Translations under genes and position numbers: made by a program
Origin: Gracilimonas sediminicola
GTDB lineage: Bacteria; Bacteroidota; Rhodothermia; Balneolales; Balneolaceae
Length of the DNA stretch: 64,000 nucleotides
Direction: 5' to 3'
Assembly: GCF_024320785.1 (NCBI RefSeq)
Contig: NZ_JANDBC010000002.1
Coordinates: forward strand, 372,001-436,000
Shown here: positions 1 through 64,000 of the stretch, piece by piece
Numbering within the stretch: the first letter of the stretch is position 1
Layout of the letters: every line of letters starts with the position of its first letter
The notes under the pieces: generated by a model
What the model was told of the DNA's origin: nothing
Seen by the model: only the letters and a program-made list of their open reading frames with translations
Database searches by the model: none

Positions 1-183
1 TTAGCCGAAGAGTTGCTCGAGAACGAACATAATGAAGGTTCTCTCATCAAGATTAAGATGAACAACTCTCGTGACGGACTCGAGTTCGACTGGAAAGAAG
101 CGGAACCTTCTGCCTCCAAAAGCGAGAACGGCGAAGAAGCTAAGGAAGAAGAGGATACATCAGAAAAGCCGAAAGAAGCTTAA
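1..183 (+). CDS. C-terminal end of a Clp ATPase (ClpC-type), partial
   Basis: The reading frame is open from the first base and gives 60 residues before TAA; the start lies outside the window. The segment begins with an AEELL motif and continues through IKIKMNNSRDGLEF, which resembles the last beta strand of the ClpB/ClpC D2-small domain, where such proteins end in a basic-hydrophobic strand followed by an acidic tail. Here the tail is very rich in Glu and Lys. ClpC-type proteins are AAA+ unfoldases that feed substrates to ClpP. The family call rests on this short end only, so another Hsp100 protein is possible. A hairpin with a T run follows 27 bases after the stop. Confidence 0.6.
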   Translation, partial: LAEELLENEHNEGSLIKIKMNNSRDGLEFDWKEAEPSASKSENGEEAKEEEDTSEKPKEA

Positions 184-207
184 GCTGAGATTCTTCTTAA
201 AGAAACT

Positions 208-243
208 AAAGCCGGTGCATAATATATGTACCGGCTTTTTTAT
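208..243 (+). terminator. Rho-independent terminator after the clpC-type gene
   Basis: A GCCGGT stem at 211-216 pairs with ACCGGC at 230-235 and is followed by seven T. The stem continues inward with one mismatch around an A/T-rich loop. It lies just after the stop codon at 181-183. Confidence 0.8.
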
Positions 244-353
244 TGAGTACACTTTCCGGAATTAATGCTTACTTGATACTAATTCTCCCAAGCCCGGATT
301 AAGGAGATCGCGGGTCTAAGCCCGCGATGACGGTTCAGAGATATTAGATTAGA

Positions 354-1439
354 TTAAAAACTAACGCTCAGGTTAAGCGCTTTACTCAATCCGGTTAAAG
401 AATAGCTATTCGAACCGGTACGATCTAAGCTCACAGAAAGCAAATCAGAGATACCCAACTGCCCGTTGTAGTCTTGACGCTCAATGGCTCTTGCTTCTAC
501 ATTGATGGCATGAAATTCCACTCCCGATAATACTGAACCGGCTATATCGGCGGTTAAGGCAATGATCGTGTTGTCTTGCGGTACATATTCCGCGAAATGG
601 AGCATAGAACGGAAGCTCGTGCTTCCTTCTCTTTCTCCGTCAATCAAAGAATACACTCCCACCCTGCTATTAGATCGGATCGTTACAAATTCTCCATCTT
701 TAGAAAACCTCAGATCAGCTACCGTCTGATTAAAGGAAAAAGTCTCAAGTTCATTTCCAAAACGATCCATCACATCAACTTTATCGTCTTCACCGTCTTT
801 GTAAGAAACAACGGCTATAAACTGACCATCCTCAGAAACTTTAACGAAACGTATAGCACGATCTCCGCTGTAAAAAATATCAGTGGTTGTCCAGTTCGGC
901 TTAACAATACGTGCACGGGATCCTTCGATCTGATCACGAACTATCTTGGGGTTATACAAAACCACGGTTTTAAAAGCAGGGTCGGCAGCCAGCTCTGAAA
1001 CCGATTCACCTTCTGTACTTTGAGAGCTATTGGAAATCGATTGTTCAATGCTTCCCGATTCATCAAAAAACAGGAAATTGGCAATATTCTCGCGAACAAT
1101 AAATCCGCCATTCGGCTTTACATAGACTTTTGCTGAATTGTCACCTGACTGAAGTTCATAAGCGGATGAATTATACAATTCCTTACCACCACCTTCATAA
1201 ACGGTAATGCCGTTTATGCCCAATGCTCCGGATAAAGCCGTAAGGGAATTCAGGTCGGAAGAAGCAGCTCCTGATGTGAAACCAAGAGAGGTTTTGGTCA
1301 TGCTGATTTGATGTCCGGCTACCGTAAATTCACCGGCACTGTTACTGCGGGTGGAAGATGATTCGGATATGCGAAGCGACTGTGAAAAAGCCGTAACAGA
1401 AACCAATGTAAAAACAATAAAGGGAATAGTATATTTCAT
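354..1439 (-). CDS. Secreted beta-propeller-like protein of unknown function
   Basis: The frame is open from 1487, but I place the start at the ATG at 1439 because it begins directly with a signal peptide (MKYTIPFIVFTLVSVTAFSQ), leaving 361 residues. The mature protein is Ser/Thr-rich at first. From about residue 190 it has repeated strand patterns of the type VKVSEDGQFIAVVS and LRFSKDGEFVTIRS, where the SxDGxF motif is typical of WD40/YVTN-like propeller blades. No catalytic motif, lipobox or membrane anchor is seen, so it is probably periplasmic or exported. It is transcribed toward the clpC-type gene, whose terminator separates them, and away from the epimerase gene at 1560. I do not recognise a named family. 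Confidence 0.6.
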   Translation of the reverse strand: MKYTIPFIVFTLVSVTAFSQSLRISESSSTRSNSAGEFTVAGHQISMTKTSLGFTSGAASSDLNSLTALSGALGINGITVYEGGGKELYNSSAYELQSGDNSAKVYVKPNGGFIVRENIANFLFFDESGSIEQSISNSSQSTEGESVSELAADPAFKTVVLYNPKIVRDQIEGSRARIVKPNWTTTDIFYSGDRAIRFVKVSEDGQFIAVVSYKDGEDDKVDVMDRFGNELETFSFNQTVADLRFSKDGEFVTIRSNSRVGVYSLIDGEREGSTSFRSMLHFAEYVPQDNTIIALTADIAGSVLSGVEFHAINVEARAIERQDYNGQLGISDLLSVSLDRTGSNSYSLTGLSKALNLSVSF

Positions 1440-1559
1440 GGGTGATTTTTGATTTAATGCACTGCAAAGAACGGGATTTTTCAACAATATTTCTTCTTTT
1501 TCAAAGGCTTTTTCTCAAAATTCATATCTTCAGCAAAAATCTGAAAACAAACTCTTTAT

Positions 1560-2603
1560 ATGGGCTATCATCTAATTACAGGCGGATGCGGATTCGTCGG
1601 AAGAAACTTTGTAAAACGACTTCACAAAACCACTGACGATACCATCTTTTTTATTGATGATTTATCCGTCGGCACTCACCCTTCTGACTGGCTTCCGGAT
1701 GGCACTCCGGCCCGTAAAGAAAACGGACTCGAGTTTTTCGGGGATGATGAGCGCATGGTATTCCTGAAGCAGGATGCCCGCTATTTTATCCGGGCCATGC
1801 TGGATAACGAGAACCACATCAAAGACACTTACGGGCTGGACGTAACCCGTTTCAAAGATGTATTTCACTTTGCAGCCATTGTGGGTGGAAGAGCAAAAAT
1901 TGATGGCGACCCCATGCTTGTGGCCCTCGACCTTTCTATTGATGCAGAATTCTTTCTGTGGGTATGCCGTCAAAAACCCAATCGTGTTCTGTATCCAAGT
2001 TCCAGCGCGGCTTACCCGGTTGACCTTCAAACCGAAGAAGATGCCATTGCACTGAGTGAAAGTGATATCGATTTCAAAAATATGGGTCAGCCCGATATGA
2101 CGTACGGCTGGTCTAAATTAACCGGTGAGTATCTCGCGCACATTGCTGCTAAATACTATGGAGTATCTGTTACTTGCATCCGGCCATTCTCAGGTTACGG
2201 AGAAGACCAGGATCTATCCTATCCTATTCCGGCTATCGCTCGTCGTGCCGCTCTCAAAGAAGATCCTTTTGAAGTTTGGGGAACCGGACAACAAGGGCGC
2301 GACTTTGTGCATATTGAAGACGTAATGGATTGCACCCTCCACGCGATGGAAAGAATTACCGATGGCCGGGCTATTAATATAGGTAGTGGCCGATTGATCA
2401 CCTTCCTTGAAATTATCGAGATTTTCACTGAATTCGCCGGTTATGATCCTGAAATCAAAAAATTACTGGATAAACCGGTAGGCGTACATTCCCGATATGC
2501 CGATATGAGCTACGTGAATGAAGAACTCGACTGGAAGCCCAAACTATCTCTGCGGGAAGGGATGCGTCGCGTTTATGACGTTGCCGTAGAAAAATACGCT
2601 TAA
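1560..2603 (+). CDS. NAD-dependent epimerase/dehydratase (extended SDR)
   Basis: Residues 8-14 (GGCGFVG) form the glycine-rich NAD-binding turn after the first strand, and Y182 with K186 (YGWSK) form the SDR catalytic pair; SSSAAYP at about 147-153 carries the usual serine. At 347 residues the length fits extended SDR enzymes that act on nucleotide sugars, such as 4-epimerases or 4,6-dehydratases. The exact substrate cannot be read from the sequence. The next gene, a GT4 glycosyltransferase, starts four bases after the stop, so the two probably form an operon making or transferring a sugar for a surface polysaccharide or lipid. No strong ribosome binding site precedes the ATG. Confidence 0.85.
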   Translation: MGYHLITGGCGFVGRNFVKRLHKTTDDTIFFIDDLSVGTHPSDWLPDGTPARKENGLEFFGDDERMVFLKQDARYFIRAMLDNENHIKDTYGLDVTRFKDVFHFAAIVGGRAKIDGDPMLVALDLSIDAEFFLWVCRQKPNRVLYPSSSAAYPVDLQTEEDAIALSESDIDFKNMGQPDMTYGWSKLTGEYLAHIAAKYYGVSVTCIRPFSGYGEDQDLSYPIPAIARRAALKEDPFEVWGTGQQGRDFVHIEDVMDCTLHAMERITDGRAINIGSGRLITFLEIIEIFTEFAGYDPEIKKLLDKPVGVHSRYADMSYVNEELDWKPKLSLREGMRRVYDVAVEKYA

Positions 2604-2607
2604 GCTG

Positions 2608-3885
2608 ATGGCTAAAATTGTATGTTTCGGGCCGGGACCAAAATTTAAAGGCGGGATTTCCAACTACAACACCTCGCTGGCTAAAACGCTGGACAAAGAT
2701 CCGGATAATGAAGTCCACATTGTTTCGTGGACCAATCAGTATCCGTCAATCATTCCACGGGAGTTTGTAGATAAATCCAGCCAATCCGATTTTCTGGAAG
2801 GCACGCGTATAAAGGTGAAGTATATCACCAACTACAACAATCCTTTCAGCTGGAAAGAAACGGCAAAATACATCAAATCGCTGAAACCGGATAAAGTCAT
2901 TTTTCAATGGGCGATTTCTATTCAGGGAATACCCATGGGATCAATATCCAAATGGCTGAAGAAACATTGCCGGGCAGAAATCATTTTTGACTTACATTTT
3001 GTGGTTCAGAAAGAAGACAGCACCATCGATGAGCGACTCACAAAAAGAGGCATCAAACATGCCGACACCTATATCACTCACGCCTATAAAACGGTGGATG
3101 AGCTGAAGGCCCTTTATCCCAACCGAGATTTCACCGTCAATGAAACCGGCGAACGGTCGGAATCTGAAGCCACCACAGTGATTAAGCTATTTCACCCGGT
3201 TTATGACTTATATGAACCGGATCCCGACTTTGACACGGAAGCGTTCAAGAAAGAACTGGGCTTAAAGAAGCATGTTTTTCTTTTCTTTGGATTCATTCGA
3301 AAATACAAGGGATTACATAACGCCATTCGAGCCTTCAAACAAGTTGCCGATCAGCGGGATGATGTCTCTTTACTGATCTGCGGAGAAGAATTCTGGGCTA
3401 CCCTGGATACGTCAAAAATCACCACAAAAATTAAGCGTGGTTTATTTGCTGTCGCTCAAAAGTTGTTTCTCAAGAACAAGGAAAGCGAACAGGATTACCG
3501 CCCCCTCCAACTGATTGAAGAATTAGGGTTAGAAGAAAGCACCGTGGTTAAAAACGAGTTCATCCCCAACGAAGACGTTAATAAATACTTTCAGGTAAGT
3601 GACTGCAGTGTGCTCTACTACCTCACCGCAACTCCATCCGGGGTGGAATCACTGACCTATAATTTTGAATTGCCCATTCTGGCCACCAATGTCGGACATT
3701 TCCCGGAAACCATTAAAGATGGTTTTAACGGTTACCTGGCTGAAGACGGCAATATTGACTCCATGGCAGAACAAATGCTTAAATTTATCGAGCATCCACT
3801 TCCTGCAGAAAATGTTCGGAAATCTGCTGAGAATATGAGCTGGGAAAACTACGTTACAGCTATCCTGAAAGATCTCCCTAAATAA
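2608..3885 (+). CDS. Glycosyltransferase, GT4-like (GT-B fold)
   Basis: The 425-residue protein starts with a Gly-rich loop (GPGPKFKGGISNYN), typical of GT-B enzymes that bind an acceptor there. The C-terminal half has the donor domain: FFGFIRKYKG at about 228-237 supplies the Arg/Lys pair that contacts the donor phosphates, and a TPSGVESLTYNFELPILATNVG stretch near residues 340-362 corresponds to the E-x7-E region of GT4. It lacks membrane helices and should act at the cytoplasmic face of the inner membrane. It follows the epimerase by four bases. The sugar and acceptor are unknown. Confidence 0.8.
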   Translation: MAKIVCFGPGPKFKGGISNYNTSLAKTLDKDPDNEVHIVSWTNQYPSIIPREFVDKSSQSDFLEGTRIKVKYITNYNNPFSWKETAKYIKSLKPDKVIFQWAISIQGIPMGSISKWLKKHCRAEIIFDLHFVVQKEDSTIDERLTKRGIKHADTYITHAYKTVDELKALYPNRDFTVNETGERSESEATTVIKLFHPVYDLYEPDPDFDTEAFKKELGLKKHVFLFFGFIRKYKGLHNAIRAFKQVADQRDDVSLLICGEEFWATLDTSKITTKIKRGLFAVAQKLFLKNKESEQDYRPLQLIEELGLEESTVVKNEFIPNEDVNKYFQVSDCSVLYYLTATPSGVESLTYNFELPILATNVGHFPETIKDGFNGYLAEDGNIDSMAEQMLKFIEHPLPAENVRKSAENMSWENYVTAILKDLPK

Positions 3886-3917
3886 ATGCCAATTTTTAGA
3901 AAAAAGTAATTTATTCA

Positions 3918-3950
3918 TTTGGCAACCGTCTGAAATAAGTCCTATATTTG
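3918..3950 (+). promoter_or_regulatory. Bacteroidota-type promoter of the tRNA-Pro gene
   Basis: TTTG at 3918-3921 and TATATTTG at 3943-3950 are 21 bases apart. This matches the -33 TTTG and -7 TAnnTTTG consensus used by the primary sigma factor of Bacteroidota. The mature tRNA begins 16 bases after the -7 element, which fits a short 5' leader. No sigma-70 type -35/-10 pair is seen here. Confidence 0.6.
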
Positions 3951-3965
3951 GAGTCTTTCGAAGAA

Positions 3966-4039
3966 CGGGGAGTGGCGCAGTCCGGTAGCGCATTCGCTTT
4001 GGGAGCGAAGGGTCGCAAGTTCAAATCTTGTCTCCCCGA
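3966..4039 (+). tRNA. tRNA-Pro (anticodon TGG)
   Basis: Acceptor CGGGGAG at 3966-3972 pairs with CTCCCCG at 4032-4038, with A as discriminator. The anticodon stem TTCGC/GCGAA encloses the loop TTTGGGA, giving anticodon TGG. The 74-nt gene lacks an encoded CCA. A strong hairpin and T run follow, so it may be transcribed separately from the other tRNAs. Confidence 0.97.
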
Positions 4040-4046
4040 CTAAAGA

Positions 4047-4086
4047 AAGATTTTTCGGTTTTGTGATCGGAAAATCTTGTTTTTTT
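4047..4086 (+). terminator. Rho-independent terminator between tRNA-Pro and tRNA-Arg
   Basis: AAGATTTTTC at 4047-4056 pairs with GGAAAATCTT at 4069-4078 with one wobble pair, followed by a seven-T run at 4080-4086. It lies only 8 bases after tRNA-Pro and 17 before tRNA-Arg, so tRNA-Arg needs its own promoter or readthrough. Confidence 0.7.
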
Positions 4087-4103
4087 GACATATTGTAAGT
4101 TGA

Positions 4104-4177
4104 GCGCCCGTAGCTCAACTGGATAGAGCAACGCCCTTCTAAGGCGTAGGTTACAGGTTCGACTCCTGTCGGGCGTA
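4104..4177 (+). tRNA. tRNA-Arg (anticodon TCT)
   Basis: Acceptor GCGCCCG at 4104-4110 pairs with CGGGCGT at 4170-4176 (first pair G-U), with discriminator A. The anticodon stem ACGCC/GGCGT encloses CTTCTAA, giving TCT. The length is 74 nt and no CCA is encoded. Confidence 0.97.
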
Positions 4178-4199
4178 CTAGCTTTTAGCTTTTGCTTAA

Positions 4200-4270
4200 G
4201 GCGACATGGCCGAGTGGTTAGGCAGAGGTCTGCAAAACCTCGTACGGCGGTTCGAGTCCGCCTGTCGCCT
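4200..4270 (+). tRNA. tRNA-Cys (anticodon GCA)
   Basis: Acceptor GGCGACA at 4200-4206 pairs with TGTCGCC at 4263-4269; the discriminator is T, as expected for Cys. The anticodon stem GAGGT/ACCTC encloses CTGCAAA, giving GCA. The length is 71 nt. A weak AAAGAG/CTCTTT hairpin with a T run ends near 4302. Confidence 0.97.
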
Positions 4271-4324
4271 CTAAAGAGGTTTACACAAGTTGCTCTTTTT
4301 TTGACTTATTGAATTTTTATTAAT

Positions 4325-4397
4325 GCCGCGTTCGTCTAGGGGTCCAGGACGCCGCCCTTTCACGGCGGTAGCACGGGTTCAAATCCCGTACGCGGTA
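4325..4397 (+). tRNA. tRNA-Glu (anticodon TTC), copy 1
   Basis: Acceptor GCCGCGT at 4325-4331 pairs with ACGCGGT at 4390-4396 (first pair G-U), with discriminator A. The anticodon stem CCGCC/GGCGG encloses CTTTCAC, giving TTC. The 73-nt sequence is identical to the copy at 4541. Confidence 0.97.
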
Positions 4398-4405
4398 CTA
4401 TTAAT

Positions 4406-4480
4406 GGAGCTCGTAGCTCAGTTGGTTAGAGCGCTAGGTTGTGGCCCTAGAGGCCGTGGGTTCAAATCCCATCGGGCTCC
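4406..4480 (+). tRNA. tRNA-His (anticodon GTG)
   Basis: The acceptor is GAGCTCG at 4407-4413 paired with CGGGCTC at 4473-4479. The extra G at 4406 pairs with discriminator C at 4480, the G-1:C73 pair required for histidine identity, so G-1 is encoded here. The anticodon stem CTAGG/CCTAG encloses TTGTGGC, giving GTG. It lies between the two tRNA-Glu copies. Confidence 0.97.
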
Positions 4481-4492
4481 CTTTTATATTAG

Positions 4493-4524
4493 CTGTGGAT
4501 TGACACATCATCCACGGTTTTTTT
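4493..4524 (+). terminator. Rho-independent terminator after tRNA-His
   Basis: GTGGAT at 4495-4500 pairs with ATCCAC near 4510-4515, followed by GG and a T run at 4518-4524. It separates tRNA-His from the second tRNA-Glu. Confidence 0.7.
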
Positions 4525-4540
4525 ATGGACTTTATTTTAT

Positions 4541-4613
4541 GCCGCGTTCGTCTAGGGGTCCAGGACGCCGCCCTTTCACGGCGGTAGCACGGGTTCAAAT
4601 CCCGTACGCGGTA
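4541..4613 (+). tRNA. tRNA-Glu (anticodon TTC), copy 2
   Basis: This copy is identical over all 73 nt to the gene at 4325, with the same acceptor, anticodon stem and TTC anticodon. The 5' flank is only weakly shared (short A/T-rich sequence), so the duplicated unit is essentially the tRNA itself. It is the last tRNA in the cluster and is followed by a terminator. Confidence 0.97.
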
Positions 4614-4623
4614 CATACCACAT

Positions 4624-4658
4624 AAAAGCCCTGTGAACTTCACTTCACAGGGCTTTTC
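4624..4658 (+). terminator. Terminator after the tRNA cluster, probably bidirectional
   Basis: AAAAGCCCTGTGAA at 4624-4637 pairs with TTCACAGGGCTTTT at 4644-4657, a 14-bp stem with A on the left and T on the right. It can end transcription of the tRNAs and, read on the other strand, that of the permease gene whose stop is at 4705. Confidence 0.85.
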
Positions 4659-4704
4659 TATTAGTGGTTTGCTCTTCCATCTTTCCACTTACTATTTATT
4701 TGGT

Positions 4705-6777
4705 TTAACTGCTCATCAGCTCTTTAATGTCATCCGGATCGCCTACCATCAGGAATTCATCTTCCTCACTGATTAGGGTATTTCCATGCGGGATGATGAG
4801 TTCACTTCCCCGGTAAATAATGGTGATCAAACTTGACCCCGGTAGGTTTATGTCACGGATTTTTTTACCTGCGAATTCCATGAGCTGCTTGCTTTCATTC
4901 ACTTTCAACTGGATAAAATGACCTTCACTCAGCAAGCACTCCCTGAGTTCGCGTTTGTTACCGGATTGCATCCATCGCTTTTTGAAGCCGGATGACTGAA
5001 CAATTTCAGCCAGATGCCCAACCAAACGGATATCCAATCCTTCCTCTTCTTCAGGGACCAAGAGAATGGCGTACATATACACATTGCCGTCAATTCCTGT
5101 TATTTCAAGATCCAGCGATTGCTTAATTCGGAAAACAACCAATTCAGGAGCTGAAACATTAGCCATCGCATGATGACTGCAAATTACCCCGCTGCTCAAT
5201 TTATTGAAGCGATGCTTGTAGTTTTCAGTTAGCTCATTCAACAGCATCTTTTTTTCAACCTTCAGCCGGCCAGACAGAATTTCAGAGGCTTCTCTTAACA
5301 ATTCATCCACTTTCGTGTTATCCGAATCCACATCTACAATAATGCTTCGGGCAATAGTTTCTTTGTATGAAAGATGTTCCCCGGTGTTTTTCTCGTTGAG
5401 GATGTTCAAAAGCTCGAGCTCTAGGTCATCGTACCTTTTCTTACCCAATCGCTCATGAACGTGAAATATGGCTCCTCTCCGGTTTATCTGGCCTTTTGTA
5501 TAGTAGATGTACCAAGCCACGCACATCACAACAATAAAACCGGTAAGAGATACCGCGAGGATTCCCATTTCTGCTACCAACCAAACAGAGATTAACATCC
5601 CGGCAATTTGAACCCACGGATATAGCGGTGATCTGAAACCCGGCCGGTAACTGTTGATGTTACTTTCGCGCATTACGATAACCGCTAAACACATAAACCC
5701 AAACAGCAGAAGTTGAAACGCACTGGCAAGCTTGGCCACCGATTCCACATCAAAAATCAAAAGAATCAGGATCATACAAATTACCGTTACGATAATGGCA
5801 TAGTAAGGAGTGCCCTGCTTACCGATATCGCTGAACTTTGAGCTCATAAGCTTATCTCTCGACATAGCGAAAGGATACCGTGAGGCAGACATAATACCGG
5901 CATTTCCGGTTGAGGCAAAGGCAGCAACAGCCGCAACCACGATGAGCAGCATGCCACCTGAACCGGGTAACCAGTTCATGAATTTTGCTCCTGCATCGGC
6001 TACTGGTGTCAGGCTTGAATAGAACTCTTCTGCCGTCAAAACCTGCTGCATTACATACACTCCGGCAACATAGATCAGAGAGGCGGTTGTGAGTGAAAGA
6101 ATCATCCCGAGAGGAATATTCCGGTCCGGATTCTTCACTTCTTCAGCCACACTGGTAACCTTGGTAAGCCCGGCATAAGACACAAAAACCAGTCCTATGG
6201 TGGATATAAAACCATGCAGGCTATTGCTAAAGAATCCATCTTCAGAATCCGATATGCTGATATCCAACCCGGCAGCTGAGACTCCCTGTATGATGAAAAG
6301 CCCCATAATTATTACCAATACTGTGACCAATATTCTCTGAAGAAGTGTTGTTTCTTTCGCTCCAAAAATATTCAGGAACCCAAATATCAGAGTCAGTATA
6401 AGGGCGAGCATCGTAAATGAAACATCTACAAAAAGTGCCAGGTACGCTCCCATACCAATAAGAGCAAAGGAGCTTTTAAACATCAGGGCAACCCACGATC
6501 CTAACCCGCCAATGGTACCTACCATCGGACCCAGGCTTCGGTCCAGAAAGTAATAGGTTCCCCCCGATTTTGGCATAGCCGTAGACAATTCTGCAACGCT
6601 GAGCATGGCGGGTATAATCAGAATTCCGGAAGCCAGGTAAGCCAAATACACCGACTCCCCTGTTTGGGCTGCCGCAATTCCCGGAAGCAAGAAGAACCCG
6701 GAGCTGAACATAGCACCGGTACAGATGGCAAATACATCGTAGAGGCCAAGTTGTTTTTTAAGTTTATTATCAGACAT
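4705..6777 (-). CDS. APC-family amino acid permease fused to EIIA-like and RCK_C-like domains
   Basis: I start at ATG 6777, since AGGTG lies 7 bases upstream; a GTG at 6786 is an alternative. The 690-residue protein has about twelve hydrophobic segments in residues 10-425, opening with the APC signature region (DVFAICTGAMFSSGFFLLPG), so it is an inner-membrane amino acid or polyamine transporter. A long cytoplasmic extension follows. Residues of about 445-610 resemble a PTS EIIA type 2 domain, with a His pair in VICSHHAMAN at the expected active-site place. Residues of about 620-690 (INLPGSSLITIIYRG, GNTLISEEDEFLMVG) match the RCK_C/TrkA_C fold, which binds small ligands in ion channels. Ligand gating of transport is an inference. 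Usual APC permeases are about 450-500 residues. Confidence 0.8.
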   Translation of the reverse strand: MSDNKLKKQLGLYDVFAICTGAMFSSGFFLLPGIAAAQTGESVYLAYLASGILIIPAMLSVAELSTAMPKSGGTYYFLDRSLGPMVGTIGGLGSWVALMFKSSFALIGMGAYLALFVDVSFTMLALILTLIFGFLNIFGAKETTLLQRILVTVLVIIMGLFIIQGVSAAGLDISISDSEDGFFSNSLHGFISTIGLVFVSYAGLTKVTSVAEEVKNPDRNIPLGMILSLTTASLIYVAGVYVMQQVLTAEEFYSSLTPVADAGAKFMNWLPGSGGMLLIVVAAVAAFASTGNAGIMSASRYPFAMSRDKLMSSKFSDIGKQGTPYYAIIVTVICMILILLIFDVESVAKLASAFQLLLFGFMCLAVIVMRESNINSYRPGFRSPLYPWVQIAGMLISVWLVAEMGILAVSLTGFIVVMCVAWYIYYTKGQINRRGAIFHVHERLGKKRYDDLELELLNILNEKNTGEHLSYKETIARSIIVDVDSDNTKVDELLREASEILSGRLKVEKKMLLNELTENYKHRFNKLSSGVICSHHAMANVSAPELVVFRIKQSLDLEITGIDGNVYMYAILLVPEEEEGLDIRLVGHLAEIVQSSGFKKRWMQSGNKRELRECLLSEGHFIQLKVNESKQLMEFAGKKIRDINLPGSSLITIIYRGSELIIPHGNTLISEEDEFLMVGDPDDIKELMSS

Positions 6778-7344
6778 AGTAAACACCTAAAATTTGCGGG
6801 CGTACGTACCCACTAATAGTTTTTATTTCTTAGTTCGTTTGATGGAAGATGTTGACCGTTCGTTGATTGGTAACAGCTTATTATTCCTTTCGAAGATATT
6901 TTTCCTCAAATGAAATGCGTTACAGAAGCAGTCGGGATTAGATTAGCCGAAATAGCGTTCCAAGAATCCCTGAAAATGGTAAAAAAAGCTGGTGCCCAAA
7001 CTTAGGAAAAGGATCTGGCAAAGATAAGAATGGCACGAACCTTTCAGCTTAAGCTGATGACTTTTTGGACAAAATGAATATAAGTGAACCGATACTGACG
7101 TAGCCATTGGCTGTTAATTTTAAAAAATTGCAGTTTAGCTAAATCAGGAGCAAACCTTATTCTGAATCCAACAGATGAGTTGACGCCCAATAATGAAGAC
7201 GCTCCTTATTTATGATGAAACTAAATAACGGAAAAATATATTACCTGACAAGTGTCAGTTTCTACATTTTGATGCTTTTAACAAAAAGTTAATACATCAA
7301 CTGCCTGTAAATGACTGATTTTACATTCTTATTTTCAGATAATT
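6778..7344. other. Intergenic region without a recognised gene
   Basis: These 567 bases lie between the start of the permease gene and the 3' end of the lipoprotein gene. Both strands carry frequent stops and no frame with a convincing start, composition or known motif. It should hold the permease promoter, but I see no clear TTTG/TAnnTTTG pair on the minus strand and no stable RNA structure. Confidence 0.5.
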
Positions 7345-7752
7345 TCAGTTTTTCTTCAGCTCTAAACCAAGATAGTAGCGCATTGGTTCACTTTGCCCTG
7401 ACTCACCATACACAAACAACTGATAGGTGTATTTTCCTTCATCAAGAAAATCTTCCCCAACGTAATCGATCGGTTGCAATATGGCTTTCTCTCCATCAAT
7501 TTCTGATTCGATGTAAGCGTAGCGATAGGCTTTATTCACCTTTCGGTAGTCGCTGCCCTGAGCCGGGTCTAATGTTCCATAACTCACTTCTTCGTCAGGA
7601 AATGAAACCCTGATATTTTCGAGGGTGTACTCCGATGAATTTTGTATCCGGATCTGTACATCTTTATTGGAATCAAAGATGCTTCCGTCACACCCGGCCA
7701 TCAGGATAAACAGGAATGTTGAAATGAAAAGCAGATTACTTTTTAGGTTCAT
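7345..7752 (-). CDS. Small putative lipoprotein
   Basis: I start at ATG 7752, which begins with MNLKSNLLFISTFLFILMAGC; the frame extends to 7782, but that would place ten extra residues before the signal peptide. The lipobox MAGC puts the lipid-bearing Cys at about residue 21, followed by Asp, so the inner or outer membrane is possible. The 135-residue protein then has a single domain with alternating strands (VQIRIQNSSEYTLENIRVSFP), resembling an immunoglobulin-like fold. No named family is recognised. It is encoded downstream of the GT2 glycosyltransferase on the same strand, 64 bases away. Confidence 0.65.
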   Translation of the reverse strand: MNLKSNLLFISTFLFILMAGCDGSIFDSNKDVQIRIQNSSEYTLENIRVSFPDEEVSYGTLDPAQGSDYRKVNKAYRYAYIESEIDGEKAILQPIDYVGEDFLDEGKYTYQLFVYGESGQSEPMRYYLGLELKKN

Positions 7753-7816
7753 AAGTGTGGTGATTGAAGTTGAACGACACAATATAAACGCTTCCGCAAT
7801 CTGATAATTATACCGG

Positions 7817-8767
7817 CTAAATAACTTCTCTGATCCTCGGTTTCTGATCCTTCACATTGTTTTTGTTGATCATTTCACCCAATAATCCGGTTGAGAAAAA
7901 CTGTACACCTACCACCATCAGCAAAATTCCGAGAAATAAGAGCGGACGATCACCAATACCCTGCCCATATACAAACTTTAGCAGCGCCATATACAGGTTG
8001 ATACCGCCGCCGGCTAAGAGTAACAACACCCCTACAGTTCCAAAAAAGTGCATGGGCTTTTGTAAGTATCGCTGCACAAAAGTAATCGTAATCAGGTCAA
8101 GAAATCCATTCATAAACCTGGACAGACCGAATTTGGTTTTGCCGTACTTGCGAGGGTGGTGCGTAACCACTTTCTCTGTAATCCGGGTGTATCCTTCCCG
8201 CTTTGCCAGCATGGGAATATATCTGTGCAGTTCTCCGTACAGATAGATATTCTTAACTACTTCAGCTCTGTACGCCTTGAGGCCGCAATTAAAATCATGC
8301 AATTCAATCCCGGCAACTTTACGGGTAACAAAATTGAAGAATTTGGACGGGATGGTTTTTGAAATAGGATCGTGGCGCTCTTTTTTCCAACCACTCACCA
8401 AATCATATCCGTCTTTAAGTATTTGTACCATCTCGGGTACTTCATTGGGATCATCCTGGAGATCAGCATCCATGGTTACAACATATTTTCCCTGTGCTTT
8501 CTCAAAGCCGGCCTGCAGGGCTACGCTCTTCCCATAATTATGGCTGAGTGCGATTCCATGAATGAAGTCTTTCTTGGCTCCCATTGTAAGAACTTGTTGC
8601 CATGATTTATCCGATGAGCCGTCATCAACAAAAATAATTTCATAGCTGTAATCAGCCGATAATGCCTTGCTAATTGCCTTTTCCAGTTCGGGTAATGATT
8701 CCTCCTCATTATAAACGGGAACCACGATACTTATGTCGATATTATTTTCTGATGGTGTATCTTCCAA
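7817..8767 (-). CDS. Membrane-anchored GT2 glycosyltransferase (DPM/GtrB-like)
   Basis: The 316-residue protein has a GT-A domain in residues 10-240: IVVPVYNEEESLPEL is the nucleotide-binding start, VDDGSSD follows, and MDADLQDDP is the metal-binding DxD region. Two hydrophobic helices at about residues 240-265 and 275-300 anchor it in the inner membrane. This layout matches enzymes that transfer a sugar from a nucleotide donor to polyprenyl phosphate (dolichol-phosphate mannosyltransferase, GtrB, ArnC). The donor cannot be determined. It is divergent from the MerR-type gene at 8848, with 80 bases between the starts. Confidence 0.85.
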   Translation of the reverse strand: MEDTPSENNIDISIVVPVYNEEESLPELEKAISKALSADYSYEIIFVDDGSSDKSWQQVLTMGAKKDFIHGIALSHNYGKSVALQAGFEKAQGKYVVTMDADLQDDPNEVPEMVQILKDGYDLVSGWKKERHDPISKTIPSKFFNFVTRKVAGIELHDFNCGLKAYRAEVVKNIYLYGELHRYIPMLAKREGYTRITEKVVTHHPRKYGKTKFGLSRFMNGFLDLITITFVQRYLQKPMHFFGTVGVLLLLAGGGINLYMALLKFVYGQGIGDRPLLFLGILLMVVGVQFFSTGLLGEMINKNNVKDQKPRIREVI

Positions 8768-8847
8768 AATGTATTCTTTTATATATGTTCAGAAATGGTT
8801 TACTTTCACGCCATTAAAAACGTTCTAAAATACACTTTCTGTCTGCT

Positions 8848-9168
8848 ATGAAAAAATTGTATTACTCGATGGGAGAAGTCAGTAAGCTAACCGGACTTGA
8901 GCCCCACGTATTACGAAACTGGGAAAAGACTTACACGGAGCTGAGCCCCAAGAAAAACAGCGCCGGAAACAGAGTGTATAAAGAGCAGGAACTTGCCCTC
9001 ATCTTCAAGATCAAAGAACTACTACACGACAAAAAATACAGTTCCGAAGGTGTGCAGGAAATTTTACGTGAAGGCGAAATCAAAGACGCCCCTCCCCTCA
9101 GTGCCGAAGCTCGTAAAGACCTGAATGAGATCAAGGTTTTTTTGAATGACTTACTGGAGAGATTGTAA
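8848..9168 (+). CDS. MerR-family transcriptional regulator
   Basis: The 106-residue protein begins with the MerR winged-helix DNA-binding domain: YYSMGEVSKLTGLEPHVLRNWE contains helix-turn-helix and the start of the wing, and SAGNRVYKEQELALIFKIKELL completes it. The Arg-x-Tyr and LRxWE features are typical. Only a short C-terminal segment follows, which is too small for a ligand-binding domain, as in the compact MerR proteins common in Bacteroidota. Its target is unknown. The divergent GT2 gene is a possible one because the starts are 80 bases apart. Downstream lies the heptamer array. Confidence 0.9.
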   Translation: MKKLYYSMGEVSKLTGLEPHVLRNWEKTYTELSPKKNSAGNRVYKEQELALIFKIKELLHDKKYSSEGVQEILREGEIKDAPPLSAEARKDLNEIKVFLNDLLERL

Positions 9169-9183
9169 TAGGGGTTAAATTTC

Positions 9184-9296
9184 AAGTTCCAAATTCCAAA
9201 TTCCAAGTCCCATTTCGTTAATCGTTAATCGTTAATCGTTGGTCACTGGTCACTGGTCATTGATCACTGATCACTGATCACTGATCACTGATCACA
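9184..9296. repeat. Heptanucleotide tandem repeat array of four motif families
   Basis: Sixteen 7-bp units occur in blocks: AAGTTCC/AAATTCC/AAATTCC/AAGTCCC (9184-9211), GTTAATC three times (9217-9237), GGTCACT/GGTCACT/GGTCATT (9241-9261), and GATCACT four times plus GATCACA (9262-9296). The last block enters the 3' end of the heme A synthase gene and encodes its final residues. The motifs change between blocks while the period stays at seven. Confidence 0.9.
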
Positions 9297-10216
9297 ACTT
9301 CCCCTCTTCTAAGTACCAAAATCATCAGAAACTGAGTACATACCATTACGGCTACGCCTACTAAGTGCAGAACCTGCAGCACTCTGGGCATTGCCAGGTA
9401 GTTGAGACCTATACCAATCAATACCTGCAGAAATACCAACACAACATTCAGGTCACCAAGCTTTTTAACCCATCCTTCCGCATTGTGTTTCTTCATCAGG
9501 TAAAACAGCCACCCTGCAGCCACTACCAGTAACCAGGAGAAACTTCGGTGAATGGGGAATACGCCTTCCATATTTTCAAGCCAGGTTCCACGGGGAGGAA
9601 CAACCGGTGCATTTTTTATTACATCGATGGCCTCACGAACCTGAGTTCCCAGTACCAGCTGGATCATAGTAAGCCCGAATAATACCCACAATGTCCAAAG
9701 TAATTTCTTTCGGAAGCCTTCCTCAATCCTGATCTTAAACAGGTCGCTGGTTGCCTCAAAGGTTGCATAAAGGAGCACCGTCACAATTACCATAGCTACA
9801 AGCATATGCGCGGTTATCAAGCCTTCATGCAGTCCGGTTCTAACTACTACTCCACCAAGCCATCCCTGGAATAAAACGAGCACAAAAGCGGCAATGGAAC
9901 TGTAAAAAACTGTTGGCTTTTCCTTTCTGTACCTGATGGAGAGTAAAAAGGTAGCCGTAATCAGCAAGCCAATCACAACTCCCACTAACCGGTTCACATA
10001 CTCAATCCAGGTCTTCCACACATTAAATTGGGATTCGTCAAAACCCGCCGGAAGGTCGGCTAAACTTGTGGGAGGTATCCACATACCAAAGCATTTAGGC
10101 CAGTCGGGACAACCCAATCCTGCCCCGGCAGCTCGCACAAGTCCACCCACTAAAATTAAGAATAAAGTAGCCGCAACGGTTGTTATGGCTGTTTTCTGAA
10201 AAGCGTTCAATTTCAT
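9278..10216 (-). CDS. ctaA: Heme A synthase (COX15/CtaA family)
   Basis: This inner-membrane enzyme oxidises the C8 methyl of heme O to the formyl of heme A for aa3-type oxidases. The 312 residues hold about eight membrane helices. His137, His223 and His284 lie in the expected helix positions (LITAHM, FPIHRSFSW, LQVLHLVG). C36 and C42 (GCPDWPKC) match the cysteine pair at the first periplasmic loop. In the first four-helix half the usual ExxHR motif reads E72-YV-N75-R, so the heme-ligand His is Asn. The last residues are encoded by the heptamer array, and the stop lies within it. The divergent ctaB gene at 10298 supplies the substrate. Confidence 0.9.
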   Translation of the reverse strand: MKLNAFQKTAITTVAATLFLILVGGLVRAAGAGLGCPDWPKCFGMWIPPTSLADLPAGFDESQFNVWKTWIEYVNRLVGVVIGLLITATFLLSIRYRKEKPTVFYSSIAAFVLVLFQGWLGGVVVRTGLHEGLITAHMLVAMVIVTVLLYATFEATSDLFKIRIEEGFRKKLLWTLWVLFGLTMIQLVLGTQVREAIDVIKNAPVVPPRGTWLENMEGVFPIHRSFSWLLVVAAGWLFYLMKKHNAEGWVKKLGDLNVVLVFLQVLIGIGLNYLAMPRVLQVLHLVGVAVMVCTQFLMILVLRRGEVVISDQ

Positions 10217-10297
10217 AGCTGAAATACTGTGAAGTATGAGGAATAATATTTAAATTTGGTGTCTGTAAACGTATTTATTTCGACCTATCAAATTTAC

Positions 10298-11203
10298 ATG
10301 AATTCAGCCGAAGATAACATTCTCATCAAGAGATCTTTTACGGATGTTATTACCGATTATTACCAACTCACCAAGCCGGGCATTACTATGTCGGTACTGG
10401 TTAGTATGCTGGTTGGTTATATCCTTGGCAGTGGAGCTAACATCAATTTTGTGACGCTCATTCACGCTTTGGTTGGTACTTATCTGATAGCAGCAGGAAC
10501 CGGGGCTCATAATCAATTTATTGAGCGTGCTTCCGACGGCCTGATGAAGCGGACTTCCAAACGACCTTTGCCCGATCGCCGCATTGACTCTAAAAGCGGA
10601 ATGATCTTTTCCCTGAGCCTCATTTTTTCAGGCTTATTGTACTTAATTCTCTTAGTTAACCCGGTGGCAGGTGCCGTATCCTTTGCAACCGCACTGATTT
10701 ACCTCGGCGTTTACACCCCTATGAAAAAAGTTTCCCCGATTAATATTGCTATCGGAGCAATCCCCGGGGCCCTGCCACCGGTTGGCGGATGGGCTGCAGC
10801 AACCGGTAATATTGCCGAGCCAGGCATGTGGCTGCTGTTTGGGATTATGTTTTTCTGGCAGGTTCCACACGTACTGTCCATTGCCTGGTTGTGCAAAGAT
10901 GACTACTCCAGCGCCGGATTAAAGATGTTGCCCCGCAAAGATGAAAAAGGCTATAAAACTGTTTTCTGGTCTTTGATTTGCGCCCTTTCCCTCTTCCCGG
11001 TCACGTTCGCTCTTTATCAGTTTGATATTTCCGGGATGATTTTTCTTGTGGCCGGGCTCATATTCGCATTAGGATTTCTTTTCTACACCATCAAGTTTGG
11101 GATGGATCGAACCAAGGCAAATGCCAAAAGGATGATGTTTGCATCCATTGCCTATCTCCCTCTTGTGTGGATTGCCGTTTTTGTGGACCGCTTTTTTGTT
11201 TAG
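10298..11203 (+). CDS. ctaB: Heme O synthase (protoheme IX farnesyltransferase)
   Basis: A UbiA-family membrane prenyltransferase that adds a farnesyl group to heme B to make heme O. I start at ATG 10298, giving 301 residues, the family's usual length; a TTG at 10256 would add 14 residues without homology. The first prenyl-binding motif region is AHNQFIERASDGLMKRTSKRPLP, broken here as N-x3-E-x3-D, followed by the conserved KR(T)-x-RPLP stretch. A second motif region is near LCKDDYSSAGLKMLP. About nine hydrophobic helices are seen. It is divergent from ctaA by 81 bases. TAAATTTG at 10251-10258 could be its -7 element, without a clear -33. Confidence 0.92.
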   Translation: MNSAEDNILIKRSFTDVITDYYQLTKPGITMSVLVSMLVGYILGSGANINFVTLIHALVGTYLIAAGTGAHNQFIERASDGLMKRTSKRPLPDRRIDSKSGMIFSLSLIFSGLLYLILLVNPVAGAVSFATALIYLGVYTPMKKVSPINIAIGAIPGALPPVGGWAAATGNIAEPGMWLLFGIMFFWQVPHVLSIAWLCKDDYSSAGLKMLPRKDEKGYKTVFWSLICALSLFPVTFALYQFDISGMIFLVAGLIFALGFLFYTIKFGMDRTKANAKRMMFASIAYLPLVWIAVFVDRFFV

Positions 11204-11212
11204 AGAAGCATA

Positions 11213-12175
11213 TCAGTTAATCTTTACTACCACATTTCCGGTTTTTTCTCCTGTTTCAACGTAATTATAAGCCTCTTTTACTTCATCCAGCTGATATATA
11301 CGATCAATCACCGGGTTGAATTTACCTTCTTCCATCAACCCTTTTATAAATTTAATGGACCCAGGTATATCTACGGGAACAGGAAACTTCACTTTTCTCC
11401 CACTTGAACCCGACGTTATCAGAGCCAATAACGGGTTCTGAATGTACGCCCCCAGCTCAGATGATAGGTAGGTTCCGTCAGACTTTAGAATTTGCTTGCA
11501 CCTGCCGAAAGAGCTTTTCCCTACCGCGTCGAAAATAAAATCAAACTGATCACCCAACAGAGTAAAATCTTCTTGGGTATAATCTACAACAGCATCTGCC
11601 CCTAAGGACTTCATCAGGTCTAAATTTTTCGTATTACCAACTGCTGTAACAGATACCCCCATACTATTCAGTAACTGCACCATTGCTGAACCAATAGCTC
11701 CGGTGGCACCATTTACCAATACTTTATCTCCTTCTGACAGCTCCACTTTATTTATAAAGTTATACGCATAATGTGCTCCTTCCATTGATGCAGCAGCCTT
11801 TTCATAGGAAATGCTCTTGGGCATTTTAGAAATATATCCATCTTCACTAATGACTAAATATTCAGCCTTTGACGCCAGTCCCAAATCACCAAACCCGAAT
11901 ACCTTATCACCTTTCTCAAAAGCTGTTACTTCTTTACCAGTAGCTTCAATCACCCCGGAAAAATCCGTTCCCGGAACCTTCATTTTAGGAGAGGTTAGTC
12001 CGTGAAAGAAACGCATGATAAAAGGCTTAGCTCTGAGAATTGCACAATCCGTTCTATTGACTGTTGATGCAAACACTTTAACCAAAACCTGCTTAGGCCC
12101 CGGAACAGGCTTTTCTATTTCTCTAACCTGGAGGATTTCCGGTCCCCCATACTGTTCATGCAAAATTGCTTTCAT
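11213..12175 (-). CDS. Zinc-independent MDR oxidoreductase (quinone oxidoreductase-like)
   Basis: The 320-residue protein has the two-domain medium-chain dehydrogenase layout: a GroES-like half (residues 1-120, with VPGTDFSGVIEATGKEV) and a Rossmann half with VNGATGAIGSAMVQL near 150-165 for NADPH binding. The catalytic zinc Cys/His set of alcohol dehydrogenases is absent, which points to the quinone oxidoreductase/enoyl reductase branch. The substrate is unknown. It is convergent with ctaB, the stops being only nine bases apart, and six bases downstream of the esterase stop region on the same strand, so it may be cotranscribed with the esterase. Confidence 0.85.
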   Translation of the reverse strand: MKAILHEQYGGPEILQVREIEKPVPGPKQVLVKVFASTVNRTDCAILRAKPFIMRFFHGLTSPKMKVPGTDFSGVIEATGKEVTAFEKGDKVFGFGDLGLASKAEYLVISEDGYISKMPKSISYEKAAASMEGAHYAYNFINKVELSEGDKVLVNGATGAIGSAMVQLLNSMGVSVTAVGNTKNLDLMKSLGADAVVDYTQEDFTLLGDQFDFIFDAVGKSSFGRCKQILKSDGTYLSSELGAYIQNPLLALITSGSSGRKVKFPVPVDIPGSIKFIKGLMEEGKFNPVIDRIYQLDEVKEAYNYVETGEKTGNVVVKIN

Positions 12176-12181
12176 TTCTAA

Positions 12182-13618
12182 TTATCTCGTTGAATATAAA
12201 AACCGCAACATGTCAGGGACTCGTTTTGCCCATGCCCGCTCGTTATGAGCCGCTCCTTCTTCGATAATAAAATGAAGGTTTTCGTCTGACCATCCCTTTT
12301 TTACCAAAATCTGCTGCAAAACTTCCGCACTTTCCACCGCGCCCTCTCCTTCTGCGGTTCCCATATCCAGCCAAATATGTTGATCGGTTGAGCCCTTTAA
12401 TTCGTCTACTTCATTGATGATCATTCTTCCATCCCACCAAACGGACGGAGAAACCACAAGCAGCTTGCTGAATACATCCGGGTATTCAAGTCCAAGGTAT
12501 AGCGTAATCAACCCACCCAGTGAAGAACCGCCCAGGGCGGTGAACTCTTTCCCCGGTTTTGTCCGGAAATTCTCATCAACAAATGGTTTCACTTTATTCA
12601 GGATAAACTCTCCATATACATCCCCTTTACCACCTATTGACGGCTTGCTTGCAATCAGTTTATAGCCCTGGCCTTCTGATGCTTCAAAGCTAAAGGTGAT
12701 CCCAGCCTGAGGAAGGTAAAAGCTATGTTCAGTTTTGGGGATCAGAGACTGCCAGGATTCCCCGCCCGGAATCATGGCATAGAGTGTGTCTGCTTTCGTT
12801 CTGAACCGGATGGTGTCTCCTTCTACCGTTTTAAAATCTCCGGAATAAACACCAGGAAGTGAGGATACTTCTGCAGGTGAAACTCGCTTCAGTTCATGTC
12901 TCCAAATTTGCTCGCTGGGGGTGTATTCATCAATGCGATCTTGCGTATTTCCAATCCCCACAATAATTACCGGGGCAATTTCGCCGGAGCCGATCAGCTC
13001 TTCAGCAGCTTCATCTACTTTCCATTCCTGCCCGATCTCAGAAGCATCAAACAGAGCCTGACCGTCATGCATATATAGCACCGGGTAACGCCGGTCACTT
13101 TCCTTATAGTTCGGAGGAAGGTAAATGTATAAATCCCTGGGCAGCAGATTTTCACTCTCAAAGTCTCTGATAATCTCAACATGCCCCGTTATGGTTACCG
13201 GCGCTTCGGGTGGCCGGTCTCCCCATGCTAACGCCACGCTGTTTTGCATTCCTTTATATATCATGACTTCATGATTACGCCCGGCCTGCCATCCTTCATC
13301 CGGGTTCTCCACTCCATCCACTTTTATTTTAAAGGAAACCAACAGACTATCAGTATTTAGTTTAAAGGGCACAGCTACTTCATAAACACCGTCTTTATTG
13401 GGGTCAGCAGCCTGATAGGTCGTTCCCCAGCTCAGCGGAGGCTGGTCTCCGCGAATGCCAACCTTTTCGGAACCCGGCTCGAACCAGCCTTCAGAAACAG
13501 GCCCGGTCATATCTATCGAGAAAAAAAGAGTATCAGCAGTTTGAGCAGAAGCACCGGTTGTGAAAATTAAACTGAATAGCAGTATCCTGAATTGAGCGTG
13601 AATAAGAAGATGGCGCAT
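12182..13618 (-). CDS. Secreted esterase (PF00756-like alpha/beta hydrolase)
   Basis: The 478-residue precursor starts with a signal peptide ending near ASAQ (residue 26). Residues of about 30-135 form a beta-rich domain (GWFEPGSEKVGIRGD, DGVYEVAVPF) similar in pattern to carbohydrate-binding modules fused to such esterases. The hydrolase follows, with YLPPNYKESDRRYPVLYMHDGQ at about 170-190, the nucleophile elbow GGSSLGG near residue 370, and a C-terminal His in AAHNERAW near 460. This is the esterase D/enterochelin-esterase fold. Residues of about 245-320 form an inserted segment. The substrate is unknown; a polysaccharide ester or a siderophore ester are options. The enzyme should act in the periplasm or outside. 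Confidence 0.8.
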   Translation of the reverse strand: MRHLLIHAQFRILLFSLIFTTGASAQTADTLFFSIDMTGPVSEGWFEPGSEKVGIRGDQPPLSWGTTYQAADPNKDGVYEVAVPFKLNTDSLLVSFKIKVDGVENPDEGWQAGRNHEVMIYKGMQNSVALAWGDRPPEAPVTITGHVEIIRDFESENLLPRDLYIYLPPNYKESDRRYPVLYMHDGQALFDASEIGQEWKVDEAAEELIGSGEIAPVIIVGIGNTQDRIDEYTPSEQIWRHELKRVSPAEVSSLPGVYSGDFKTVEGDTIRFRTKADTLYAMIPGGESWQSLIPKTEHSFYLPQAGITFSFEASEGQGYKLIASKPSIGGKGDVYGEFILNKVKPFVDENFRTKPGKEFTALGGSSLGGLITLYLGLEYPDVFSKLLVVSPSVWWDGRMIINEVDELKGSTDQHIWLDMGTAEGEGAVESAEVLQQILVKKGWSDENLHFIIEEGAAHNERAWAKRVPDMLRFLYSTR

Positions 13619-13731
13619 AAGTAGTTTTTACGGTAATGATTAATCAGCGGAGAATATACGGGATATATCAAAATGGGTTACCTATTTTTCCGACCCACAA
13701 CATCATAATCCTAAACTTTTATAAACATATA

Positions 13732-14087
13732 ATGGAACACGGATAACACCGATGTTACGGATGATCACTGTTTGAAGAATACAGAAAACACACTTTCATT
13801 CCGTGATTATCTGCTCAATCCCTTCATCCGCGTTCTATCCTCCTCCAACATCGCATGGAACACGGATAATACTGATGGTACGGATGATCACTGGTTGAAG
13901 AATACAGAAAACACACTTTCATTCCGCGATTATCTGCTCAATCCCTTCATCTGTGTTCTATCCTCCTCCAGCATCGCATGGAACACTGATAATACTGATG
14001 GTACGGATGGTCGCTTTTTCATGAATAACAAGAAAACAAACCTTTAATCAGCGGACATCAGCTAAATCCGCCTCATCCGTGTTCCAT
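13732..14087. repeat. 356-bp element with 13-bp terminal inverted repeats and 123-bp tandem units
   Basis: The left end ATGGAACACGGAT at 13732-13744 is an exact inverted copy of the right end at 14075-14087. Inside, a 123-bp unit beginning TGGAACAC starts at 13733, 13856 and 13979; the first two are near-identical full copies and the third breaks off after about 40 bases. Since 123 is a multiple of three, one plus-strand frame (13772-14047) stays open with a 41-residue repeat. The right end abuts the RDD gene: its last base is the first base of that gene's complemented stop codon. No transposase is encoded. Confidence 0.85.
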
Positions 14088-14833
14088 CACCCCTTTCCGT
14101 GAATGGCGTTGTAATCTTTAATGACGGTCTGCAGGAATTCATCTCCGCTCATTCCATGGTCTTCTACCCCTAAACGGTCTTCTATTTTCTTGCGGGTTTT
14201 TTGAAGCATAAGGAACCAGTTGTCATAGTCGTAATGAGAACGGGAGTCGAGCACTTCCCGGATAATGCGAATATCGTTATCTGTGAGTTCGGCAACCTGT
14301 TTAAACCGGGGCTCATAAGCATCCGCCACTTTCGAATAGAGCGTGTTATCCAGGTTCACTTTTTTTCGTTCTTTGATTACGCAGGTCTTACCCAGTATAT
14401 CCCCGATGCGCTGCCCCTTCCCATTCAGCAAAATAGCCACAAAAGCCAGAACGCCACTTGTCATTGAGATTTCCACAAGCCTGAACATCCAACGAACCAG
14501 ATACCCCCCAAGATTGGCACGCGTACCGTCAATTTTAACCACCCGGATTCCCACAATCTTTTTTCCCAGACTGTAGCCATTGGAAACCACTTCTGATACC
14601 AGATGATAGAGTATCAGCGGAAGAACGAGTACGATGTAAAGCACCCAAACGGAATCCTCAAAGCTTCCGGTTGAGGAGGGACCGATATCATTCATATACC
14701 CCCAGATCCAAATCACGACCAGGTAGTATATCCCGATAAAAAAGGCGTCCAGGAAAAAGGCCAGGATGCGCTCACCCACACCGGCCGGCTCATAACTGAG
14801 TTTTACATGTTGCGAGGTTTCAATACCTACCAT
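14087..14833 (-). CDS. RDD-family membrane protein
   Basis: The 248-residue protein has the RDD signature: E-R-ILAFFLD at about 22-30 gives the Arg and first Asp of the first helix, and IGDILGKTCV after the fourth helix gives the last Asp. Hydrophobic helices cover residues 24-50, 65-90 and 115-140. A soluble C-terminal part of about 90 residues (NDIRIIREVLDSR) follows the RDD domain. RDD proteins are small inner-membrane proteins, some proposed to move ions or compatible solutes, but function here is unknown. It is divergent from the SpoIIM gene by 117 bases and belongs to the MoxR/DUF58 cluster that follows. Confidence 0.88.
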   Translation of the reverse strand: MVGIETSQHVKLSYEPAGVGERILAFFLDAFFIGIYYLVVIWIWGYMNDIGPSSTGSFEDSVWVLYIVLVLPLILYHLVSEVVSNGYSLGKKIVGIRVVKIDGTRANLGGYLVRWMFRLVEISMTSGVLAFVAILLNGKGQRIGDILGKTCVIKERKKVNLDNTLYSKVADAYEPRFKQVAELTDNDIRIIREVLDSRSHYDYDNWFLMLQKTRKKIEDRLGVEDHGMSGDEFLQTVIKDYNAIHGKG

Positions 14834-14950
14834 AATGCTGATTTATTGGGATTTCTGTGGTTTCGTATTGGTTTTGATTTGTTATCTTCTTGCACACAAA
14901 CGAGCGCCAAGTTAGGCTCATGTATGTTAAAACGAAAGTGAATTTACTGA

Positions 14951-15904
14951 ATGAGAGAAGTTGCCTTTTTACGGAAGAATGCAGACAAATGGAAGGAGTT
15001 TGAAAGTCTGCTTAAGGATAAATCTCAGGATGACCCCGACAAACTCGCCGATCTCTATATCGAGCTAAGTGCCGACCTGGCTTATGCACAGGCAAATTAC
15101 CCCGGCAGTAAAACCGAAGAGTACCTGAATCAGCTTTCGGTGGCCGTACATGATGAAATCTATCGCTCCAAAAAAGAAGAGACCAACCGCCTCATCACCT
15201 TTTGGACGCGGGAACTGCCCGGGCTTTTCGCGACCAAACAGAAAGAATTACTCTACAGCTTTATCGTATTTACGGTAGCTATTGGCATCGGTGTTTTATC
15301 CTCAATGAATGATCCTTCGTTCGTTCGCTACATTATGGGAGATGCCTACGTGAACATGACCATCAGCAATATTGACCGAGGAGACCCGCTGGCTGTTTAT
15401 AAAGAAGCTGAAGAGATGAATATGTTTTTTGCCATCACTGTAAACAATGTCCGCGTTTCTTTTTATGCCTTTGCAAGCGGTTTACTTACCTCGCTGGGAG
15501 TTGGAATGGTGCTGCTCAACAATGGAGTGATGGTAGGCGCTTTTATCCACTTTTTTGCCAAATACGGGCTGGTGGCCGAAGCTCTTCGGGTTATTTTCAT
15601 TCATGGCACACTGGAACTTTCAGCTATTGTAATTGCAGGTGCTGCCGGTTTCGTGGTCGGCAACGGCTTTCTTTTCCCCGGTACCCGTTCCCGTAAACAT
15701 TCCTTTATAAAAGCCGGACGTGAGGGGCTGAAAATGATTATTGGCCTGGTCCCTGTATTTGTAGCTGCCGGATTGCTGGAATCGTTTGTAACCCGCTATA
15801 CCGAAATGCCTATCTGGTTGAGCTTATTCATAATTTTGAGTTCCTTGGCTTTCATTCTCTGGTACTTTGTTTATTTACCCATCACTCTAAAAAAGAAACA
15901 ATGA
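14951..15904 (+). CDS. SpoIIM-family (stage II sporulation protein M-like) membrane protein
   Basis: The 317-residue protein starts with a soluble helical segment (residues 1-95, with LSADLAYAQANYP, typical of the family) and has about five membrane helices from residue 100. NMFFAITVNNVRVSFYAFASGLL and HGTLELSAIVIAGAAG match the conserved SpoIIM helices. SpoIIM works with a peptidoglycan hydrolase complex in Bacillus, but this organism shows no sign of sporulation, and the family is widespread beside MoxR/DUF58 genes. Its stop overlaps the next gene's start by four bases (ATGA), indicating coupled translation through the operon. Confidence 0.88.
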   Translation: MREVAFLRKNADKWKEFESLLKDKSQDDPDKLADLYIELSADLAYAQANYPGSKTEEYLNQLSVAVHDEIYRSKKEETNRLITFWTRELPGLFATKQKELLYSFIVFTVAIGIGVLSSMNDPSFVRYIMGDAYVNMTISNIDRGDPLAVYKEAEEMNMFFAITVNNVRVSFYAFASGLLTSLGVGMVLLNNGVMVGAFIHFFAKYGLVAEALRVIFIHGTLELSAIVIAGAAGFVVGNGFLFPGTRSRKHSFIKAGREGLKMIIGLVPVFVAAGLLESFVTRYTEMPIWLSLFIILSSLAFILWYFVYLPITLKKKQ

Positions 15905-16722
15905 GCGACTTCAAACTTCAACAATATCGCGACCTCGGGGGTATCTTAACCGATTCTTTTACCTACATCCGGGTGCACTATAAAAGCCTGGGCAAGGCGC
16001 TGGGACTTCTGGTTCTGCCTTTCTACATCATTTCCGGTTTATTGGTTGGAAGCGGATATTCCAGTTTTTTCACTGTGATGGACAATCCCGATGCCTCAGC
16101 TGATGCCCTCTTTAGCGGAGATTTCCTGATTGGAATGCTTCTTCTTGCCTTTTCATCCGGTGCGTTACTCACGGTTTCTTTAACGCATATCAATCTTGCA
16201 CAGGATACGAATGATGTTCGGTTTGAAGATATTTTCAACAATTTCGGACGGAACTTTTTTACGCTTCTTGGCCTCTACATCCTGATTATAATCATTGTAT
16301 TCTTCGGTTTTATGTTTCTTATTCTCCCGGGCATCTACATTGGGATAAAACTTTTTGTAGCCCCTGCGGTAGCCGTCATTGAACAGCGAAATCCTTTTGA
16401 GTCAATCAGCCGTTCGTGGGATTTAGTACAAGGCCACTGGTGGTTCACTTTTGCCACTTACCTTGTGATGAACATCATCACGTCTTTCATGTCCTATGTC
16501 CTCATTATCCCAATGTCCATACTGTTTGGGTTTCTGGCAGCTTCAGGGGCTGATAACTCGGCAATGATTGGAACCGGAATGGGACTTTTTTACGGACTGC
16601 TTATAGTTGTAGCCTCCCTGTTTTCGGTACTCATGCTGATTGCGATGGCCCTGCAGTATTTCAACCTCATTGAGCGAAAAGAAGGAAAAGGATTACGCGC
16701 GCAAATTGAGGAGTTGGGTTGA
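15901..16722 (+). CDS. Polytopic membrane protein of the MoxR cluster
   Basis: The 273-residue protein has a short soluble N-terminus (DLGGILTDSFTYIRVHYKSL) and about six hydrophobic helices. The motif RNPFESISRSWDLVQGHWW at about residues 160-178 resembles membrane domains found in glycerophosphodiester phosphodiesterase-associated and other DUF975-like proteins, which share an xSxxLVxGxWW pattern. No catalytic residues are evident. It overlaps the SpoIIM gene by four bases and the DUF4129 gene by four bases (TTGA), so it is a structural part of this operon. Confidence 0.75.
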   Translation: MSDFKLQQYRDLGGILTDSFTYIRVHYKSLGKALGLLVLPFYIISGLLVGSGYSSFFTVMDNPDASADALFSGDFLIGMLLLAFSSGALLTVSLTHINLAQDTNDVRFEDIFNNFGRNFFTLLGLYILIIIIVFFGFMFLILPGIYIGIKLFVAPAVAVIEQRNPFESISRSWDLVQGHWWFTFATYLVMNIITSFMSYVLIIPMSILFGFLAASGADNSAMIGTGMGLFYGLLIVVASLFSVLMLIAMALQYFNLIERKEGKGLRAQIEELG

Positions 16723-17435
16723 TCCGAAGACTGCTGTTTATATTTCTGTTCCTGATTCCGGCTGCAGCAACAGCTCAGGATTCTTCTACGGTTCAACACT
16801 TCGAACCGGACAGCAGCGAAGTGTATGTGCGAACCGTTGAACCGTCAACCTTAGACAGTTTAACAAACGAAGAGGTCTTTGCTTATAACGAAGAGGCTGA
16901 AAATCCTGAGACGTTATGGAGCCGGATACAGCGGTGGTTTATTCAATTACTTCAATGGATTTTCAGCAGCCCGTGGGCGTCTGTCACCGTGCGGGTTATC
17001 TTTTTCGCTATCTTCGGAGCCGTTCTTTTTGCCCTGATAAACCATATGCTGGGTGGGAATCTTACCTCCTCCTTCTCAAAGAAAAAATCGGGTCAATCTC
17101 TGGCGATGAACATTGGCGAATCGGAGCTCTCCAAAACAAATTATGAGGAAATGCTGCAGGCGGCTCTCGCTGGAAGCCGCTACCGGGATGCCGTTCGAAT
17201 TTTGTACCTGAAAGCACTTCAGCAGCTGAATGAAAATGAATTGATCAACTGGAAGCCGGATAAAACCAATCACGATTACATGCGGGAATTAGGTAGTCAC
17301 CCCGCCGGCAACTACTTCAATAAACTTACCACCTATTACGAATATGTGGAATACGGCGATTTCAATATTGAACAAGCCGGATATGAAACGGTAGAGAGCG
17401 TTTACCAACAATTTAAAAATCAGGCTCACGCATAG
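16719..17435 (+). CDS. DUF4129 domain protein
   Basis: The start is TTG at 16719, overlapping the previous TGA stop; it is the start that gives a complete signal peptide (MIRRLLFIFLFLIPAAATAQD). The 238-residue protein has an extracytoplasmic N-terminal part, one transmembrane helix at about residues 85-110 and a C-terminal cytoplasmic DUF4129 domain, recognisable by SRYRDAVRILYLKALQQL, T-x2-DYMREL and YYEYVEYGDF. DUF4129 proteins accompany MoxR and transglutaminase-like or DUF58 proteins, but their role is unknown. The next gene starts at GTG 17435, overlapping the TAG stop by one base. Confidence 0.82.
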   Translation: MIRRLLFIFLFLIPAAATAQDSSTVQHFEPDSSEVYVRTVEPSTLDSLTNEEVFAYNEEAENPETLWSRIQRWFIQLLQWIFSSPWASVTVRVIFFAIFGAVLFALINHMLGGNLTSSFSKKKSGQSLAMNIGESELSKTNYEEMLQAALAGSRYRDAVRILYLKALQQLNENELINWKPDKTNHDYMRELGSHPAGNYFNKLTTYYEYVEYGDFNIEQAGYETVESVYQQFKNQAHA

Positions 17436-18637
17436 TGTTTAAGAAAGAGCGCACATATTATTTCATCCTGGGCGGCCTGATTTTTATCTACGTCCTGGCC
17501 CAGATTCTTCGCCCAAAACCCCTGAACTGGACCGAAAGCTATTCCTCGGAAGACAAAATTCCCTATGGTGGTTACCTGATGCATGCCTTACTTCCGGCTG
17601 CCTTTCCGGATGATGAAATCAGCCTGAATCAATCACCCATTTTTGAATACTCCGATTCCACTAACCCCCAAAAGAACTGGATTTTCATCAATAAGAGCTT
17701 TGGCATCGACCGGTGGGAAACAGACATTTTGTTATCACAGGTTGAGCAGGGAGCCAGCGTATTTATAGCCGCACGTACATTCGAACAGGCTTTTAAAGAC
17801 AGCCTCGATATTGGCACGTACCTGAATAATCCGTTATTGGCGGGAGGTTCTATGTTGGATGAAGACACCGCCCGAGTCAATTTCACCAATCCCCGGCTCA
17901 AAGAGAAATCCGGTTTCCCCTACTACCGCAGCACCACCGAAACCTATTTCTTCAAGGTTGATTCCACCCTGAAGGTTACTTCACTGGGTGTGAATGACGA
18001 AGGAAATCCGAACTTCATCCGGGTTCAGTTTGGAGAAGGAGAGCTGTTTCTTCATTCCAACCCTACCTTGTTTACCAATTATTTTGTGCGGGATGAATCC
18101 GGAGCCGATTATGCCTTAAAGGCCCTTTCCTACCTGCCGGAACGGGAAACCATTTGGGATGAGTATTATAAAGATGTCCGCCTTGCCGGCGGAAGTGTGG
18201 TACGCTACGTGGTCTCTGAAGAACATCTGAGCTGGGCATGGTTTATTAGTTTGAGCGGTGTATTGCTGTTTATGGTATTCAGGGCTAAGCGGAAGCAACG
18301 GATTATTCCGACAATTGAAACACCAAAAAATTCAAGCATCGAATTTGCCCGGACGATCGGAAGCCTCTATCTCGAAAAAGGAGATCACAAGCTGATTGCT
18401 GATAAGAAAATCCGGTTTTTCTTTGATTATATTCGATCCAACCTCGGGCTGGATACTTCCGAAATTGATGATGAACTAAAGCATGACATCGCCCTTCGAT
18501 CCGGCATTGAAGAGATCGAAATACAAGGCCTTTTTGATCTGATTGACAAGATCTCCGGTCAGCATGACCTCACCCAAAAAGAATTAAAACTATTAACCGA
18601 ACGAATTGACCAATTCTATAACCAGAGTCAACGATGA
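17435..18637 (+). CDS. DUF4350 domain protein with two membrane helices
   Basis: The 400-residue protein starts at GTG 17435 with a membrane helix at residues 7-25 and a large extracytoplasmic domain starting with LNWTESYSSEDKIPYGGYLMHALLP, the DUF4350 pattern. WIFINKSFGIDRWETDILLSQVEQGASVFIAA is the conserved core. A second helix (WAWFISLSGVLLFMVF) lies near residue 270, and the rest is a cytoplasmic helical domain. The family resembles receptor-like or GldG/ABC-associated periplasmic domains without known activity. Coupling by overlap to the DUF4129 gene and to the MoxR gene (ATGA) shows it belongs to the same complex. Confidence 0.82.
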   Translation: MFKKERTYYFILGGLIFIYVLAQILRPKPLNWTESYSSEDKIPYGGYLMHALLPAAFPDDEISLNQSPIFEYSDSTNPQKNWIFINKSFGIDRWETDILLSQVEQGASVFIAARTFEQAFKDSLDIGTYLNNPLLAGGSMLDEDTARVNFTNPRLKEKSGFPYYRSTTETYFFKVDSTLKVTSLGVNDEGNPNFIRVQFGEGELFLHSNPTLFTNYFVRDESGADYALKALSYLPERETIWDEYYKDVRLAGGSVVRYVVSEEHLSWAWFISLSGVLLFMVFRAKRKQRIIPTIETPKNSSIEFARTIGSLYLEKGDHKLIADKKIRFFFDYIRSNLGLDTSEIDDELKHDIALRSGIEEIEIQGLFDLIDKISGQHDLTQKELKLLTERIDQFYNQSQR

Positions 18638-19653
18638 GCACTGAAGAGAAAGACACTCACAGCCAACAATCAACCGAAGAAAAAGCACCATTTGAAAGCC
18701 GCACTGATTTATCAGGAGTGGAAAAACTGGTGAAAAGTATCCGGGAGGAAATAGGTAAAATCATTGTAGGTCAGCATCGTATGGTCGATTTGTTGATTGC
18801 GGCCCTCCTCGCCGACGGACACGTTTTAATTGAAGGCGTTCCCGGTGTGGCCAAAACCCTGACCACCAAGCTGCTGGCCCAAACCATCAGCTCTAATTTT
18901 TCACGCATTCAGTTCACACCCGACCTGATGCCTGCAGATGTAATCGGTACATCGGTTTTCAATCCAAAAACCACAGACTTTGAGTTTAAGGAAGGACCGG
19001 TTTTTTCGAATCTCGTGCTTATCGATGAGATCAACCGCTCGCCGGCGAAAACACAGGCGGCTTTGTTTGAAGTGATGGAAGAACGGCAGATTACCGTGGA
19101 TGGTAAAACCTATTTCATGGAGCCTCCATTTATGGTAATTGCCACACAAAACCCCATTGAACATGAGGGAACCTACCGGTTGCCGGAAGCTCAGCTCGAC
19201 CGTTTTCTGTTCCGGATTGATGTCCCCTATCCTTCATTAGAAGAAGAAGTAGAGATTTTATCCGGCAGTTACTCCCGCAAGAACAAGCTGGATATCAGCT
19301 CACTGGATAAAGTGATTTCCGCCGAAGAAATTGCCAAACAACGAAATGTAGCGGCATCGGTTCATGTGGAGCCTGAGCTGATGAAGTACATTGCCCAAAT
19401 TATTCAGAATACAAGAAACAGTAGTTCGGTCTCAATCGGTGCTTCGCCACGTGCCTCGGTGTTTGTAATGAAAGCCGCACAAGCCTGGGCTGCTATGAAC
19501 GGGCGCGACTTTATTACTCCTGAAGATGTGAAAGAGGTAATAAACCCTGTTCTCCGCCACCGAATTACCCTAACCCCGGAAAAAGAAATGGAGGGAATGA
19601 AACCCGATCAGGTAATACAAATTATTCTGGAGAAGGTGGAGGTGCCGAGGTAA
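18634..19653 (+). CDS. MoxR-family AAA+ ATPase
   Basis: The 339-residue protein carries Walker A GVPGVAKT at 68-75 and Walker B LVLIDEIN at 127-134, followed by the MoxR-typical RSPAKTQAALFEVMEERQ and sensor 1 in IATQNP near 170-176. The lid domain ends at the C-terminus. MoxR ATPases are cytoplasmic chaperone-like enzymes that help mature protein complexes, usually together with DUF58 or VWA proteins. The gene overlaps the DUF4350 gene by four bases. A 161-bp region with nested inverted repeats separates it from the DUF58 gene. Confidence 0.93.
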   Translation: MSTEEKDTHSQQSTEEKAPFESRTDLSGVEKLVKSIREEIGKIIVGQHRMVDLLIAALLADGHVLIEGVPGVAKTLTTKLLAQTISSNFSRIQFTPDLMPADVIGTSVFNPKTTDFEFKEGPVFSNLVLIDEINRSPAKTQAALFEVMEERQITVDGKTYFMEPPFMVIATQNPIEHEGTYRLPEAQLDRFLFRIDVPYPSLEEEVEILSGSYSRKNKLDISSLDKVISAEEIAKQRNVAASVHVEPELMKYIAQIIQNTRNSSSVSIGASPRASVFVMKAAQAWAAMNGRDFITPEDVKEVINPVLRHRITLTPEKEMEGMKPDQVIQIILEKVEVPR

Positions 19654-19665
19654 TTTTACTAAAGT

Positions 19666-19766
19666 CCCCTCCGGGGAGGGGATTTAGGAGCGGGTCAATG
19701 TTTGAATAGGTAATTAAGTTGACTCAAACATTGGCCCTCTCCTTTGTTTCCTCTCCTATGGAGAGG
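19666..19766. repeat. Nested inverted repeat between moxR-type and DUF58 genes
   Basis: Central arms at 19687-19705 and 19724-19742 form a 19-bp inverted repeat with two mismatches (core CAATGTTTGA/TCAAACATTG exact), spaced by 18 bases. Outside each arm lies a small palindrome: CCCCTCCGGGGAGGGG at 19666-19681 and CCTCTCCTATGGAGAGG at 19750-19766. There is no T run at the right end, so a simple terminator is unlikely. The layout resembles a paired extragenic palindromic (REP-like) element inside the operon. Confidence 0.75.
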
Positions 19767-19814
19767 AAGACGCTTTTTCAGAAGGCAAGTTATAGAAAGA
19801 CTTACTAATAAAAC

Positions 19815-21155
19815 ATGAACCCACTAACCATTTTAAAGCAACTCCATCTCAGCAACCTGTTTTTCCAGGCACTGGCCGGGGTGGCTCTGACTTTTCTGGT
19901 CGGCTACTTTGTGCCCCCTGTCGGCGCCTTTGCTGAAGTTATTTTCTTTGGGTTTGTAGTGATTTTTGGCATTGATTTGCTCCTCTTGTTTAGCAAAGTA
20001 GAACCGGCTGCCGGAAACAGGATAGTCCCACAACGACTTTCCAATGGAGATGAAAACACGATTCGGCTACAATTATCCAATCAGCTCAACTTTACAGCCC
20101 AGGCAGAAATCATTGATGAAATTCCCCATCAGTTTCAAATCAGGGACTTCAGCATTTCCACTTCCCTTCCATCGGGAATAGAAAAAGAATTTACTTATGA
20201 GCTGCGCCCGACCGAACGAGGGGAGTATGACTTTGGGGATATCAATTTATTTATAAATTCGAGAATTGGGTTTGTGCGGAGGAAAGTCAGCATTGCTGCC
20301 TCGCAAACGGTTCCTGTTTATCCCTCCTTTATACAGATGCGCAAATTTGAGATGTACGCCATTTCAAACCGGTTGACGGACATTGGCATCAAGAAGATCC
20401 GCAGAGTCGGCCACACCATGGAATTCGACCAAATCAAGGAATATGTGCGGGGCGATGACGTCCGTTCCATTAACTGGAAAGCTACGGCCCGGGCCAACGA
20501 CCTGATGGTAAACCAGTACCAGGATGAGCGATCCCAGAACGTGATTAATGTAATTGATATGGGCCGCGTTATGAAGATGCCTTTCGACGGCCTGCACCTG
20601 CTCGATTACGCCATCAATACCAGCCTGGTGATTTCAAATATCGCACTTATTAAGGATGACAAAGCCGGTTTGGTTACTTTTTCCAATGATGATTCCATAG
20701 TCGTAAAACCGGAGAAAAAGCGAACACATATTCAGCGCATTCAGGAAGCTTTGTATAACCTGAATACCAACTTTATGGAATCCGATTATGAGCGGCTGGT
20801 TGTTTCCCTGAGAAAGCATGTAAATCAGCGAAGTCTTGTTTTACTTTATACCAATTTTGAGACCTTTTCTTCGATGGAGCGGCAGCTACCCTACTTGCAG
20901 CGAATTGCCAAAGACCATTTACTGGTTACCATCTTTTTTGAGAATACCGAAATGACCAAACTGCTGCATGAAGAGTCTAAAACCATCGGGCAGATTTACA
21001 CAAAGACGATTGCAGAGAAATTCTCCTTTGAGAAAAAACAGATTGTAAAGGCCCTGAACCAACGAGGTATTCAAACTATTTTAACCCCTCCGAAAGAGCT
21101 TTCGGTGAATGCCATCAATAAGTATTTAGAGTTGAAGGCGCGGGGGCTTATTTAG
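19815..21155 (+). CDS. DUF58 domain protein
   Basis: The 446-residue protein has two N-terminal membrane helices (residues 15-60), a beta-rich extracytoplasmic-type middle (residues 70-180, RPTERGEYDFGDINLFI), and the DUF58 signature FDQIKEYVRGDDVRSINWKATA near residues 198-219. A VWA-like fold follows, with DMGRVM in place of the full MIDAS DxSxS motif, so metal binding is doubtful. DUF58 proteins pair with MoxR ATPases across bacteria; the partner MoxR gene is directly upstream. The last gene of the cluster; downstream is another inverted repeat and then a convergent dehydrogenase gene. Confidence 0.88.
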   Translation: MNPLTILKQLHLSNLFFQALAGVALTFLVGYFVPPVGAFAEVIFFGFVVIFGIDLLLLFSKVEPAAGNRIVPQRLSNGDENTIRLQLSNQLNFTAQAEIIDEIPHQFQIRDFSISTSLPSGIEKEFTYELRPTERGEYDFGDINLFINSRIGFVRRKVSIAASQTVPVYPSFIQMRKFEMYAISNRLTDIGIKKIRRVGHTMEFDQIKEYVRGDDVRSINWKATARANDLMVNQYQDERSQNVINVIDMGRVMKMPFDGLHLLDYAINTSLVISNIALIKDDKAGLVTFSNDDSIVVKPEKKRTHIQRIQEALYNLNTNFMESDYERLVVSLRKHVNQRSLVLLYTNFETFSSMERQLPYLQRIAKDHLLVTIFFENTEMTKLLHEESKTIGQIYTKTIAEKFSFEKKQIVKALNQRGIQTILTPPKELSVNAINKYLELKARGLI

Positions 21156-21157
21156 CT

Positions 21158-21260
21158 GACAGCTTTCGGACTTCAGCTATCAGTTTAAGCAGCTCCTAAA
21201 CCAGAATTGGTTCCGACGCAGAGCGTGCGGAACCAGTAAAACTGATAGCTGAATGCTGTC
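21158..21260. repeat. Nested inverted repeat between convergent genes
   Basis: A perfect 15-bp inverted repeat (21172-21186 with 21239-21253, core CAGCTATCAGTTT) encloses a hairpin GGTTCCG at 21209-21215 with CGGAACC at 21228-21234. Outside, GACAGC at 21158-21163 pairs with GCTGTC at 21255-21260. The element fills the gap between the DUF58 and dehydrogenase stop codons. Without a T run it is not a standard terminator, though it could form a long RNA stem on either transcript. Confidence 0.75.
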
Positions 21261-21274
21261 TCCTGATAGCTCTC

Positions 21275-23695
21275 TCAATATATCGCCGGAAAACGCTCGG
21301 TATCTGCTTTGTGCATAATCTCGTAAATGGTCTCAAAGATATCCTCGGCGTTGGGCTTGCTGAAGTAATCTCCATCGGAGGCATAGGCCGGACGATGATC
21401 GTGGGCCGTCAGGCACTTAGGCTCTGAGTCGAGCTGAAAGTAGCCGCCCTGCTCTTCCAATACTTTGTGCAGGATGTAGGCAGAAGCTCCACCGGGAACA
21501 TCTTCATCCACAATCAACAGTCGGTTGGTCTTGCTGAGTGATTTTCCAATTACATGATCCAGGTCGAAAGGCATCAGGGTTCTTACGTCAATCAGCTCAA
21601 TGGAAATACCGGCATCCTCAAGCTGTGGAATAATGCTTTCCACAATGTTGAAGGTTGATCCATAAGAAACAACCGTCATATCTGATCCCTCATTAATAAC
21701 TTCTGGCTTGCCTAACGGTGTGGTAAATTCACCTAAGTTAGTCGGCATATTTTCTTTGAGGCGATAGCCATTCAGGGGCTCAACGATGATAGCCGGGTCG
21801 TCTCCCTGAAGTAAGGTATTGTAGAATCCGGCCGCTTCAGTCAGGTTTCTGGGAACACATAAATGAACTCCACGAGCGCCGCTTGTAATCATTCCCATTG
21901 GGGAACCGGAGTGCCAGATTCCTTCCAGACGGTGACCGCGGGTTCGTACAATCAACGGAGCAGCCTGCCCGCCCTTTGTTCGGTAGCGGAGTGTAGCCAA
22001 ATCGTCGGAAATTCCCTGGAAACAGTACAACAGATAATCCAGGTACTGGATTTCAGCAATCGGGCGAAGTCCCCGAATCGACATTCCGATACCCTGTCCT
22101 AAAATGGTTGCTTCTCTGATACCGGTATCACTCACACGGATTTCCCCGTATTTATCCTGCATGCCTTCAAGGCCTTTGTTAACATCACCAAGCTTTCCGG
22201 AATCCTCTCCAAATACCAGCGTATTCGGATATTTCTCAAAAATGGCGTCAAAATTTTCACGGATAACCAACCGGGCATCCACACGCTTAGGATCTTCAGG
22301 ATATTCCGGCTTAACCTCTTCAACCTTTAACGGAGAATTTGGTGTTTGGCTATATAGATGTGAATTGTAACGATCCCGGTTTACTTCCCGATATTCTTTA
22401 ACCCACTCAGCCAGCTTTTCACGGGCAGATGAATTGTTTCCGGCCGTAACCGCCAGCGATTTACGGGCTGCTGACAGAATATCTTTGCGGATGGCATTCG
22501 GGTAGTTCTTCAGTTTCTTGGCAAACTCTCCTACCTTTTCTACACCAGATTCCTCTTTCAGGTTGTCAATCAACTCTATAGCCGTTGACTTTTCCTGTTT
22601 GATGGGTTCAAAAAAGGCTTTCCATGCCGCATTTTTAGCTTCATTTACCTCGTCCTGAGCTTCATCTTCCAGCTCATCCAGTTTCTCGGATTTGGCAATG
22701 CCATTATCTAAAATCCACTGGCGCAGCTTTTCCAGGCAACAATATTCTTCTTCCCACTGCAGTCGCTCTTCCGACTTATATCTTTCATGCGAACCGGAAG
22801 TGGAGTGCCCTTGTGGCTGAGTAACTTCTTGCACATGAATCAATACCGGCACATGCTCCTTCCGGGCAATCTCTTCTGCTTTCTGATAGGTTTCAATCAG
22901 TGCCTGGTAGTCCCAAGCTTTCACCCTCAGAATTTCGTAACCGTCCTCATCTTTTGTGCGCTGAAATCCTTTCAGCACTTCCGAAATATTCTCTTTTGTG
23001 GTCTGATATTTCTTAGCCACCGAGATTCCAAATCCATCATCCCAAACCGACATAATCATCGGCACCTGAAGCACACCGGCTGCGTTAATAGTTTCCCAGA
23101 ATACCCCTTCCGAAGTACTGGCATCCCCGATGGTTCCAAATGCTACTTCATTTCCTTTATTGGAGAACTTTTTCCACTCTTTGCCCTTGAGTGCTTTCTC
23201 GTTGCGGTACACTTTGGAAGCCTGTGCAAGCCCCAGAAGGCGGGCCATCTGCCCAGCTGTAGGAGAAATATCGGATGCTGTGTTCTTTGACTTGGTTTGA
23301 TCTTTCCAGTTGCCTTCTTTATCCAGCAAACGGGTGGCAAAGTGTGAGTTCATTTGCCGTCCGGCAGAATTCGGATCTGCTTCCACATCAGCGTGAGCGT
23401 ATAGTTGCGCAAAAAGTTGCTGAGGGGTTACCTCTCCGATTGCAAGCATAAAGGTTTGGTCGCGATAGTAGCCTGACCGGAAGTCTCCGTTCTTAAATAC
23501 TTTGGCCATCGCGATCTGCGGGATTTCCTTACCGTCTCCAAATATCCCGAACTTGGCTTTTCCGGTGAGCACTTCTTTTCTACCGATTAACGACATATGC
23601 CGGCTTACCCAACCCAGCTTGAAATCGGCTAAGATTTCCTTTTTCTGAGCAGCGGTAAACTTATTCTTCGTCGTCTTTTCTTTTACTTGAGCCAT
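21275..23695 (-). CDS. 2-oxoacid dehydrogenase E1 component, alpha-beta fusion
   Basis: The 806-residue protein joins both E1 subunits. Residues of about 30-400 are alpha-like, with GDASTSEGVFWETINAAG near 193-210 as the thiamine diphosphate site and ERYKSEERLQWEE in the loop region; residues of about 460-806 are beta-like, with GEDSGKLGDVNKGL, a pyrimidine-side Glu and GWxx-free LVIDEDVPGG. This E1 decarboxylates a branched-chain or other 2-oxoacid and passes the acyl group to the lipoyl E2. Such fused enzymes are common in Bacteroidota and often called 2-oxoisovalerate dehydrogenase. No E2 or E3 gene is nearby. Substrate is not certain. Confidence 0.9.
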   Translation of the reverse strand: MAQVKEKTTKNKFTAAQKKEILADFKLGWVSRHMSLIGRKEVLTGKAKFGIFGDGKEIPQIAMAKVFKNGDFRSGYYRDQTFMLAIGEVTPQQLFAQLYAHADVEADPNSAGRQMNSHFATRLLDKEGNWKDQTKSKNTASDISPTAGQMARLLGLAQASKVYRNEKALKGKEWKKFSNKGNEVAFGTIGDASTSEGVFWETINAAGVLQVPMIMSVWDDGFGISVAKKYQTTKENISEVLKGFQRTKDEDGYEILRVKAWDYQALIETYQKAEEIARKEHVPVLIHVQEVTQPQGHSTSGSHERYKSEERLQWEEEYCCLEKLRQWILDNGIAKSEKLDELEDEAQDEVNEAKNAAWKAFFEPIKQEKSTAIELIDNLKEESGVEKVGEFAKKLKNYPNAIRKDILSAARKSLAVTAGNNSSAREKLAEWVKEYREVNRDRYNSHLYSQTPNSPLKVEEVKPEYPEDPKRVDARLVIRENFDAIFEKYPNTLVFGEDSGKLGDVNKGLEGMQDKYGEIRVSDTGIREATILGQGIGMSIRGLRPIAEIQYLDYLLYCFQGISDDLATLRYRTKGGQAAPLIVRTRGHRLEGIWHSGSPMGMITSGARGVHLCVPRNLTEAAGFYNTLLQGDDPAIIVEPLNGYRLKENMPTNLGEFTTPLGKPEVINEGSDMTVVSYGSTFNIVESIIPQLEDAGISIELIDVRTLMPFDLDHVIGKSLSKTNRLLIVDEDVPGGASAYILHKVLEEQGGYFQLDSEPKCLTAHDHRPAYASDGDYFSKPNAEDIFETIYEIMHKADTERFPAIY

Positions 23696-23853
23696 TATAC
23701 AATTTTAGTTCTGAATATTTAGGAAAGCACCCTTCCAAAAGGGGCGATATAATACGGAAAAGCGCTTTTTTATGAAACAGCCTCCAGCGCTCTTATCGTT
23801 CTTTTTCTATTAAATCTACTTAGACTTAGAGCTAATCGAATGATCCAGCCTCT

Positions 23854-23921
23854 AACCCTTACAGGGTTTAACTACCAAGCCTTTACCAATTTAGGCGAAT
23901 GGTAACCCCGGAAGGGTTACC
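23854..23921. repeat. Pair of short extragenic palindromes downstream of fumC
   Basis: AACCCT at 23854-23859 pairs with AGGGTT at 23863-23868 around a 3-base loop, and GGTAACCC at 23901-23908 pairs with GGGTTACC at 23914-23921 around CGGAA. Both lie between the start of the E1 gene and the 3' end of fumC. The two share the core AACCC/GGGTT, suggesting a related REP-like family. The second could support termination of fumC on the minus strand, but the T run precedes it instead of following. Confidence 0.6.
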
Positions 23922-23932
23922 GTAAAAATCTA

Positions 23933-25324
23933 CTACTCGGTAAAACCGCCTTTCGTCATTTTTATAGGATCAAGAGCTTTCTCCAGTTCCTCATCCGACA
24001 GGTCGGTCATCTCTTTGGCAACTTCTTTGAGTGCCCGGCCTTCAGCAAATGCTTTCTTAGCAATCTTGGCCGCTTTGTCGTACCCAATAATTGGATTAAG
24101 TGCTGTAACCAGGATTGGGTTTTTCTCAACCATCGAGGCAATATTCTCTTTACGTACCGATAGTTTTGAAACCGAACGGTCGGCCAGATTCCGGGCCGCA
24201 TTTGCAAGGATTTCTATCGACTGTAACAGGTTGTGTGCCACTACGGGCAGCATCACGTTTAGTTCAAAGTTTCCTGCTTGTCCGCCTACGGTTACCGTGG
24301 CATCGTTACCAATTACCTGAGCGCAAACCATCGTCAGAGATTCTTCAATAACCGGATTCACTTTTCCGGGCATAATAGAAGATCCCGGCTGAAGGGCCGC
24401 CAGCTCAACTTCTCCGATTCCACTGTTCGGGCCAGAATTCATCCATCGCAGGTCGTTGCCGATTTTCATCAAACTAACAGCGATGGTTTTTAGCTGCCCG
24501 CTGAGTTCAACAGGTGCATCCACGGTTGCCTGGGCTTCAAAATGATTTTCAGCTTCGGTAAACTTCTCTCCGGTCAGCTCTGAAATTTTAGCTGCGAATT
24601 TCTTCCCAAAATTTTTGTGGGTATTGATTCCTGTTCCAACAGCGGTTCCTCCCTGTGGAAGTTCGCAGACTCTTTCCAGGGCCGATTCAACCCGCTTAAT
24701 CCCCAGCTCAACCTGTCGGGCATATCCGCTGAACTCCTGCTCGATAGTTACCGGCATGGCATCCATGAGGTGAGTTCTTCCGGTTTTAACTACATCCGCA
24801 TATTCTTTTCCTTTTTCGATAAAGGTTTTGTGGAGATGCTCAAGTGCAGGAATCAGGTTGTTGTTCACCGCTTTCACGGCAGCCACACGAATGGTGGTTG
24901 GAATCACGTCGTTTGAGCTTTGCCCATAATTGATATGATCATTTGGATGAATATTCACATCCAGGTTTTTCTTCAGCTCATTGGCGCGCCGGGCAATCAC
25001 CTCATTCGAGTTCATATTGGTGGAAGTACCCGAACCGGTTTGGAAAATATCGATCACGAATTCTTTGTCGTGCAGTCCGTCAACGACTTCCTGAGAGGCA
25101 GCCTGAATTGCCTTGGCAACGCCTTCATCCAAAAGATCCAGTTCAGCATTTACAGCCGCAGCCGACTTCTTCACATATCCAAGGGCCTCAATAAACTCAC
25201 GGCTGAATTTAATTCCGCTGATTGGAAAATTATCGTGGGCACGCTGGGTTTGTGCTCCATATAAGGCGTCTTTTGGAACTTTCACTTCACCCATTGAATC
25301 TTTCTCGATACGATATTCACTCAT
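23933..25324 (-). CDS. fumC: Class II fumarate hydratase
   Basis: Fumarase C interconverts fumarate and malate in the citric acid cycle, without an iron-sulfur cluster. I start at ATG 25324 (MSEYRIEKDSMGEVKVP), giving 463 residues, the usual length, with an AGAAG sequence just upstream; the frame itself opens at 25366. Family motifs are FQTGSGTSTNMNSNEV at about 95-110, GRTHLMDAMPVT near 185 and the superfamily signature GSSIMPGKVNP near 315-325. It is a cytoplasmic tetramer. It is transcribed in the same direction as the upstream GNAT gene but not tightly coupled to it. Confidence 0.96.
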   Translation of the reverse strand: MSEYRIEKDSMGEVKVPKDALYGAQTQRAHDNFPISGIKFSREFIEALGYVKKSAAAVNAELDLLDEGVAKAIQAASQEVVDGLHDKEFVIDIFQTGSGTSTNMNSNEVIARRANELKKNLDVNIHPNDHINYGQSSNDVIPTTIRVAAVKAVNNNLIPALEHLHKTFIEKGKEYADVVKTGRTHLMDAMPVTIEQEFSGYARQVELGIKRVESALERVCELPQGGTAVGTGINTHKNFGKKFAAKISELTGEKFTEAENHFEAQATVDAPVELSGQLKTIAVSLMKIGNDLRWMNSGPNSGIGEVELAALQPGSSIMPGKVNPVIEESLTMVCAQVIGNDATVTVGGQAGNFELNVMLPVVAHNLLQSIEILANAARNLADRSVSKLSVRKENIASMVEKNPILVTALNPIIGYDKAAKIAKKAFAEGRALKEVAKEMTDLSDEELEKALDPIKMTKGGFTE

Positions 25325-25501
25325 TCTTCTGCTTTCTTCTTTAAAGGTTGAGAATTCACGCCCCAAAATGATTCAAAAACGCTAAGCGTTCGGGGCAAAT
25401 AAAAATTTCTTTATAGCCTTAAGAAGATAAGGAAAAACTATGTAGATGTTGTGAATTGGATGTTAAAAAGAAGGGATGCCTTAAGAAGTAATGAAGAAGT
25501 G

Positions 25502-26626
25502 CTACAGCTCTTTAGCATACATCCGGTAGGTTTTATCCAAAGTACCGCCAATGCGTTCTGCAACGCGAATCATTTCAGGATTAGATTCCAGAATCCAGCT
25601 TAGTTCAGAGATAGTTTTACCTTCGGTTTTCAGCCCGTTTTGGATAGATCGCTGATGAAGGAGAGCATCGATACCTTTGCCCTGCCATTCCGGTAAAACT
25701 CCCATTAATGCCGTCCGGAGTCCTTGCACCCTGCTTTTCCCCCACAGCAGCTTGATAAACCCAAATGGAAAGAGCTTTCCATTCATGTCTTTGAGAATCT
25801 CATTGATATTGGGAAGTCCGATGGAGAAAGCTACCGGTTCACCTTTGATCTCAGCAATGTGGGCGTAATCTGTATCCACAATCATTTTCAGGTCTTTGCC
25901 CGCAGCCTGAAATTCTTCTTCTGTTAGTGGGATGAAACCCCAGTTATCTTTCCAGGCCTTGTTGAAGATCTCACGGACAATCTTAATCTCTGAATCCATT
26001 TTCTTCAGGTTCACAGGACGAATTTCGATATCGGGAAGTCTTTTTTTAACAATTTCCATCGCCCGGCTCATCCGATCTACCGCCACAGTTTCCGTGTCAA
26101 CGATATAGGCATACATATCCATCTCTTTTTGGAATCCGGCGTTTTTGATCAGCTCATCATAATAGGAGAAGTTGTAAGGCATCATGATGTACGGATCTTT
26201 ATCAAAGCCATCTATCAAAACACCGATGGTATCCATCATACTCGGGCTGGCCGGCCCCACCACTTTATTCATCCCTTTATCGCGAAGCCAGTCTTCAGCT
26301 ACCCGAAAAAGTAAGTTTGTAGTGTGCTGATCGTTTATGCTTTCAAAGAAGCCGAAATGTCCGGTTTTTGTGCCGTGAAATTCATTGAAACGATGGTCAA
26401 TAATAGCTGCAATCCGGCCTACGTCTTTGCCATCTTTCTCAGCAAGGAACAAAGCTATTTCAGCATTGTTAAAAAAGGGATTTTTATTGGTATCAATCAG
26501 TTTTTTCTGATCCATACGCAAAGGGGGAACCCAGTGCTCTTCACCTTCATAAAAGGGATATATGAAGTTCGTGAACCGTTTCTTTTCCTCTTTAGTCGAA
26601 ACAAAGGTTACCCCGGAACTATTCAT
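25502..26626 (-). CDS. GNAT-family acyltransferase next to serine palmitoyltransferase
   Basis: The 374-residue protein has a Bacteroidota-type N-terminal half (FYEGEEHWVPPLRMDQKKL, FFNNAEIALFLAEKDGKDVGRIAAIID) and a C-terminal GNAT fold, in which TALMGVLPEWQGKGIDALLHQ near residues 305-325 is the acyl-CoA binding motif A (Q/RxxGxG/A). Its length and two-part form fit the large GNAT proteins found beside sphingolipid genes. The bacterial ceramide synthase of Caulobacter is, as I recall, a protein of this superfamily, so N-acylation of a sphinganine-type base is a reasonable inference. The gene lies 23 bases downstream of the serine palmitoyltransferase gene, same strand. The enzyme could instead acylate another amine. 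Confidence 0.75.
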   Translation of the reverse strand: MNSSGVTFVSTKEEKKRFTNFIYPFYEGEEHWVPPLRMDQKKLIDTNKNPFFNNAEIALFLAEKDGKDVGRIAAIIDHRFNEFHGTKTGHFGFFESINDQHTTNLLFRVAEDWLRDKGMNKVVGPASPSMMDTIGVLIDGFDKDPYIMMPYNFSYYDELIKNAGFQKEMDMYAYIVDTETVAVDRMSRAMEIVKKRLPDIEIRPVNLKKMDSEIKIVREIFNKAWKDNWGFIPLTEEEFQAAGKDLKMIVDTDYAHIAEIKGEPVAFSIGLPNINEILKDMNGKLFPFGFIKLLWGKSRVQGLRTALMGVLPEWQGKGIDALLHQRSIQNGLKTEGKTISELSWILESNPEMIRVAERIGGTLDKTYRMYAKEL

Positions 26627-26649
26627 ACAGCCTTGGTAAGATTAAGGGT

Positions 26650-27888
26650 TTATTCGGTTGCTGAATGGCCATTTCTGTCAATCACGCCGTGTTTTAAGCC
26701 CACTTTACGAAATGCCTCCAGAATTTGATCGAGATGTTCGTCTGTATGACTTGCCATATAACTTGTTCGCAGCAGCGACTGCCCTTGTGGCACAGCCGGT
26801 GGAACAACCGCATTCGTATAAACGCCTTCCTCAAACAGATCTTTCCAGAATTTGAAACAGTCCATCATTTCCCCAATTACAACAGGGATGATTGGACTCT
26901 GACTGCTCCATACATTAAATCCTAAGCCTCGCAGTTCTTTACGCATGTAATTGGCAATTTCTTCCAGGCGGTCCAATCTCCAGGTTTCTTCCTGAAGAAT
27001 CTCCAGAACTTTAAGTACCGTTGCCACATTAGCGGGTGGCATGGATGCACTAAATATATGCGCCGGTGATTTATGACGTATGTATTCAATTACAGGACGA
27101 TCACCTACTAAAAACCCTCCAAGGGAGGCAAATGATTTTGAGAATGTTCCGCTAATTAAGTCGACTTCATCGGTCAATCCAAATACAGATGCTGATCCTC
27201 TTCCACCGTCTCCAACTACTCCAACAGCATGAGCATCATCAAGATATAATCGGGCATTAAATTCCTTGGCCAACTTAACCAGTTCGGGTACTTTAGCCAG
27301 TGTTCCTGACATTGAAAATACCCCATCAGTTACAATGATTTTTCCGGCGTCAGGATCGGCTCTTTCAAGGAGTTTTCGTAGCTGATCCATGTCGTTATGC
27401 TTATAACGCATGGTCTTAGCGTTCGAAACAAGAGTACCCACTACAATACAGGCGTGGTTGTCTTTATCCGAGAAAATAATATCGTTACGATCGGCAATGG
27501 TCTGTATAGCGCCTTCATTGGTTTGATAACCAGTACTGAAAAGCACACACCCTTCTTTGCCCATAAACTTGGCTAGCTTATCCTCCAGTTCGAGGTGACT
27601 GTCGAGTGTACCGTTTAGATAGCGAGAGCCGGTACATCCTGTACCATATTTTTTGAGGGCATCCTGAGCTGCTTTAATGGTGCGCTGATCGTTGGTGAGG
27701 CCCAAATAATTATTAGACCCGGCCATAATTACTTTTTTACCTTCGATTTCAACAATTGTACCATCCGTTGCTTCGAGAGGTTTAAAGTACGGATACAGCC
27801 CCATTTCTTTGACTTCATCCGCTTTTGTGAAATTAAAAGCCTTCGAAAAAATGTCTGATTTTGTGGCGCTGGATTTTTGGTCGGCCAT
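26650..27888 (-). CDS. spt: Serine palmitoyltransferase-like PLP enzyme (alpha-oxoamine synthase)
   Basis: The start is ATG 27888, supported by AAGGA 8 bases upstream; a TTG at 27906 is less likely. The 412-residue enzyme has the alpha-oxoamine synthase set: H145 stacks on PLP, LDDAH at 216-220, and K251 in GTFSKS forms the Schiff base. The stretch KEMGLYPYFKPLEA, the GSNNYLGL motif and GTGCTGSRYLNGT are very close to the serine palmitoyltransferases of Sphingobacterium and Bacteroides, and unlike BioF or Kbl openings. It condenses serine with a fatty acyl-CoA to 3-ketosphinganine, the first step of sphingolipid synthesis. It precedes a GNAT acyltransferase gene by 23 bases. Confidence 0.82.
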   Translation of the reverse strand: MADQKSSATKSDIFSKAFNFTKADEVKEMGLYPYFKPLEATDGTIVEIEGKKVIMAGSNNYLGLTNDQRTIKAAQDALKKYGTGCTGSRYLNGTLDSHLELEDKLAKFMGKEGCVLFSTGYQTNEGAIQTIADRNDIIFSDKDNHACIVVGTLVSNAKTMRYKHNDMDQLRKLLERADPDAGKIIVTDGVFSMSGTLAKVPELVKLAKEFNARLYLDDAHAVGVVGDGGRGSASVFGLTDEVDLISGTFSKSFASLGGFLVGDRPVIEYIRHKSPAHIFSASMPPANVATVLKVLEILQEETWRLDRLEEIANYMRKELRGLGFNVWSSQSPIIPVVIGEMMDCFKFWKDLFEEGVYTNAVVPPAVPQGQSLLRTSYMASHTDEHLDQILEAFRKVGLKHGVIDRNGHSATE

Positions 27889-28103
27889 TCGGTAATTCCT
27901 TAACAAAGATTCTAAATAAACAGCGAAATATAGCCAGTATTAAATTTCTATCAAATTTTCGCTAACTCGTGGTTAAGAACTGGTCGCTGTAAAATAAGTT
28001 TAATTTCGTGCTGAAGATAAGAAATATATCGGTCTGCTACTGAATTCTAAACAGTGTAAATAACATCAAAATTCACAGAATTCAAAAATTCCACTTTCAG
28101 CGT

Positions 28104-29279
28104 TTACAGAACCGTATTTTTCTGTTCTACCAATTGTTCATATTTCTTAAACAGAAGTTTAAAGTGGTCATCCATCGTTCCTATGTCTTCACTTGCCGCC
28201 AGTTTACATGCAGCAACCAGCTCGTCCCGATCTCTGGAGATAATATCCAGCAGGGCTTTTTTAAGGGATGAAGAATCCCCGGCTGTAAATGTCTCAGCAA
28301 TATCGGGATTGGCAATATCACCGGCTCCCCCTCTTTGGGGAACAACCACCGGCAAGCCACTGCATACCGCCTCGGCTACCACAATACCATAGGTTTCTGC
28401 TGAGGAACCGTGCACAAAGTAATCGCATGAAGCAAGGATGTTCGCCAGCTCATCCCGGTTTTCTGTAAAACCCATCAGCTTAACGTGCGGGCTTTGATTC
28501 GCTTTAAAATCTACATACTTACGGATGGGGCCATCCCCGAAAACAATCAGGGCCATGGGCTCTTCTTCGGCAGCTGCATGAAACCCGTCGATAAGAGAAC
28601 CCAGTCTTTTTTCAGGATGGTGGCGACTGATGGCAATCATCAACTTTGCGGATTCCGGTAACCCAAAATCGGATAACAGTTTTTTCCGAAGCTCGGGATC
28701 TCTTCGGCTTGGTGAAAAGAAGTCTTTATCTATTCCAAATGGAACCGGAATGGGATTGTTCACTCCATAATTGTCAATCCGCTCGCCCAGCCATTCTCCA
28801 CTTACAATGGTGGCATCAAAATTACTACTGAGCCGTTGCAGGTATTTCCAGTAGAATCCGAACAGCTTATCAACGCGGTCAAAACCCAGCATATTCCCGA
28901 ATATAGTATGCGGATAAGCCGCAACCGGATCCTGGTGAAAAATGAAGGTCTTGACGGCATCACCTTTCCAGCGCCCGGCAAACCAGCCACCGGTCCACGG
29001 CGAAGAACCTTCAACTACATCGGGCTTTTCACGATCCAGAATTTCATGCACGGCTTTTTCTCTCCATAGAATGTAGTAGCGCCAATCTACCGGCAGTCGC
29101 GGGCCTTTCACCCAAATCACCCTCCCGCCATAGCGCTCTTCTTCACCCCAGTCTTCGCCGGGAGCTACAATTACAATATCATGGCCATGCTTTTTTCCGG
29201 CTTGCAGCTTCTGATTGATGTAGGTTTTCACCCCTCCACCCTGATCTGTATAAAACTCTGCGACGTCTATGATTTTCAT
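28104..29279 (-). CDS. Glycosyltransferase, GT4-like
   Basis: The 391-residue GT-B protein opens with VAEFYTDQGGGVKTYINQKL, the acceptor-side glycine loop. The donor domain holds AISRHHPEKRLGSLIDGF near 220-237, with the Arg/Lys pair, and SSAETYGIVVAEAVCSGLPVVVPQ near 305-328, the E-x7-E motif. It has no membrane segment. The gene lies 13 bases after the next glycosyltransferase gene on the same strand and 215 bases before the serine palmitoyltransferase start. A role in adding a sugar to a lipid is inferred from position only. Confidence 0.88.
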   Translation of the reverse strand: MKIIDVAEFYTDQGGGVKTYINQKLQAGKKHGHDIVIVAPGEDWGEEERYGGRVIWVKGPRLPVDWRYYILWREKAVHEILDREKPDVVEGSSPWTGGWFAGRWKGDAVKTFIFHQDPVAAYPHTIFGNMLGFDRVDKLFGFYWKYLQRLSSNFDATIVSGEWLGERIDNYGVNNPIPVPFGIDKDFFSPSRRDPELRKKLLSDFGLPESAKLMIAISRHHPEKRLGSLIDGFHAAAEEEPMALIVFGDGPIRKYVDFKANQSPHVKLMGFTENRDELANILASCDYFVHGSSAETYGIVVAEAVCSGLPVVVPQRGGAGDIANPDIAETFTAGDSSSLKKALLDIISRDRDELVAACKLAASEDIGTMDDHFKLLFKKYEQLVEQKNTVL

Positions 29280-29292
29280 GGACTAAATTTCT

Positions 29293-30453
29293 TTATAAAT
29301 AGGTTTGCGGAACCGGGAGTTTTAAAGCTTCTTTATAATTTTGGACCAGCTGACCATTAATTTCATCCCACTCATATTCGAGTGCTTTTTCCCGGGAGGC
29401 TTTTCGCATTTTGTCGCGAAGGCTTTGATCCGAAACAATGATGGATAATTTTTTCACGAAATCCACTTTATTCTCCGGCTCAGCTAAGCCACCGTTTACC
29501 CCGTGTTCTACTAATGATTTACTTCCGGTGGCATCTGCAACCAGGCAGGGCAAACCACTGCTCATGGCTTCCAGTGTAACATTTCCGAAGGTTTCGGTAT
29601 GGGAGGGAAATAGAAAAACATCACTGCTGGCATAAGCTCTTGCCAGGTTTTCACCTTCCAGAAAACCGGTGTAATGGGCTTCCGGCATTAATTTCTGCAG
29701 TTCGGCCATTGCAGGTCCGTCGCCAACCACAAGAGGTTTTACTTTTGGATTTTTTGAGGCCACTTGCTGTACACTGTGCCGGAATGTATCCAGCTCTTTT
29801 TCCCACACCAGGCGCGATACAAACGTGACAACAATATCATCGTCTTCAAACCCTGCTGCTCTGCGCCAATCCATATCCCGTTTTTCAGGAGAGTATAGTT
29901 TTGTGTTTACCCCGCGGGCCCAGATTTTCATCCCATCCTCGAAACCATGATTTTTCAATTCATCAATCATCGATTGTGAAGGCACATACACGTGTGTGCA
30001 GGAATTATAGAACCAGCTCAAATACCTCCACGCCAGAAATTCTATAGGCGTAAGGCCATAGTATTTAAAGTAGCTGGTGAAGTGAGTGTGATAGGAACCC
30101 ACTACCTGCACATTGTTTTTCTGTGCCCAAAGTAAGGCCTTGTATCCGGCACGATCGGGCGTTGCGATGTGAACCAGGGTGGGATTGAATTCATCTAATT
30201 CCCTTTTTGCCTCTTCCGAGATCCCAATCGGTACCCGGTACTCTCCCCGCCCGGAAACCGGCATACGGATGGATGGCACCGAAACCAGTCGTCCGTTGTG
30301 ATTAAGCGCAGGCTCCTTTACCGTTGGCCCGAAAACCAAAACCGGTATCCCCTGCTCTTCCAAAAACTTCACCAACCGATTCAGGGTAAGTGAAACACCG
30401 TCTTTAATGTGATTGTAGTTGCCTGTAAAAAGGGCGACTCGTAATTCTTTCAT
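29293..30453 (-). CDS. Glycosyltransferase, GT4-like (MgtA/PimB-like)
   Basis: The 386-residue GT-B protein starts with VALFTGNYNHIKDGVSLTLNRLVKFL, in which the GxxxTL region matches the GT4 enzymes that glycosylate membrane lipids such as mannosyl- or glucuronosyl-diacylglycerol synthases. ATPDRAGYKALLWAQKNNVQVVGSYHTHF is characteristic of this branch. The donor domain has VSRLVWEKELDTF and SHTETFGNVTLEAMSSGLP. It starts 106 bases from the divergent SDR gene. TATATTTG read on the minus strand at 30542-30549 could be its -7 element. The lipid acceptor is inferred. Confidence 0.88.
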   Translation of the reverse strand: MKELRVALFTGNYNHIKDGVSLTLNRLVKFLEEQGIPVLVFGPTVKEPALNHNGRLVSVPSIRMPVSGRGEYRVPIGISEEAKRELDEFNPTLVHIATPDRAGYKALLWAQKNNVQVVGSYHTHFTSYFKYYGLTPIEFLAWRYLSWFYNSCTHVYVPSQSMIDELKNHGFEDGMKIWARGVNTKLYSPEKRDMDWRRAAGFEDDDIVVTFVSRLVWEKELDTFRHSVQQVASKNPKVKPLVVGDGPAMAELQKLMPEAHYTGFLEGENLARAYASSDVFLFPSHTETFGNVTLEAMSSGLPCLVADATGSKSLVEHGVNGGLAEPENKVDFVKKLSIIVSDQSLRDKMRKASREKALEYEWDEINGQLVQNYKEALKLPVPQTYL

Positions 30454-30558
30454 AAAAATTTAAAAGCAGAGGGTAGATTTGTATCTTATTTGCTCTGCGA
30501 TGATCCTCGCTGTAAACTCTTTTTTATTCCAAACGATTCGCCAAATATAAGGAAATAA

Positions 30559-31533
30559 ATGAAAGCCTTTGTAACCGGAGGAACAGGTTTTATAGGAAGC
30601 CATTTAGTTGAAGCTCTAATCAAATCTGACGACTACGATGAAGTACGCTGCCTGGTAAGAAGTGATGAGAAATGGCTGAGTGGCCTTGATTTCAAAAAAG
30701 TGCCGGGAGACCTTCAAAATTTAAATGCCTTATCAAAAGGACTTGAGGGTGCTGATGTATTATTTCACATTGCAGCCATTGTAAAAGCTCCCACCAAAAA
30801 AGAATTTACCCACGCCAATGTTGATGCCACAGAGGATCTTGTCCGCCTGGCTCAAAAGAAAGGTGTCAGGAATATGATGATTTTATCCTCATTAGCGGCT
30901 GCCGGTCCTAGTAACGGTTCACCCAAAACAGAAGGGGAACCTATGAACCCCGTGAGTATGTATGGGGAATCAAAGAAAGAGATGGAGGCCCGTATTCATA
31001 AAGCGGTGAGTGGGAAGGACAGTATAAAAATCATCCGCCCGCCTGCAGTATATGGACCCCGTGAAGACCAGATTTTCTCATTCTTCCAGGCGTTCTCAAA
31101 AGGTATCTGCCCGATAGTGGGCGATGGGAACAATCCCCGCCTTTCGATGGTGTATGTTAGTGATTTAGTGAACGGGATTATGCAGGCTGCTCATAAAAAA
31201 GATACAGGCGTCCATACTTATTTTATTTCCGGGGAAGGCACCCATTCCTGGAACGAGATTCGTGCTGTCACCTCCAAAGTAATGGGCAAAAAAGCGATCC
31301 CGTTCAAAATTAAACCCGGATTGGTTAAAAAAGCGGCAGGTGTAATAGAAAACGTGGCATCATTAATTGGAAAATATCCCGTTATTAACAAGGAGAAAGC
31401 AAATGAGCTGATATTGGAATGGACCTGCACCTCCGATAAAGCTCACAAAGATTTAGACTATACTCCTGATGTTTCGCTGGCTGAGGGAATCTCCCGAACC
31501 ATCCACTGGTACAAAATGCATAACTGGTTATAG
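30559..31533 (+). CDS. Extended SDR (3-beta-HSD/dihydroflavonol reductase-like)
   Basis: The 324-residue protein has NAD(P)-binding GGTGFIG at 7-13 and the catalytic Y135xxxK139 pair (YGESK). GPREDQIFSFFQ and GDGNNPRLSMVYVSDLV are typical for the 3-beta-hydroxysteroid dehydrogenase and sterol/NDUFA9-like branch, which also holds the ketosphinganine or ketoceramide reductase (CerR) of bacterial sphingolipid synthesis. Such a role fits the neighbouring serine palmitoyltransferase and GNAT genes across a divergent promoter region, but is inference. It ends four bases before the next gene, so both may be cotranscribed. Confidence 0.85.
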   Translation: MKAFVTGGTGFIGSHLVEALIKSDDYDEVRCLVRSDEKWLSGLDFKKVPGDLQNLNALSKGLEGADVLFHIAAIVKAPTKKEFTHANVDATEDLVRLAQKKGVRNMMILSSLAAAGPSNGSPKTEGEPMNPVSMYGESKKEMEARIHKAVSGKDSIKIIRPPAVYGPREDQIFSFFQAFSKGICPIVGDGNNPRLSMVYVSDLVNGIMQAAHKKDTGVHTYFISGEGTHSWNEIRAVTSKVMGKKAIPFKIKPGLVKKAAGVIENVASLIGKYPVINKEKANELILEWTCTSDKAHKDLDYTPDVSLAEGISRTIHWYKMHNWL

Positions 31534-31537
31534 TGAT

Positions 31538-33073
31538 ATGAAACTTATTTCAAGGATTACCCTGATACTTACCTTTGTGTTCATCTGTATTTCGCAGGCT
31601 ATGGGGCAGCAAAAACTGGTGCAGAATTATGCCCGGATGATGGAAATCCCGGATGTAAAGACGATGGAAGCTTCTCCTTCTCATTTGTATGTGCTATCCG
31701 AAAGTGAAGGCATGGCTGTATTCAGAGCCTACCCTGATTCGCTGCAATGGCTTTATACTTCTTCCGGTATGCAGCGTCGCGGAAATATCATTATGGCCGA
31801 CATCCGTTTTGCTTACCTGTTCGGAGATTCGAGAAGACTCACCGTTCTTGAACCTACCTCGGTATTAGGGGTTTATTCATCCACCATCTTGCCCGCTCAG
31901 CCCAAAGCTGCCGCCCGTTTAAAAAACAGTTTATATATAGCATTGGGAGAAGAAGGTTTGGGCCGTGTTTCTCTGGAATCCCCGGAAACAGTGGACTCTG
32001 ATCCCGAGATTGTGGCCGGGAGTTTCATGAACGGAGCAAGCGTTATGGATTTAAGCTCATCCAACCTAAGCAATCAGCTTTTTGTACTTACCGATGCTCC
32101 TTCCCTCCTCGTTTTCAATCAACAGGATAACACCCTGCAAAACTCAGCCAATATTTCGTTACGCAGGCCTTTGGAGCACATCTTTGTAGATCAGGAACAG
32201 GTTTGGGGAAGCACTGCTACCGGAGAGATTTTTGAGATAAGATCCACCGGAATCGGGAAAAAAATTGGCGTTACCAATGAGTCCGTTAATCACATTTCCA
32301 GCTGGAATGGACGGCTTTTTGTGAGAACGGTATCCGGCCGGGTTTGGGTGACTGATGAATCCGGTCTTCTCGGCACATGGAAGGATGATACCAGTGCAGG
32401 AAATTACCTCGCCAACAGTGCAAACCGAATCTGGATTTCAGAAAATGACAATATCTCTGAAATTATGATGCGCGAGCAATCATCCGCAACCAACACCTCC
32501 GCTTCTGATGAGTTCAGCATAAAGCATATTCCCAAACAGGTAATAACCTATCCAAATCCGCTTATTTTAGCTTTTGAAATGGAAGGGAATTATCCGGCAG
32601 ATCAGGTTGAGTTTTCATATCGATCCAATGCACAGAATGCCAAAATCCGAAAGCAGGGATTTTTCTGGCAGCCGACCATTAACCAGGTTGGAAATTTCTG
32701 GTTCAGTATTGTAGCCACTAATTCCGAGGGGCAATCCGACAGCACTCGCTTTGTTGTAGATGTGCGCTCGTTTAATGCTCCTCCCCGGTTCAGCCCGGTT
32801 CGCTCTACTTCTATAGCCGTCAATGAAGAATACACGCTCCAGTTTAACGCAACTGATCCCGAAAACCCGCAAAATTCATTGGTCAGATACATCGGTGTTG
32901 ATATGCCGGATGGAGCTACCATTAACGAGAAAACCGGGGAATTTACCTGGACACCAACCGAACGACAAGTAGGCGAATCCACGTTTAAAGTCATTGCTAC
33001 CGACAGGCTCGGAGCAGCATCTTCCATTGATGTGACCCTGAATGTGCTCAATATTTCCCGCGGCGACGAATAA
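31538..33073 (+). CDS. Exported propeller-like protein with two Ig/cadherin-like domains
   Basis: I start at ATG 31538, the first codon that gives a signal peptide (MKLISRITLILTFVFICISQAMGQ); the frame opens at 31469 inside the SDR gene. The 511 residues have a propeller-like N-terminal part (about 30-340) followed by two Ig/He_PIG-like modules: about 345-430 (YPADQVEFSYRSNAQ) and about 430-505, where LQFNATDPENPQNSLVRY and GATINEKTGEFTWTPTERQVG are the classic cadherin-like putative-Ig pattern. It has no lipobox or C-terminal secretion sorting signal that I recognise. It follows the SDR stop by four bases. Function unknown; likely envelope or secreted adhesion/binding protein. Confidence 0.72.
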   Translation: MKLISRITLILTFVFICISQAMGQQKLVQNYARMMEIPDVKTMEASPSHLYVLSESEGMAVFRAYPDSLQWLYTSSGMQRRGNIIMADIRFAYLFGDSRRLTVLEPTSVLGVYSSTILPAQPKAAARLKNSLYIALGEEGLGRVSLESPETVDSDPEIVAGSFMNGASVMDLSSSNLSNQLFVLTDAPSLLVFNQQDNTLQNSANISLRRPLEHIFVDQEQVWGSTATGEIFEIRSTGIGKKIGVTNESVNHISSWNGRLFVRTVSGRVWVTDESGLLGTWKDDTSAGNYLANSANRIWISENDNISEIMMREQSSATNTSASDEFSIKHIPKQVITYPNPLILAFEMEGNYPADQVEFSYRSNAQNAKIRKQGFFWQPTINQVGNFWFSIVATNSEGQSDSTRFVVDVRSFNAPPRFSPVRSTSIAVNEEYTLQFNATDPENPQNSLVRYIGVDMPDGATINEKTGEFTWTPTERQVGESTFKVIATDRLGAASSIDVTLNVLNISRGDE

Positions 33074-33097
33074 CAATTTTAGAACGCAGTTTCTCTT

Positions 33098-34186
33098 TTG
33101 AATAACAACGACTTTTCTCATCACCTGCTAAGCTGGTACCAGGATCATAAACGCCAAATGCCCTGGCGGGGTGAAGCCGATCCCTATAAAATTTGGGTAT
33201 CGGAAATAATGCTCCAGCAAACGCGGGTGGATCAAGCCACACCTTACTTCCAGAATTTCATATCCCTGTTTCCCACCGTTTTTGATTTAGCAAACGCTGA
33301 ACAGCAGGAAGTGCTGAAAGCCTGGGAAGGATTGGGATACTACAGCCGTGCAAGAAACCTTCATTCCGCTGCCAAAACGCTTGTTCAGGATTATAACGGC
33401 AAACTTCCGGAAAGCTATGATGAAATCATCAAGCTGAAAGGAATTGGACCTTACACTGCTGCAGCTGTTACCAGTATTGCCTTCAACAAACCCAATGCGG
33501 TAGTAGATGGAAACGTGATTCGTGTACTTACCCGATATTTTGGGGTTGAAGAGGACGTCCGAAGCACCAAAACGAAGAATAGAGTCCAGGATTTTGCCAC
33601 CGAGCTGATCGATGAAGATAATCCGGCCGATTTCAATCAGGCTATGATGGAATTGGGTTCCGTTGTTTGCAAACCCACCAATCCGGAATGTTATAAATGC
33701 CCGATTCAGTCAGGTTGTGTAGCTGCCAAAACCGCGAAAACGGATACCATCCCCTACAAATCTCCGGCAAAAAAGAAACCACACCACACCATTGGCGTTG
33801 GCATTATTGAAGCCGAAGACGGAAAGTTGTTGATAGCTTTAAGGCCTGAAGATGCTATGCTGGGCGGACTTTGGGAATTCCCCGGAGGCAAGCAAAAAGA
33901 AGGAGAAGAAATTCAGGAAACCGTAGAGCGGGAATTGGCGGAAGAGCTGGGCGTAGAGGTAAAAGCATACAAGGAATTGATGAGACTGAAACACACCTAC
34001 TCTCATTTCTCCATCACCATGCATGCGTGGATGTGTAAGCTGGTTTCGGGAAAACCTCAGCCCAAATCGAGCCAGGAAATTCGCTGGGTGGAGCGCAATG
34101 AACTTGAAAGGTATCCCTTTCCAAAGGCGAATAAAGTATTAACCGAACGACTGATGGGTAAAGGCCAGGGTGAGCTGGGTATTTAG
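33098..34186 (+). CDS. mutY: A/G-specific adenine glycosylase
   Basis: MutY removes adenine mispaired with 8-oxoguanine. The start is TTG at 33098, since no ATG occurs before the conserved MPWRGEADPY and the reading frame before it is short. The 362 residues have catalytic E36 (SEIMLQQTRVDQ), the helix-hairpin-helix LKGIGPYT at 113-120, catalytic D137 (VVDGNVIRVL) and a [4Fe-4S] set at C191, C198, C201 and C207. Residues of about 225-355 form a NUDIX-like domain that recognises 8-oxoG. Its stop codon directly abuts the stop of the convergent methyltransferase gene (34186/34187). Confidence 0.95.
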   Translation: MNNNDFSHHLLSWYQDHKRQMPWRGEADPYKIWVSEIMLQQTRVDQATPYFQNFISLFPTVFDLANAEQQEVLKAWEGLGYYSRARNLHSAAKTLVQDYNGKLPESYDEIIKLKGIGPYTAAAVTSIAFNKPNAVVDGNVIRVLTRYFGVEEDVRSTKTKNRVQDFATELIDEDNPADFNQAMMELGSVVCKPTNPECYKCPIQSGCVAAKTAKTDTIPYKSPAKKKPHHTIGVGIIEAEDGKLLIALRPEDAMLGGLWEFPGGKQKEGEEIQETVERELAEELGVEVKAYKELMRLKHTYSHFSITMHAWMCKLVSGKPQPKSSQEIRWVERNELERYPFPKANKVLTERLMGKGQGELGI

Positions 34187-34798
34187 TTATTTGACGGCTA
34201 TACCTGCTATATGCGGCCTGATGGGAACAAAAAAGGTGGGGAGTTGGAATTCATCCTGCTTTATCTCGCTGAATCCGGCCATCAGGATAATCCGCCCGGT
34301 ATCACGGGTAACATTGCAACCGTCAAAAAACCACTTCCATGAGCTTTTTACCATACGCTGAATCTTGCATACCCAGCTATGCTTATGCGCCCTTACATGC
34401 TCCAGATACACAAACTTCCCTTCCGGCTGAAGAATCCTTTTCACCTCAGATAATACTTTCGGCATGTTCTTTACTGAGCAAAGCACCAAACTGCTTATCA
34501 CCATTGGAGCAGAGGCATCTGATAGTGGTATTTCCTCAGCAACCGACTCATAAATTTCCAGATTTATCCCATACTTTTCGGCCTGGTATTTGAGAACATC
34601 CTTAAACCCGGCATTGGGTTCCACTACTTTAACTTTGGTTCCCTTTCTTAAATACCTGAAATTAGCTCCATATCCCGCACCAATCTCTACAATTACATTT
34701 GGATGGCTTTTGAATAAAATTTCTTTACGGCTACCGTATTGTGAATGCATATAGTTATCCACAGCGGCGAAAAACCGATTTTTTAGAAACTGAATCAA
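34187..34798 (-). CDS. Class I SAM-dependent methyltransferase
   Basis: The 203-residue protein has the Rossmann-type SAM site IVEIGAGYGANFRYL near residues 35-50, an acidic residue at the end of the next strand (VKVVEPNAGF), and LSDASAPMVISSLVLCSV for motif post II, of the methyltransferase 11 family. It is close in type to proteins acting on small or lipid acceptors, but the substrate is not visible. It is convergent with mutY without any gap and divergent from the TIGR02757 gene. Confidence 0.85.
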   Translation of the reverse strand: MIQFLKNRFFAAVDNYMHSQYGSRKEILFKSHPNVIVEIGAGYGANFRYLRKGTKVKVVEPNAGFKDVLKYQAEKYGINLEIYESVAEEIPLSDASAPMVISSLVLCSVKNMPKVLSEVKRILQPEGKFVYLEHVRAHKHSWVCKIQRMVKSSWKWFFDGCNVTRDTGRIILMAGFSEIKQDEFQLPTFFVPIRPHIAGIAVK

Positions 34799-34900
34799 TT
34801 CGCTTTGTTTTTGTTTGAAAGAGAAAGAGGAACGATCTCCACCCTGTGTTTATCGTCCTTCATAACCAATACTTTATAATAAATAATTCAAAGCAGCAGA

Positions 34901-35749
34901 TTGCCCCGAAAAAGAAAGAAATTTAAAACGCTTTCCAGGAATAAACTCACCGAGCTTAAACCATTTCTGGATGAATTGGTTGAAAAGATCGAGGAGCCGG
35001 ACTACATCAATGAAGACCCGGTTCAGTTCATGCATGCCTTTGATGATAAGCGGGATCAGGAACTTGCCGGTTTTTTTGCAGCAACCATGGCCTGGGGGCG
35101 CCGGGATATTGTGAATGCAAAAGTTGAAGAACTGCTTCAGCGCATGCAGTACAAACCTGCTGAATTTATTGAACATTACTCGGAAGATGATTTTTCAGCC
35201 TTTGATAGTTTTAAGCACCGCACCTTCAAGCCAATCGATATGCACTGGCTAACAAAAATCCTGCAAACCATTCTGCTAAAGTACGGTTCCTTCGAACGGT
35301 TTTGGAAACACTGTGCCGACGAAGCTAAATGCCAGAAGAGAGAATTGATTGCTGTTTTCCATGAGAAGTTTTTCACCTTTCATCCCGAAATGCCTCAACG
35401 AACCCGAAAGCACGTATCCAATCCCGAGAAAAACAGCTCGGCCAAACGACTATATATGTATCTGAGATGGTGCATTCGCAAAAACAGTCCGGTAGATCCG
35501 GGTATTATGGATTTCATCTCCCCTGCAGAGTTAAAAATCCCCCTGGATGTACACGTAGCCCGGCAGGCCAGAAAACTGGGGTTATTATCCAGAAAGCAAA
35601 ACGACTGGAAATCGGTGCTCGAGTTGAATACAAGGTTGAAATTTCTCGATCCTGAAGATCCGGCAAAATATGATTATGCCCTGTTCGGGATTGGTGTTTT
35701 GGGATCTGAAATACCTGAAAAATACATCATAAACAGAAAGGTGGATTGA
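34901..35749 (+). CDS. TIGR02757/DUF2400 family protein
   Basis: The 282-residue protein has the family's pattern: FAATMAWGRRDIVNAKVEELLQRM near residues 50-75, FKHRTF near 106 and an LDVHVARQARKLGLL stretch near 210. The family appears throughout Bacteroidota and is sometimes described as a DNA glycosylase-like helical fold; its function is not established. I start at TTG 34901, because it is the first in-frame start before MPRKRKKFKTLSRNKLTEL and the basic N-terminus is usual. It precedes rpsU by 93 bases. Confidence 0.85.
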   Translation: MPRKRKKFKTLSRNKLTELKPFLDELVEKIEEPDYINEDPVQFMHAFDDKRDQELAGFFAATMAWGRRDIVNAKVEELLQRMQYKPAEFIEHYSEDDFSAFDSFKHRTFKPIDMHWLTKILQTILLKYGSFERFWKHCADEAKCQKRELIAVFHEKFFTFHPEMPQRTRKHVSNPEKNSSAKRLYMYLRWCIRKNSPVDPGIMDFISPAELKIPLDVHVARQARKLGLLSRKQNDWKSVLELNTRLKFLDPEDPAKYDYALFGIGVLGSEIPEKYIINRKVD

Positions 35750-35824
35750 TATACGCAAGATACTTCCAATTCTCGGTATGAGTGTGTATATTTGGTGCTC
35801 CCAATTAAGGGAAACAAATTAAAC

Positions 35825-35835
35825 GAAAGGATGTG
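35825..35835 (+). promoter_or_regulatory. Extended Shine-Dalgarno sequence of rpsU
   Basis: GAAAGGATGTG at 35825-35835 is complementary to the 3' end of Bacteroidota 16S rRNA at ten of eleven positions (consensus GAAAGGAGGTG), and lies 7 bases before the ATG at 35843. Few other genes in the window have such a sequence. In Flavobacteriia, rpsU mRNA keeps a strong SD while most genes lack one, since bS21 helps hide the anti-SD; this allows autoregulation. A TATATTTG -7-like element is at 35787-35794, without a clear -33 box. Confidence 0.6.
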
Positions 35836-35842
35836 ATACTTC

Positions 35843-36037
35843 ATGTTAGGAGTCGAAGTTAAAGACAACGAAAGTGTTGACCGCGCAATTAATCGCTTCA
35901 AGAAACTGGTAACAAGATCACGTGTTCTTAATGAATACAAAGATCGTCAACAGTATACGAAGCCATCTGTTGAGCGACGCGAAGCTTTGAAAAAAGCGAA
36001 ACGTGAACAACGACGTCGCCAGCGCGACAACTTCTAA
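35843..36037 (+). CDS. rpsU: 30S ribosomal protein bS21
   Basis: The 64-residue basic protein matches bS21: MLGVEVKDNESVDRAINRFK at the start and the Arg/Lys-rich tail ending QRRRQRDNF. bS21 sits on the platform of the small subunit next to the 16S 3' end. It has its own leader with an extended SD sequence, and a strong terminator follows 19 bases after the stop. Confidence 0.97.
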   Translation: MLGVEVKDNESVDRAINRFKKLVTRSRVLNEYKDRQQYTKPSVERREALKKAKREQRRRQRDNF

Positions 36038-36054
36038 ACGAAGTTAACTCATTT

Positions 36055-36087
36055 GAGCCCTCAGGTTTTTAACCGAGGGCTTTTTTT
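36055..36087 (+). terminator. rpsU terminator overlapping the radA 3' end
   Basis: GCCCTC at 36057-36062 pairs with GAGGGC at 36075-36080, with an inner GGTT/AACC stem, and seven T follow at 36081-36087. The right half of the stem and the T run are inside the coding sequence of the convergent radA gene, whose stop is at 36069-36071. Confidence 0.85.
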
Positions 36088-37409
36088 ATGGCCTGATGTA
36101 CATACCGAACCCCTTCCCTCTCTTTTGTTCCGGGTAATATTACCTGCTTGTATCCCAATTTTTTTGCCTCTTTCTCGCGCTGCTCCAGGTGAGGCACCGT
36201 CCGGATTTCTCCTCCCAAACCCACCTCGCCTATAAACGCCATATTTTGAGAAACCGCTTCATCCATTAAACTGGACACCAATGCACAGCATACTCCTAAG
36301 TCACCGGCCGGGTCGTTAAGCCTGAATCCTCCGGCAATATTTAAATACACATCGTGATTAGAGAAATTCTTCCCTACTCTCTTTTCCAGAACGGCGAGCA
36401 ATAAAGCGAGCCTGTTTCGGTCAAAACCATTTGCCGTTCGTTGGGGTGAACCATATGACGACGGTGTTACCAGAGCTTGTACTTCAATCAAAAGCGGACG
36501 GGTTCCTTCCATGGTGCACACTACCGCATTTCCGCTAACCCCGGCTGTTTTGTCAGATATAAACAGTTCGGAAGGATTAGAAACTTCAATGAGCCCATCC
36601 GATTTCATCTCAAAGACGCCCACTTCCTGTGCAGCTCCAAAACGGTTTTTCAGGCTTCGTAGCAATCGGTAGGTATATTGTTTGTCGCCTTCAAACTGTA
36701 GCACGGTATCTACCATATGCTCCAGCACTCTCGGGCCCGCTATGTCTCCTTCTTTGGTTACATGTCCAATCACCAGTGTTGTAATATCTTTTTTCTTGGC
36801 CAGCTGCTGAAATAAAGCCGCACACTCTTTCACCTGTTGAATACTCCCCGGCATACTCGATAGCTCAGTTCGATATACCGTTTGAATGGAATCCACAATT
36901 AGTAAGTCCGGCTTCATCTTTTGCGCTTCGGCGATGATGTTATCGACCTGGGTTTCATTGTAGATAAGTAGCTTGTCGGATTCAACACCCAGCCGTGCTG
37001 CCCGCTGTTTTATCTGCCCGGCCGATTCCTCCCCGGCACAATATAAAATGGTTAAATCAGGATTGGCTTTAGCGATTTGAAGGGTGAGTGTACTTTTCCC
37101 CACTCCCGGTTCCCCCCCGATAAGCACGTAAGATCCGGGTAAAAATCCCCCCCCAAGTACCCGATCCAGCTCAGTAATATTACTTTTAAAGCGGCTCTTT
37201 TCAGACGTTTCTACGTCATCTAATCTTTGAGGTGCAGCGGATGATTCCAGTCCTTCTACTTTGGCTTTGTGGCCGGATGAAGATTTGTTCTTACTTACCG
37301 TTTTTTCAACAAAGGTATTCCACTCTCCGCACGATGGGCAGCTTCCATTCCATTTTGGTGATATGTATCCGCAGCTGGAACATTCATATTGCGTTTTCAC
37401 CTTGGCCAT
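36069..37409 (-). CDS. radA: DNA repair protein RadA (Sms)
   Basis: RadA is a RecA-like, DnaB-type helicase that aids branch migration in recombination repair. The 446 residues have the N-terminal C4 zinc finger C10-x2-C13...C24-x2-C27, Walker A GEPGVGKST at 99-107, the RadA motif KNRFG at 253-257 and a Lon protease-like C-terminal domain, in which the catalytic Ser/Lys are absent as usual. It shares its last codons with the rpsU terminator. The gene upstream on the same strand (37413) ends three bases before its start, suggesting an operon. Confidence 0.96.
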   Translation of the reverse strand: MAKVKTQYECSSCGYISPKWNGSCPSCGEWNTFVEKTVSKNKSSSGHKAKVEGLESSAAPQRLDDVETSEKSRFKSNITELDRVLGGGFLPGSYVLIGGEPGVGKSTLTLQIAKANPDLTILYCAGEESAGQIKQRAARLGVESDKLLIYNETQVDNIIAEAQKMKPDLLIVDSIQTVYRTELSSMPGSIQQVKECAALFQQLAKKKDITTLVIGHVTKEGDIAGPRVLEHMVDTVLQFEGDKQYTYRLLRSLKNRFGAAQEVGVFEMKSDGLIEVSNPSELFISDKTAGVSGNAVVCTMEGTRPLLIEVQALVTPSSYGSPQRTANGFDRNRLALLLAVLEKRVGKNFSNHDVYLNIAGGFRLNDPAGDLGVCCALVSSLMDEAVSQNMAFIGEVGLGGEIRTVPHLEQREKEAKKLGYKQVILPGTKEREGVRYVHQAIKKALG

Positions 37410-37412
37410 GAA

Positions 37413-38456
37413 TTAATCCTGCGCTTTAATTTCAACAACTTTTTGATTCACATACCAGGTTGTAGCCATCATCCCCAACCCGATGCTAATGTAATAGCTG
37501 ATGATCCTCCACAGGAATACAGCAAGCCCGATAAACCCTTCTCTCGAAATCAAAGGTCCCTGGAACAGCACAAAAAGTCCTTCAACCCCTCCGCTGCCAC
37601 CGGGAGTAGGGACTACCAAAAATGCCAGGTTCATTGCCAGGCTCCTCAGCACCGAAAGTACTTCAGGCGCCGGCAGCAGGCTCAATACCACGATAGTCGG
37701 CAACGCAATTCTGGCCAACCACGACATCGTTGAAAGGAAGAAAGCCTTCAACAAAAAACTTAATGGTTTCTGCCCCAACTGCTGTGCATACTCTTCCAGA
37801 TTTTCCGCTTCTTCTTCCACCTTATCTCCCATCCTCCGGAGCACCGGCAGCTTGAACACAAACTTCACGACCCTTTTAATGGCAGTGGGATTTACCAAAA
37901 CGCCATAGGCAAGCAAGCCCGCATAGCTCAGCAATCCCACATACAGTAATCCCATTGAAACATCCCCGACCAAACCAATTTCAGGGGGAACGACTTCATA
38001 GAAGATGCCGGAAACTAACAGAATCGGAATAGCGAGGGCGAACCAGATTTGATCAAGCAATACACCATAGAGAATAATGGCACCTGAATCACCGAGCTTG
38101 AGTCCTTCTTTGGTCATGGCATAGGTTGCCATAGGGGCTCCGCCGATGGTTGAGGGTGTTACCGCGGAGGTAAAATCCCAAGCCAATACAACCCGAACAG
38201 AAGCATACCAGTCTAATTTCTTTTCAGAAAGAAACCGGATTTTAGCCGCTGAAAACCAAACTCTCAATAATGAAACAACGAGAGCGATAATCAGACCCGG
38301 CAGCCGGCTTTTGGATAGAAATTCTAAAACCCCCGGAGTGTACGTCCAATAAATAACCCCCGCCATGGTAGCAAGACTCAATAATATGGAAATAATCAGG
38401 TACTTCCTGGAAATCAGGGATTGCGGCTGGCTGATATTTACGGATTCAGAACTCAA
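37413..38456 (-). CDS. Lysylphosphatidylglycerol synthetase-type (UPF0104) flippase-like membrane protein
   Basis: The 347-residue protein has about eight hydrophobic helices without a catalytic C-terminal domain. RVVLAWDFTSAVTPSTIGGAPMATYAMTKEGL at about residues 88-118 and VPTPGGSGGVEGLF near 272-285 are the conserved motifs of the LPG synthase transmembrane (flippase) domain. Stand-alone members are thought to move lipids or polyisoprenyl-linked molecules across the inner membrane, but the substrate here is unknown. It is the first gene of a pair with radA (3-base gap). Confidence 0.88.
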   Translation of the reverse strand: MSSESVNISQPQSLISRKYLIISILLSLATMAGVIYWTYTPGVLEFLSKSRLPGLIIALVVSLLRVWFSAAKIRFLSEKKLDWYASVRVVLAWDFTSAVTPSTIGGAPMATYAMTKEGLKLGDSGAIILYGVLLDQIWFALAIPILLVSGIFYEVVPPEIGLVGDVSMGLLYVGLLSYAGLLAYGVLVNPTAIKRVVKFVFKLPVLRRMGDKVEEEAENLEEYAQQLGQKPLSFLLKAFFLSTMSWLARIALPTIVVLSLLPAPEVLSVLRSLAMNLAFLVVPTPGGSGGVEGLFVLFQGPLISREGFIGLAVFLWRIISYYISIGLGMMATTWYVNQKVVEIKAQD

Positions 38457-38486
38457 TTAAAAAATTTTAGGTAAAGGTGGGCTTGA

Positions 38487-38521
38487 ATAAAAAAAGCCTT
38501 ACAGGGTAACCCTGCAAGGCT
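38487..38521 (-). terminator. Rho-independent terminator of the aldolase gene
   Basis: Read on the minus strand, a 12-bp stem with one mismatch (plus coordinates 38495-38506 paired with 38510-38521) and a 3-base loop is followed by a run of about eight U (A at 38488-38495). It lies 17 bases after the aldolase stop. The core CCTTACAGGG resembles the extragenic palindrome at 23854. Confidence 0.85.
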
Positions 38522-38538
38522 GTAATTATTATGCACGA

Positions 38539-39615
38539 TCAGGCGAGGGTGATTTCATCATTCAGGTAAACGTCCTGAATCATGTTCAGAAGTTTCACCC
38601 CTTCTTTCAGTGGTCGTTGGAATGCTTTACGTCCACTTATAAGTCCCATACCACCTGCTCTCTTGTTGATGATGGCTGTTTTAACCGCATCAGCAAAGTC
38701 GTTGGAACCGGAAGCACCGCCTGAGTTAATCAATCCGGCACGTCCCATAAAGCAGTTCGCTACCTGGTAGCGGGTCAAGTCAATAGGGTGATCGGATGAT
38801 AATTCGGAATAGATACGCTCGTCCAGTTTACCATAGCTGGAATCACCGGAGTTCAGCGCTTTGTAACCACCGTTATTATTCGGCTGTTTCTGCTTAATGA
38901 TATCAGCTCCCAGTGTAGTACCGATGTGGTTGGCCTGTCCGGTTAAGTCTGCCGAAGAATGATAGTCAACACCATCTACTTTAAAGGCTGAGTTTCGGGT
39001 ATAGCACCACAAAATAGTAGCCATACCGAGTTCGTGAGCGTAGGCAAAAGCCTGTGCTACTTCCTGAATTTGTCGGTTTGATTCTTCGGAGCCGAAATAA
39101 ATGGTTGCCCCAACAGCAGCAGCACCCATGTCATAAGCCTGATCAATGGTTCCAAACATAATCTGATCGTAGGTGTTTGGATAGGTTAACAGCTCGTTAT
39201 GGTTAATCTTAACCACAAAAGGAATTTTGTGAGCATATTTTCGGGATACAGAAGCTAAGGCTCCAAAAGTAGAAGCAACGGCATTACATCCTGCTTCCAT
39301 AGCCAAATTCACGATATGATCCGGATCAAAGTAATCAGGATTTTTTGCGAATGAGGCACCGGCTGAGTGCTCAATACCTTGATCTACCGGCAGAATGGAT
39401 ACATATCCGGTTCCGCCTAAGCGTCCATTATTTAAAAGTCTTTGAAGGTTTTGCAACACCCGGTTGTTGCGGTCAGAATGGTACCAAACGTCATCGACGT
39501 AGTTGGCGGTTGGTTTTATAATACTATCCTGACTTATCGTCTTGCATTTGTGGTTGAGAAGATCCGAAGCTTCGTCTCCAAGAAGTTCTTCGATACTGTT
39601 AATTCCAAGTGACAT
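38539..39615 (-). CDS. fbaB: Class I fructose-bisphosphate aldolase (DhnA/FbaB type)
   Basis: The enzyme cleaves or forms fructose 1,6-bisphosphate through a Schiff-base lysine, with no metal. The 358 residues include [32 protein letters not shown] and [20 protein letters not shown], the last with a Lys at the expected Schiff-base strand, and match the E. coli FbaB length (350). C-terminal [12 protein letters not shown] is a phosphate-binding loop. It is followed by its own terminator and has a 253-base upstream gap. Together with pyruvate kinase at 53483 it belongs to central glycolysis/gluconeogenesis. Confidence 0.93.
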
Positions 39616-39868
39616 ATTAAGTTTTCCCTTATTAGAATTAGTTTTTTTATGAGTGAGTAAGTGGGCTGAAAATATAAGCCTAAAAGAGGGAAATGGCTAA
39701 AGGGAAGTTATATGAATTCATAGCGAAAGATAAACCGAGTCTTTATAGTTTTCGAACAATTCATCGTTGAATAGACTATCTAATCCTTTTATACCGATTG
39801 CAAGCTTATAAATCCTTCTGAAAAGCTGTATCTTTGATTTAAAATTAAGCCAAAACCATTTTATAGTA

Positions 39869-40858
39869 ATGAATATCGGTCCTATTGAACTGCCAAATCA
39901 ACCCCTGTTTCTTGCCCCTATGGAAGATGTTACGGATTCCCCGTTCCGACAGCTCTGCCGACGTAAAGGAGCAGATATTGTATTCACGGAATTCATCAGT
40001 TCAGAAGCCATTATAAGAGCTTCCGATATTGCCATGCAGAAAATGGATTTCGAAGAAATGGAACGTCCGTTTGGTGTTCAGATTTTTGGCGGACGGGAGG
40101 AAGCGATGGAAGGAGCGGCAAAAGTGGCTGTTGACCAAAACCCGGATCTGGTCGATATCAACTTTGGGTGCCCGGTTTATAAGATTGTGAAAAAAGGAGC
40201 CGGAGCCGGCTGCCTGAAAGATCTTGCCATGATGGAACGAATGGCCGGTACCGTGGTTGATGCCGTCCAAGACCGGCCGGTTACCGTTAAAACCCGCCTG
40301 GGATGGGATGACAACACCATCAAAATCCAGGAAGTGGCCCTGATGCTTCAAAAACTTGGTGTTAAAGCCCTTACGGTTCATGCCCGCACTCGCTCCCAAA
40401 AATACAAAGGGGATGCCCGGTGGGACTGGCTGAAGAAACTTAAAAATACACCCGGACTCGAAATTCCCATCATTGGGAATGGAGATGTGACTTCTCCCGA
40501 GCTCGCAAAAAAAATGTTCGAGGAAACAGGAGTTGACGGCGTAATGATTGGCCGGGGAGCTATTGGCAACCCCTGGATATTTGAACAAACCCGGCATTAC
40601 CTGGAAACCGGGAAGCTGCTTCCGGAACCAACCGTTCGTCAACGTGTTGAGCTCTGTGCTGAACAATTACGCCTTTCCGTTCAACAACACGGTGAGCGCT
40701 ATGGGGTCATCATCATGAAAAAACATTACGGACAGTACCTGAAAGGAGTTCGTAACGGAAAGAATTTACGGATGCAGCTTATGGAACACGATGAGATGGA
40801 TCCTATACTGGAACTCCTGCTCAACTTTGACGAAACCGAGATTCATGCAGTAGCGTGA
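39869..40858 (+). CDS. dusB: tRNA-dihydrouridine synthase (DusB type)
   Basis: The FMN enzyme reduces uridines in the tRNA D-loop. The 329 residues form a TIM barrel: LAPMEDVTDSPFRQLCR at residues 14-30, the catalytic cysteine in GAGAGCLKD near 107-115 (with INFGCPVYK before it), KTRLGWDD near 140, and VHARTRSQKY followed by IGNGDVTSPE and GVMIGRGAIGNPW as FMN-binding loops. A TATCTTTG -7-like element lies at 39829-39836, 33 bases before the start. It is monocistronic. Confidence 0.95.
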   Translation: MNIGPIELPNQPLFLAPMEDVTDSPFRQLCRRKGADIVFTEFISSEAIIRASDIAMQKMDFEEMERPFGVQIFGGREEAMEGAAKVAVDQNPDLVDINFGCPVYKIVKKGAGAGCLKDLAMMERMAGTVVDAVQDRPVTVKTRLGWDDNTIKIQEVALMLQKLGVKALTVHARTRSQKYKGDARWDWLKKLKNTPGLEIPIIGNGDVTSPELAKKMFEETGVDGVMIGRGAIGNPWIFEQTRHYLETGKLLPEPTVRQRVELCAEQLRLSVQQHGERYGVIIMKKHYGQYLKGVRNGKNLRMQLMEHDEMDPILELLLNFDETEIHAVA

Positions 40859-40991
40859 TTTTCATATCATATTAGTGATGAGAAGTGAGTAGTGAGCAAT
40901 CAATGCAAATACTCAATACTAATCTTTCCAATATGAATCTTTTCCTTACCCCGGACGTACCTTGCTAAACCTTTGAACCAAAAATCATCCC

Positions 40992-41195
40992 ATGTTAGCA
41001 CGATTGGCCCGACTTTTTAAATCATTGCTTGGAGCTTCAGCTGTAGCCGCCTCTCCCCTTAAAGCCATCACCGGTATCGTTATCAGTATTATTCTACCCT
41101 ATTTACTGTATGCATTCCTCGGAGGATTTGGGATTGCATTAGCCCTGGTAGGTTTGGTTTGGGGAATCGTTTGGTTGACTAAAAAAAAACAATAA
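40992..41195 (+). CDS. Small membrane protein, hypothetical
   Basis: The 67-residue protein starts with an amphipathic, Arg/Leu-rich segment (MLARLARLFKSLLGAS) and has two hydrophobic stretches, residues of about 25-45 and 47-62, ending in KKKQ, so the C-terminus is probably cytoplasmic. Codon use fits its neighbours and no overlapping gene competes. Function unknown. A heptamer-like stretch lies in the upstream gap at 40874-40901. Confidence 0.6.
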   Translation: MLARLARLFKSLLGASAVAASPLKAITGIVISIILPYLLYAFLGGFGIALALVGLVWGIVWLTKKKQ

Positions 41196-41220
41196 TTAAA
41201 GAAGCTAAATACCTGCTACT

Positions 41221-42489
41221 CTACAAATAATCCCTTCCAATAAACGGCTTCAGTACCTCCGGCACTCTGACCTTCCCATTCTCTTCCTGGTAAGCCTCCA
41301 AAATTGCTGAAACAACACGCGGTAATGCCAGCCCCGATCCGTTCAGCGTGTGCAGCGTCTCAATTTCCTTTTCATCTTTTCGGTAGCGGAGTTGCATCCG
41401 GCGTGCCTGGAAACTTTCAAAATTGGAGCATGAGCTCACTTCCAGCCAGCGCTGTTGGCCCAGACTCCATACCTCAATATCATACTTTTTACTCTGTGTG
41501 AAGCCCATATCGCCGGTGCACATTAACAAAGTGCGGTATGGAAGTTCCAGTGCTTCGAGCAGTTTTTCAGCGTGTTCCCGCAAGCTTTCCAGTTCATCAT
41601 AAGAATCTTCCGGATTTACAATTTTCACCAGTTCCACTTTATCAAACTGATGCAGCCTGTTCAATCCACGAACGTCTTTTCCGTATGAACCGGCTTCCCG
41701 TCTCCAACAGGGAGTATGGCAGACATATTTCAGCGGCAGCTCTTTTAGCTCAATAATCTCATCACGATGGAAGTTTGTAACCGGCACTTCAGCCGTTGGA
41801 ATCGTAAAAAACTCATCCCGCGGAATCACATACATCATGTCTTCCTTATCGGGAATCTGTCCTGTTCCTCTCGCTGAGTCTTCATTCACAAAATAAGGAG
41901 CCTGAAGCTCGGTATATCCTGCCTTTCCTGCTTCATTGATGAAATAATTTATCAATGCTCTTTGTAGTTGAGCAACCCCACCTACATAAAAAGGGAAACC
42001 GGCACCCGTTACTTTCACACCTCGCTCAAAATCAACCCAGCCGTGCCGTTCAGTCAACTCCCAATGCGGTTTTCGCCAATCATTCTCGTTGGGCTGGCCC
42101 CAGGTTTTGAACGTCTCGTTATCATCTTCCGTGGCACCAACCGGAACGCTCGGGTGAGGAATATTCGGGATGCGGAGCAGCATGTCATCCCTTTTTTCAC
42201 GAAGCTCTTTAACCTCTTCTTCAATTTCCTTGATCCGCTCCTTCATCTGAGAGGTTTTCTTGATGATCTCCTGGGCTTCTTCCTTCTTTCCCTGCCCCAT
42301 CAGCTTTCCGATTTCCTTGGCCTTGGTGTTGCTTTCGCTTCGAAGCAAATCTCCCTCATGTACTTTAGACCTCCAGTCTTCATCCACGGACAGAACTTTT
42401 TCTACTACAGAAGTATCCTTCTCCCCCTTATTGATAATCGCCTTTTCTACCAATTCGCGGTTTTCTTTGATGAAGTTGATGTCGAGCAT
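41221..42489 (-). CDS. serS: Seryl-tRNA synthetase
   Basis: The class II synthetase charges tRNA-Ser with serine. The 422 residues have the long N-terminal coiled-coil arm (about 30-105, rich in KE and EEVKELREKRDD), motif 2 in HTPCWRREAGSYGKDVRGLNRLHQFDKVEL near 255-285 and motif 3 in GSGLALPRVVSAILEAYQ near 383-400. The serine-binding region is TAEVPV near 225. The gene stands alone; the 191-base gap upstream shows no T-box or other leader that I can recognise. Confidence 0.97.
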   Translation of the reverse strand: MLDINFIKENRELVEKAIINKGEKDTSVVEKVLSVDEDWRSKVHEGDLLRSESNTKAKEIGKLMGQGKKEEAQEIIKKTSQMKERIKEIEEEVKELREKRDDMLLRIPNIPHPSVPVGATEDDNETFKTWGQPNENDWRKPHWELTERHGWVDFERGVKVTGAGFPFYVGGVAQLQRALINYFINEAGKAGYTELQAPYFVNEDSARGTGQIPDKEDMMYVIPRDEFFTIPTAEVPVTNFHRDEIIELKELPLKYVCHTPCWRREAGSYGKDVRGLNRLHQFDKVELVKIVNPEDSYDELESLREHAEKLLEALELPYRTLLMCTGDMGFTQSKKYDIEVWSLGQQRWLEVSSCSNFESFQARRMQLRYRKDEKEIETLHTLNGSGLALPRVVSAILEAYQEENGKVRVPEVLKPFIGRDYL

Positions 42490-42680
42490 GTTTAGGTACG
42501 GTAAATTTCTTTTGATTTAAGCATCAAAGATAAGAGGTATTCGACTTTTTGTTACACCTTTTTTGAGCTTAATAATTCCCAGTAAACAGTTCCGCTGGAA
42601 GCGCTTTTCTTATTGATTACCTAAATAATTAAGGTTATCATCCAACAATCAAAGAATTTTTAGGGAGTTTAAGATAAAAT

Positions 42681-43163
42681 ATGAGTCATTTATTAGACGA
42701 TACCGATCTGGCTATTTTAAACCATCTTCAGGAGCATGGCCGGGCACAGCGAAACACCATTGCTGAATTGGTAAACTTGTCGGTTCCTTCGGTTTCCGAA
42801 CGAATGAAAAAACTGGAAGAACGCGGACTTATCGAAGGATATAAAGCCATCCTTAACAGCAAGAAATTTCACTTCGATATTACAGCCTTCATCTTTGTGC
42901 AGGTTGACGGTTCGGAAAACTATCAATCCTTTGTAGAGAGAGCTGCTGAAGAAAGAGAAATTTTAGAGTGCCATTCTATTACCGGAGACGGTTCACACTT
43001 CCTGAAAGTAAGAACAAAGAATACCGGTTCTTTTGAGAGCCTGCTTTCCAGAATTCAGGCCTGGGAAGGTGTCAGCAAAACCCGCTCAAACCTTGTTTTA
43101 TCCAGCTTTAAGGAAACAAGGTCGCTACCTGTAGAGCATGCTGTGGAGCTTATTAAGAAATAG
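42681..43163 (+). CDS. Lrp/AsnC-family transcriptional regulator
   Basis: The 160-residue protein has an N-terminal winged helix (LDDTDLAILNHLQEHGRAQRNTIAELVNLSVPSVSERMKKLEERGLIEGYKA), the Lrp/AsnC HTH pattern, and a C-terminal RAM domain with VQVDGSENYQSF and ECHSITGDGSHFLKVR, which binds an effector such as an amino acid and forms octamers. It is divergent from serS and upstream of the sigma-54 activator, 150 bases away. The regulon is not visible from the sequence. Confidence 0.92.
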   Translation: MSHLLDDTDLAILNHLQEHGRAQRNTIAELVNLSVPSVSERMKKLEERGLIEGYKAILNSKKFHFDITAFIFVQVDGSENYQSFVERAAEEREILECHSITGDGSHFLKVRTKNTGSFESLLSRIQAWEGVSKTRSNLVLSSFKETRSLPVEHAVELIKK

Positions 43164-43313
43164 AAGAGCGCTAATTTCCCTTCACATTTCATTTACTTAC
43201 TAAGGCAGGAATCGTTAACTTACGTCATTCTGACAGTATGTAATTCTAAAGGTATCAGTACTATCTATGCAGCTTGCCTGACACTGAGCTGATACTTTAA
43301 TTCTATTTTCTTT

Positions 43314-44606
43314 ATGGATCGAGAAGTTTTTCAAGAACAGTTTGGTTTGCTTGGTAAATCAGAAGCCATGCGGCAGGTTATCGACAAGATTATGCAGGTC
43401 GCTAAAACTGATATCACCGTAACTTTACAGGGCGAAAGCGGGGTCGGTAAAGATGTTACCGCCCGGGCCATCCATGCCATGAGCGACCGAAGCCGTAACA
43501 ACCTGGTTATAGTAAACTGCGGGGCCATCCCCGAGGGAATTATTGAAAGTGAATTATTTGGCCATGAAAAGGGAGCTTTTACCGGTGCCGAAACTTCCCG
43601 CGAAGGATACTTTGAGAAGGCTAACGGCGGCACCATCTTTCTGGATGAAATTGGCGATACTCCAAAGAATGTACAGGTAAAACTACTTCGTGTACTTGAA
43701 AACGGCGAGTTTTTCCGGGTAGGGTCCAGTAAAGTGCAAACTACCGACGTGCGTGTTATTGCTGCAACCAACCAAAATCTGTGGCAGATGGTGCAGGACG
43801 GTTCTTTTCGGGAAGACCTGTACTACCGCCTCGATACCGTTCAGATAAAACTCCCCCCTCTGCGCGACCGGCAAGAGGATATCATCCCTATCTTCCGGAA
43901 GTTTGTAGAGGAGTATTCGGCCCGATATGATTCCGTGTTTAAAGGTTTTTCTGATGACGCCCGGGAGCTGCTTATTTCCTATCGCTGGCCGGGAAACATC
44001 AGGGAGCTGAGGAATGTAGCCGAACAGCTGGTTGTACTCGAAAAGTCCCAGTTTATAGATACAGATAAGCTTCAAAAATATCTTAAAGGCCGGCAAAGAC
44101 AAGGCAGAACCGATAACCTGCCCATGGTAGCCGACGATGCTTATCAGGCAGAAAGCAAAGGTCCCGGCAGTGACTTTGACCATAAAGACCGCGAGCTGGT
44201 TTACCGGGCATTGGTTGAGTTGAGAAACGATATTGCCGACGTTAAAAAGATGTTTGCCAATTTCCTTTACTCCACCTTTTCAAACAAAGGCCTGAAGGCT
44301 TTACCGGCTTCCGTGCGCGACGAGATGGATAAAGCGGAAGTATCCGGTGTGAATGTTGATCTTGGTGACCACGCTACATTGGGAATGCAATCTATGCCCG
44401 AGCAGCCTGAATTAGATGAAGAGGAAGAATCGGAGCTTGTTGATTTCCTCCAGAACAATGAAATCCCCTCTATAGAGGAAGCAGAGAAATTTCTCATTCA
44501 TCAGGCCCTGAAACGGTTTGATGGAAACCGCCGAAAAGCATCCGAAACGCTGGGTGTAAGTGAACGAACCTTATACCGCAAATTGGATCAGTATGGCCTG
44601 GAATAG
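43314..44606 (+). CDS. Sigma-54-dependent transcriptional activator without receiver domain
   Basis: The 430-residue protein begins directly with the AAA+ domain: Walker A GESGVGKD at 40-47, the sigma-54 contact loop GAFTGA at 87-92, Walker B GGTIFLDEIGD at 105-115, and the lid at about 220-245. A Fis-like helix-turn-helix occupies the C-terminus (NRRKASETLGVSERTLYRKL). No receiver, PAS or GAF domain precedes it, so its activity must be controlled by other means. It overlaps the lptE-type gene by 14 bases; this order is common in Bacteroidota, linking it to outer membrane biogenesis. Confidence 0.93.
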   Translation: MDREVFQEQFGLLGKSEAMRQVIDKIMQVAKTDITVTLQGESGVGKDVTARAIHAMSDRSRNNLVIVNCGAIPEGIIESELFGHEKGAFTGAETSREGYFEKANGGTIFLDEIGDTPKNVQVKLLRVLENGEFFRVGSSKVQTTDVRVIAATNQNLWQMVQDGSFREDLYYRLDTVQIKLPPLRDRQEDIIPIFRKFVEEYSARYDSVFKGFSDDARELLISYRWPGNIRELRNVAEQLVVLEKSQFIDTDKLQKYLKGRQRQGRTDNLPMVADDAYQAESKGPGSDFDHKDRELVYRALVELRNDIADVKKMFANFLYSTFSNKGLKALPASVRDEMDKAEVSGVNVDLGDHATLGMQSMPEQPELDEEEESELVDFLQNNEIPSIEEAEKFLIHQALKRFDGNRRKASETLGVSERTLYRKLDQYGLE

Positions 44607-45108
44607 AATACTACTTTTAGTAACGGCTATCTTCTGCCTGAGCTTTAGCAGCTGCCTTCGTTACAGCTTTACCGGAGCCTCTATTCCTCAGGGCGTTAAT
44701 ACGATTTTCATTCCTTTCTTTCCGGATCAATCAAACAGCGGACTTGGGGATTTAAGCAACCGACTGAATGAAGCACTCATAAACAGGTTCGTAAATCAAA
44801 GCAAACTTCAGCTGGCAAATAATGAAAGTGATGCCGATGCCGTGTTGGACGGGGTGATAACCGGCTACACCAACCGCCCTTTCAGTATTGGAGGTGATGA
44901 ACAGTCTGACCAAAACGAGGTTACAATTACCGTTCGGGCAACCTTTAAATATGCCTCCAAAGAAGAAGCGGAATGGACCAACACCTTTTCCGGGAAGTTC
45001 ACATACGATCCTACTGATGACCCCATTAACGGGGAAAACGAAGCCGCAAACAGTGCTCTCGAACAAGCAGCAAATAACATGTTTAATGATGCCGTGAGTA
45101 ACTGGTAA
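44593..45108 (+). CDS. lptE: LPS-assembly lipoprotein LptE-like
   Basis: I start at ATG 44593, inside the activator gene, giving 171 residues and a signal peptide (MAWNRILLLVTAIFCLSFSSC) with a lipobox FSSC; the frame itself opens at 44560. The mature part begins RYSFTGASIPQGVNTIFIPFFPDQ, the characteristic LptE start in Bacteroidota, then NEALINRFVNQSKLQL and the beta strands of a TsgA/LptE fold. LptE plugs the LptD barrel that inserts lipopolysaccharide in the outer membrane. Overlap with the sigma-54 activator suggests translational coupling. Confidence 0.88.
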   Translation: MAWNRILLLVTAIFCLSFSSCLRYSFTGASIPQGVNTIFIPFFPDQSNSGLGDLSNRLNEALINRFVNQSKLQLANNESDADAVLDGVITGYTNRPFSIGGDEQSDQNEVTITVRATFKYASKEEAEWTNTFSGKFTYDPTDDPINGENEAANSALEQAANNMFNDAVSNW

Positions 45109-45164
45109 TTAGCTTTGATTGTAACCCTACTTCACTTTATTATTGTTCAGTCTTAATACAGCCC

Positions 45165-45791
45165 ATGCAACAACTGCCATTCAACATACCAAAGTCATTG
45201 TCTTCTTATGTAGAGAAGTTCGGGGATAATCCGGAGGAGATTACCCGGAAACTCAGGAAGCACCTAAAGAAAAGAGGTCCCGATGCGGTTGGCCATTTTC
45301 TACTATCATGGTTCTACCATCTGCAGGACAACAAAAAGGATGCTATTAAAGAGGCGTTGAAAGCAAAAACCTATGCACCCGGCAGTCCGTTAATGGAACA
45401 TTTACATTATTTCCTGGTCCACCCCGAAAAATTCGAAGCCGCTATCCCTACTACTTCTTACACCTCTTCTAAGCTTAAATTACAACAGGGTTCACGTACT
45501 TCACCTATATTGGATTTGGACAGGCTCATCGGAATGCTGGAAGCGGTGGAATCAAAACGTATTCAAATTCCTACCGATGATGAGGATTTTGATGATTCCG
45601 ACCTGAGTAAGGAGTCCGAAGAAATCGATGATGTGGTTACCGAAACGCTGGCCAAAATTCATTCAAAGCAAGGCCGGAAATCAGAGGCTATTAAAATGTA
45701 CGAACGGCTCATCGATAAGGATCAGGACAAGGCAGAGCATTATCAAAAGCAGATTGATAAGCTCAAGAATAAGCAGGAATCAGCCGACTGA
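45165..45791 (+). CDS. TPR-like helical protein of unknown function
   Basis: The 208-residue protein lacks a signal peptide. Its N-terminal part is helical and basic (EEITRKLRKHLKKRGPDAVGHFLLSWFYHLQDNKKDAIKEALKAK), a linker rich in Ser and Asp follows, and the C-terminal part VTETLAKIHSKQGRKSEAIKMYERL has the spacing of a tetratricopeptide repeat. It probably mediates protein contacts in the cytoplasm. It is 56 bases downstream of lptE, possibly in the same transcript, although TTTG/TATTATTG-like boxes lie in that gap. No named family recognised. Confidence 0.7.
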   Translation: MQQLPFNIPKSLSSYVEKFGDNPEEITRKLRKHLKKRGPDAVGHFLLSWFYHLQDNKKDAIKEALKAKTYAPGSPLMEHLHYFLVHPEKFEAAIPTTSYTSSKLKLQQGSRTSPILDLDRLIGMLEAVESKRIQIPTDDEDFDDSDLSKESEEIDDVVTETLAKIHSKQGRKSEAIKMYERLIDKDQDKAEHYQKQIDKLKNKQESAD

Positions 45792-45805
45792 TTGAACCCT
45801 ACTTC

Positions 45806-46429
45806 CTATTTAACAAAGGGATTATGCTGTTTCTCGTGAGCGATTGTAGTCTCAGGACCGTGCCCAGGGTAAACGGTAGTATTTTCAGGTAAAGTGTATA
45901 GCTTCTCTTCGATACTTTTTGACAGCAACTCAAAGTTACCTTTATATAAATCCGTTCGGCCGATGCTTTCTTTAAACAGAGCATCACCGGCTATAACCAA
46001 CTCCTGTTCCCGAAAATAGAGAGAGATGTGATCGGGGGAATGTCCGGGTGTGTATAAACAGTCAAATTCAAAATCGCCTATAGAGAATGAGCCCTCCGTC
46101 GGCAGAGCCTCCGGCTCAAAACCAAAGCCGGTTTCATTGATCCCAAACATCTGGGCCTGACTTCCAAAATTTTCCCACAGAAACCGATCTTCTGAGCACA
46201 GATAAACCCGTGCATCAAAGTCATTTCTCAATCGGCTTATTCCCAACACATGATCAACATGGGCATGGGTAAGCAAAACCGCCTTCAGCTCACCGGTCAT
46301 TTGTTCCTTCATCTTTTGATACTCGGTCTCGTTTGAGAAACCGGGATCAATAATCAGATGCTGCCCGTTTTTGGTGAGCAGATAGGTGTTTTCGAGAAAA
46401 GGGCCGACTTCAAATTTTTGAATTTCCAT
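45806..46429 (-). CDS. MBL-fold metallo-hydrolase (glyoxalase II-like)
   Basis: The 207-residue enzyme has the metal motif HAHVDH at 55-60 (HxHxDH), a further His in TPGHSPDHISLYF near 130, GDALFKESIGRTDL near 155 and a final PGHGPETT near 190. This matches the short hydroxyacylglutathione hydrolase-like group. It would hydrolyse a thioester or related substrate, but the physiological substrate is not defined. It is convergent with the TPR-like gene (14-base gap). The terminator of rpmE lies just upstream. Confidence 0.9.
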   Translation of the reverse strand: MEIQKFEVGPFLENTYLLTKNGQHLIIDPGFSNETEYQKMKEQMTGELKAVLLTHAHVDHVLGISRLRNDFDARVYLCSEDRFLWENFGSQAQMFGINETGFGFEPEALPTEGSFSIGDFEFDCLYTPGHSPDHISLYFREQELVIAGDALFKESIGRTDLYKGNFELLSKSIEEKLYTLPENTTVYPGHGPETTIAHEKQHNPFVK

Positions 46430-46437
46430 AGGCTACA

Positions 46438-46475
46438 TAAAAAAAGGATGCACCTTTGCAGATACATCCTTCTTA
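46438..46475 (-). terminator. Rho-independent terminator of rpmE
   Basis: On the minus strand a 7-bp stem (plus 46444-46450 with 46465-46471) is followed by a U run (A at 46439-46445). It lies about 18 bases after the rpmE stop at 46493. Confidence 0.75.
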
Positions 46476-46492
46476 AAAAACGATTGCTAAAA

Positions 46493-46714
46493 TTACTTGT
46501 CGTCGCCTTTACCGTATCGACGCTTAAAGCGGTCAACACGTCCGGCTGTAGACGTAAAAGTGTTACTCTTGGTGTAGAATGGATGGTTTTTAGAGTCAAC
46601 CTCGCTGCGATACACTCCGTCTTTGGTATCCATAGTGCTGCGGGTTTGTACCTCGGTACCATCGCTCATCACTACCGTAATTTCTTTGTAATCTGGATGA
46701 ATTCCTTTTTTCAT
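46493..46714 (-). CDS. rpmE: 50S ribosomal protein bL31, zinc-free (C-minus) form
   Basis: I start at ATG 46714, giving 73 residues beginning MKKGIHPDYKEITVVMSDGT; the frame opens further upstream at 46765. The length and the NHPFYTKSNTFTSTAGRVDRFKRRYG end match bL31, but all four zinc-binding cysteines are missing: the usual CSKCHPFYT reads DSKNHPFYT and no CxxC occurs near residue 16-20. This is the C-minus form that functions without zinc. A terminator follows. Confidence 0.92.
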   Translation of the reverse strand: MKKGIHPDYKEITVVMSDGTEVQTRSTMDTKDGVYRSEVDSKNHPFYTKSNTFTSTAGRVDRFKRRYGKGDDK

Positions 46715-46786
46715 GGTCTTATACTTGCTTGAAATTTGCAAAGGCCCTAAATATAAGGCTAACAAAAACTGAATTCAATCTAATTA

Positions 46787-48274
46787 TCACTCAAATTCAT
46801 CGTAGCCTTCTTCGTCTATATCTCCCAGCGAGGAGAACATAGAACCTAACATATCGGTGTACAATGTTTGGTCGTCCAGATCTTGCTTGCTGAGCATCGA
46901 ATTCTGATACAGCGCTTCCAGCACAAAGTCCATCCAGATTAATAATTCGGATGAATCGGCTTCGCGAACCTGAGATTGAACCAACTCCTTCAGCCCTTCC
47001 ACTCTGTTCAGCGACTTCTCATATTCTTTGTTTGAAATGGTGTCCGATATACTGATTTCATTGCCGTCAGCAAACCAATCCATAATTTCTTTGTAGGTCG
47101 ATTTCTTGTCTTCGGCTTTAGCCTGTGGATCGGGAAAGTGTGTCTTAAACATCTTACTTACTGCTTTGCCCAGAATATGTTTTGCAACGCTGATAGCTCC
47201 TTCCTGCTCACCTTCATACACCAGTTCAATTTTGCCGGTGAGAGCGGGAACCATATGATATAAATCGGCGATTCGAACCGTTGTCTCTTTCTCATTATTT
47301 AGAATGGCCCGGCGTTCTGCGGAGGATACAACCTGTTCCAGAGCGGTGATGGTCATCCGGGTAGAAACCCCACTTTTTTGATCAACATACTCGGATTCGC
47401 GTGCTTCAAAAGCGGCTTTTTCAATTACTTCACGATATAAATCGGGAATGTGAATTTTGATTCCACTTTCCCGTTCCTGCCAGGCTTCCTGTCGGGTAAT
47501 ATCTATTCCCACGCCCAGCTCTTTAGGATAGTGAGTAATAATCTGAGAGTCGATTCGGTCTTTGAGTGGAGTAATTATATTTCCACGGTTCGTGTAATCC
47601 TCAGGATTTGCAGAAAATGCCATCGACACATCTAAAGGTATTCTGACATTGAACCCCCGAATCTGAATATCCCGCTCCTGCATGATGTTCAACAACGCCA
47701 CCTGTATTCTGGGTTGAAGATCGGGCAGCTCATTGATTACAAAAATCCCACGGTTGGTTCGGGGAATCAGCCCAAAATTGATCACATTTTGATCAGCAAG
47801 CGTCAATTTCTTAGTAGCTGCTTTAATCGGGTCAATATCGCCAATTAAATCTGCAACGGTTGTATCCGGGGTGGCCAGTTTCTCACCATAACGGTAAGAG
47901 CGGTGAAGCCAGTCAATGGGCGTATCATCACCCTTTTCCTCAACTAATTCTTTGGCGTATTTCGACAGTGGGTTAAGCGGATCGTCATTGATTTCCGAGC
48001 CTTTAACAATGGGAATATACTCATCCAGGAAATTAACCAGCAGCCTTAACATTCGGGTTTTTGCCTGCCCCCGCAACCCAAGAAGAATCATATCGTGCCG
48101 GGAAAGAAGTGCGTGCTGAACTTGTGGAATTACTGTTTTATCGTATCCGAGTATTCCGGGGAAAAGCTCTTCACCGGACCTCATCTTCTGTATTAAATTC
48201 TTGCGTATCTCTTCCTTAACTGATATTGATTCCCAACCACTTTCCTTTAGTTCACCTAATGTACTCGCCTTCAT
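46787..48274 (-). CDS. AAA+ ATPase, MoxR/Mg-chelatase I-like
   Basis: The 495-residue protein has a modified Walker A GLRGQAKT at 66-73, a degenerate Walker B GIFVINELPDL at 176-186 (Asn where Asp is usual before Glu), then NIMQERDIQIRGF and SANPEDYTNRG with sensor residues, followed by a long C-terminal helical extension of about 150 residues. It resembles the MoxR/ChlI group that works with VWA-domain partners. No VWA or chelatase gene is next to it; the gene upstream is pabB and downstream is rpmE. Function unknown. Confidence 0.85.
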   Translation of the reverse strand: MKASTLGELKESGWESISVKEEIRKNLIQKMRSGEELFPGILGYDKTVIPQVQHALLSRHDMILLGLRGQAKTRMLRLLVNFLDEYIPIVKGSEINDDPLNPLSKYAKELVEEKGDDTPIDWLHRSYRYGEKLATPDTTVADLIGDIDPIKAATKKLTLADQNVINFGLIPRTNRGIFVINELPDLQPRIQVALLNIMQERDIQIRGFNVRIPLDVSMAFSANPEDYTNRGNIITPLKDRIDSQIITHYPKELGVGIDITRQEAWQERESGIKIHIPDLYREVIEKAAFEARESEYVDQKSGVSTRMTITALEQVVSSAERRAILNNEKETTVRIADLYHMVPALTGKIELVYEGEQEGAISVAKHILGKAVSKMFKTHFPDPQAKAEDKKSTYKEIMDWFADGNEISISDTISNKEYEKSLNRVEGLKELVQSQVREADSSELLIWMDFVLEALYQNSMLSKQDLDDQTLYTDMLGSMFSSLGDIDEEGYDEFE

Positions 48275-48336
48275 TCTGATCCTTCGATGTGCTATGATTT
48301 TTACTTCCTGTTTTCATAACCCACATTAAAGAGTCT

Positions 48337-49617
48337 TCATTCAGCTTCTTCGAAATTCTCGAAAATATTTGTAATCGCCCGGGCTTTTATCAGCGTCTCC
48401 TCCCACTCCGCCTTTGGGTCCGAGTCGCTGGTGATTGCCCCTCCCACCGGATAAACCAGCTTATCACCCTCCGAAATAGCCGTTCTGATGACCACATTAA
48501 AATCAAAATCCCCGTTTGGCCTTATATAACCCATGGCCCCGGAATAGATTCCGCGTTTGTAATCTTCGTACTTCTCGATGGCCTTCATGGAAGCAATCTT
48601 TGGCGCTCCCGTCATGGATCCCATAGGAAAGCAACTTTTTATAATCTCGATGCTATCGGTGTGAACGGGCACGGTACACTCAACCGTTGAAACCATTTGA
48701 TGCACCGTCTCAAAGCTCTGGATTTCAAACAAATTTGATACCTTCACGCTTTGGGTTTCCGCCACCCGACTGAGATCATTTCTCACCAGGTCAACAATCA
48801 TCAGGTTTTCCGCCCTCTCTTTCTCTGATTGGCGAAGTTTTTCGACATCAAGCAGTGCCTTGTCTCCGGCTTTCCGTGATGCAGTTCCTTTTATAGGTTG
48901 TGACCAAACACGATTAGCTGTCCTGGCTAAGAATCGCTCAGGAGATGAACAACAAATTGAAAGGCCTACGATATTTGCATAGCCACCAAAAGGAACCGGG
49001 CCTGCTGCTTTCATGGCTTCATACAAATCCCAGCTATCGCCTTTTATTTCAAATTCCAGGGGGTGAGACAAGTTTATTTCATAATACCTGCCTTCATAAA
49101 TGTCTTTCTTTGCCTGCTCTACCTTCCTGATATATTCAGATTCTGAAATCTGTCTTTTTGGGGTGATGGATATTTCTCCGGGCTCTAAGCCTTTTCGCAA
49201 TGCCTCATTCAGCTCGCCCTTCACAAATTTTACCTTGCCGGCTGCATCAATCTCAATTAAGGTCCCGGGAACCATGAAGTATAAATCAGGTGCGTTTATC
49301 AGCTCTTTATTATCGGACTGCAGGTTCTCAACATTGTTTTTTAGATCATATCCCAGATAGCCAAACAACCATTCGTTATGCTCTTTTTTGAACCGGCTCA
49401 GATAATCCCAGGGATCGCCTTTAAACGCTTGTACCGACTCCCCGTCCCATACCTCGATCTCGCTACCACGGGCTTTAATCCATGCCGAAGGCTGCATCGC
49501 CAGATAGCTTTTCGTGCTTGCCGGGTGACCGGGCATTTGAGATTCAAGCAGAATGACATCCCCCGCATCTCGTGATCTGCGCACTAAAGCCGATATGTAT
49601 AGTTCTGCTTTTTTCAT
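48337..49617 (-). CDS. pabB: Aminodeoxychorismate synthase component I
   Basis: The 426-residue chorismate-binding enzyme has PIKGTA near residue 240, the lysine motif that marks PabB rather than TrpE (PIAGT), together with LMIVDLVRNDLSRVA, FETVHQMVSTV and GSMTGAPKIASMKAIEKYE in order. It makes 4-amino-4-deoxychorismate for folate, using ammonia from a PabA glutaminase, which is not in the window. The N-terminal part is short and divergent. It is divergent from pyrD by 68 bases. Confidence 0.9.
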   Translation of the reverse strand: MKKAELYISALVRRSRDAGDVILLESQMPGHPASTKSYLAMQPSAWIKARGSEIEVWDGESVQAFKGDPWDYLSRFKKEHNEWLFGYLGYDLKNNVENLQSDNKELINAPDLYFMVPGTLIEIDAAGKVKFVKGELNEALRKGLEPGEISITPKRQISESEYIRKVEQAKKDIYEGRYYEINLSHPLEFEIKGDSWDLYEAMKAAGPVPFGGYANIVGLSICCSSPERFLARTANRVWSQPIKGTASRKAGDKALLDVEKLRQSEKERAENLMIVDLVRNDLSRVAETQSVKVSNLFEIQSFETVHQMVSTVECTVPVHTDSIEIIKSCFPMGSMTGAPKIASMKAIEKYEDYKRGIYSGAMGYIRPNGDFDFNVVIRTAISEGDKLVYPVGGAITSDSDPKAEWEETLIKARAITNIFENFEEAE

Positions 49618-49685
49618 ATAAAATAGGCGACCGATTATAAGGCTTCTTTCACTCTTTTTGAACGTTTTTTCGTATCATTGTCGCG

Positions 49686-50708
49686 ATGATTTACAAAAAG
49701 CTTCTCAAACCCCTTTTATTTAAAACAGATGCGGAAAAAGCTCACGACTGGGCCCTCTCTATTGCATCCAAAACCAATAACTCGCCACTGCTGCAAACAC
49801 TGGCAGCAAGCCTGTATAACGAAACCCGCACGGAGTTAGAACAGGAATTGTTTGGCCTCACGTTTCCCAACCCGATTGGCCTGGCAGCCGGTTTTGATAA
49901 AAACGGGACAACTCCCAGGGCAATGCAAGCTCTTGGTTTCGGCTTTGTGGAAGTAGGCAGCATCACCGCCCAACCATCTGACGGAAATCCAAGACCGCGC
50001 GCCTTCAGGCTTCCCAAAGATCACTCCTTAATCAACCGGATGGGATTGAATAACGAAGGAGCTGATGCTATCACCAAACGACTTTCTTCACTGAATTTGG
50101 ATATTCCCCTGGGCGTGAATATTGCCAAAACAAACGATGCTTCCATTCATGGTGATGCTGCCCTGCAGGATTATTTATACAGCTACGAAAAGGCACAACC
50201 GGTTGCCGATTACATAACCATCAACATCTCGTGCCCCAATACCGGGGAGGGAAAAACTTTTGAAGACCCGGAAGCGCTCAGAGATTTACTCGCTACCCTT
50301 GAGCCCGGAAAAGAAGGGCAAAAGCCATCTTTAGTCAAGTTTACGGTAGATATCGAAAGAGAAAGCCTGGAAAATCTGGTCGGGATTTGTGAGGATTTTG
50401 GAGTGGCCGGTTATGTGGCTACCAATACTTCTTCCGTTAGGGATCAATTAGCAACCGGTGAAGATGTGTTGAATAGAATCGGCAATGGCGGATTAAGCGG
50501 AAGGGCGATTCAGCAAAGAAGTACACAAGTTGTACAGTGGCTGGCTGAGATCACCCAAAATGAGAAGCCGATTATTGGCGTTGGTGGAATTGACAGCCCG
50601 CGTGCAGCCATCGAGAAAATAGAAGCCGGAGCTTCCCTGATTCAGATTTATACCGGACTGGTTTATGAAGGCCCGGGATTGGTTAAAAGGATTAAAAGAC
50701 AGCTTTAA
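49686..50708 (+). CDS. pyrD: Dihydroorotate dehydrogenase, quinone-dependent (class 2)
   Basis: The enzyme oxidises dihydroorotate to orotate and passes electrons to the membrane quinone. The 340 residues have the class 2 N-terminal helical extension (MIYKKLLKPLLFKTDAEKAHDWAL) and FPNPIGLAAGFDKNG near 59-73, VGSITAQPSDGNPRPR near 92, NRMGLNN, the catalytic Ser region INISCPNTGEG near 175 and the FMN phosphate loop VGGIDSPRAAIEKI with LIQIYTGLVYEGP. It is convergent with the TPR lipoprotein gene (10-base gap). Confidence 0.96.
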   Translation: MIYKKLLKPLLFKTDAEKAHDWALSIASKTNNSPLLQTLAASLYNETRTELEQELFGLTFPNPIGLAAGFDKNGTTPRAMQALGFGFVEVGSITAQPSDGNPRPRAFRLPKDHSLINRMGLNNEGADAITKRLSSLNLDIPLGVNIAKTNDASIHGDAALQDYLYSYEKAQPVADYITINISCPNTGEGKTFEDPEALRDLLATLEPGKEGQKPSLVKFTVDIERESLENLVGICEDFGVAGYVATNTSSVRDQLATGEDVLNRIGNGGLSGRAIQQRSTQVVQWLAEITQNEKPIIGVGGIDSPRAAIEKIEAGASLIQIYTGLVYEGPGLVKRIKRQL

Positions 50709-50718
50709 ATACTGCTGA

Positions 50719-53460
50719 TCAATTATTGACCGGGAATGTAACCTTACACTCTACCGAAACAGCCTGTCCTTCGCTCATAACCGGCTCAAAACTTAATCCT
50801 GACTCAATCCCCTGCTCAAAGGCTGAAACGAGCTCAGCGGGCGCATTTTCGGTCTCCAGTGTAAACTCATCCACAACACCACGCCTATTCACCCGAAATA
50901 AGTAGGTTAACTCATTAACCTCGATGTCTTTCGGGATGGTTAGATTACTCAGGAACGACTGCATCCCACCCCTTACCGTTAGCTCTGCCCCGATACTTTC
51001 ACAACTCGTATAACCTTCGGCCGGTGATGTCTCCTCTTCAGCTATAATTTCAGGTTGCTCTGCCGGTTGTATCTCTTCTTTAACAACCGGCACGGCAAGT
51101 TCTTCCTTTATTCTGTTCACCTTTCCCACATAGTCAGAATCTGTAAATATTTCTAAAAAGGTGTCGGCTGCTGTACGGGCGCTGTCCCACATCGCTCCTT
51201 CATAAGGAAAAGATTCGGTAAACACGGGTTTGGTTAAGCTTGAGTCTACCAAAGACTGCAAATCCTGACGCATGTCTTCGGTGATGGTGGTGTCGTTTAG
51301 CGTGGCCTCAGCTGAATCCTTCTCCATTTGAAAGGCGGCTCTTTTTTGCTCCCATACATCATTCCGTTCAACCCAATCAGAAATTTTTGAACGGTAGTCC
51401 GGATTATCTTTTCCGGCCATCATATAAGACTGAATAGCCTCATAAAGTGCCTTGGGGGCAATCCGGTGTGTTGAATTATTGAGCGATAACTGTTTTAACC
51501 GGCTCGCCTTTTCAAGGTGTGATAGCGAGTCTTCCGAGTTGATTTCGTTATACACTTCGAAAGGACTTTTTGTGTTTTCCTTTTCCCCGAGTGTTAACGG
51601 GATTCCAAATTTCTCAGATACCCGGCGGGCATATTCCGTTTCAGGATATTCTTCGATAAGTCGGCGGGCATAATAACGAGCCTCGTCTTCGTTTTCCTGA
51701 ATAGAATAAAGCTCGGAGAGTGAGTACAGAGAAACCGTATTGATGTTCACTTTAGAAGGATTCTCAATGGCCTTCTGGAAATAATAGGTGGCACTGTCAG
51801 GTGAGTTTAACGACAGAAAAAACAAGTTTCCCAATTGATACTGATAGGATGCAATAAGTTCCTGTACCGAATCCTGCTCCTGTGGTGTAAAAGGAATCGC
51901 ACTCAAATCAATCTTTACATTAACCTGCTGTTGGTTTGATGCCGCACCGGAGCCTGCCACTGCACCATCGGCCTCATTCGAGATGGCTGAATAATCAATC
52001 ATGCTTTCAACCCGCCAGTTATCAGCTAAAGGCCGGTCGCCCCAAATAGCATAAAATTGCTGACGTACATTTTCCTGAACAACCGGGTTATTAGAATTCA
52101 GAAATCCATTACTCATGTTATTGGTAGCGTCCGATTCATCCTCATTTCTGTTTACCGTCACCAGTTGGTTTTGCTGTTGTTCCTGCTGCTCTTTCAGCCG
52201 TTCCAACTCGGCTATTTTCTTCTTCCGCAGTTCCACTAACACAGAGTCGAAGGCTTCCGGAGAAAGGCGTCCCAGACGAAGAAGGCTATCCTGCAGAGCT
52301 ATTTCAGATTTGAACCGGGCATAGTTACCAAAAGATTCTGCCAGCTCTTTTGCCTGAAAGTCTTCTGGAAGTTTTTCGGCGGCTACATTCTTCTGAGCTG
52401 CAGAATCATAGTATGCAGCGGCTTCTTCAAAATTATCATAGGAAAAACGGTAAATCTCGGCCAGGCCATAATAAGCCCGGGCAGCAATATCCGGGGTCGG
52501 CTGACGAAGGTTATTATGAAGCACGTTGTTGTACAGCTTTTCCGCACGTTTGTAATTATTGCGTTCGTGCTCTGTTCTGGCCAGTTCGAAATCGAGCTCA
52601 GCCTTGTATTCAAGATTCTTATCATCCCGAACCATGTCGTCAAAAATCTGAAAGGCTACTTCATTGCGACCAAGTGCGCGGGCCACTTCCGCTTTTTTGC
52701 GCTGAGACAAATACTGGATCCGGTATTCCACATAATGATTCTGAACTTTGTTATACGCATCAAAAGCAGCTTCGGGATTACCTAAGCGTTCGTAAACCTG
52801 CCCAAGTAAAAAGTATCCTTTCTCCCGGTATTCTTTCTTTTCAAGGTTTGGAAGAGCTTCCGAAAGTACGTTTGCCGCCACCTGCCAATTTTCCATCTTA
52901 ACGTGATGTTGGGCAAGCAAAGCCTTTGCTTCCGCACGGTAGCCTTCATTCCATTCCCCCTCAAGAAGTGTCAGCTGTTCAGATAGAAAGGCGATCCCTT
53001 CATTGTACAGCTCCATATCCAGCAATACTCTTCCCTGCCATAAAATAGATTTTTGCTGCATATCAGGGTTCTCGGTAGTCACGAACAACTCTTTAAACTT
53101 CTGATCTGCCGAGAAATATTCCTGCCTGAAATAATACGACTTACCGATTAAGCCGATGGCATCGTCCACCCATTTCGTTTCTTCGTAGCGTCGAAGTACA
53201 TCGGCTCCTTTCTGAATGGCTTTATCAAAATCCGAAGCTCCTGCATTTACCGGTTTGGGGTGAATCCGGATGGGCTGAAGCGGATTATACTCGCGCTGCT
53301 GATCCAGGTTTTTTTGAAGCCCCGACTGGTAACTCTTCTGGGCATTGTAATAGGTGTTATAATAAGCGTTGAAATTCTTCCATTTTGATTGGAACGAGGT
53401 TTTACACCCTGTCAATAGAATCAAAACAAAAGAAATAAAAAGGAGTCTGCGCATCATCAT
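50719..53460 (-). CDS. Large TPR lipoprotein, SprE/PorW-like, with TonB-C-like end
   Basis: The 913-residue precursor has a lipoprotein signal with C19 (LILLTGC). The mature start SKWKNFNAYYNTYYNAQKSY resembles the SprE/PorW proteins of the type IX secretion machinery and gliding, which start with a Tyr/Asn-rich segment. TPR-type helical repeats fill residues of about 70-370 and 560-640; the middle has a coiled-coil KKIAELERLKEQQEQQQ and a polar linker. Residues of about 825-913 (TYLFRVNRRGVVDEFTLE) look like the C-terminal domain of energy-transducing TonB proteins. Localised to the outer membrane's inner face by inference. It follows pyruvate kinase on the same strand, 22 bases after it. 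Confidence 0.72.
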   Translation of the reverse strand: MMMRRLLFISFVLILLTGCKTSFQSKWKNFNAYYNTYYNAQKSYQSGLQKNLDQQREYNPLQPIRIHPKPVNAGASDFDKAIQKGADVLRRYEETKWVDDAIGLIGKSYYFRQEYFSADQKFKELFVTTENPDMQQKSILWQGRVLLDMELYNEGIAFLSEQLTLLEGEWNEGYRAEAKALLAQHHVKMENWQVAANVLSEALPNLEKKEYREKGYFLLGQVYERLGNPEAAFDAYNKVQNHYVEYRIQYLSQRKKAEVARALGRNEVAFQIFDDMVRDDKNLEYKAELDFELARTEHERNNYKRAEKLYNNVLHNNLRQPTPDIAARAYYGLAEIYRFSYDNFEEAAAYYDSAAQKNVAAEKLPEDFQAKELAESFGNYARFKSEIALQDSLLRLGRLSPEAFDSVLVELRKKKIAELERLKEQQEQQQNQLVTVNRNEDESDATNNMSNGFLNSNNPVVQENVRQQFYAIWGDRPLADNWRVESMIDYSAISNEADGAVAGSGAASNQQQVNVKIDLSAIPFTPQEQDSVQELIASYQYQLGNLFFLSLNSPDSATYYFQKAIENPSKVNINTVSLYSLSELYSIQENEDEARYYARRLIEEYPETEYARRVSEKFGIPLTLGEKENTKSPFEVYNEINSEDSLSHLEKASRLKQLSLNNSTHRIAPKALYEAIQSYMMAGKDNPDYRSKISDWVERNDVWEQKRAAFQMEKDSAEATLNDTTITEDMRQDLQSLVDSSLTKPVFTESFPYEGAMWDSARTAADTFLEIFTDSDYVGKVNRIKEELAVPVVKEEIQPAEQPEIIAEEETSPAEGYTSCESIGAELTVRGGMQSFLSNLTIPKDIEVNELTYLFRVNRRGVVDEFTLETENAPAELVSAFEQGIESGLSFEPVMSEGQAVSVECKVTFPVNN

Positions 53461-53482
53461 GTTGTTGCTTTAACGCACTGCT

Positions 53483-54916
53483 TTATTCAATCGTACTTAC
53501 TTTGATCATGTTTGTGCGGCCACGTTTGGCGATAGGCATGCCCGTAGCTACAATCACACGGTCACCATTTTTAACCATGCCGTTTTCGTGAAGGTAATCC
53601 TCCATCATCCGAACGCTTCTGTCAGTGTCAAAAAGTTCATCCAGTCGTACCGAATATACGCCCCACACAAGATTTAACTGGCGGCGCACTTTTTGGCTTT
53701 CGGTAAAAGCAACAATGGGTACTTTGGGACGAAATTTAGCGATTCGCCGGGCCGTGTTTCCAGAATGGGTGATCGTGCTTATGGCTTTTGCCTCTACATT
53801 ATCAGCAATGGTAACGCAGGAATAGGCTAATGATTCTATTACCTGTTTTTCTTTCCATTCCGGTTTTCGATAGCCTAGGCTGTTGTAAATTTGCGGGCGC
53901 TTCTCTTCCACCGAGCGGCAAATCCGATCCATCACATTCACAGCTTCCATCGGGTATTTACCGGCCGCTGTTTCTCCGGAAAGCATTACGGCGTCGGTTC
54001 CATCCAGTACCGCATTGGCAACATCTGAACTCTCAGCACGAGTTGGGCGTGGATTATTGATCATTGAATCCAGCATTTGTGTAGCCGTAATTACCGGCTT
54101 ACCGGCCATCCGGCATTTCTCGATAATCATTTTCTGAACGATGGGAACCTGTTCTGTGGGTATCTCAATTCCCAAATCGCCGCGGGCTACCATAATGCCA
54201 TCTGCTTCTTCAATAATCTCATCGATTACATCCAGAGCTTCCGGTTTTTCAATTTTTGCAATAATGGCTGCCTGACTTCCCGCTGCTCTCACTCGGGAAA
54301 TTATATCCCGAACGTCTTTCGCTGATCTAACAAACGACAGGGCGATCAGGTCCACATCCTGCTTAATCCCGAATTCCAGATCCTTTAGGTCTTTTTCGGT
54401 TAAGGATGGAATTGAAATCCTCACATTGGGAAGGTTAACACCTTTTCGTGATTTCAGCTCGCCACCAATTACCACCTTTGCCTGCAGGGAATCCGGCTTT
54501 TTCTCGATCACCTTAAATTCAAGCAGGCCGTCATCAAGAAGAATGGAATTACCGACTTCGGCTTCATGCAGCAGGTTTTTATAGTCGATGGGGATTACGG
54601 AACTGTCTCCGGTTACATCTTCCCCGGTAATTTTCACGATGGAGCCAGTTTCCAATTCAACCCCACCGTTTTTCATTTGGCCCACTCTGATTTTAGGGCC
54701 TTGCAAATCCATTAAAACCGGAACGCTATATTCATATTTCTTAGCTGTTTTCCGGATATGTTTAATCACTTTGGCATGATCTTCATGGGTGCCGTGTGAA
54801 AAATTCACCCGGGCGACGTTCATACCGTGTAATAAAAGTTCTTCTATCTTGTTAAGAGTGTTACAGCTGGGGCCAATAGTACATACAATTTTTGTTCGGC
54901 GCCTTGCAGATATCAT
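53483..54916 (-). CDS. pyk: Pyruvate kinase
   Basis: It converts phosphoenolpyruvate and ADP to pyruvate and ATP, the last step of glycolysis. The 477 residues have the N-terminal TKIVCTIGPSC, ARVNFSHG near residue 33, the active-site Lys region IIAKIEKPEALD near 220, MVARGDLGIEIPTEQVP near 243 and TRAESSDVANAVLDGTDAVMLSGETAAGKYP near 300. The C-terminal allosteric domain is complete. The TPR lipoprotein gene follows 22 bases downstream, but its function is unrelated, so cotranscription may be incidental. Confidence 0.97.
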   Translation of the reverse strand: MISARRRTKIVCTIGPSCNTLNKIEELLLHGMNVARVNFSHGTHEDHAKVIKHIRKTAKKYEYSVPVLMDLQGPKIRVGQMKNGGVELETGSIVKITGEDVTGDSSVIPIDYKNLLHEAEVGNSILLDDGLLEFKVIEKKPDSLQAKVVIGGELKSRKGVNLPNVRISIPSLTEKDLKDLEFGIKQDVDLIALSFVRSAKDVRDIISRVRAAGSQAAIIAKIEKPEALDVIDEIIEEADGIMVARGDLGIEIPTEQVPIVQKMIIEKCRMAGKPVITATQMLDSMINNPRPTRAESSDVANAVLDGTDAVMLSGETAAGKYPMEAVNVMDRICRSVEEKRPQIYNSLGYRKPEWKEKQVIESLAYSCVTIADNVEAKAISTITHSGNTARRIAKFRPKVPIVAFTESQKVRRQLNLVWGVYSVRLDELFDTDRSVRMMEDYLHENGMVKNGDRVIVATGMPIAKRGRTNMIKVSTIE

Positions 54917-55015
54917 ATAGAGTGTTTATTTAAAGTGAGCAAGTGTTTTAACATAGTTAAGATAGGTTAAATGTTACAATCATTGTGAATTGTTTTTTAA
55001 AAAAGAGGCCTCACC

Positions 55016-56437
55016 ATGAAATTACTACCCAGAGATTTTTTTTACTCCCTTTCCCTCATAGGTTTACTACTACTGATTTCAGGTTGTAACAGTTCTTATA
55101 TAGAAGATGTTAAACGAGGGTCTGATTATGCATACCAACCCGGTCATCCTGAATTGAGAACTGAAATAGCCGGAGTAATCAGTTCCAGTCAACAACTTAA
55201 ATTATTGGTTTCAGGAAGTATCCCCAAAAACAGCCTGGTATTCAAAAAAGACGAAGACAACTTACAGGCTAAAGTGAGCATTGAAATTGAGATCAGAAAC
55301 ACAGACCAAAATAAGGCTGAGTCTTTTAACTACCCTATTAAATTGGACCGTACTTTAGCCACCAGCGGCTTTGAAGACGACATTTACCTGTTTAACAAAG
55401 AGTTTAATATATCCCCGGGCAAATATTCCGTGACCGTAGCAGCTACTGATGAGGCTACCGGTAAAACTACCATAAGAAGTGGTGAAGTAAACCTGCCGGA
55501 TTTAGAAGAAGAAGTAACGAATATTACCAATATCCGGATTTTTGCTAAAGCGGAAGAGCTCAATAATAACTTTTTCCCGGTTACAACTTACGATGTAAGC
55601 CTTGCCGCCGACAGCCTTAAATTTGAATTTCAGTTATTCAATTCTACCTCCGACCCGGTTACCCTGCAGGCCCGGTTAATTAAATTCCGCTCAGACAGTT
55701 CCTATTCCTCCCCCATGAGCTTTGTGAACAGATCTTCTTCAAGCATTAAATATAAAGGCATTGACTACCGTGACTTTGAAGTTATACAAAGCACTCAACG
55801 ACAGCTTAGCCAGCCCGGTAATGTGACCATCGAGTTTGCTTTTGAGAATCTTCCAAGGGGCAATTATCGGTTTGAGGTGAGTCCAAACCTAAACGATAAG
55901 GAAACCCTGTACAAAGCCCGGGACTTTTCCATTAAAAGTAACAACTACCCATCCGTTAAATCTGCAGAAGAACTTGCTGCTCCACTCATCTACCTGATGC
56001 CGGACAAGGAGTACGAAGAACTTATGGCTATCGAAAACTCCGACTCTTTGAAAGCAGCGATCGACCGTTTCTGGCTAAGTAATATTCAAAATTCAGCCCT
56101 AGCCAGAAATATAATTTCCCTTTACTATCAGAGAGTGGAAGAGGCTAACAAGCTTTTCTCTAATTTTAAAGAAGGCTGGAAAACAGATATGGGTATGGTT
56201 TACATTTTATTGGGCCCGCCGCTTTATCAGAATCGAAGCTTAAATGAGATTCAGTGGTCTTACAACTATAATGCGAGCTTACCGGAATACACGTTTTATT
56301 TTAAACGGAGCAAATCAAAATCCGATTTCTATCCTTTCGACCACTACATACTTCAACGAGACAACACCTATTTTCAAATAGAATACAGAGTAAAACAACT
56401 CTGGTTGTCAGGTAGTATTATCAATTCAAATATTTGA
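55016..56437 (+). CDS. GWxTD domain lipoprotein (first of three)
   Basis: The 473-residue precursor has a lipoprotein signal with C24 (LLLISGC). The middle is beta-rich: an Ig-like module with SPGKYSVTVAATDEATGKTT near 125-145 and a second with LPRGNYRFEVSPN near 285. The C-terminal 150 residues carry the conserved FWLSNIQNSALARNIISLYYQRVEEANKLFSNFKE helix pair and GWKTDMG at 387-393, followed by VYILLGPP: the GWxTD signature. Its function is unknown. It is close in sequence to the gene at 61985, which lies across the SusC/SusD pair on the same strand. No promoter box found upstream. Confidence 0.85.
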   Translation: MKLLPRDFFYSLSLIGLLLLISGCNSSYIEDVKRGSDYAYQPGHPELRTEIAGVISSSQQLKLLVSGSIPKNSLVFKKDEDNLQAKVSIEIEIRNTDQNKAESFNYPIKLDRTLATSGFEDDIYLFNKEFNISPGKYSVTVAATDEATGKTTIRSGEVNLPDLEEEVTNITNIRIFAKAEELNNNFFPVTTYDVSLAADSLKFEFQLFNSTSDPVTLQARLIKFRSDSSYSSPMSFVNRSSSSIKYKGIDYRDFEVIQSTQRQLSQPGNVTIEFAFENLPRGNYRFEVSPNLNDKETLYKARDFSIKSNNYPSVKSAEELAAPLIYLMPDKEYEELMAIENSDSLKAAIDRFWLSNIQNSALARNIISLYYQRVEEANKLFSNFKEGWKTDMGMVYILLGPPLYQNRSLNEIQWSYNYNASLPEYTFYFKRSKSKSDFYPFDHYILQRDNTYFQIEYRVKQLWLSGSIINSNI

Positions 56438-56858
56438 TACACTACAATACTTAGACAGGCCTGAACTCTGGTGGCTATAAAAATAATATCAGCGAATGCT
56501 GGGGTCTTTTCAGGTAAATAAGCGAGTCGTTAACGACATCGCAGAAGACAAGAACTGAATGTAAGGGTACATCCATTTCAAGTATTCGGACCCTAAACTG
56601 CCTTTTCCGACGGCTAAATTTCGTTAGGGTGACGGTGCAAATAGTAAACAATTGGGCAAGATTGAGTCGTGAAGATTTTTTCATGAATCCCATTTGGGGG
56701 ATTTTACAGAGTGATTACCTGATTGTAGTAAACGACTCTTTCTCTATTACCTCTCCGTTCCCAACTTAACAACGATATCCCTTTCTAAATTATTAATACC
56801 CTGAATTCGAGATGAATATAGCTTACAACAGTAAGTACTCAAGTCAGATTGCAAGGCA
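56438..56858. other. Intergenic region with a 12-bp palindrome
   Basis: About 420 bases between the first GWxTD gene and the SusD terminator hold no convincing gene. A 72-codon minus-strand frame at 56475-56693 lacks any domain pattern and start support. GTCGTTAACGAC at 56526-56537 is a perfect palindrome with near-palindromic GCGA and aTCGC flanks, possibly an operator; AACGACTC recurs in inverted form near 56731. Confidence 0.4.
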
Positions 56859-56890
56859 TAAAAAAAGCTGCCCTCGTTAGAGAGCAGCTC
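56859..56890 (-). terminator. Rho-independent terminator of the susCD operon
   Basis: On the minus strand a 10-bp stem with one mismatch (plus 56866-56875 with 56880-56889) and a 4-base loop is followed by a U run (A at 56860-56866). It lies about 36 bases after the SusD stop. Confidence 0.85.
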
Positions 56891-56925
56891 TTAAATATCA
56901 ATTGAATGAATTGATTAGCTAAGGC

Positions 56926-58404
56926 TTATTGATCCCACCATACATTGGTAGTTGGTGCATCAGGACCTTGAGCATCAACAGCGGCGTTGTAGTTCTCCGT
57001 ATTGTTAGTCGCCTCAGAAGTTGGGTACGTAAAACGTACAGGTATTTGATTCAATACCCCCCACTCGTTTGGCTCTAAATCAGGATAACCTAAACGTCTC
57101 CATTCAGACCATGCTTCGTAGCCGTTTGGAAACAATGCCAGCCATTTCTGGTAACCAATCTGCTCTTCCCAAGTTGTAGAACTGTAAGCAACTTCAGGAT
57201 TTGCAAGATAAGCGGTAAAATTAGCTTGATCGAATACGCCCCACTGGTTCCATGAAGCTTCGATACCTGCATTGTAATGATCGGCAGCTACTCCGGTAAT
57301 CCAACCACGCTCAACGGCTTCTGCTTGCGCAAACTCCATTTCAGCTACGGTAATAATTGGAAGTGGAGCGTCTTGCTGCCCAACTCCTGGGCCACCGGCA
57401 CCAATAGCAGAACCCGGGAATGAAATTGCCGAGTTCGGAAGGTTACCAGCATTCTGCAAGAATGGTATTCCTTCAATTTCATCGAAGGTCACTTCACTGT
57501 CTCCATTGTCTTCATCCGGAGCAGGATTTGCATATACCAGGATTCGGTAGTCATTCAGGGCCTTCATGGTATCCGCTATCGTTTTATGGATAGCATAGTC
57601 AGTTCGTGTTCGGAACCGGCTGTACCATGGGTTTTCGTTATCCGCATTAGATAAATACGGATACATAACATCTTCCTGAATAATGCCATCACTAACGGCA
57701 TCTGCGAATTCTGTTGAGCCTAAAGAAGCATTTGCTTCAGACAGGCGCAGTGCAGCACGCGCACGCAGACTGTTTGCAAAAGCTGCCCACTGATCCATAT
57801 CACCTTCAAAGATGATATCTCCCACAACAGCTGCGGAATTTGGATCAATCTGCTCAGCCGCTGCTTTCAACTCTGCAATAAGATCAGAGTAGATAGCGTC
57901 TTGTGCATCGTATGCAGGCTGAAGGTTTTCTCTACCCTGAAGTGCTTCAGAGTAAGGAACCATTCCCCAACGATCAGTGATCATCATGTAGAAATAGGCC
58001 TTCAGAATACGAGCCACAGCAATCTGGTTGGCATTGCTACCACCGGAAAGTACGTTGCCGGCTGTTTCAGGGTTAGAATTTAGATCAATAATGGTCTGCA
58101 GATCCTGTAGCGGACCTGTGTACCATCCGTTAAAGTTGGCATTTACGTTACGGTACTCCTGGTCGTCAGTGTACTGAGTTTCCCCAATATACTGCACCCA
58201 AAGAGTTCCCATTACGGCGCCAACCTTACTATCCATGCTTTTCTGAGCATTCGTAAGCAATAACTCAGTTCTTACCTGTGATGGGTTATTTGGATCCGTA
58301 TTGATGTTTCCAAAATCATCACAGCTCGCAAATAGAACGGTCACTAATGTAACAAGAACTATGCTTTTTACGGCTTTCATATAATTTTTATTTAAAAAGT
58401 TCAT
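56926..58404 (-). CDS. SusD/RagB-family outer membrane lipoprotein
   Basis: The start is ATG 58404, with AGGAGA 9 bases upstream. The 492-residue protein has a lipoprotein signal ending FASC, then DDFGNINTDPNNPSQVRTELLLTNAQ, the opening of SusD-like proteins. Aromatic/helical TPR-like segments follow, with a domain containing AVERGWITGVAADHYNAGIEASWNQWG and GYQKWLALFPNGYEAWSEWRRLGYP, typical of the SusD_like/RagB branch. It caps the TonB-dependent SusC channel encoded 20 bases upstream in the transcript. The ligand, a sugar or peptide, is unknown; no glycoside hydrolase gene is nearby. Confidence 0.93.
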   Translation of the reverse strand: MNFLNKNYMKAVKSIVLVTLVTVLFASCDDFGNINTDPNNPSQVRTELLLTNAQKSMDSKVGAVMGTLWVQYIGETQYTDDQEYRNVNANFNGWYTGPLQDLQTIIDLNSNPETAGNVLSGGSNANQIAVARILKAYFYMMITDRWGMVPYSEALQGRENLQPAYDAQDAIYSDLIAELKAAAEQIDPNSAAVVGDIIFEGDMDQWAAFANSLRARAALRLSEANASLGSTEFADAVSDGIIQEDVMYPYLSNADNENPWYSRFRTRTDYAIHKTIADTMKALNDYRILVYANPAPDEDNGDSEVTFDEIEGIPFLQNAGNLPNSAISFPGSAIGAGGPGVGQQDAPLPIITVAEMEFAQAEAVERGWITGVAADHYNAGIEASWNQWGVFDQANFTAYLANPEVAYSSTTWEEQIGYQKWLALFPNGYEAWSEWRRLGYPDLEPNEWGVLNQIPVRFTYPTSEATNNTENYNAAVDAQGPDAPTTNVWWDQ

Positions 58405-58424
58405 AATAATCTATCTCCTATGAT

Positions 58425-61400
58425 TTAAAATCCTACGTTGATATTAAATCCGAAGGAGCGTGTTCCCGGTATGGTTCCACCTTCCCAGAATCCAAATCCA
58501 TTTGCGTTGTTCTGGATAGCTGACGGATCAACACCGGTAACGCTTGAATAGATTAATAATGGATTCATAGCTACAAGCGAAACGCTTGCACGAGACAGAG
58601 GCAGTCGCTCAATGGTACTAACAGGAATGTTGTACGTTAGAGATACTTCTCTAAGCTTAATGTAGCTTGCATCTTCCAGCCATTCTTCTTTGTTGAAGAA
58701 CTTGTTCAGCCAGTAAGTTGGCGCATCTACAAGATAAGCAACCTCATTACCATTGGAGTCAACTCCTTCCAGAAGCATACCACCTGAAGCAGAGTTTGCA
58801 CTTCCTACAGGTACGGAAACCACTTCATTTCCATTAGCGTCAAGAACCGGATCACGTACAGGGTTACCCAAATTGTTGTTTCCAACAGTTTCCTGGGTCA
58901 GACCGGAGTAAGCACCGAACATTCTTGAGATAGAATAGAATTTTCCGCCTTTCTGGAATTGTACAAAAGCTCCTAATGAGAAGTTCTTGTAGTTTACATC
59001 AAGGTCGAAACCACCATTCCAATCAGGAAGAATATTTCCTAAGTCTTTGTTGGTTTCCAGCTCATAAGCAGTTCCGGAAGCATTAACGATTGGCTTACCG
59101 TTCTCATGACGGAGTGTACCACCGTATCCACCGGAAGTAATGGCTCTACCCCACTCTTTGCCTTCTTCAGCATACAACTGAAGACCGAAGAATGCACTTT
59201 CAAGCAGTCGGGTATCAATACCTTCGGCAAGTTTAACTACACGGGATGTACTTGCTGACCAGTTAACGGTCATATCAACAGACAGATCTCTGGACTCAAT
59301 TGGAGTGGTTCCAACAGCAACTTCCCAACCGGTAGTTTCAAATTCACCGGCGTTAACCAAGGTGGCGTTATATCCACTTGATCCGGGTGCATCCAGCTGA
59401 ATGATTTCATCTTCACGTACAGAGTTGTAATAGTTAACGTCTGTGCGCAGTCTCCCGTTAAAGAAGCGCAAGTCAACACCAAACTCGTAGTCGGAAGAAA
59501 TCGCCGGCTTCAAGTCAGGGTTAGAAAGCACATTTGGGATAGACTGTGTAGGCTGACTTCCGTATGGAGTAGCACTATTGAATGTCTGCAGGATTCGGTA
59601 AGGATCCAGATCACTTCCTACCTGTGCAATAGAAGCTCTCAGCTTACCAAAGCTCAGGATATCCTGATTGCTGAACAGATCAAATTCAGTGAAGATTAAA
59701 CTTCCTGAAAGTCCGTAATACAGATATGAGTTATTGTCTTCAGGCAGTGCAGAAGACCAGTCATTTCTCAGAGAACCTTCAACATAGATGAAGTCTCTGA
59801 AACCAAGGGTAGCTGTACCAAATAAACTGCGAACTTCTTTCTGCTCTTTATAACTTGTTACATCCGGTCGGTTAACCGAAGCATCAATATTGAAGAAGTT
59901 AGGAGTGGAAAGACCACCAACAGTTTGCTGGATTACAGAGCTGTAGTCCTGTGTAAGAATATTACTTCCTAAATAACCGGAAACAGAGATGTCTTCAAAG
60001 TCTTGGTTGAAACGAGCACCAAGCTCATAGTTCACTTCGCGGCGAGAACGCTGAGCAATGTAGTACCAGTCTTCTTCAAGACCTCCACTGCCAATACGAT
60101 CTTCTACAGTGAATGAATACTGATCAAGGTGTAATTTACCAAGCAGTTCAATGTTCTCATTCACGTTATAGGAAAGATTGTAGTTTCCATATACACGATC
60201 CCGGTCATCCTGCTGTACGTTTTCATATACAGAGAAATATGGGCTATCCCAGTAAAGCGGACGAGTATTCGTGTTGGATCGAATATTCCAGGACATCTTA
60301 GTACCGTTATCCTGCTCGTACTGCTTCAGGTAATCCATTCGTAGCTGTCGCTGGAACCACTGATTCATAGACTGAGCAGGGTTACCCTGAGCAGCTGAAT
60401 ATCCGGTTGCAGGTCGGCCTTTACCTTGTGTGTTCACATAGTTGAATGCGATACTTGAAGTCAGCTTGTTATTGTGATTCAATGACCCATTGAAGTTAAT
60501 GGCTGTCTTATCAAGATCGGAGTTCGGATACACGCCGGTTTGATTGGTATGGTTCACGCCTGCGCGATACGCTGCATTACTTGAACCACCGGAGATAGAA
60601 AGCTTGTTCGAAATACGAACACCGGTTTCGTAGAAGTTACGAACATTATCCGGGTTGGCTTCCATAGGAATTTCTGTTCCATATTCGCTTTGTCCGTCTC
60701 CGTCAAAGTCATGATCAAACCAAGACCACCATGGGCGATACATAGTACCATCCATTCTTGGACCCCAGCTCTCATCAGCTGCATAGTTTAACCCATTATA
60801 GGTTTGGCCATCCGCTGGATCAGTGTACTGCAAGAAGTCCTGCGTATATCCACCACCGTACTGGTTTTGGTAATCAGGCAGAATGTACACGTTTTCAAAA
60901 TGTGTACTGTTAGAAAAGTCGATGCGTACCGGTTGGTCAGCACCCATTTGTCCGTTCTTGGTAGTAATAAGAATTACACCGTTAGCAGCACGGTTTCCGT
61001 ACAGTGCAGATGCCGCAGCACCTTTAAGTACCGAAACGTTCTGAACACTGCTCAGGTCAATATCGGATGCAAGGTTACCAAGGTCACGACCTCGGGCAGA
61101 CCCACCACCTGATACTAAGAATGAGCTGTTATCAACGGGTGTTCCATCTACTACGAATAGTGGCTGGCCATCAGATAGTCCGTTAACACCACGGATTCGG
61201 ATACGCTCAGATCCACCCATAGTCGGGCTTCCTACAACCTGAACACCGGCAACTTTACCACCAAGAGCGCCAACAACGCTATTTTGGTCAACTTGTGCAA
61301 GTTGTTCAGCGTCAACGTCCTGAACGGAATAACCGATAGATTTCTGCTCACGGCTCACACCAAAAGCAGTTACTACCACGTCTTCAAGTAGCTGAAGATC

Positions 61401-61706
61401 TTGTGCCAGTTCAAAATCGAATGTGTTATTGTTTGCATTGACGGTCATTTCCTGTTCAATGGTGATGTAACCTACCGAACTCACACGAAATGTGTAGGTT
61501 CCGTATTCAACACCACTTATTGAATATTCGCCATCAATATTAGTAGCAGCACCAGTAGCCAAATCCACAATGTATATTGCAACCTGTGGAAGAGGATCGC
61601 CAGTTTCTGCATCAGTTACTGTCCCGGTTATGGTTGTCGATTGCGCAAAGGCTGCCGACATAAAAACCATGGACATAATCGTACTGAAAAGTAGCTTTTT
61701 CAACAT
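58425..61706 (-). CDS. SusC/RagA-family TonB-dependent outer membrane receptor
   Basis: The 1093-residue protein has a signal peptide ending near AAFAQ, a carboxypeptidase-like regulatory domain at residues 22-100 (ITGTVTDAETGDPLPQVAIYI), the SusC-type TonB box region DVVVTAFGVSREQKSIGYSV, and the plug with IRIRGVNGLSDGQPLFVVDGTPVD near 170-195, followed by LKGAAASALYGNRAANGVILITTK. The rest is a 22-strand barrel ending in aromatic-rich TRSFGFNINVGF. It imports a large substrate through the outer membrane with SusD. GAGG lies 7 bases before the ATG. The two genes form an operon, transcribed first from this gene. Confidence 0.95.
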   Translation of the reverse strand: MLKKLLFSTIMSMVFMSAAFAQSTTITGTVTDAETGDPLPQVAIYIVDLATGAATNIDGEYSISGVEYGTYTFRVSSVGYITIEQEMTVNANNNTFDFELAQDLQLLEDVVVTAFGVSREQKSIGYSVQDVDAEQLAQVDQNSVVGALGGKVAGVQVVGSPTMGGSERIRIRGVNGLSDGQPLFVVDGTPVDNSSFLVSGGGSARGRDLGNLASDIDLSSVQNVSVLKGAAASALYGNRAANGVILITTKNGQMGADQPVRIDFSNSTHFENVYILPDYQNQYGGGYTQDFLQYTDPADGQTYNGLNYAADESWGPRMDGTMYRPWWSWFDHDFDGDGQSEYGTEIPMEANPDNVRNFYETGVRISNKLSISGGSSNAAYRAGVNHTNQTGVYPNSDLDKTAINFNGSLNHNNKLTSSIAFNYVNTQGKGRPATGYSAAQGNPAQSMNQWFQRQLRMDYLKQYEQDNGTKMSWNIRSNTNTRPLYWDSPYFSVYENVQQDDRDRVYGNYNLSYNVNENIELLGKLHLDQYSFTVEDRIGSGGLEEDWYYIAQRSRREVNYELGARFNQDFEDISVSGYLGSNILTQDYSSVIQQTVGGLSTPNFFNIDASVNRPDVTSYKEQKEVRSLFGTATLGFRDFIYVEGSLRNDWSSALPEDNNSYLYYGLSGSLIFTEFDLFSNQDILSFGKLRASIAQVGSDLDPYRILQTFNSATPYGSQPTQSIPNVLSNPDLKPAISSDYEFGVDLRFFNGRLRTDVNYYNSVREDEIIQLDAPGSSGYNATLVNAGEFETTGWEVAVGTTPIESRDLSVDMTVNWSASTSRVVKLAEGIDTRLLESAFFGLQLYAEEGKEWGRAITSGGYGGTLRHENGKPIVNASGTAYELETNKDLGNILPDWNGGFDLDVNYKNFSLGAFVQFQKGGKFYSISRMFGAYSGLTQETVGNNNLGNPVRDPVLDANGNEVVSVPVGSANSASGGMLLEGVDSNGNEVAYLVDAPTYWLNKFFNKEEWLEDASYIKLREVSLTYNIPVSTIERLPLSRASVSLVAMNPLLIYSSVTGVDPSAIQNNANGFGFWEGGTIPGTRSFGFNINVGF

Positions 61707-61984
61707 ATTATACCTCTATTGTAATGTTTCTGTTAAAGAATGTAAGCGATGATAACCAAATGACATCCTTGATTCAACCTTAATTTACGTTCTTAGTGGC
61801 TAACAATAATTATGATGTATGATTAGCTCATTGTTCTGTAGTCTCTTAGGAAAAATATACTGTGAATGAAATATATTCAGGCTGATATTGGTTATGATAA
61901 ATGATGCCTTGTAATTACTTTTCAACCACCTTTACAGGATTGTCTCTACCGATTAGAACAAAATTATAACTGAGTAAATACCAC

Positions 61985-63415
61985 ATGATTCGCTTCTATA
62001 GAATTACCTCCTTTGTTCTTAGCTTACTTATACTTTTGGTTTTTCAGGGTTGTTCAAATCAATATGTTGATGATATTGACCGGGGATCGGGCTATAATTA
62101 TCAGCCCGGTTTGCCGGAGCTAAGGCTGGCAACTTCCGGCCAGATCACTGAATCAAACACTCCCAAAATCATTGTTTCCGGAAATGTTGTGTATGGCAGC
62201 CTGGTCTATTCCCAAAAAGACAGTGTATTTGAAGCGAGCATCCTGGTAGAAATCCTGATCAGAAGTACCTCTGATAAAAATGAACCTCCTAAAAGAAGAG
62301 AATTTGTTCAAACGGTAAGAAGAGCAGACCAAAGCATCATTAACAACCAGGAAGTGTTTCGGTTTGAAGAGTCATTCACCGTTTCTCCCGGCACATACGA
62401 AATTCAAACCATGGTAACGGATCAAAAGTCCGGCAAGAGCACCCTGCGAACCAGTAAAACCGAGCTCCCAGATCCTTCTGATAATATTTCCCACATCACG
62501 GAAATCAGGATTTTGGGCAAAAATACGGATAGCTCACAGGAAAGCTTTAACCAGGCAACCACCTATGATATTCCTTCAAAGATAGATTCTTTGAAATTCG
62601 TATTTCAGGTTACCAATAATAAGCCCGATGATCCTCTGGATATAGAATCACGGCTTCTTAAGTTCAAATCGGATACCACCATTGCACGGCCCATGCACTT
62701 CAATAACTATTCGCCGTCCAGCATACAATACCGGGGTATCGAGTATGATGATTATGAGGTCATTCAAACCTCAACACGTACGCTTAACCAGACCGGCAGC
62801 GTTTTAATCGAATTTGAATTTGTAAATCTTGACCGGGGAAATTACCGGCTCGAGGTTACTTCCAACAAAGGGGAAGAGAATGAACTTTATAAAGCCAGAG
62901 ATTTCAGCATCAAGAGCCCCAACTACCCTTCTTTAAGAACAGCCAAAGAGCTGGCTCGACCTCTTGCCTATTTAATGGAGGAAAAAGAGTATGAAAAACT
63001 GATGGGCATTGAAGATCCGGAAAAAATGAAAAAAGCCATCGATCGGTTTTGGCTCTCCAATATCCAGAACTCCAATATGGCCCGGAATGTCATCACCATG
63101 TATTACGAACGCGTGGAGGAGGCCAACAAGCAATTTTCTAATTTTAAGGAAGGCTGGAAAACAGACCCGGGGATGATCTATATTTTATTTGGCCCGCCCT
63201 GGTACAGCGATAGCTTTTCAGATCAAATGGTTTGGTCTTATTCCTACAACCAAAACGATCCGGAAAAAACCTTTCTGTTTAATCAGTCTAAACTGAAATC
63301 AAAGTATTATCCTTTCTTTAACTACCTGCTTCAGCGCAATGGCTTTTATCACCAGGTACAATATCAGCAAATAAACCGCTGGCTGAATGGAAGTATTTTG
63401 ACTACTAACTTGTAA
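61985..63415 (+). CDS. GWxTD domain lipoprotein (second of three)
   Basis: The 476-residue precursor has a lipoprotein signal with C23 (LLVFQGC). It aligns along its whole length with the protein at 55016: DRGSGYNYQPGLPELR at the start of the mature part, SPGTYEIQTMVTDQKSGKST, LDRGNYRLEVTSN, FWLSNIQNSNMARNVITMYYERVEEAN and GWKTDPG at 390-396, followed by IYILFGPP. The two differ in the middle but share the end almost exactly, so they are recent paralogs. A third related gene starts 35 bases after the stop. It is divergent from SusC by 278 bases. Function unknown. Confidence 0.85.
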   Translation: MIRFYRITSFVLSLLILLVFQGCSNQYVDDIDRGSGYNYQPGLPELRLATSGQITESNTPKIIVSGNVVYGSLVYSQKDSVFEASILVEILIRSTSDKNEPPKRREFVQTVRRADQSIINNQEVFRFEESFTVSPGTYEIQTMVTDQKSGKSTLRTSKTELPDPSDNISHITEIRILGKNTDSSQESFNQATTYDIPSKIDSLKFVFQVTNNKPDDPLDIESRLLKFKSDTTIARPMHFNNYSPSSIQYRGIEYDDYEVIQTSTRTLNQTGSVLIEFEFVNLDRGNYRLEVTSNKGEENELYKARDFSIKSPNYPSLRTAKELARPLAYLMEEKEYEKLMGIEDPEKMKKAIDRFWLSNIQNSNMARNVITMYYERVEEANKQFSNFKEGWKTDPGMIYILFGPPWYSDSFSDQMVWSYSYNQNDPEKTFLFNQSKLKSKYYPFFNYLLQRNGFYHQVQYQQINRWLNGSILTTNL

Positions 63416-63449
63416 TTCTTGAATTTTTGAAGCCCCATATCCTCATATT

Positions 63450-64000
63450 ATGAATTCAACCAGCCCACATAACTCCTTTCGATACCAACTTAAGAGTATT
63501 TTGGGTTGTTTGATGTGTTGCGCTGTCTTTGTTTCATGTTCATCAAGCTATTCCGGGAAAGCTGACATAGGCAATAATACTGTTCCTGAATTGGGGCTGC
63601 CGTACATTACCGTCACTACTTCATCCAATGTAACTGAAACGGGCCAAACCCAAGCCCTTGTATATATCTCAATATTTGAAAACAGCCTGATATTCAAAAA
63701 CCAGCGTGACTCCCTGGTAAGCCGTATCTCTATTAGCCTTGATATAATTAGAGAAAATGATAACGCTGAAATAAGTAAAACGTATCAGATTTTATTAGGA
63801 AAAGATCCGGATACCAAGTATTACGAGCAGAATACAATTTACCGACGTTTCCAATATGACCTGCCTCCGGGTGAATATAATGTTAAAGTTGGAATTACTG
63901 ACCTGCATTCCGGAAAGCAAACTACCAAAGGTAATGATCTGTACGTGCCTGACCCGAATGCAAGATCTGTGTCTATCAGCAATGTACGGTTCTATGAAAA
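63450..64000 (+). CDS. GWxTD-type lipoprotein (third), truncated by the window end
   Basis: The ATG at 63450 opens a frame with no stop before the window ends, giving 183 residues. It starts with a lipoprotein signal and lipobox FVSC with C30, then SSSYSGKADIGNNTVPELGLPYI. Later LVYISIFENSLIFKNQRDSLVSRISISLDI and PPGEYNVKVGITDLHSGKQTT match the corresponding N-terminal Ig-like parts of the proteins at 55016 and 61985. The diagnostic GWxTD end lies outside the window, so the call rests on this similarity and position. Confidence 0.78.
   Translation, partial: MNSTSPHNSFRYQLKSILGCLMCCAVFVSCSSSYSGKADIGNNTVPELGLPYITVTTSSNVTETGQTQALVYISIFENSLIFKNQRDSLVSRISISLDIIRENDNAEISKTYQILLGKDPDTKYYEQNTIYRRFQYDLPPGEYNVKVGITDLHSGKQTTKGNDLYVPDPNARSVSISNVRFYE

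Follow-up and report, generated by a model that had tools for sequence, protein, structure and literature searches.

The over-representation of heptameric repeats in bacteria was the subject of a 2007 study, reportedly by Mrazek and colleagues. As told in PMC4692102, heptameric simple sequence repeats were found to be over-represented in bacteria, and the length of DNA held by the polymerase was proposed as the cause of the unit length of seven. For the cyanobacterial STRR three Calothrix heptanucleotides are given (PMC4692102). Direct repeats of TAACTGA were described in Beggiatoaceae, cyanobacteria and five Bacteroidetes (PMC4679880). In the P6b element of the Nostoc tRNA-Leu intron a whole repeat class was replaced several times independently (PMC3488679, PMC4476775). 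Both the heptamer excess and the wholesale replacement of heptamer hairpins, the latter in the Nostoc intron, are already published. A demonstrated cause of the bacterial heptamer excess, which as told in PMC4692102 has been on record since 2007, was not found in the literature searched. Nor did we find, in the open-licence literature searched, any description of Balneolota arrays with period 7 or of hairpins between genes with heptamer arms that are replaced together. The array described here, at the 3' end of ctaA in a 64-kb stretch of Gracilimonas sediminicola DNA (the window, i.e. the whole stretch that was analysed), is a true heptameric repeat and belongs to a known kind; for its lineage no such report was found.

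By direct count, 88 of 106 positions between 9184 and 9296 are identical at lag 7; the period-7 array is real. About sixteen 7-bp units with changing motifs had been proposed from the letters of the window, and this was borne out, including a junction unit between the first two blocks (Table 1). The ladder TCGTTAA > TCGTTGG > TCACTGG > TCATTGA > TCACTGA forms a single unbroken period-7 segment (9215-9295, score 53). When periods 2-30 were scanned over the 64-kb window, a run score of 12 was reached only by period 7 and its multiples 14, 21 and 28, all at the ctaA array. TRF reported period-7 arrays at 9177-9206, 9215-9240 and 9243-9295, and a weak, short one at 4179-4197. With head-to-tail 7-bp units beyond chance the array classifies as a heptameric simple sequence repeat. 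It is not a G-quadruplex heptamer, which carries a run of at least three G in each unit: GGG or CCC is not present in all copies of any unit, and CCC appears only in the junction unit. None of the units TTCCAAA, TCGTTAA, TCACTGG and TCACTGA equals TAACTGA, from which TCACTGA differs by one base. TTGGTCA, which we take to be one of the STRR words, resembles the TGGTCAC units of the array. Complementary heptamer arms as in the P6b hairpin are absent. An exact inverted repeat of at least 8 bases was not found in the array, and its folding is about that of shuffled sequences (z = -0.55 as DNA, 54 of 200 shuffles being as good, and z = -1.35 as RNA, 21 of 200). No terminator-like site was detected at the gap (9000-9450) and no Rfam match between 8000 and 11000. 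Elsewhere in the window, at 13732-14088, a 123-bp unit is repeated about 2.9 times, and in the alignment with G007, the sister genome, the two differ in length by 28 bp and by 20 bp within this repeat.

Table 1. The heptamer array between the merR-like gene and ctaA, its blocks and the flanking genes (positions in the window).
Feature	Position	Strand	Description	Sister genome G007
merR-like regulator	8848-9168	+	PF13411; convergent with ctaA	
Whole array	9180-9295		TTTCAAG, TTCCAAA x2, TTCCAAG, TCCCATT, TCGTTAA x3, TCGTTGG, TCACTGG x2, TCATTGA, TCACTGA x4, TCAC	
First heptamer block	9180-9207		TTTCAAG, TTCCAAA x2, TTCCAAG	
Junction unit	9208-9214		TCCCATT, dissimilar to both neighbours	
TCGTTAA block	9215-9242		TCGTTAA x3, TCGTTGG	one TCGTTAA
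TCACTGG block	9243-9263		TCACTGG x2, TCATTGA	three TCACTGG
TCACTGA block	9264-9295		TCACTGA x4, TCAC	one TCACTGA
ctaA, haem A synthase (COX15-CtaA)	9278-10216	-	PF02628, E 1.9e-46; 3' end enters the array	98% identical ctaA

The last block of the array had also been thought to supply the end of the ctaA reading frame, its final codons and stop. This is indeed so: on the minus strand VISDQ, the last five residues, and the stop codon are encoded within the TCACTGA block (9278-9295). The conserved domain of the protein stops at residue 293. Because the array-coded residues 308-312 are located beyond it, the position of the stop codon inside the array is presumably incidental. The nearest ctaA proteins are from Balneolaceae, with 81% identity in a Gracilimonas MAG and 71% in a Balneola MAG.

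A match to ctaA was obtained in eight same-genus genomes, counting that of the window, and every one of them has the convergent merR-ctaA pair; none was obtained in G001 and G009, which were excluded from the comparison of the gap. In the gap of G007 neither the blocks nor their order differ, but the unit counts do, by net four units (compare TCGTTAA, TCACTGG and TCACTGA in Table 1). Thus, the comparison of unit numbers that the sequence-only reading had proposed for this locus revealed a difference between close relatives, as is characteristic of a variable-number repeat. No array was present in the gap of five same-genus genomes (G005, G004, G008, G006 and G003), in which it measures 11-64 bp. 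The gap of G002 is 149 bp long and ends on either side in a heptamer-like array of another word; by eye the two arrays are partly mutual inverted copies, with exact inverted matches of just 9-10 bp. In a more distant Balneolaceae genome (L028; L100 has the same sequence) (GCTGAAA)n is located at both stop codons in inverted orientation. Judged from these sequences, arrays with unrelated words were probably born three times in the ctaA gap. Because the array is absent in five same-genus genomes and present in two close ones, with differing counts and conserved block order, the comparison shows that its units were gained and lost whole.

We then examined periodicity in a sample of 2.74 Mb, consisting of 740 kb from the window's genome (3.57 Mb, six contigs) and 400 kb from each of five relatives, with genes called by simple ORF callers. 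In the 740 kb of the window's genome 20 period-7 arrays were detected, whereas two order-2 Markov controls had 0 and 1; each of the other periods from 2 to 13 had at most five. The heptamer tendency beyond the ctaA locus, which the sequence-only reading had suspected, was therefore present in this sample as a clear excess of period 7 over the other short periods. The noncoding arrays of all six genomes numbered 1, 0, 2, 2 and 1 for periods 2 to 6, 68 for period 7, 23 for period 8, 1, 3, 2, 5 and 0 for periods 9 to 13 and 18 for period 14, the last count including some diverged heptamers; as the window's genome and G007 are sisters, some arrays were counted twice. Exact noncoding runs of at least 14 gave 29 for period 7, 8 for period 8, 2 for period 5, 1 each for periods 11 and 12, and none for periods 6, 9, 10 and 13. 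With the same code no noncoding array of periods 2-15, nor any array of period 7, was found in 250 kb of E. coli K-12. At 26 Bacteroidota loci (490 kb; L037 and L051, from other phyla, were omitted) noncoding period 7 again led, with 7 arrays and at most 1 for any other period, although three of the seven (L042, L046 and L050) seem to represent a single array seen in related genomes. The underlying process strongly favours period 7, and period 8 comes second. The rarer period-8 arrays are found e.g. in L120 (9120-9260), L122 (6877-6899), L138 (19317-19401) and L144 (3226-3392), often of the AGTGATNA kind; they use several words and by eye include some inverted pairs. In one array of G042 (L199, 15828-15904) a stretch of period 8 is flanked by period 7 on both sides.

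Like heptameric simple sequence repeats in general, the arrays are mostly intergenic. With the simple gene caller 68 of the 78 period-7 arrays were noncoding and the other ten were mostly in called coding sequence. A second gene caller placed 55 in gaps, 5 at the edges of stretches and 2 inside genes. Arrays occupied 14 of 235 convergent and 7 of 311 divergent gaps (p = 0.04; the five edge arrays and the two inside called genes are left out of these counts). Such a bias is expected if promoter regions do not tolerate arrays. Because about 6% of the sampled convergent gaps carry an array, three births at the ctaA gap do not point to a strong site preference.

The 78 period-7 arrays represent 56 distinct canonical units. 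In our samples, then, the word is free and the length is fixed at seven, less often at eight. Genus dialects exist, e.g. (TTGGTCA)3 in 4 of 8 same-genus genomes. Prevalence in the phylum was tested with single words and is indicative only: exact (TTGGTCA)3 was found in 6 and the reversed word in 10 of 395 genomes, (TTAACGA)3 and its reversal in 4 each of 395, and a hexamer 21-mer and its reverse in 0 of 390. A preferred phylum-wide vocabulary was rejected since words and their reversals were about equally widespread. Self-palindromic units were likewise rejected (a 4-base palindrome in 29% compared with 38% expected). A 140-bp ladder in G007 (L139, 19186-19325) leads from ACGACCA via ATGACCA and ATAACGA to TTAACGA with unbroken period 7. 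On the other strand it contains TCGTTAA-type and TTGGTCA-type words, like the array at ctaA.

How fast do such sites change? Between the window's genome and G007, 6/6 distinct array sites that could be mapped by both flanks differed; six further arrays on the window side and six on the G007 side were unmappable by both flanks and are outside this count. The difference was four units in the ctaA array, a 7-bp unit at 223580 and an 8-bp unit at 210877 (both are window-plus-C2 string positions). The remaining sites differed in the arm length of an octamer hairpin, by a 67-bp loss in G007 and by other words at 40874. When all indels between the sister genomes were considered, length 7 did not stand out as a peak of its own, because the majority are of 1-6 bases or are located in poorly aligned stretches. 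Among the clean tandem indels of 3-60 bases, length 7 occurred twice and lengths 3, 4, 8, 10, 14 and 21 once each. In C2 of the window's genome, at about 640.5 kb (string position 268543), a perfect 20-bp hairpin is present; at this place G007 lacks 45 bp and shows a single arm. From the alignment this looks like hairpin formation by template switching or like hairpin loss.

Period seven had also been claimed for 40874-40901. The 14 matches at 21 lag-7 positions were confirmed; taken alone they are weak and within chance, as five Markov shuffles of the window contained 1-15 equally good stretch positions and the real window at lag 9 contained 26. The same gap in G007 carries strong arrays of other heptamers, with about eleven units of CAGTTGA and nearly five of the CTGCTCA type. 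Within the genus, G002 has an inverted pair of octamer arrays in this gap and G008 a short array-like piece; nothing was evident by eye in G005, G003, G001, G009, G004 and G006.

Slipped-strand mispairing in replication is typically recognised by changes of whole units with conserved order, and those at the ctaA gap fit slippage. On balance we consider the ctaA array to be a young, near-neutral heptameric tandem repeat. Such arrays would arise by slippage in replication, with a step set by the machinery, and at times fold-back copying would take part as well. Units would be added or removed by slipped re-pairing of the nascent strand. A point change in one unit, later spread by slippage, would create a ladder of words. 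The fixed step calls for a cause outside of the sequence, and the replication machinery rather than the sequence may set it. Possibly about seven paired bases are needed to hold and extend a slipped nascent end. Two-copy seeds of less than seven could then not grow, and longer seeds would be about fourfold rarer per added base (match chance 0.26). This threshold is our inference in the spirit of the earlier proposal of a polymerase-held segment (PMC4692102). Together with seed scarcity it predicts that periods 7-10 stand at about 68:18:5:1 and that longer periods are almost lacking; the counts were 68:23:1:3. The counts of 2 and 5 at periods 11 and 12 exceed the prediction, i.e. the fit to the spectrum is rough. 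E. coli possesses a replication machinery and yet had no arrays in its 250 kb, which argues against a step length common to all bacteria alike.

Several repair functions were considered in this context. Loss of mismatch repair and loss of exonuclease VII were rejected because MutS and XseA were each present in 6/6 genomes. A repair limit at loops of 3-4 bases (PMC4060949) would let 5 and 6 pass. Exonuclease I was absent in 6/6 genomes; its loss was rejected as well because absence is usual, with a match only in E. coli among 14 control genomes. SbcD did not exceed the curated cut-off in any of 34 genomes of the own family, seven of which had weak matches, and exceeded it in 6 of 57 genomes, all of one genus of another family. 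The lack of canonical SbcD in the own family might allow hairpins to persist.

A second step, fold-back copying, is suggested by inverted pairs of arrays. Within 400 bp, 17 of the 78 period-7 arrays had an inverted partner compared with 2 of 78 after swapping flanks; with both pair members counted, the 17 arrays are 12 sites and p = 0.0003 is too good. Direct partners were not in excess (4 compared with 7). An exact inverted repeat of at least 12 was present in 24 of 59 gaps with period-7 or period-8 arrays and in 14 of 177 length-matched gaps (p = 4e-8; three controls per array gap, chosen from the ten nearest in length, repeats being possible). Complementary heptamer arms are present in several arrays and at the intergenic site L121 (about 5525-5604 of the locus; C2 near 561.5 kb), which was examined in ten same-genus genomes (comparison loci include L235 and L237-L240). 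Here a hairpin exists in six of nine resolved genomes, with z of -6.9 in G000, -2.3 in G005, -5.4 in G006, -4.2 in G004, -6.5 in G003 and -8.0 in G008. It is absent in G009 and G001, 67 bp are lost in G007, and in G002 the right flank was not found. The arm words belong to three families, GAATTTTGAAT in three genomes, TGTTAAGTGT in two and TTGATGA in one, and both arms change together. An insertion in the window's genome was rejected because related sequence exists in G005 and G003, which makes a deletion in G007 likelier; the missing 67 bp would be well explained by deletion between AATTA copies. One may go further and consider fold-back copying at intergenic hairpins as the main engine: the nascent 3' end would snap back, copy one arm onto the other and slip by about seven, thus building inverted array pairs and rewriting both arms, and plain arrays such as that at ctaA would be one-armed or decayed outcomes. 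The inverted partners, the inverted repeats in array gaps, the persistence of the L121 hairpin through three word families and the 20-bp hairpin at 640.5 kb all agree with it. Nevertheless we regard it as rather unlikely, because the ctaA array neither contains an exact inverted repeat of at least 8 bases nor folds better than shuffles, because 61 of 78 arrays lack an inverted partner at that score, and because the 12 sites include none from G006, G015 or G042.

The L121 hairpin, kept with changed words and favourable folding in six genomes, could also be read as a selected RNA element, i.e. arrays and hairpins would be retained because they terminate transcription or stabilise 3' ends, and the covariation of the arms would reflect selection on pairing. 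The slight enrichment between convergent genes is in line with such a role. The hairpin is, however, lost or absent in G007, G009 and G001, the ctaA gap has neither a terminator-like site nor an Rfam match, its array is absent in five same-genus genomes, and selection on pairing would not require period seven; this explanation is improbable. We also considered that arrays spread between loci as units, via a small mobile element or gene conversion. Non-periodic 16-mers are indeed common to unlinked array regions of one genome in 11 pairs (against 0, 0, 0, 0, 0, 2, 0, 1, 0 and 0 in ten control sets), weak dispersed matches of the L121 array occur elsewhere in G000, G002, G003, G004, G006 and G007, and the (TTGGTCA)3 dialect points the same way. 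Yet an unsystematic look disclosed no element ends or transposase, the 67-bp absence in G007 is well accounted for by the deletion, and across the phylum a reversed word is at least as widespread as the original. Spreading of this kind is thus quite improbable. Hardly credible is a role as stop signals in all frames behind genes, in spite of the ctaA stop within the array: 73% of the units have a stop on either strand compared with 65% after shuffling, a marginal excess (p = 0.046), and stops on both strands show none (18% compared with 20%). Returning to slippage with a machine-set step, plain slippage alone fails to explain the association with inverted repeats, the arms replaced in step and the phrases common to unlinked arrays. 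The common mechanism of slippage or repeat copying suggested by the sequence-only reading is therefore supported in part: whole-unit gain and loss fits slippage, whereas inverted pairs, co-changing arms and shared phrases fit additional copying.

What would this mean? Tentatively, and with considerable doubt, one might envisage a by-process of replication with a fixed step of seven, rarely eight, whatever the sequence. It would stutter tandem words and rewrite both arms of intergenic hairpins with new seven-letter words, so that positions outlast sequences, and it would underlie the STRR, the Nostoc trnL P6b and the arrays reported here. If this is true, one could read a constant of the replication machinery in these lineages from the step length. 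The lineage is a clean case, with a sharp spectrum, a free word, whole-unit changes between sisters and hairpin words replaced in both arms, and the question 'why seven' thereby becomes testable. At the same time it is a warning that conserved hairpins with covarying arms may arise from mutation and not only from RNA selection. The clean period spectrum and the connection to hairpins merit a dedicated study.

Compared with known systems, the cyanobacterial STRR are tandem heptamers as well; they belong to another phylum and the likeness is one in kind, by description. The P6b heptamers of the Nostoc tRNA-Leu intron are described as pairing in both arms as a hairpin with variable copy number (PMC3488679, PMC4476775). 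P6b is one intron site in cyanobacteria, whereas we deal with intergenic sites in Balneolaceae, and the ctaA array forms no hairpin. TAACTGA repeats are intergenic heptamer arrays like ours, and for some Bacteroidetes mixed heptamer assemblages are reported that a close relative lacks at the same gap, as observed here (PMC4679880). In Beggiatoaceae, according to the same source, a single word is favoured and is often located just before start codons; here many words are used. The GGGAATC and GGGGA(C/T)T arrays of Xanthomonas and Nostoc share with ours period seven, a mostly intergenic location, a lower frequency between divergent genes and length variation among close relatives, as described in PMC4692102. 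They are G-rich and can form quadruplexes (PMC4692102), whereas the ctaA array is not G-rich. For the heptameric repeats reported in 2007 PMC4692102 relates that many bacterial genomes have an excess of seven as unit length between genes, as found here. What distinguishes the present case is a genus of Balneolaceae in which seven is far on top and eight is second, with many words and a link to hairpins.
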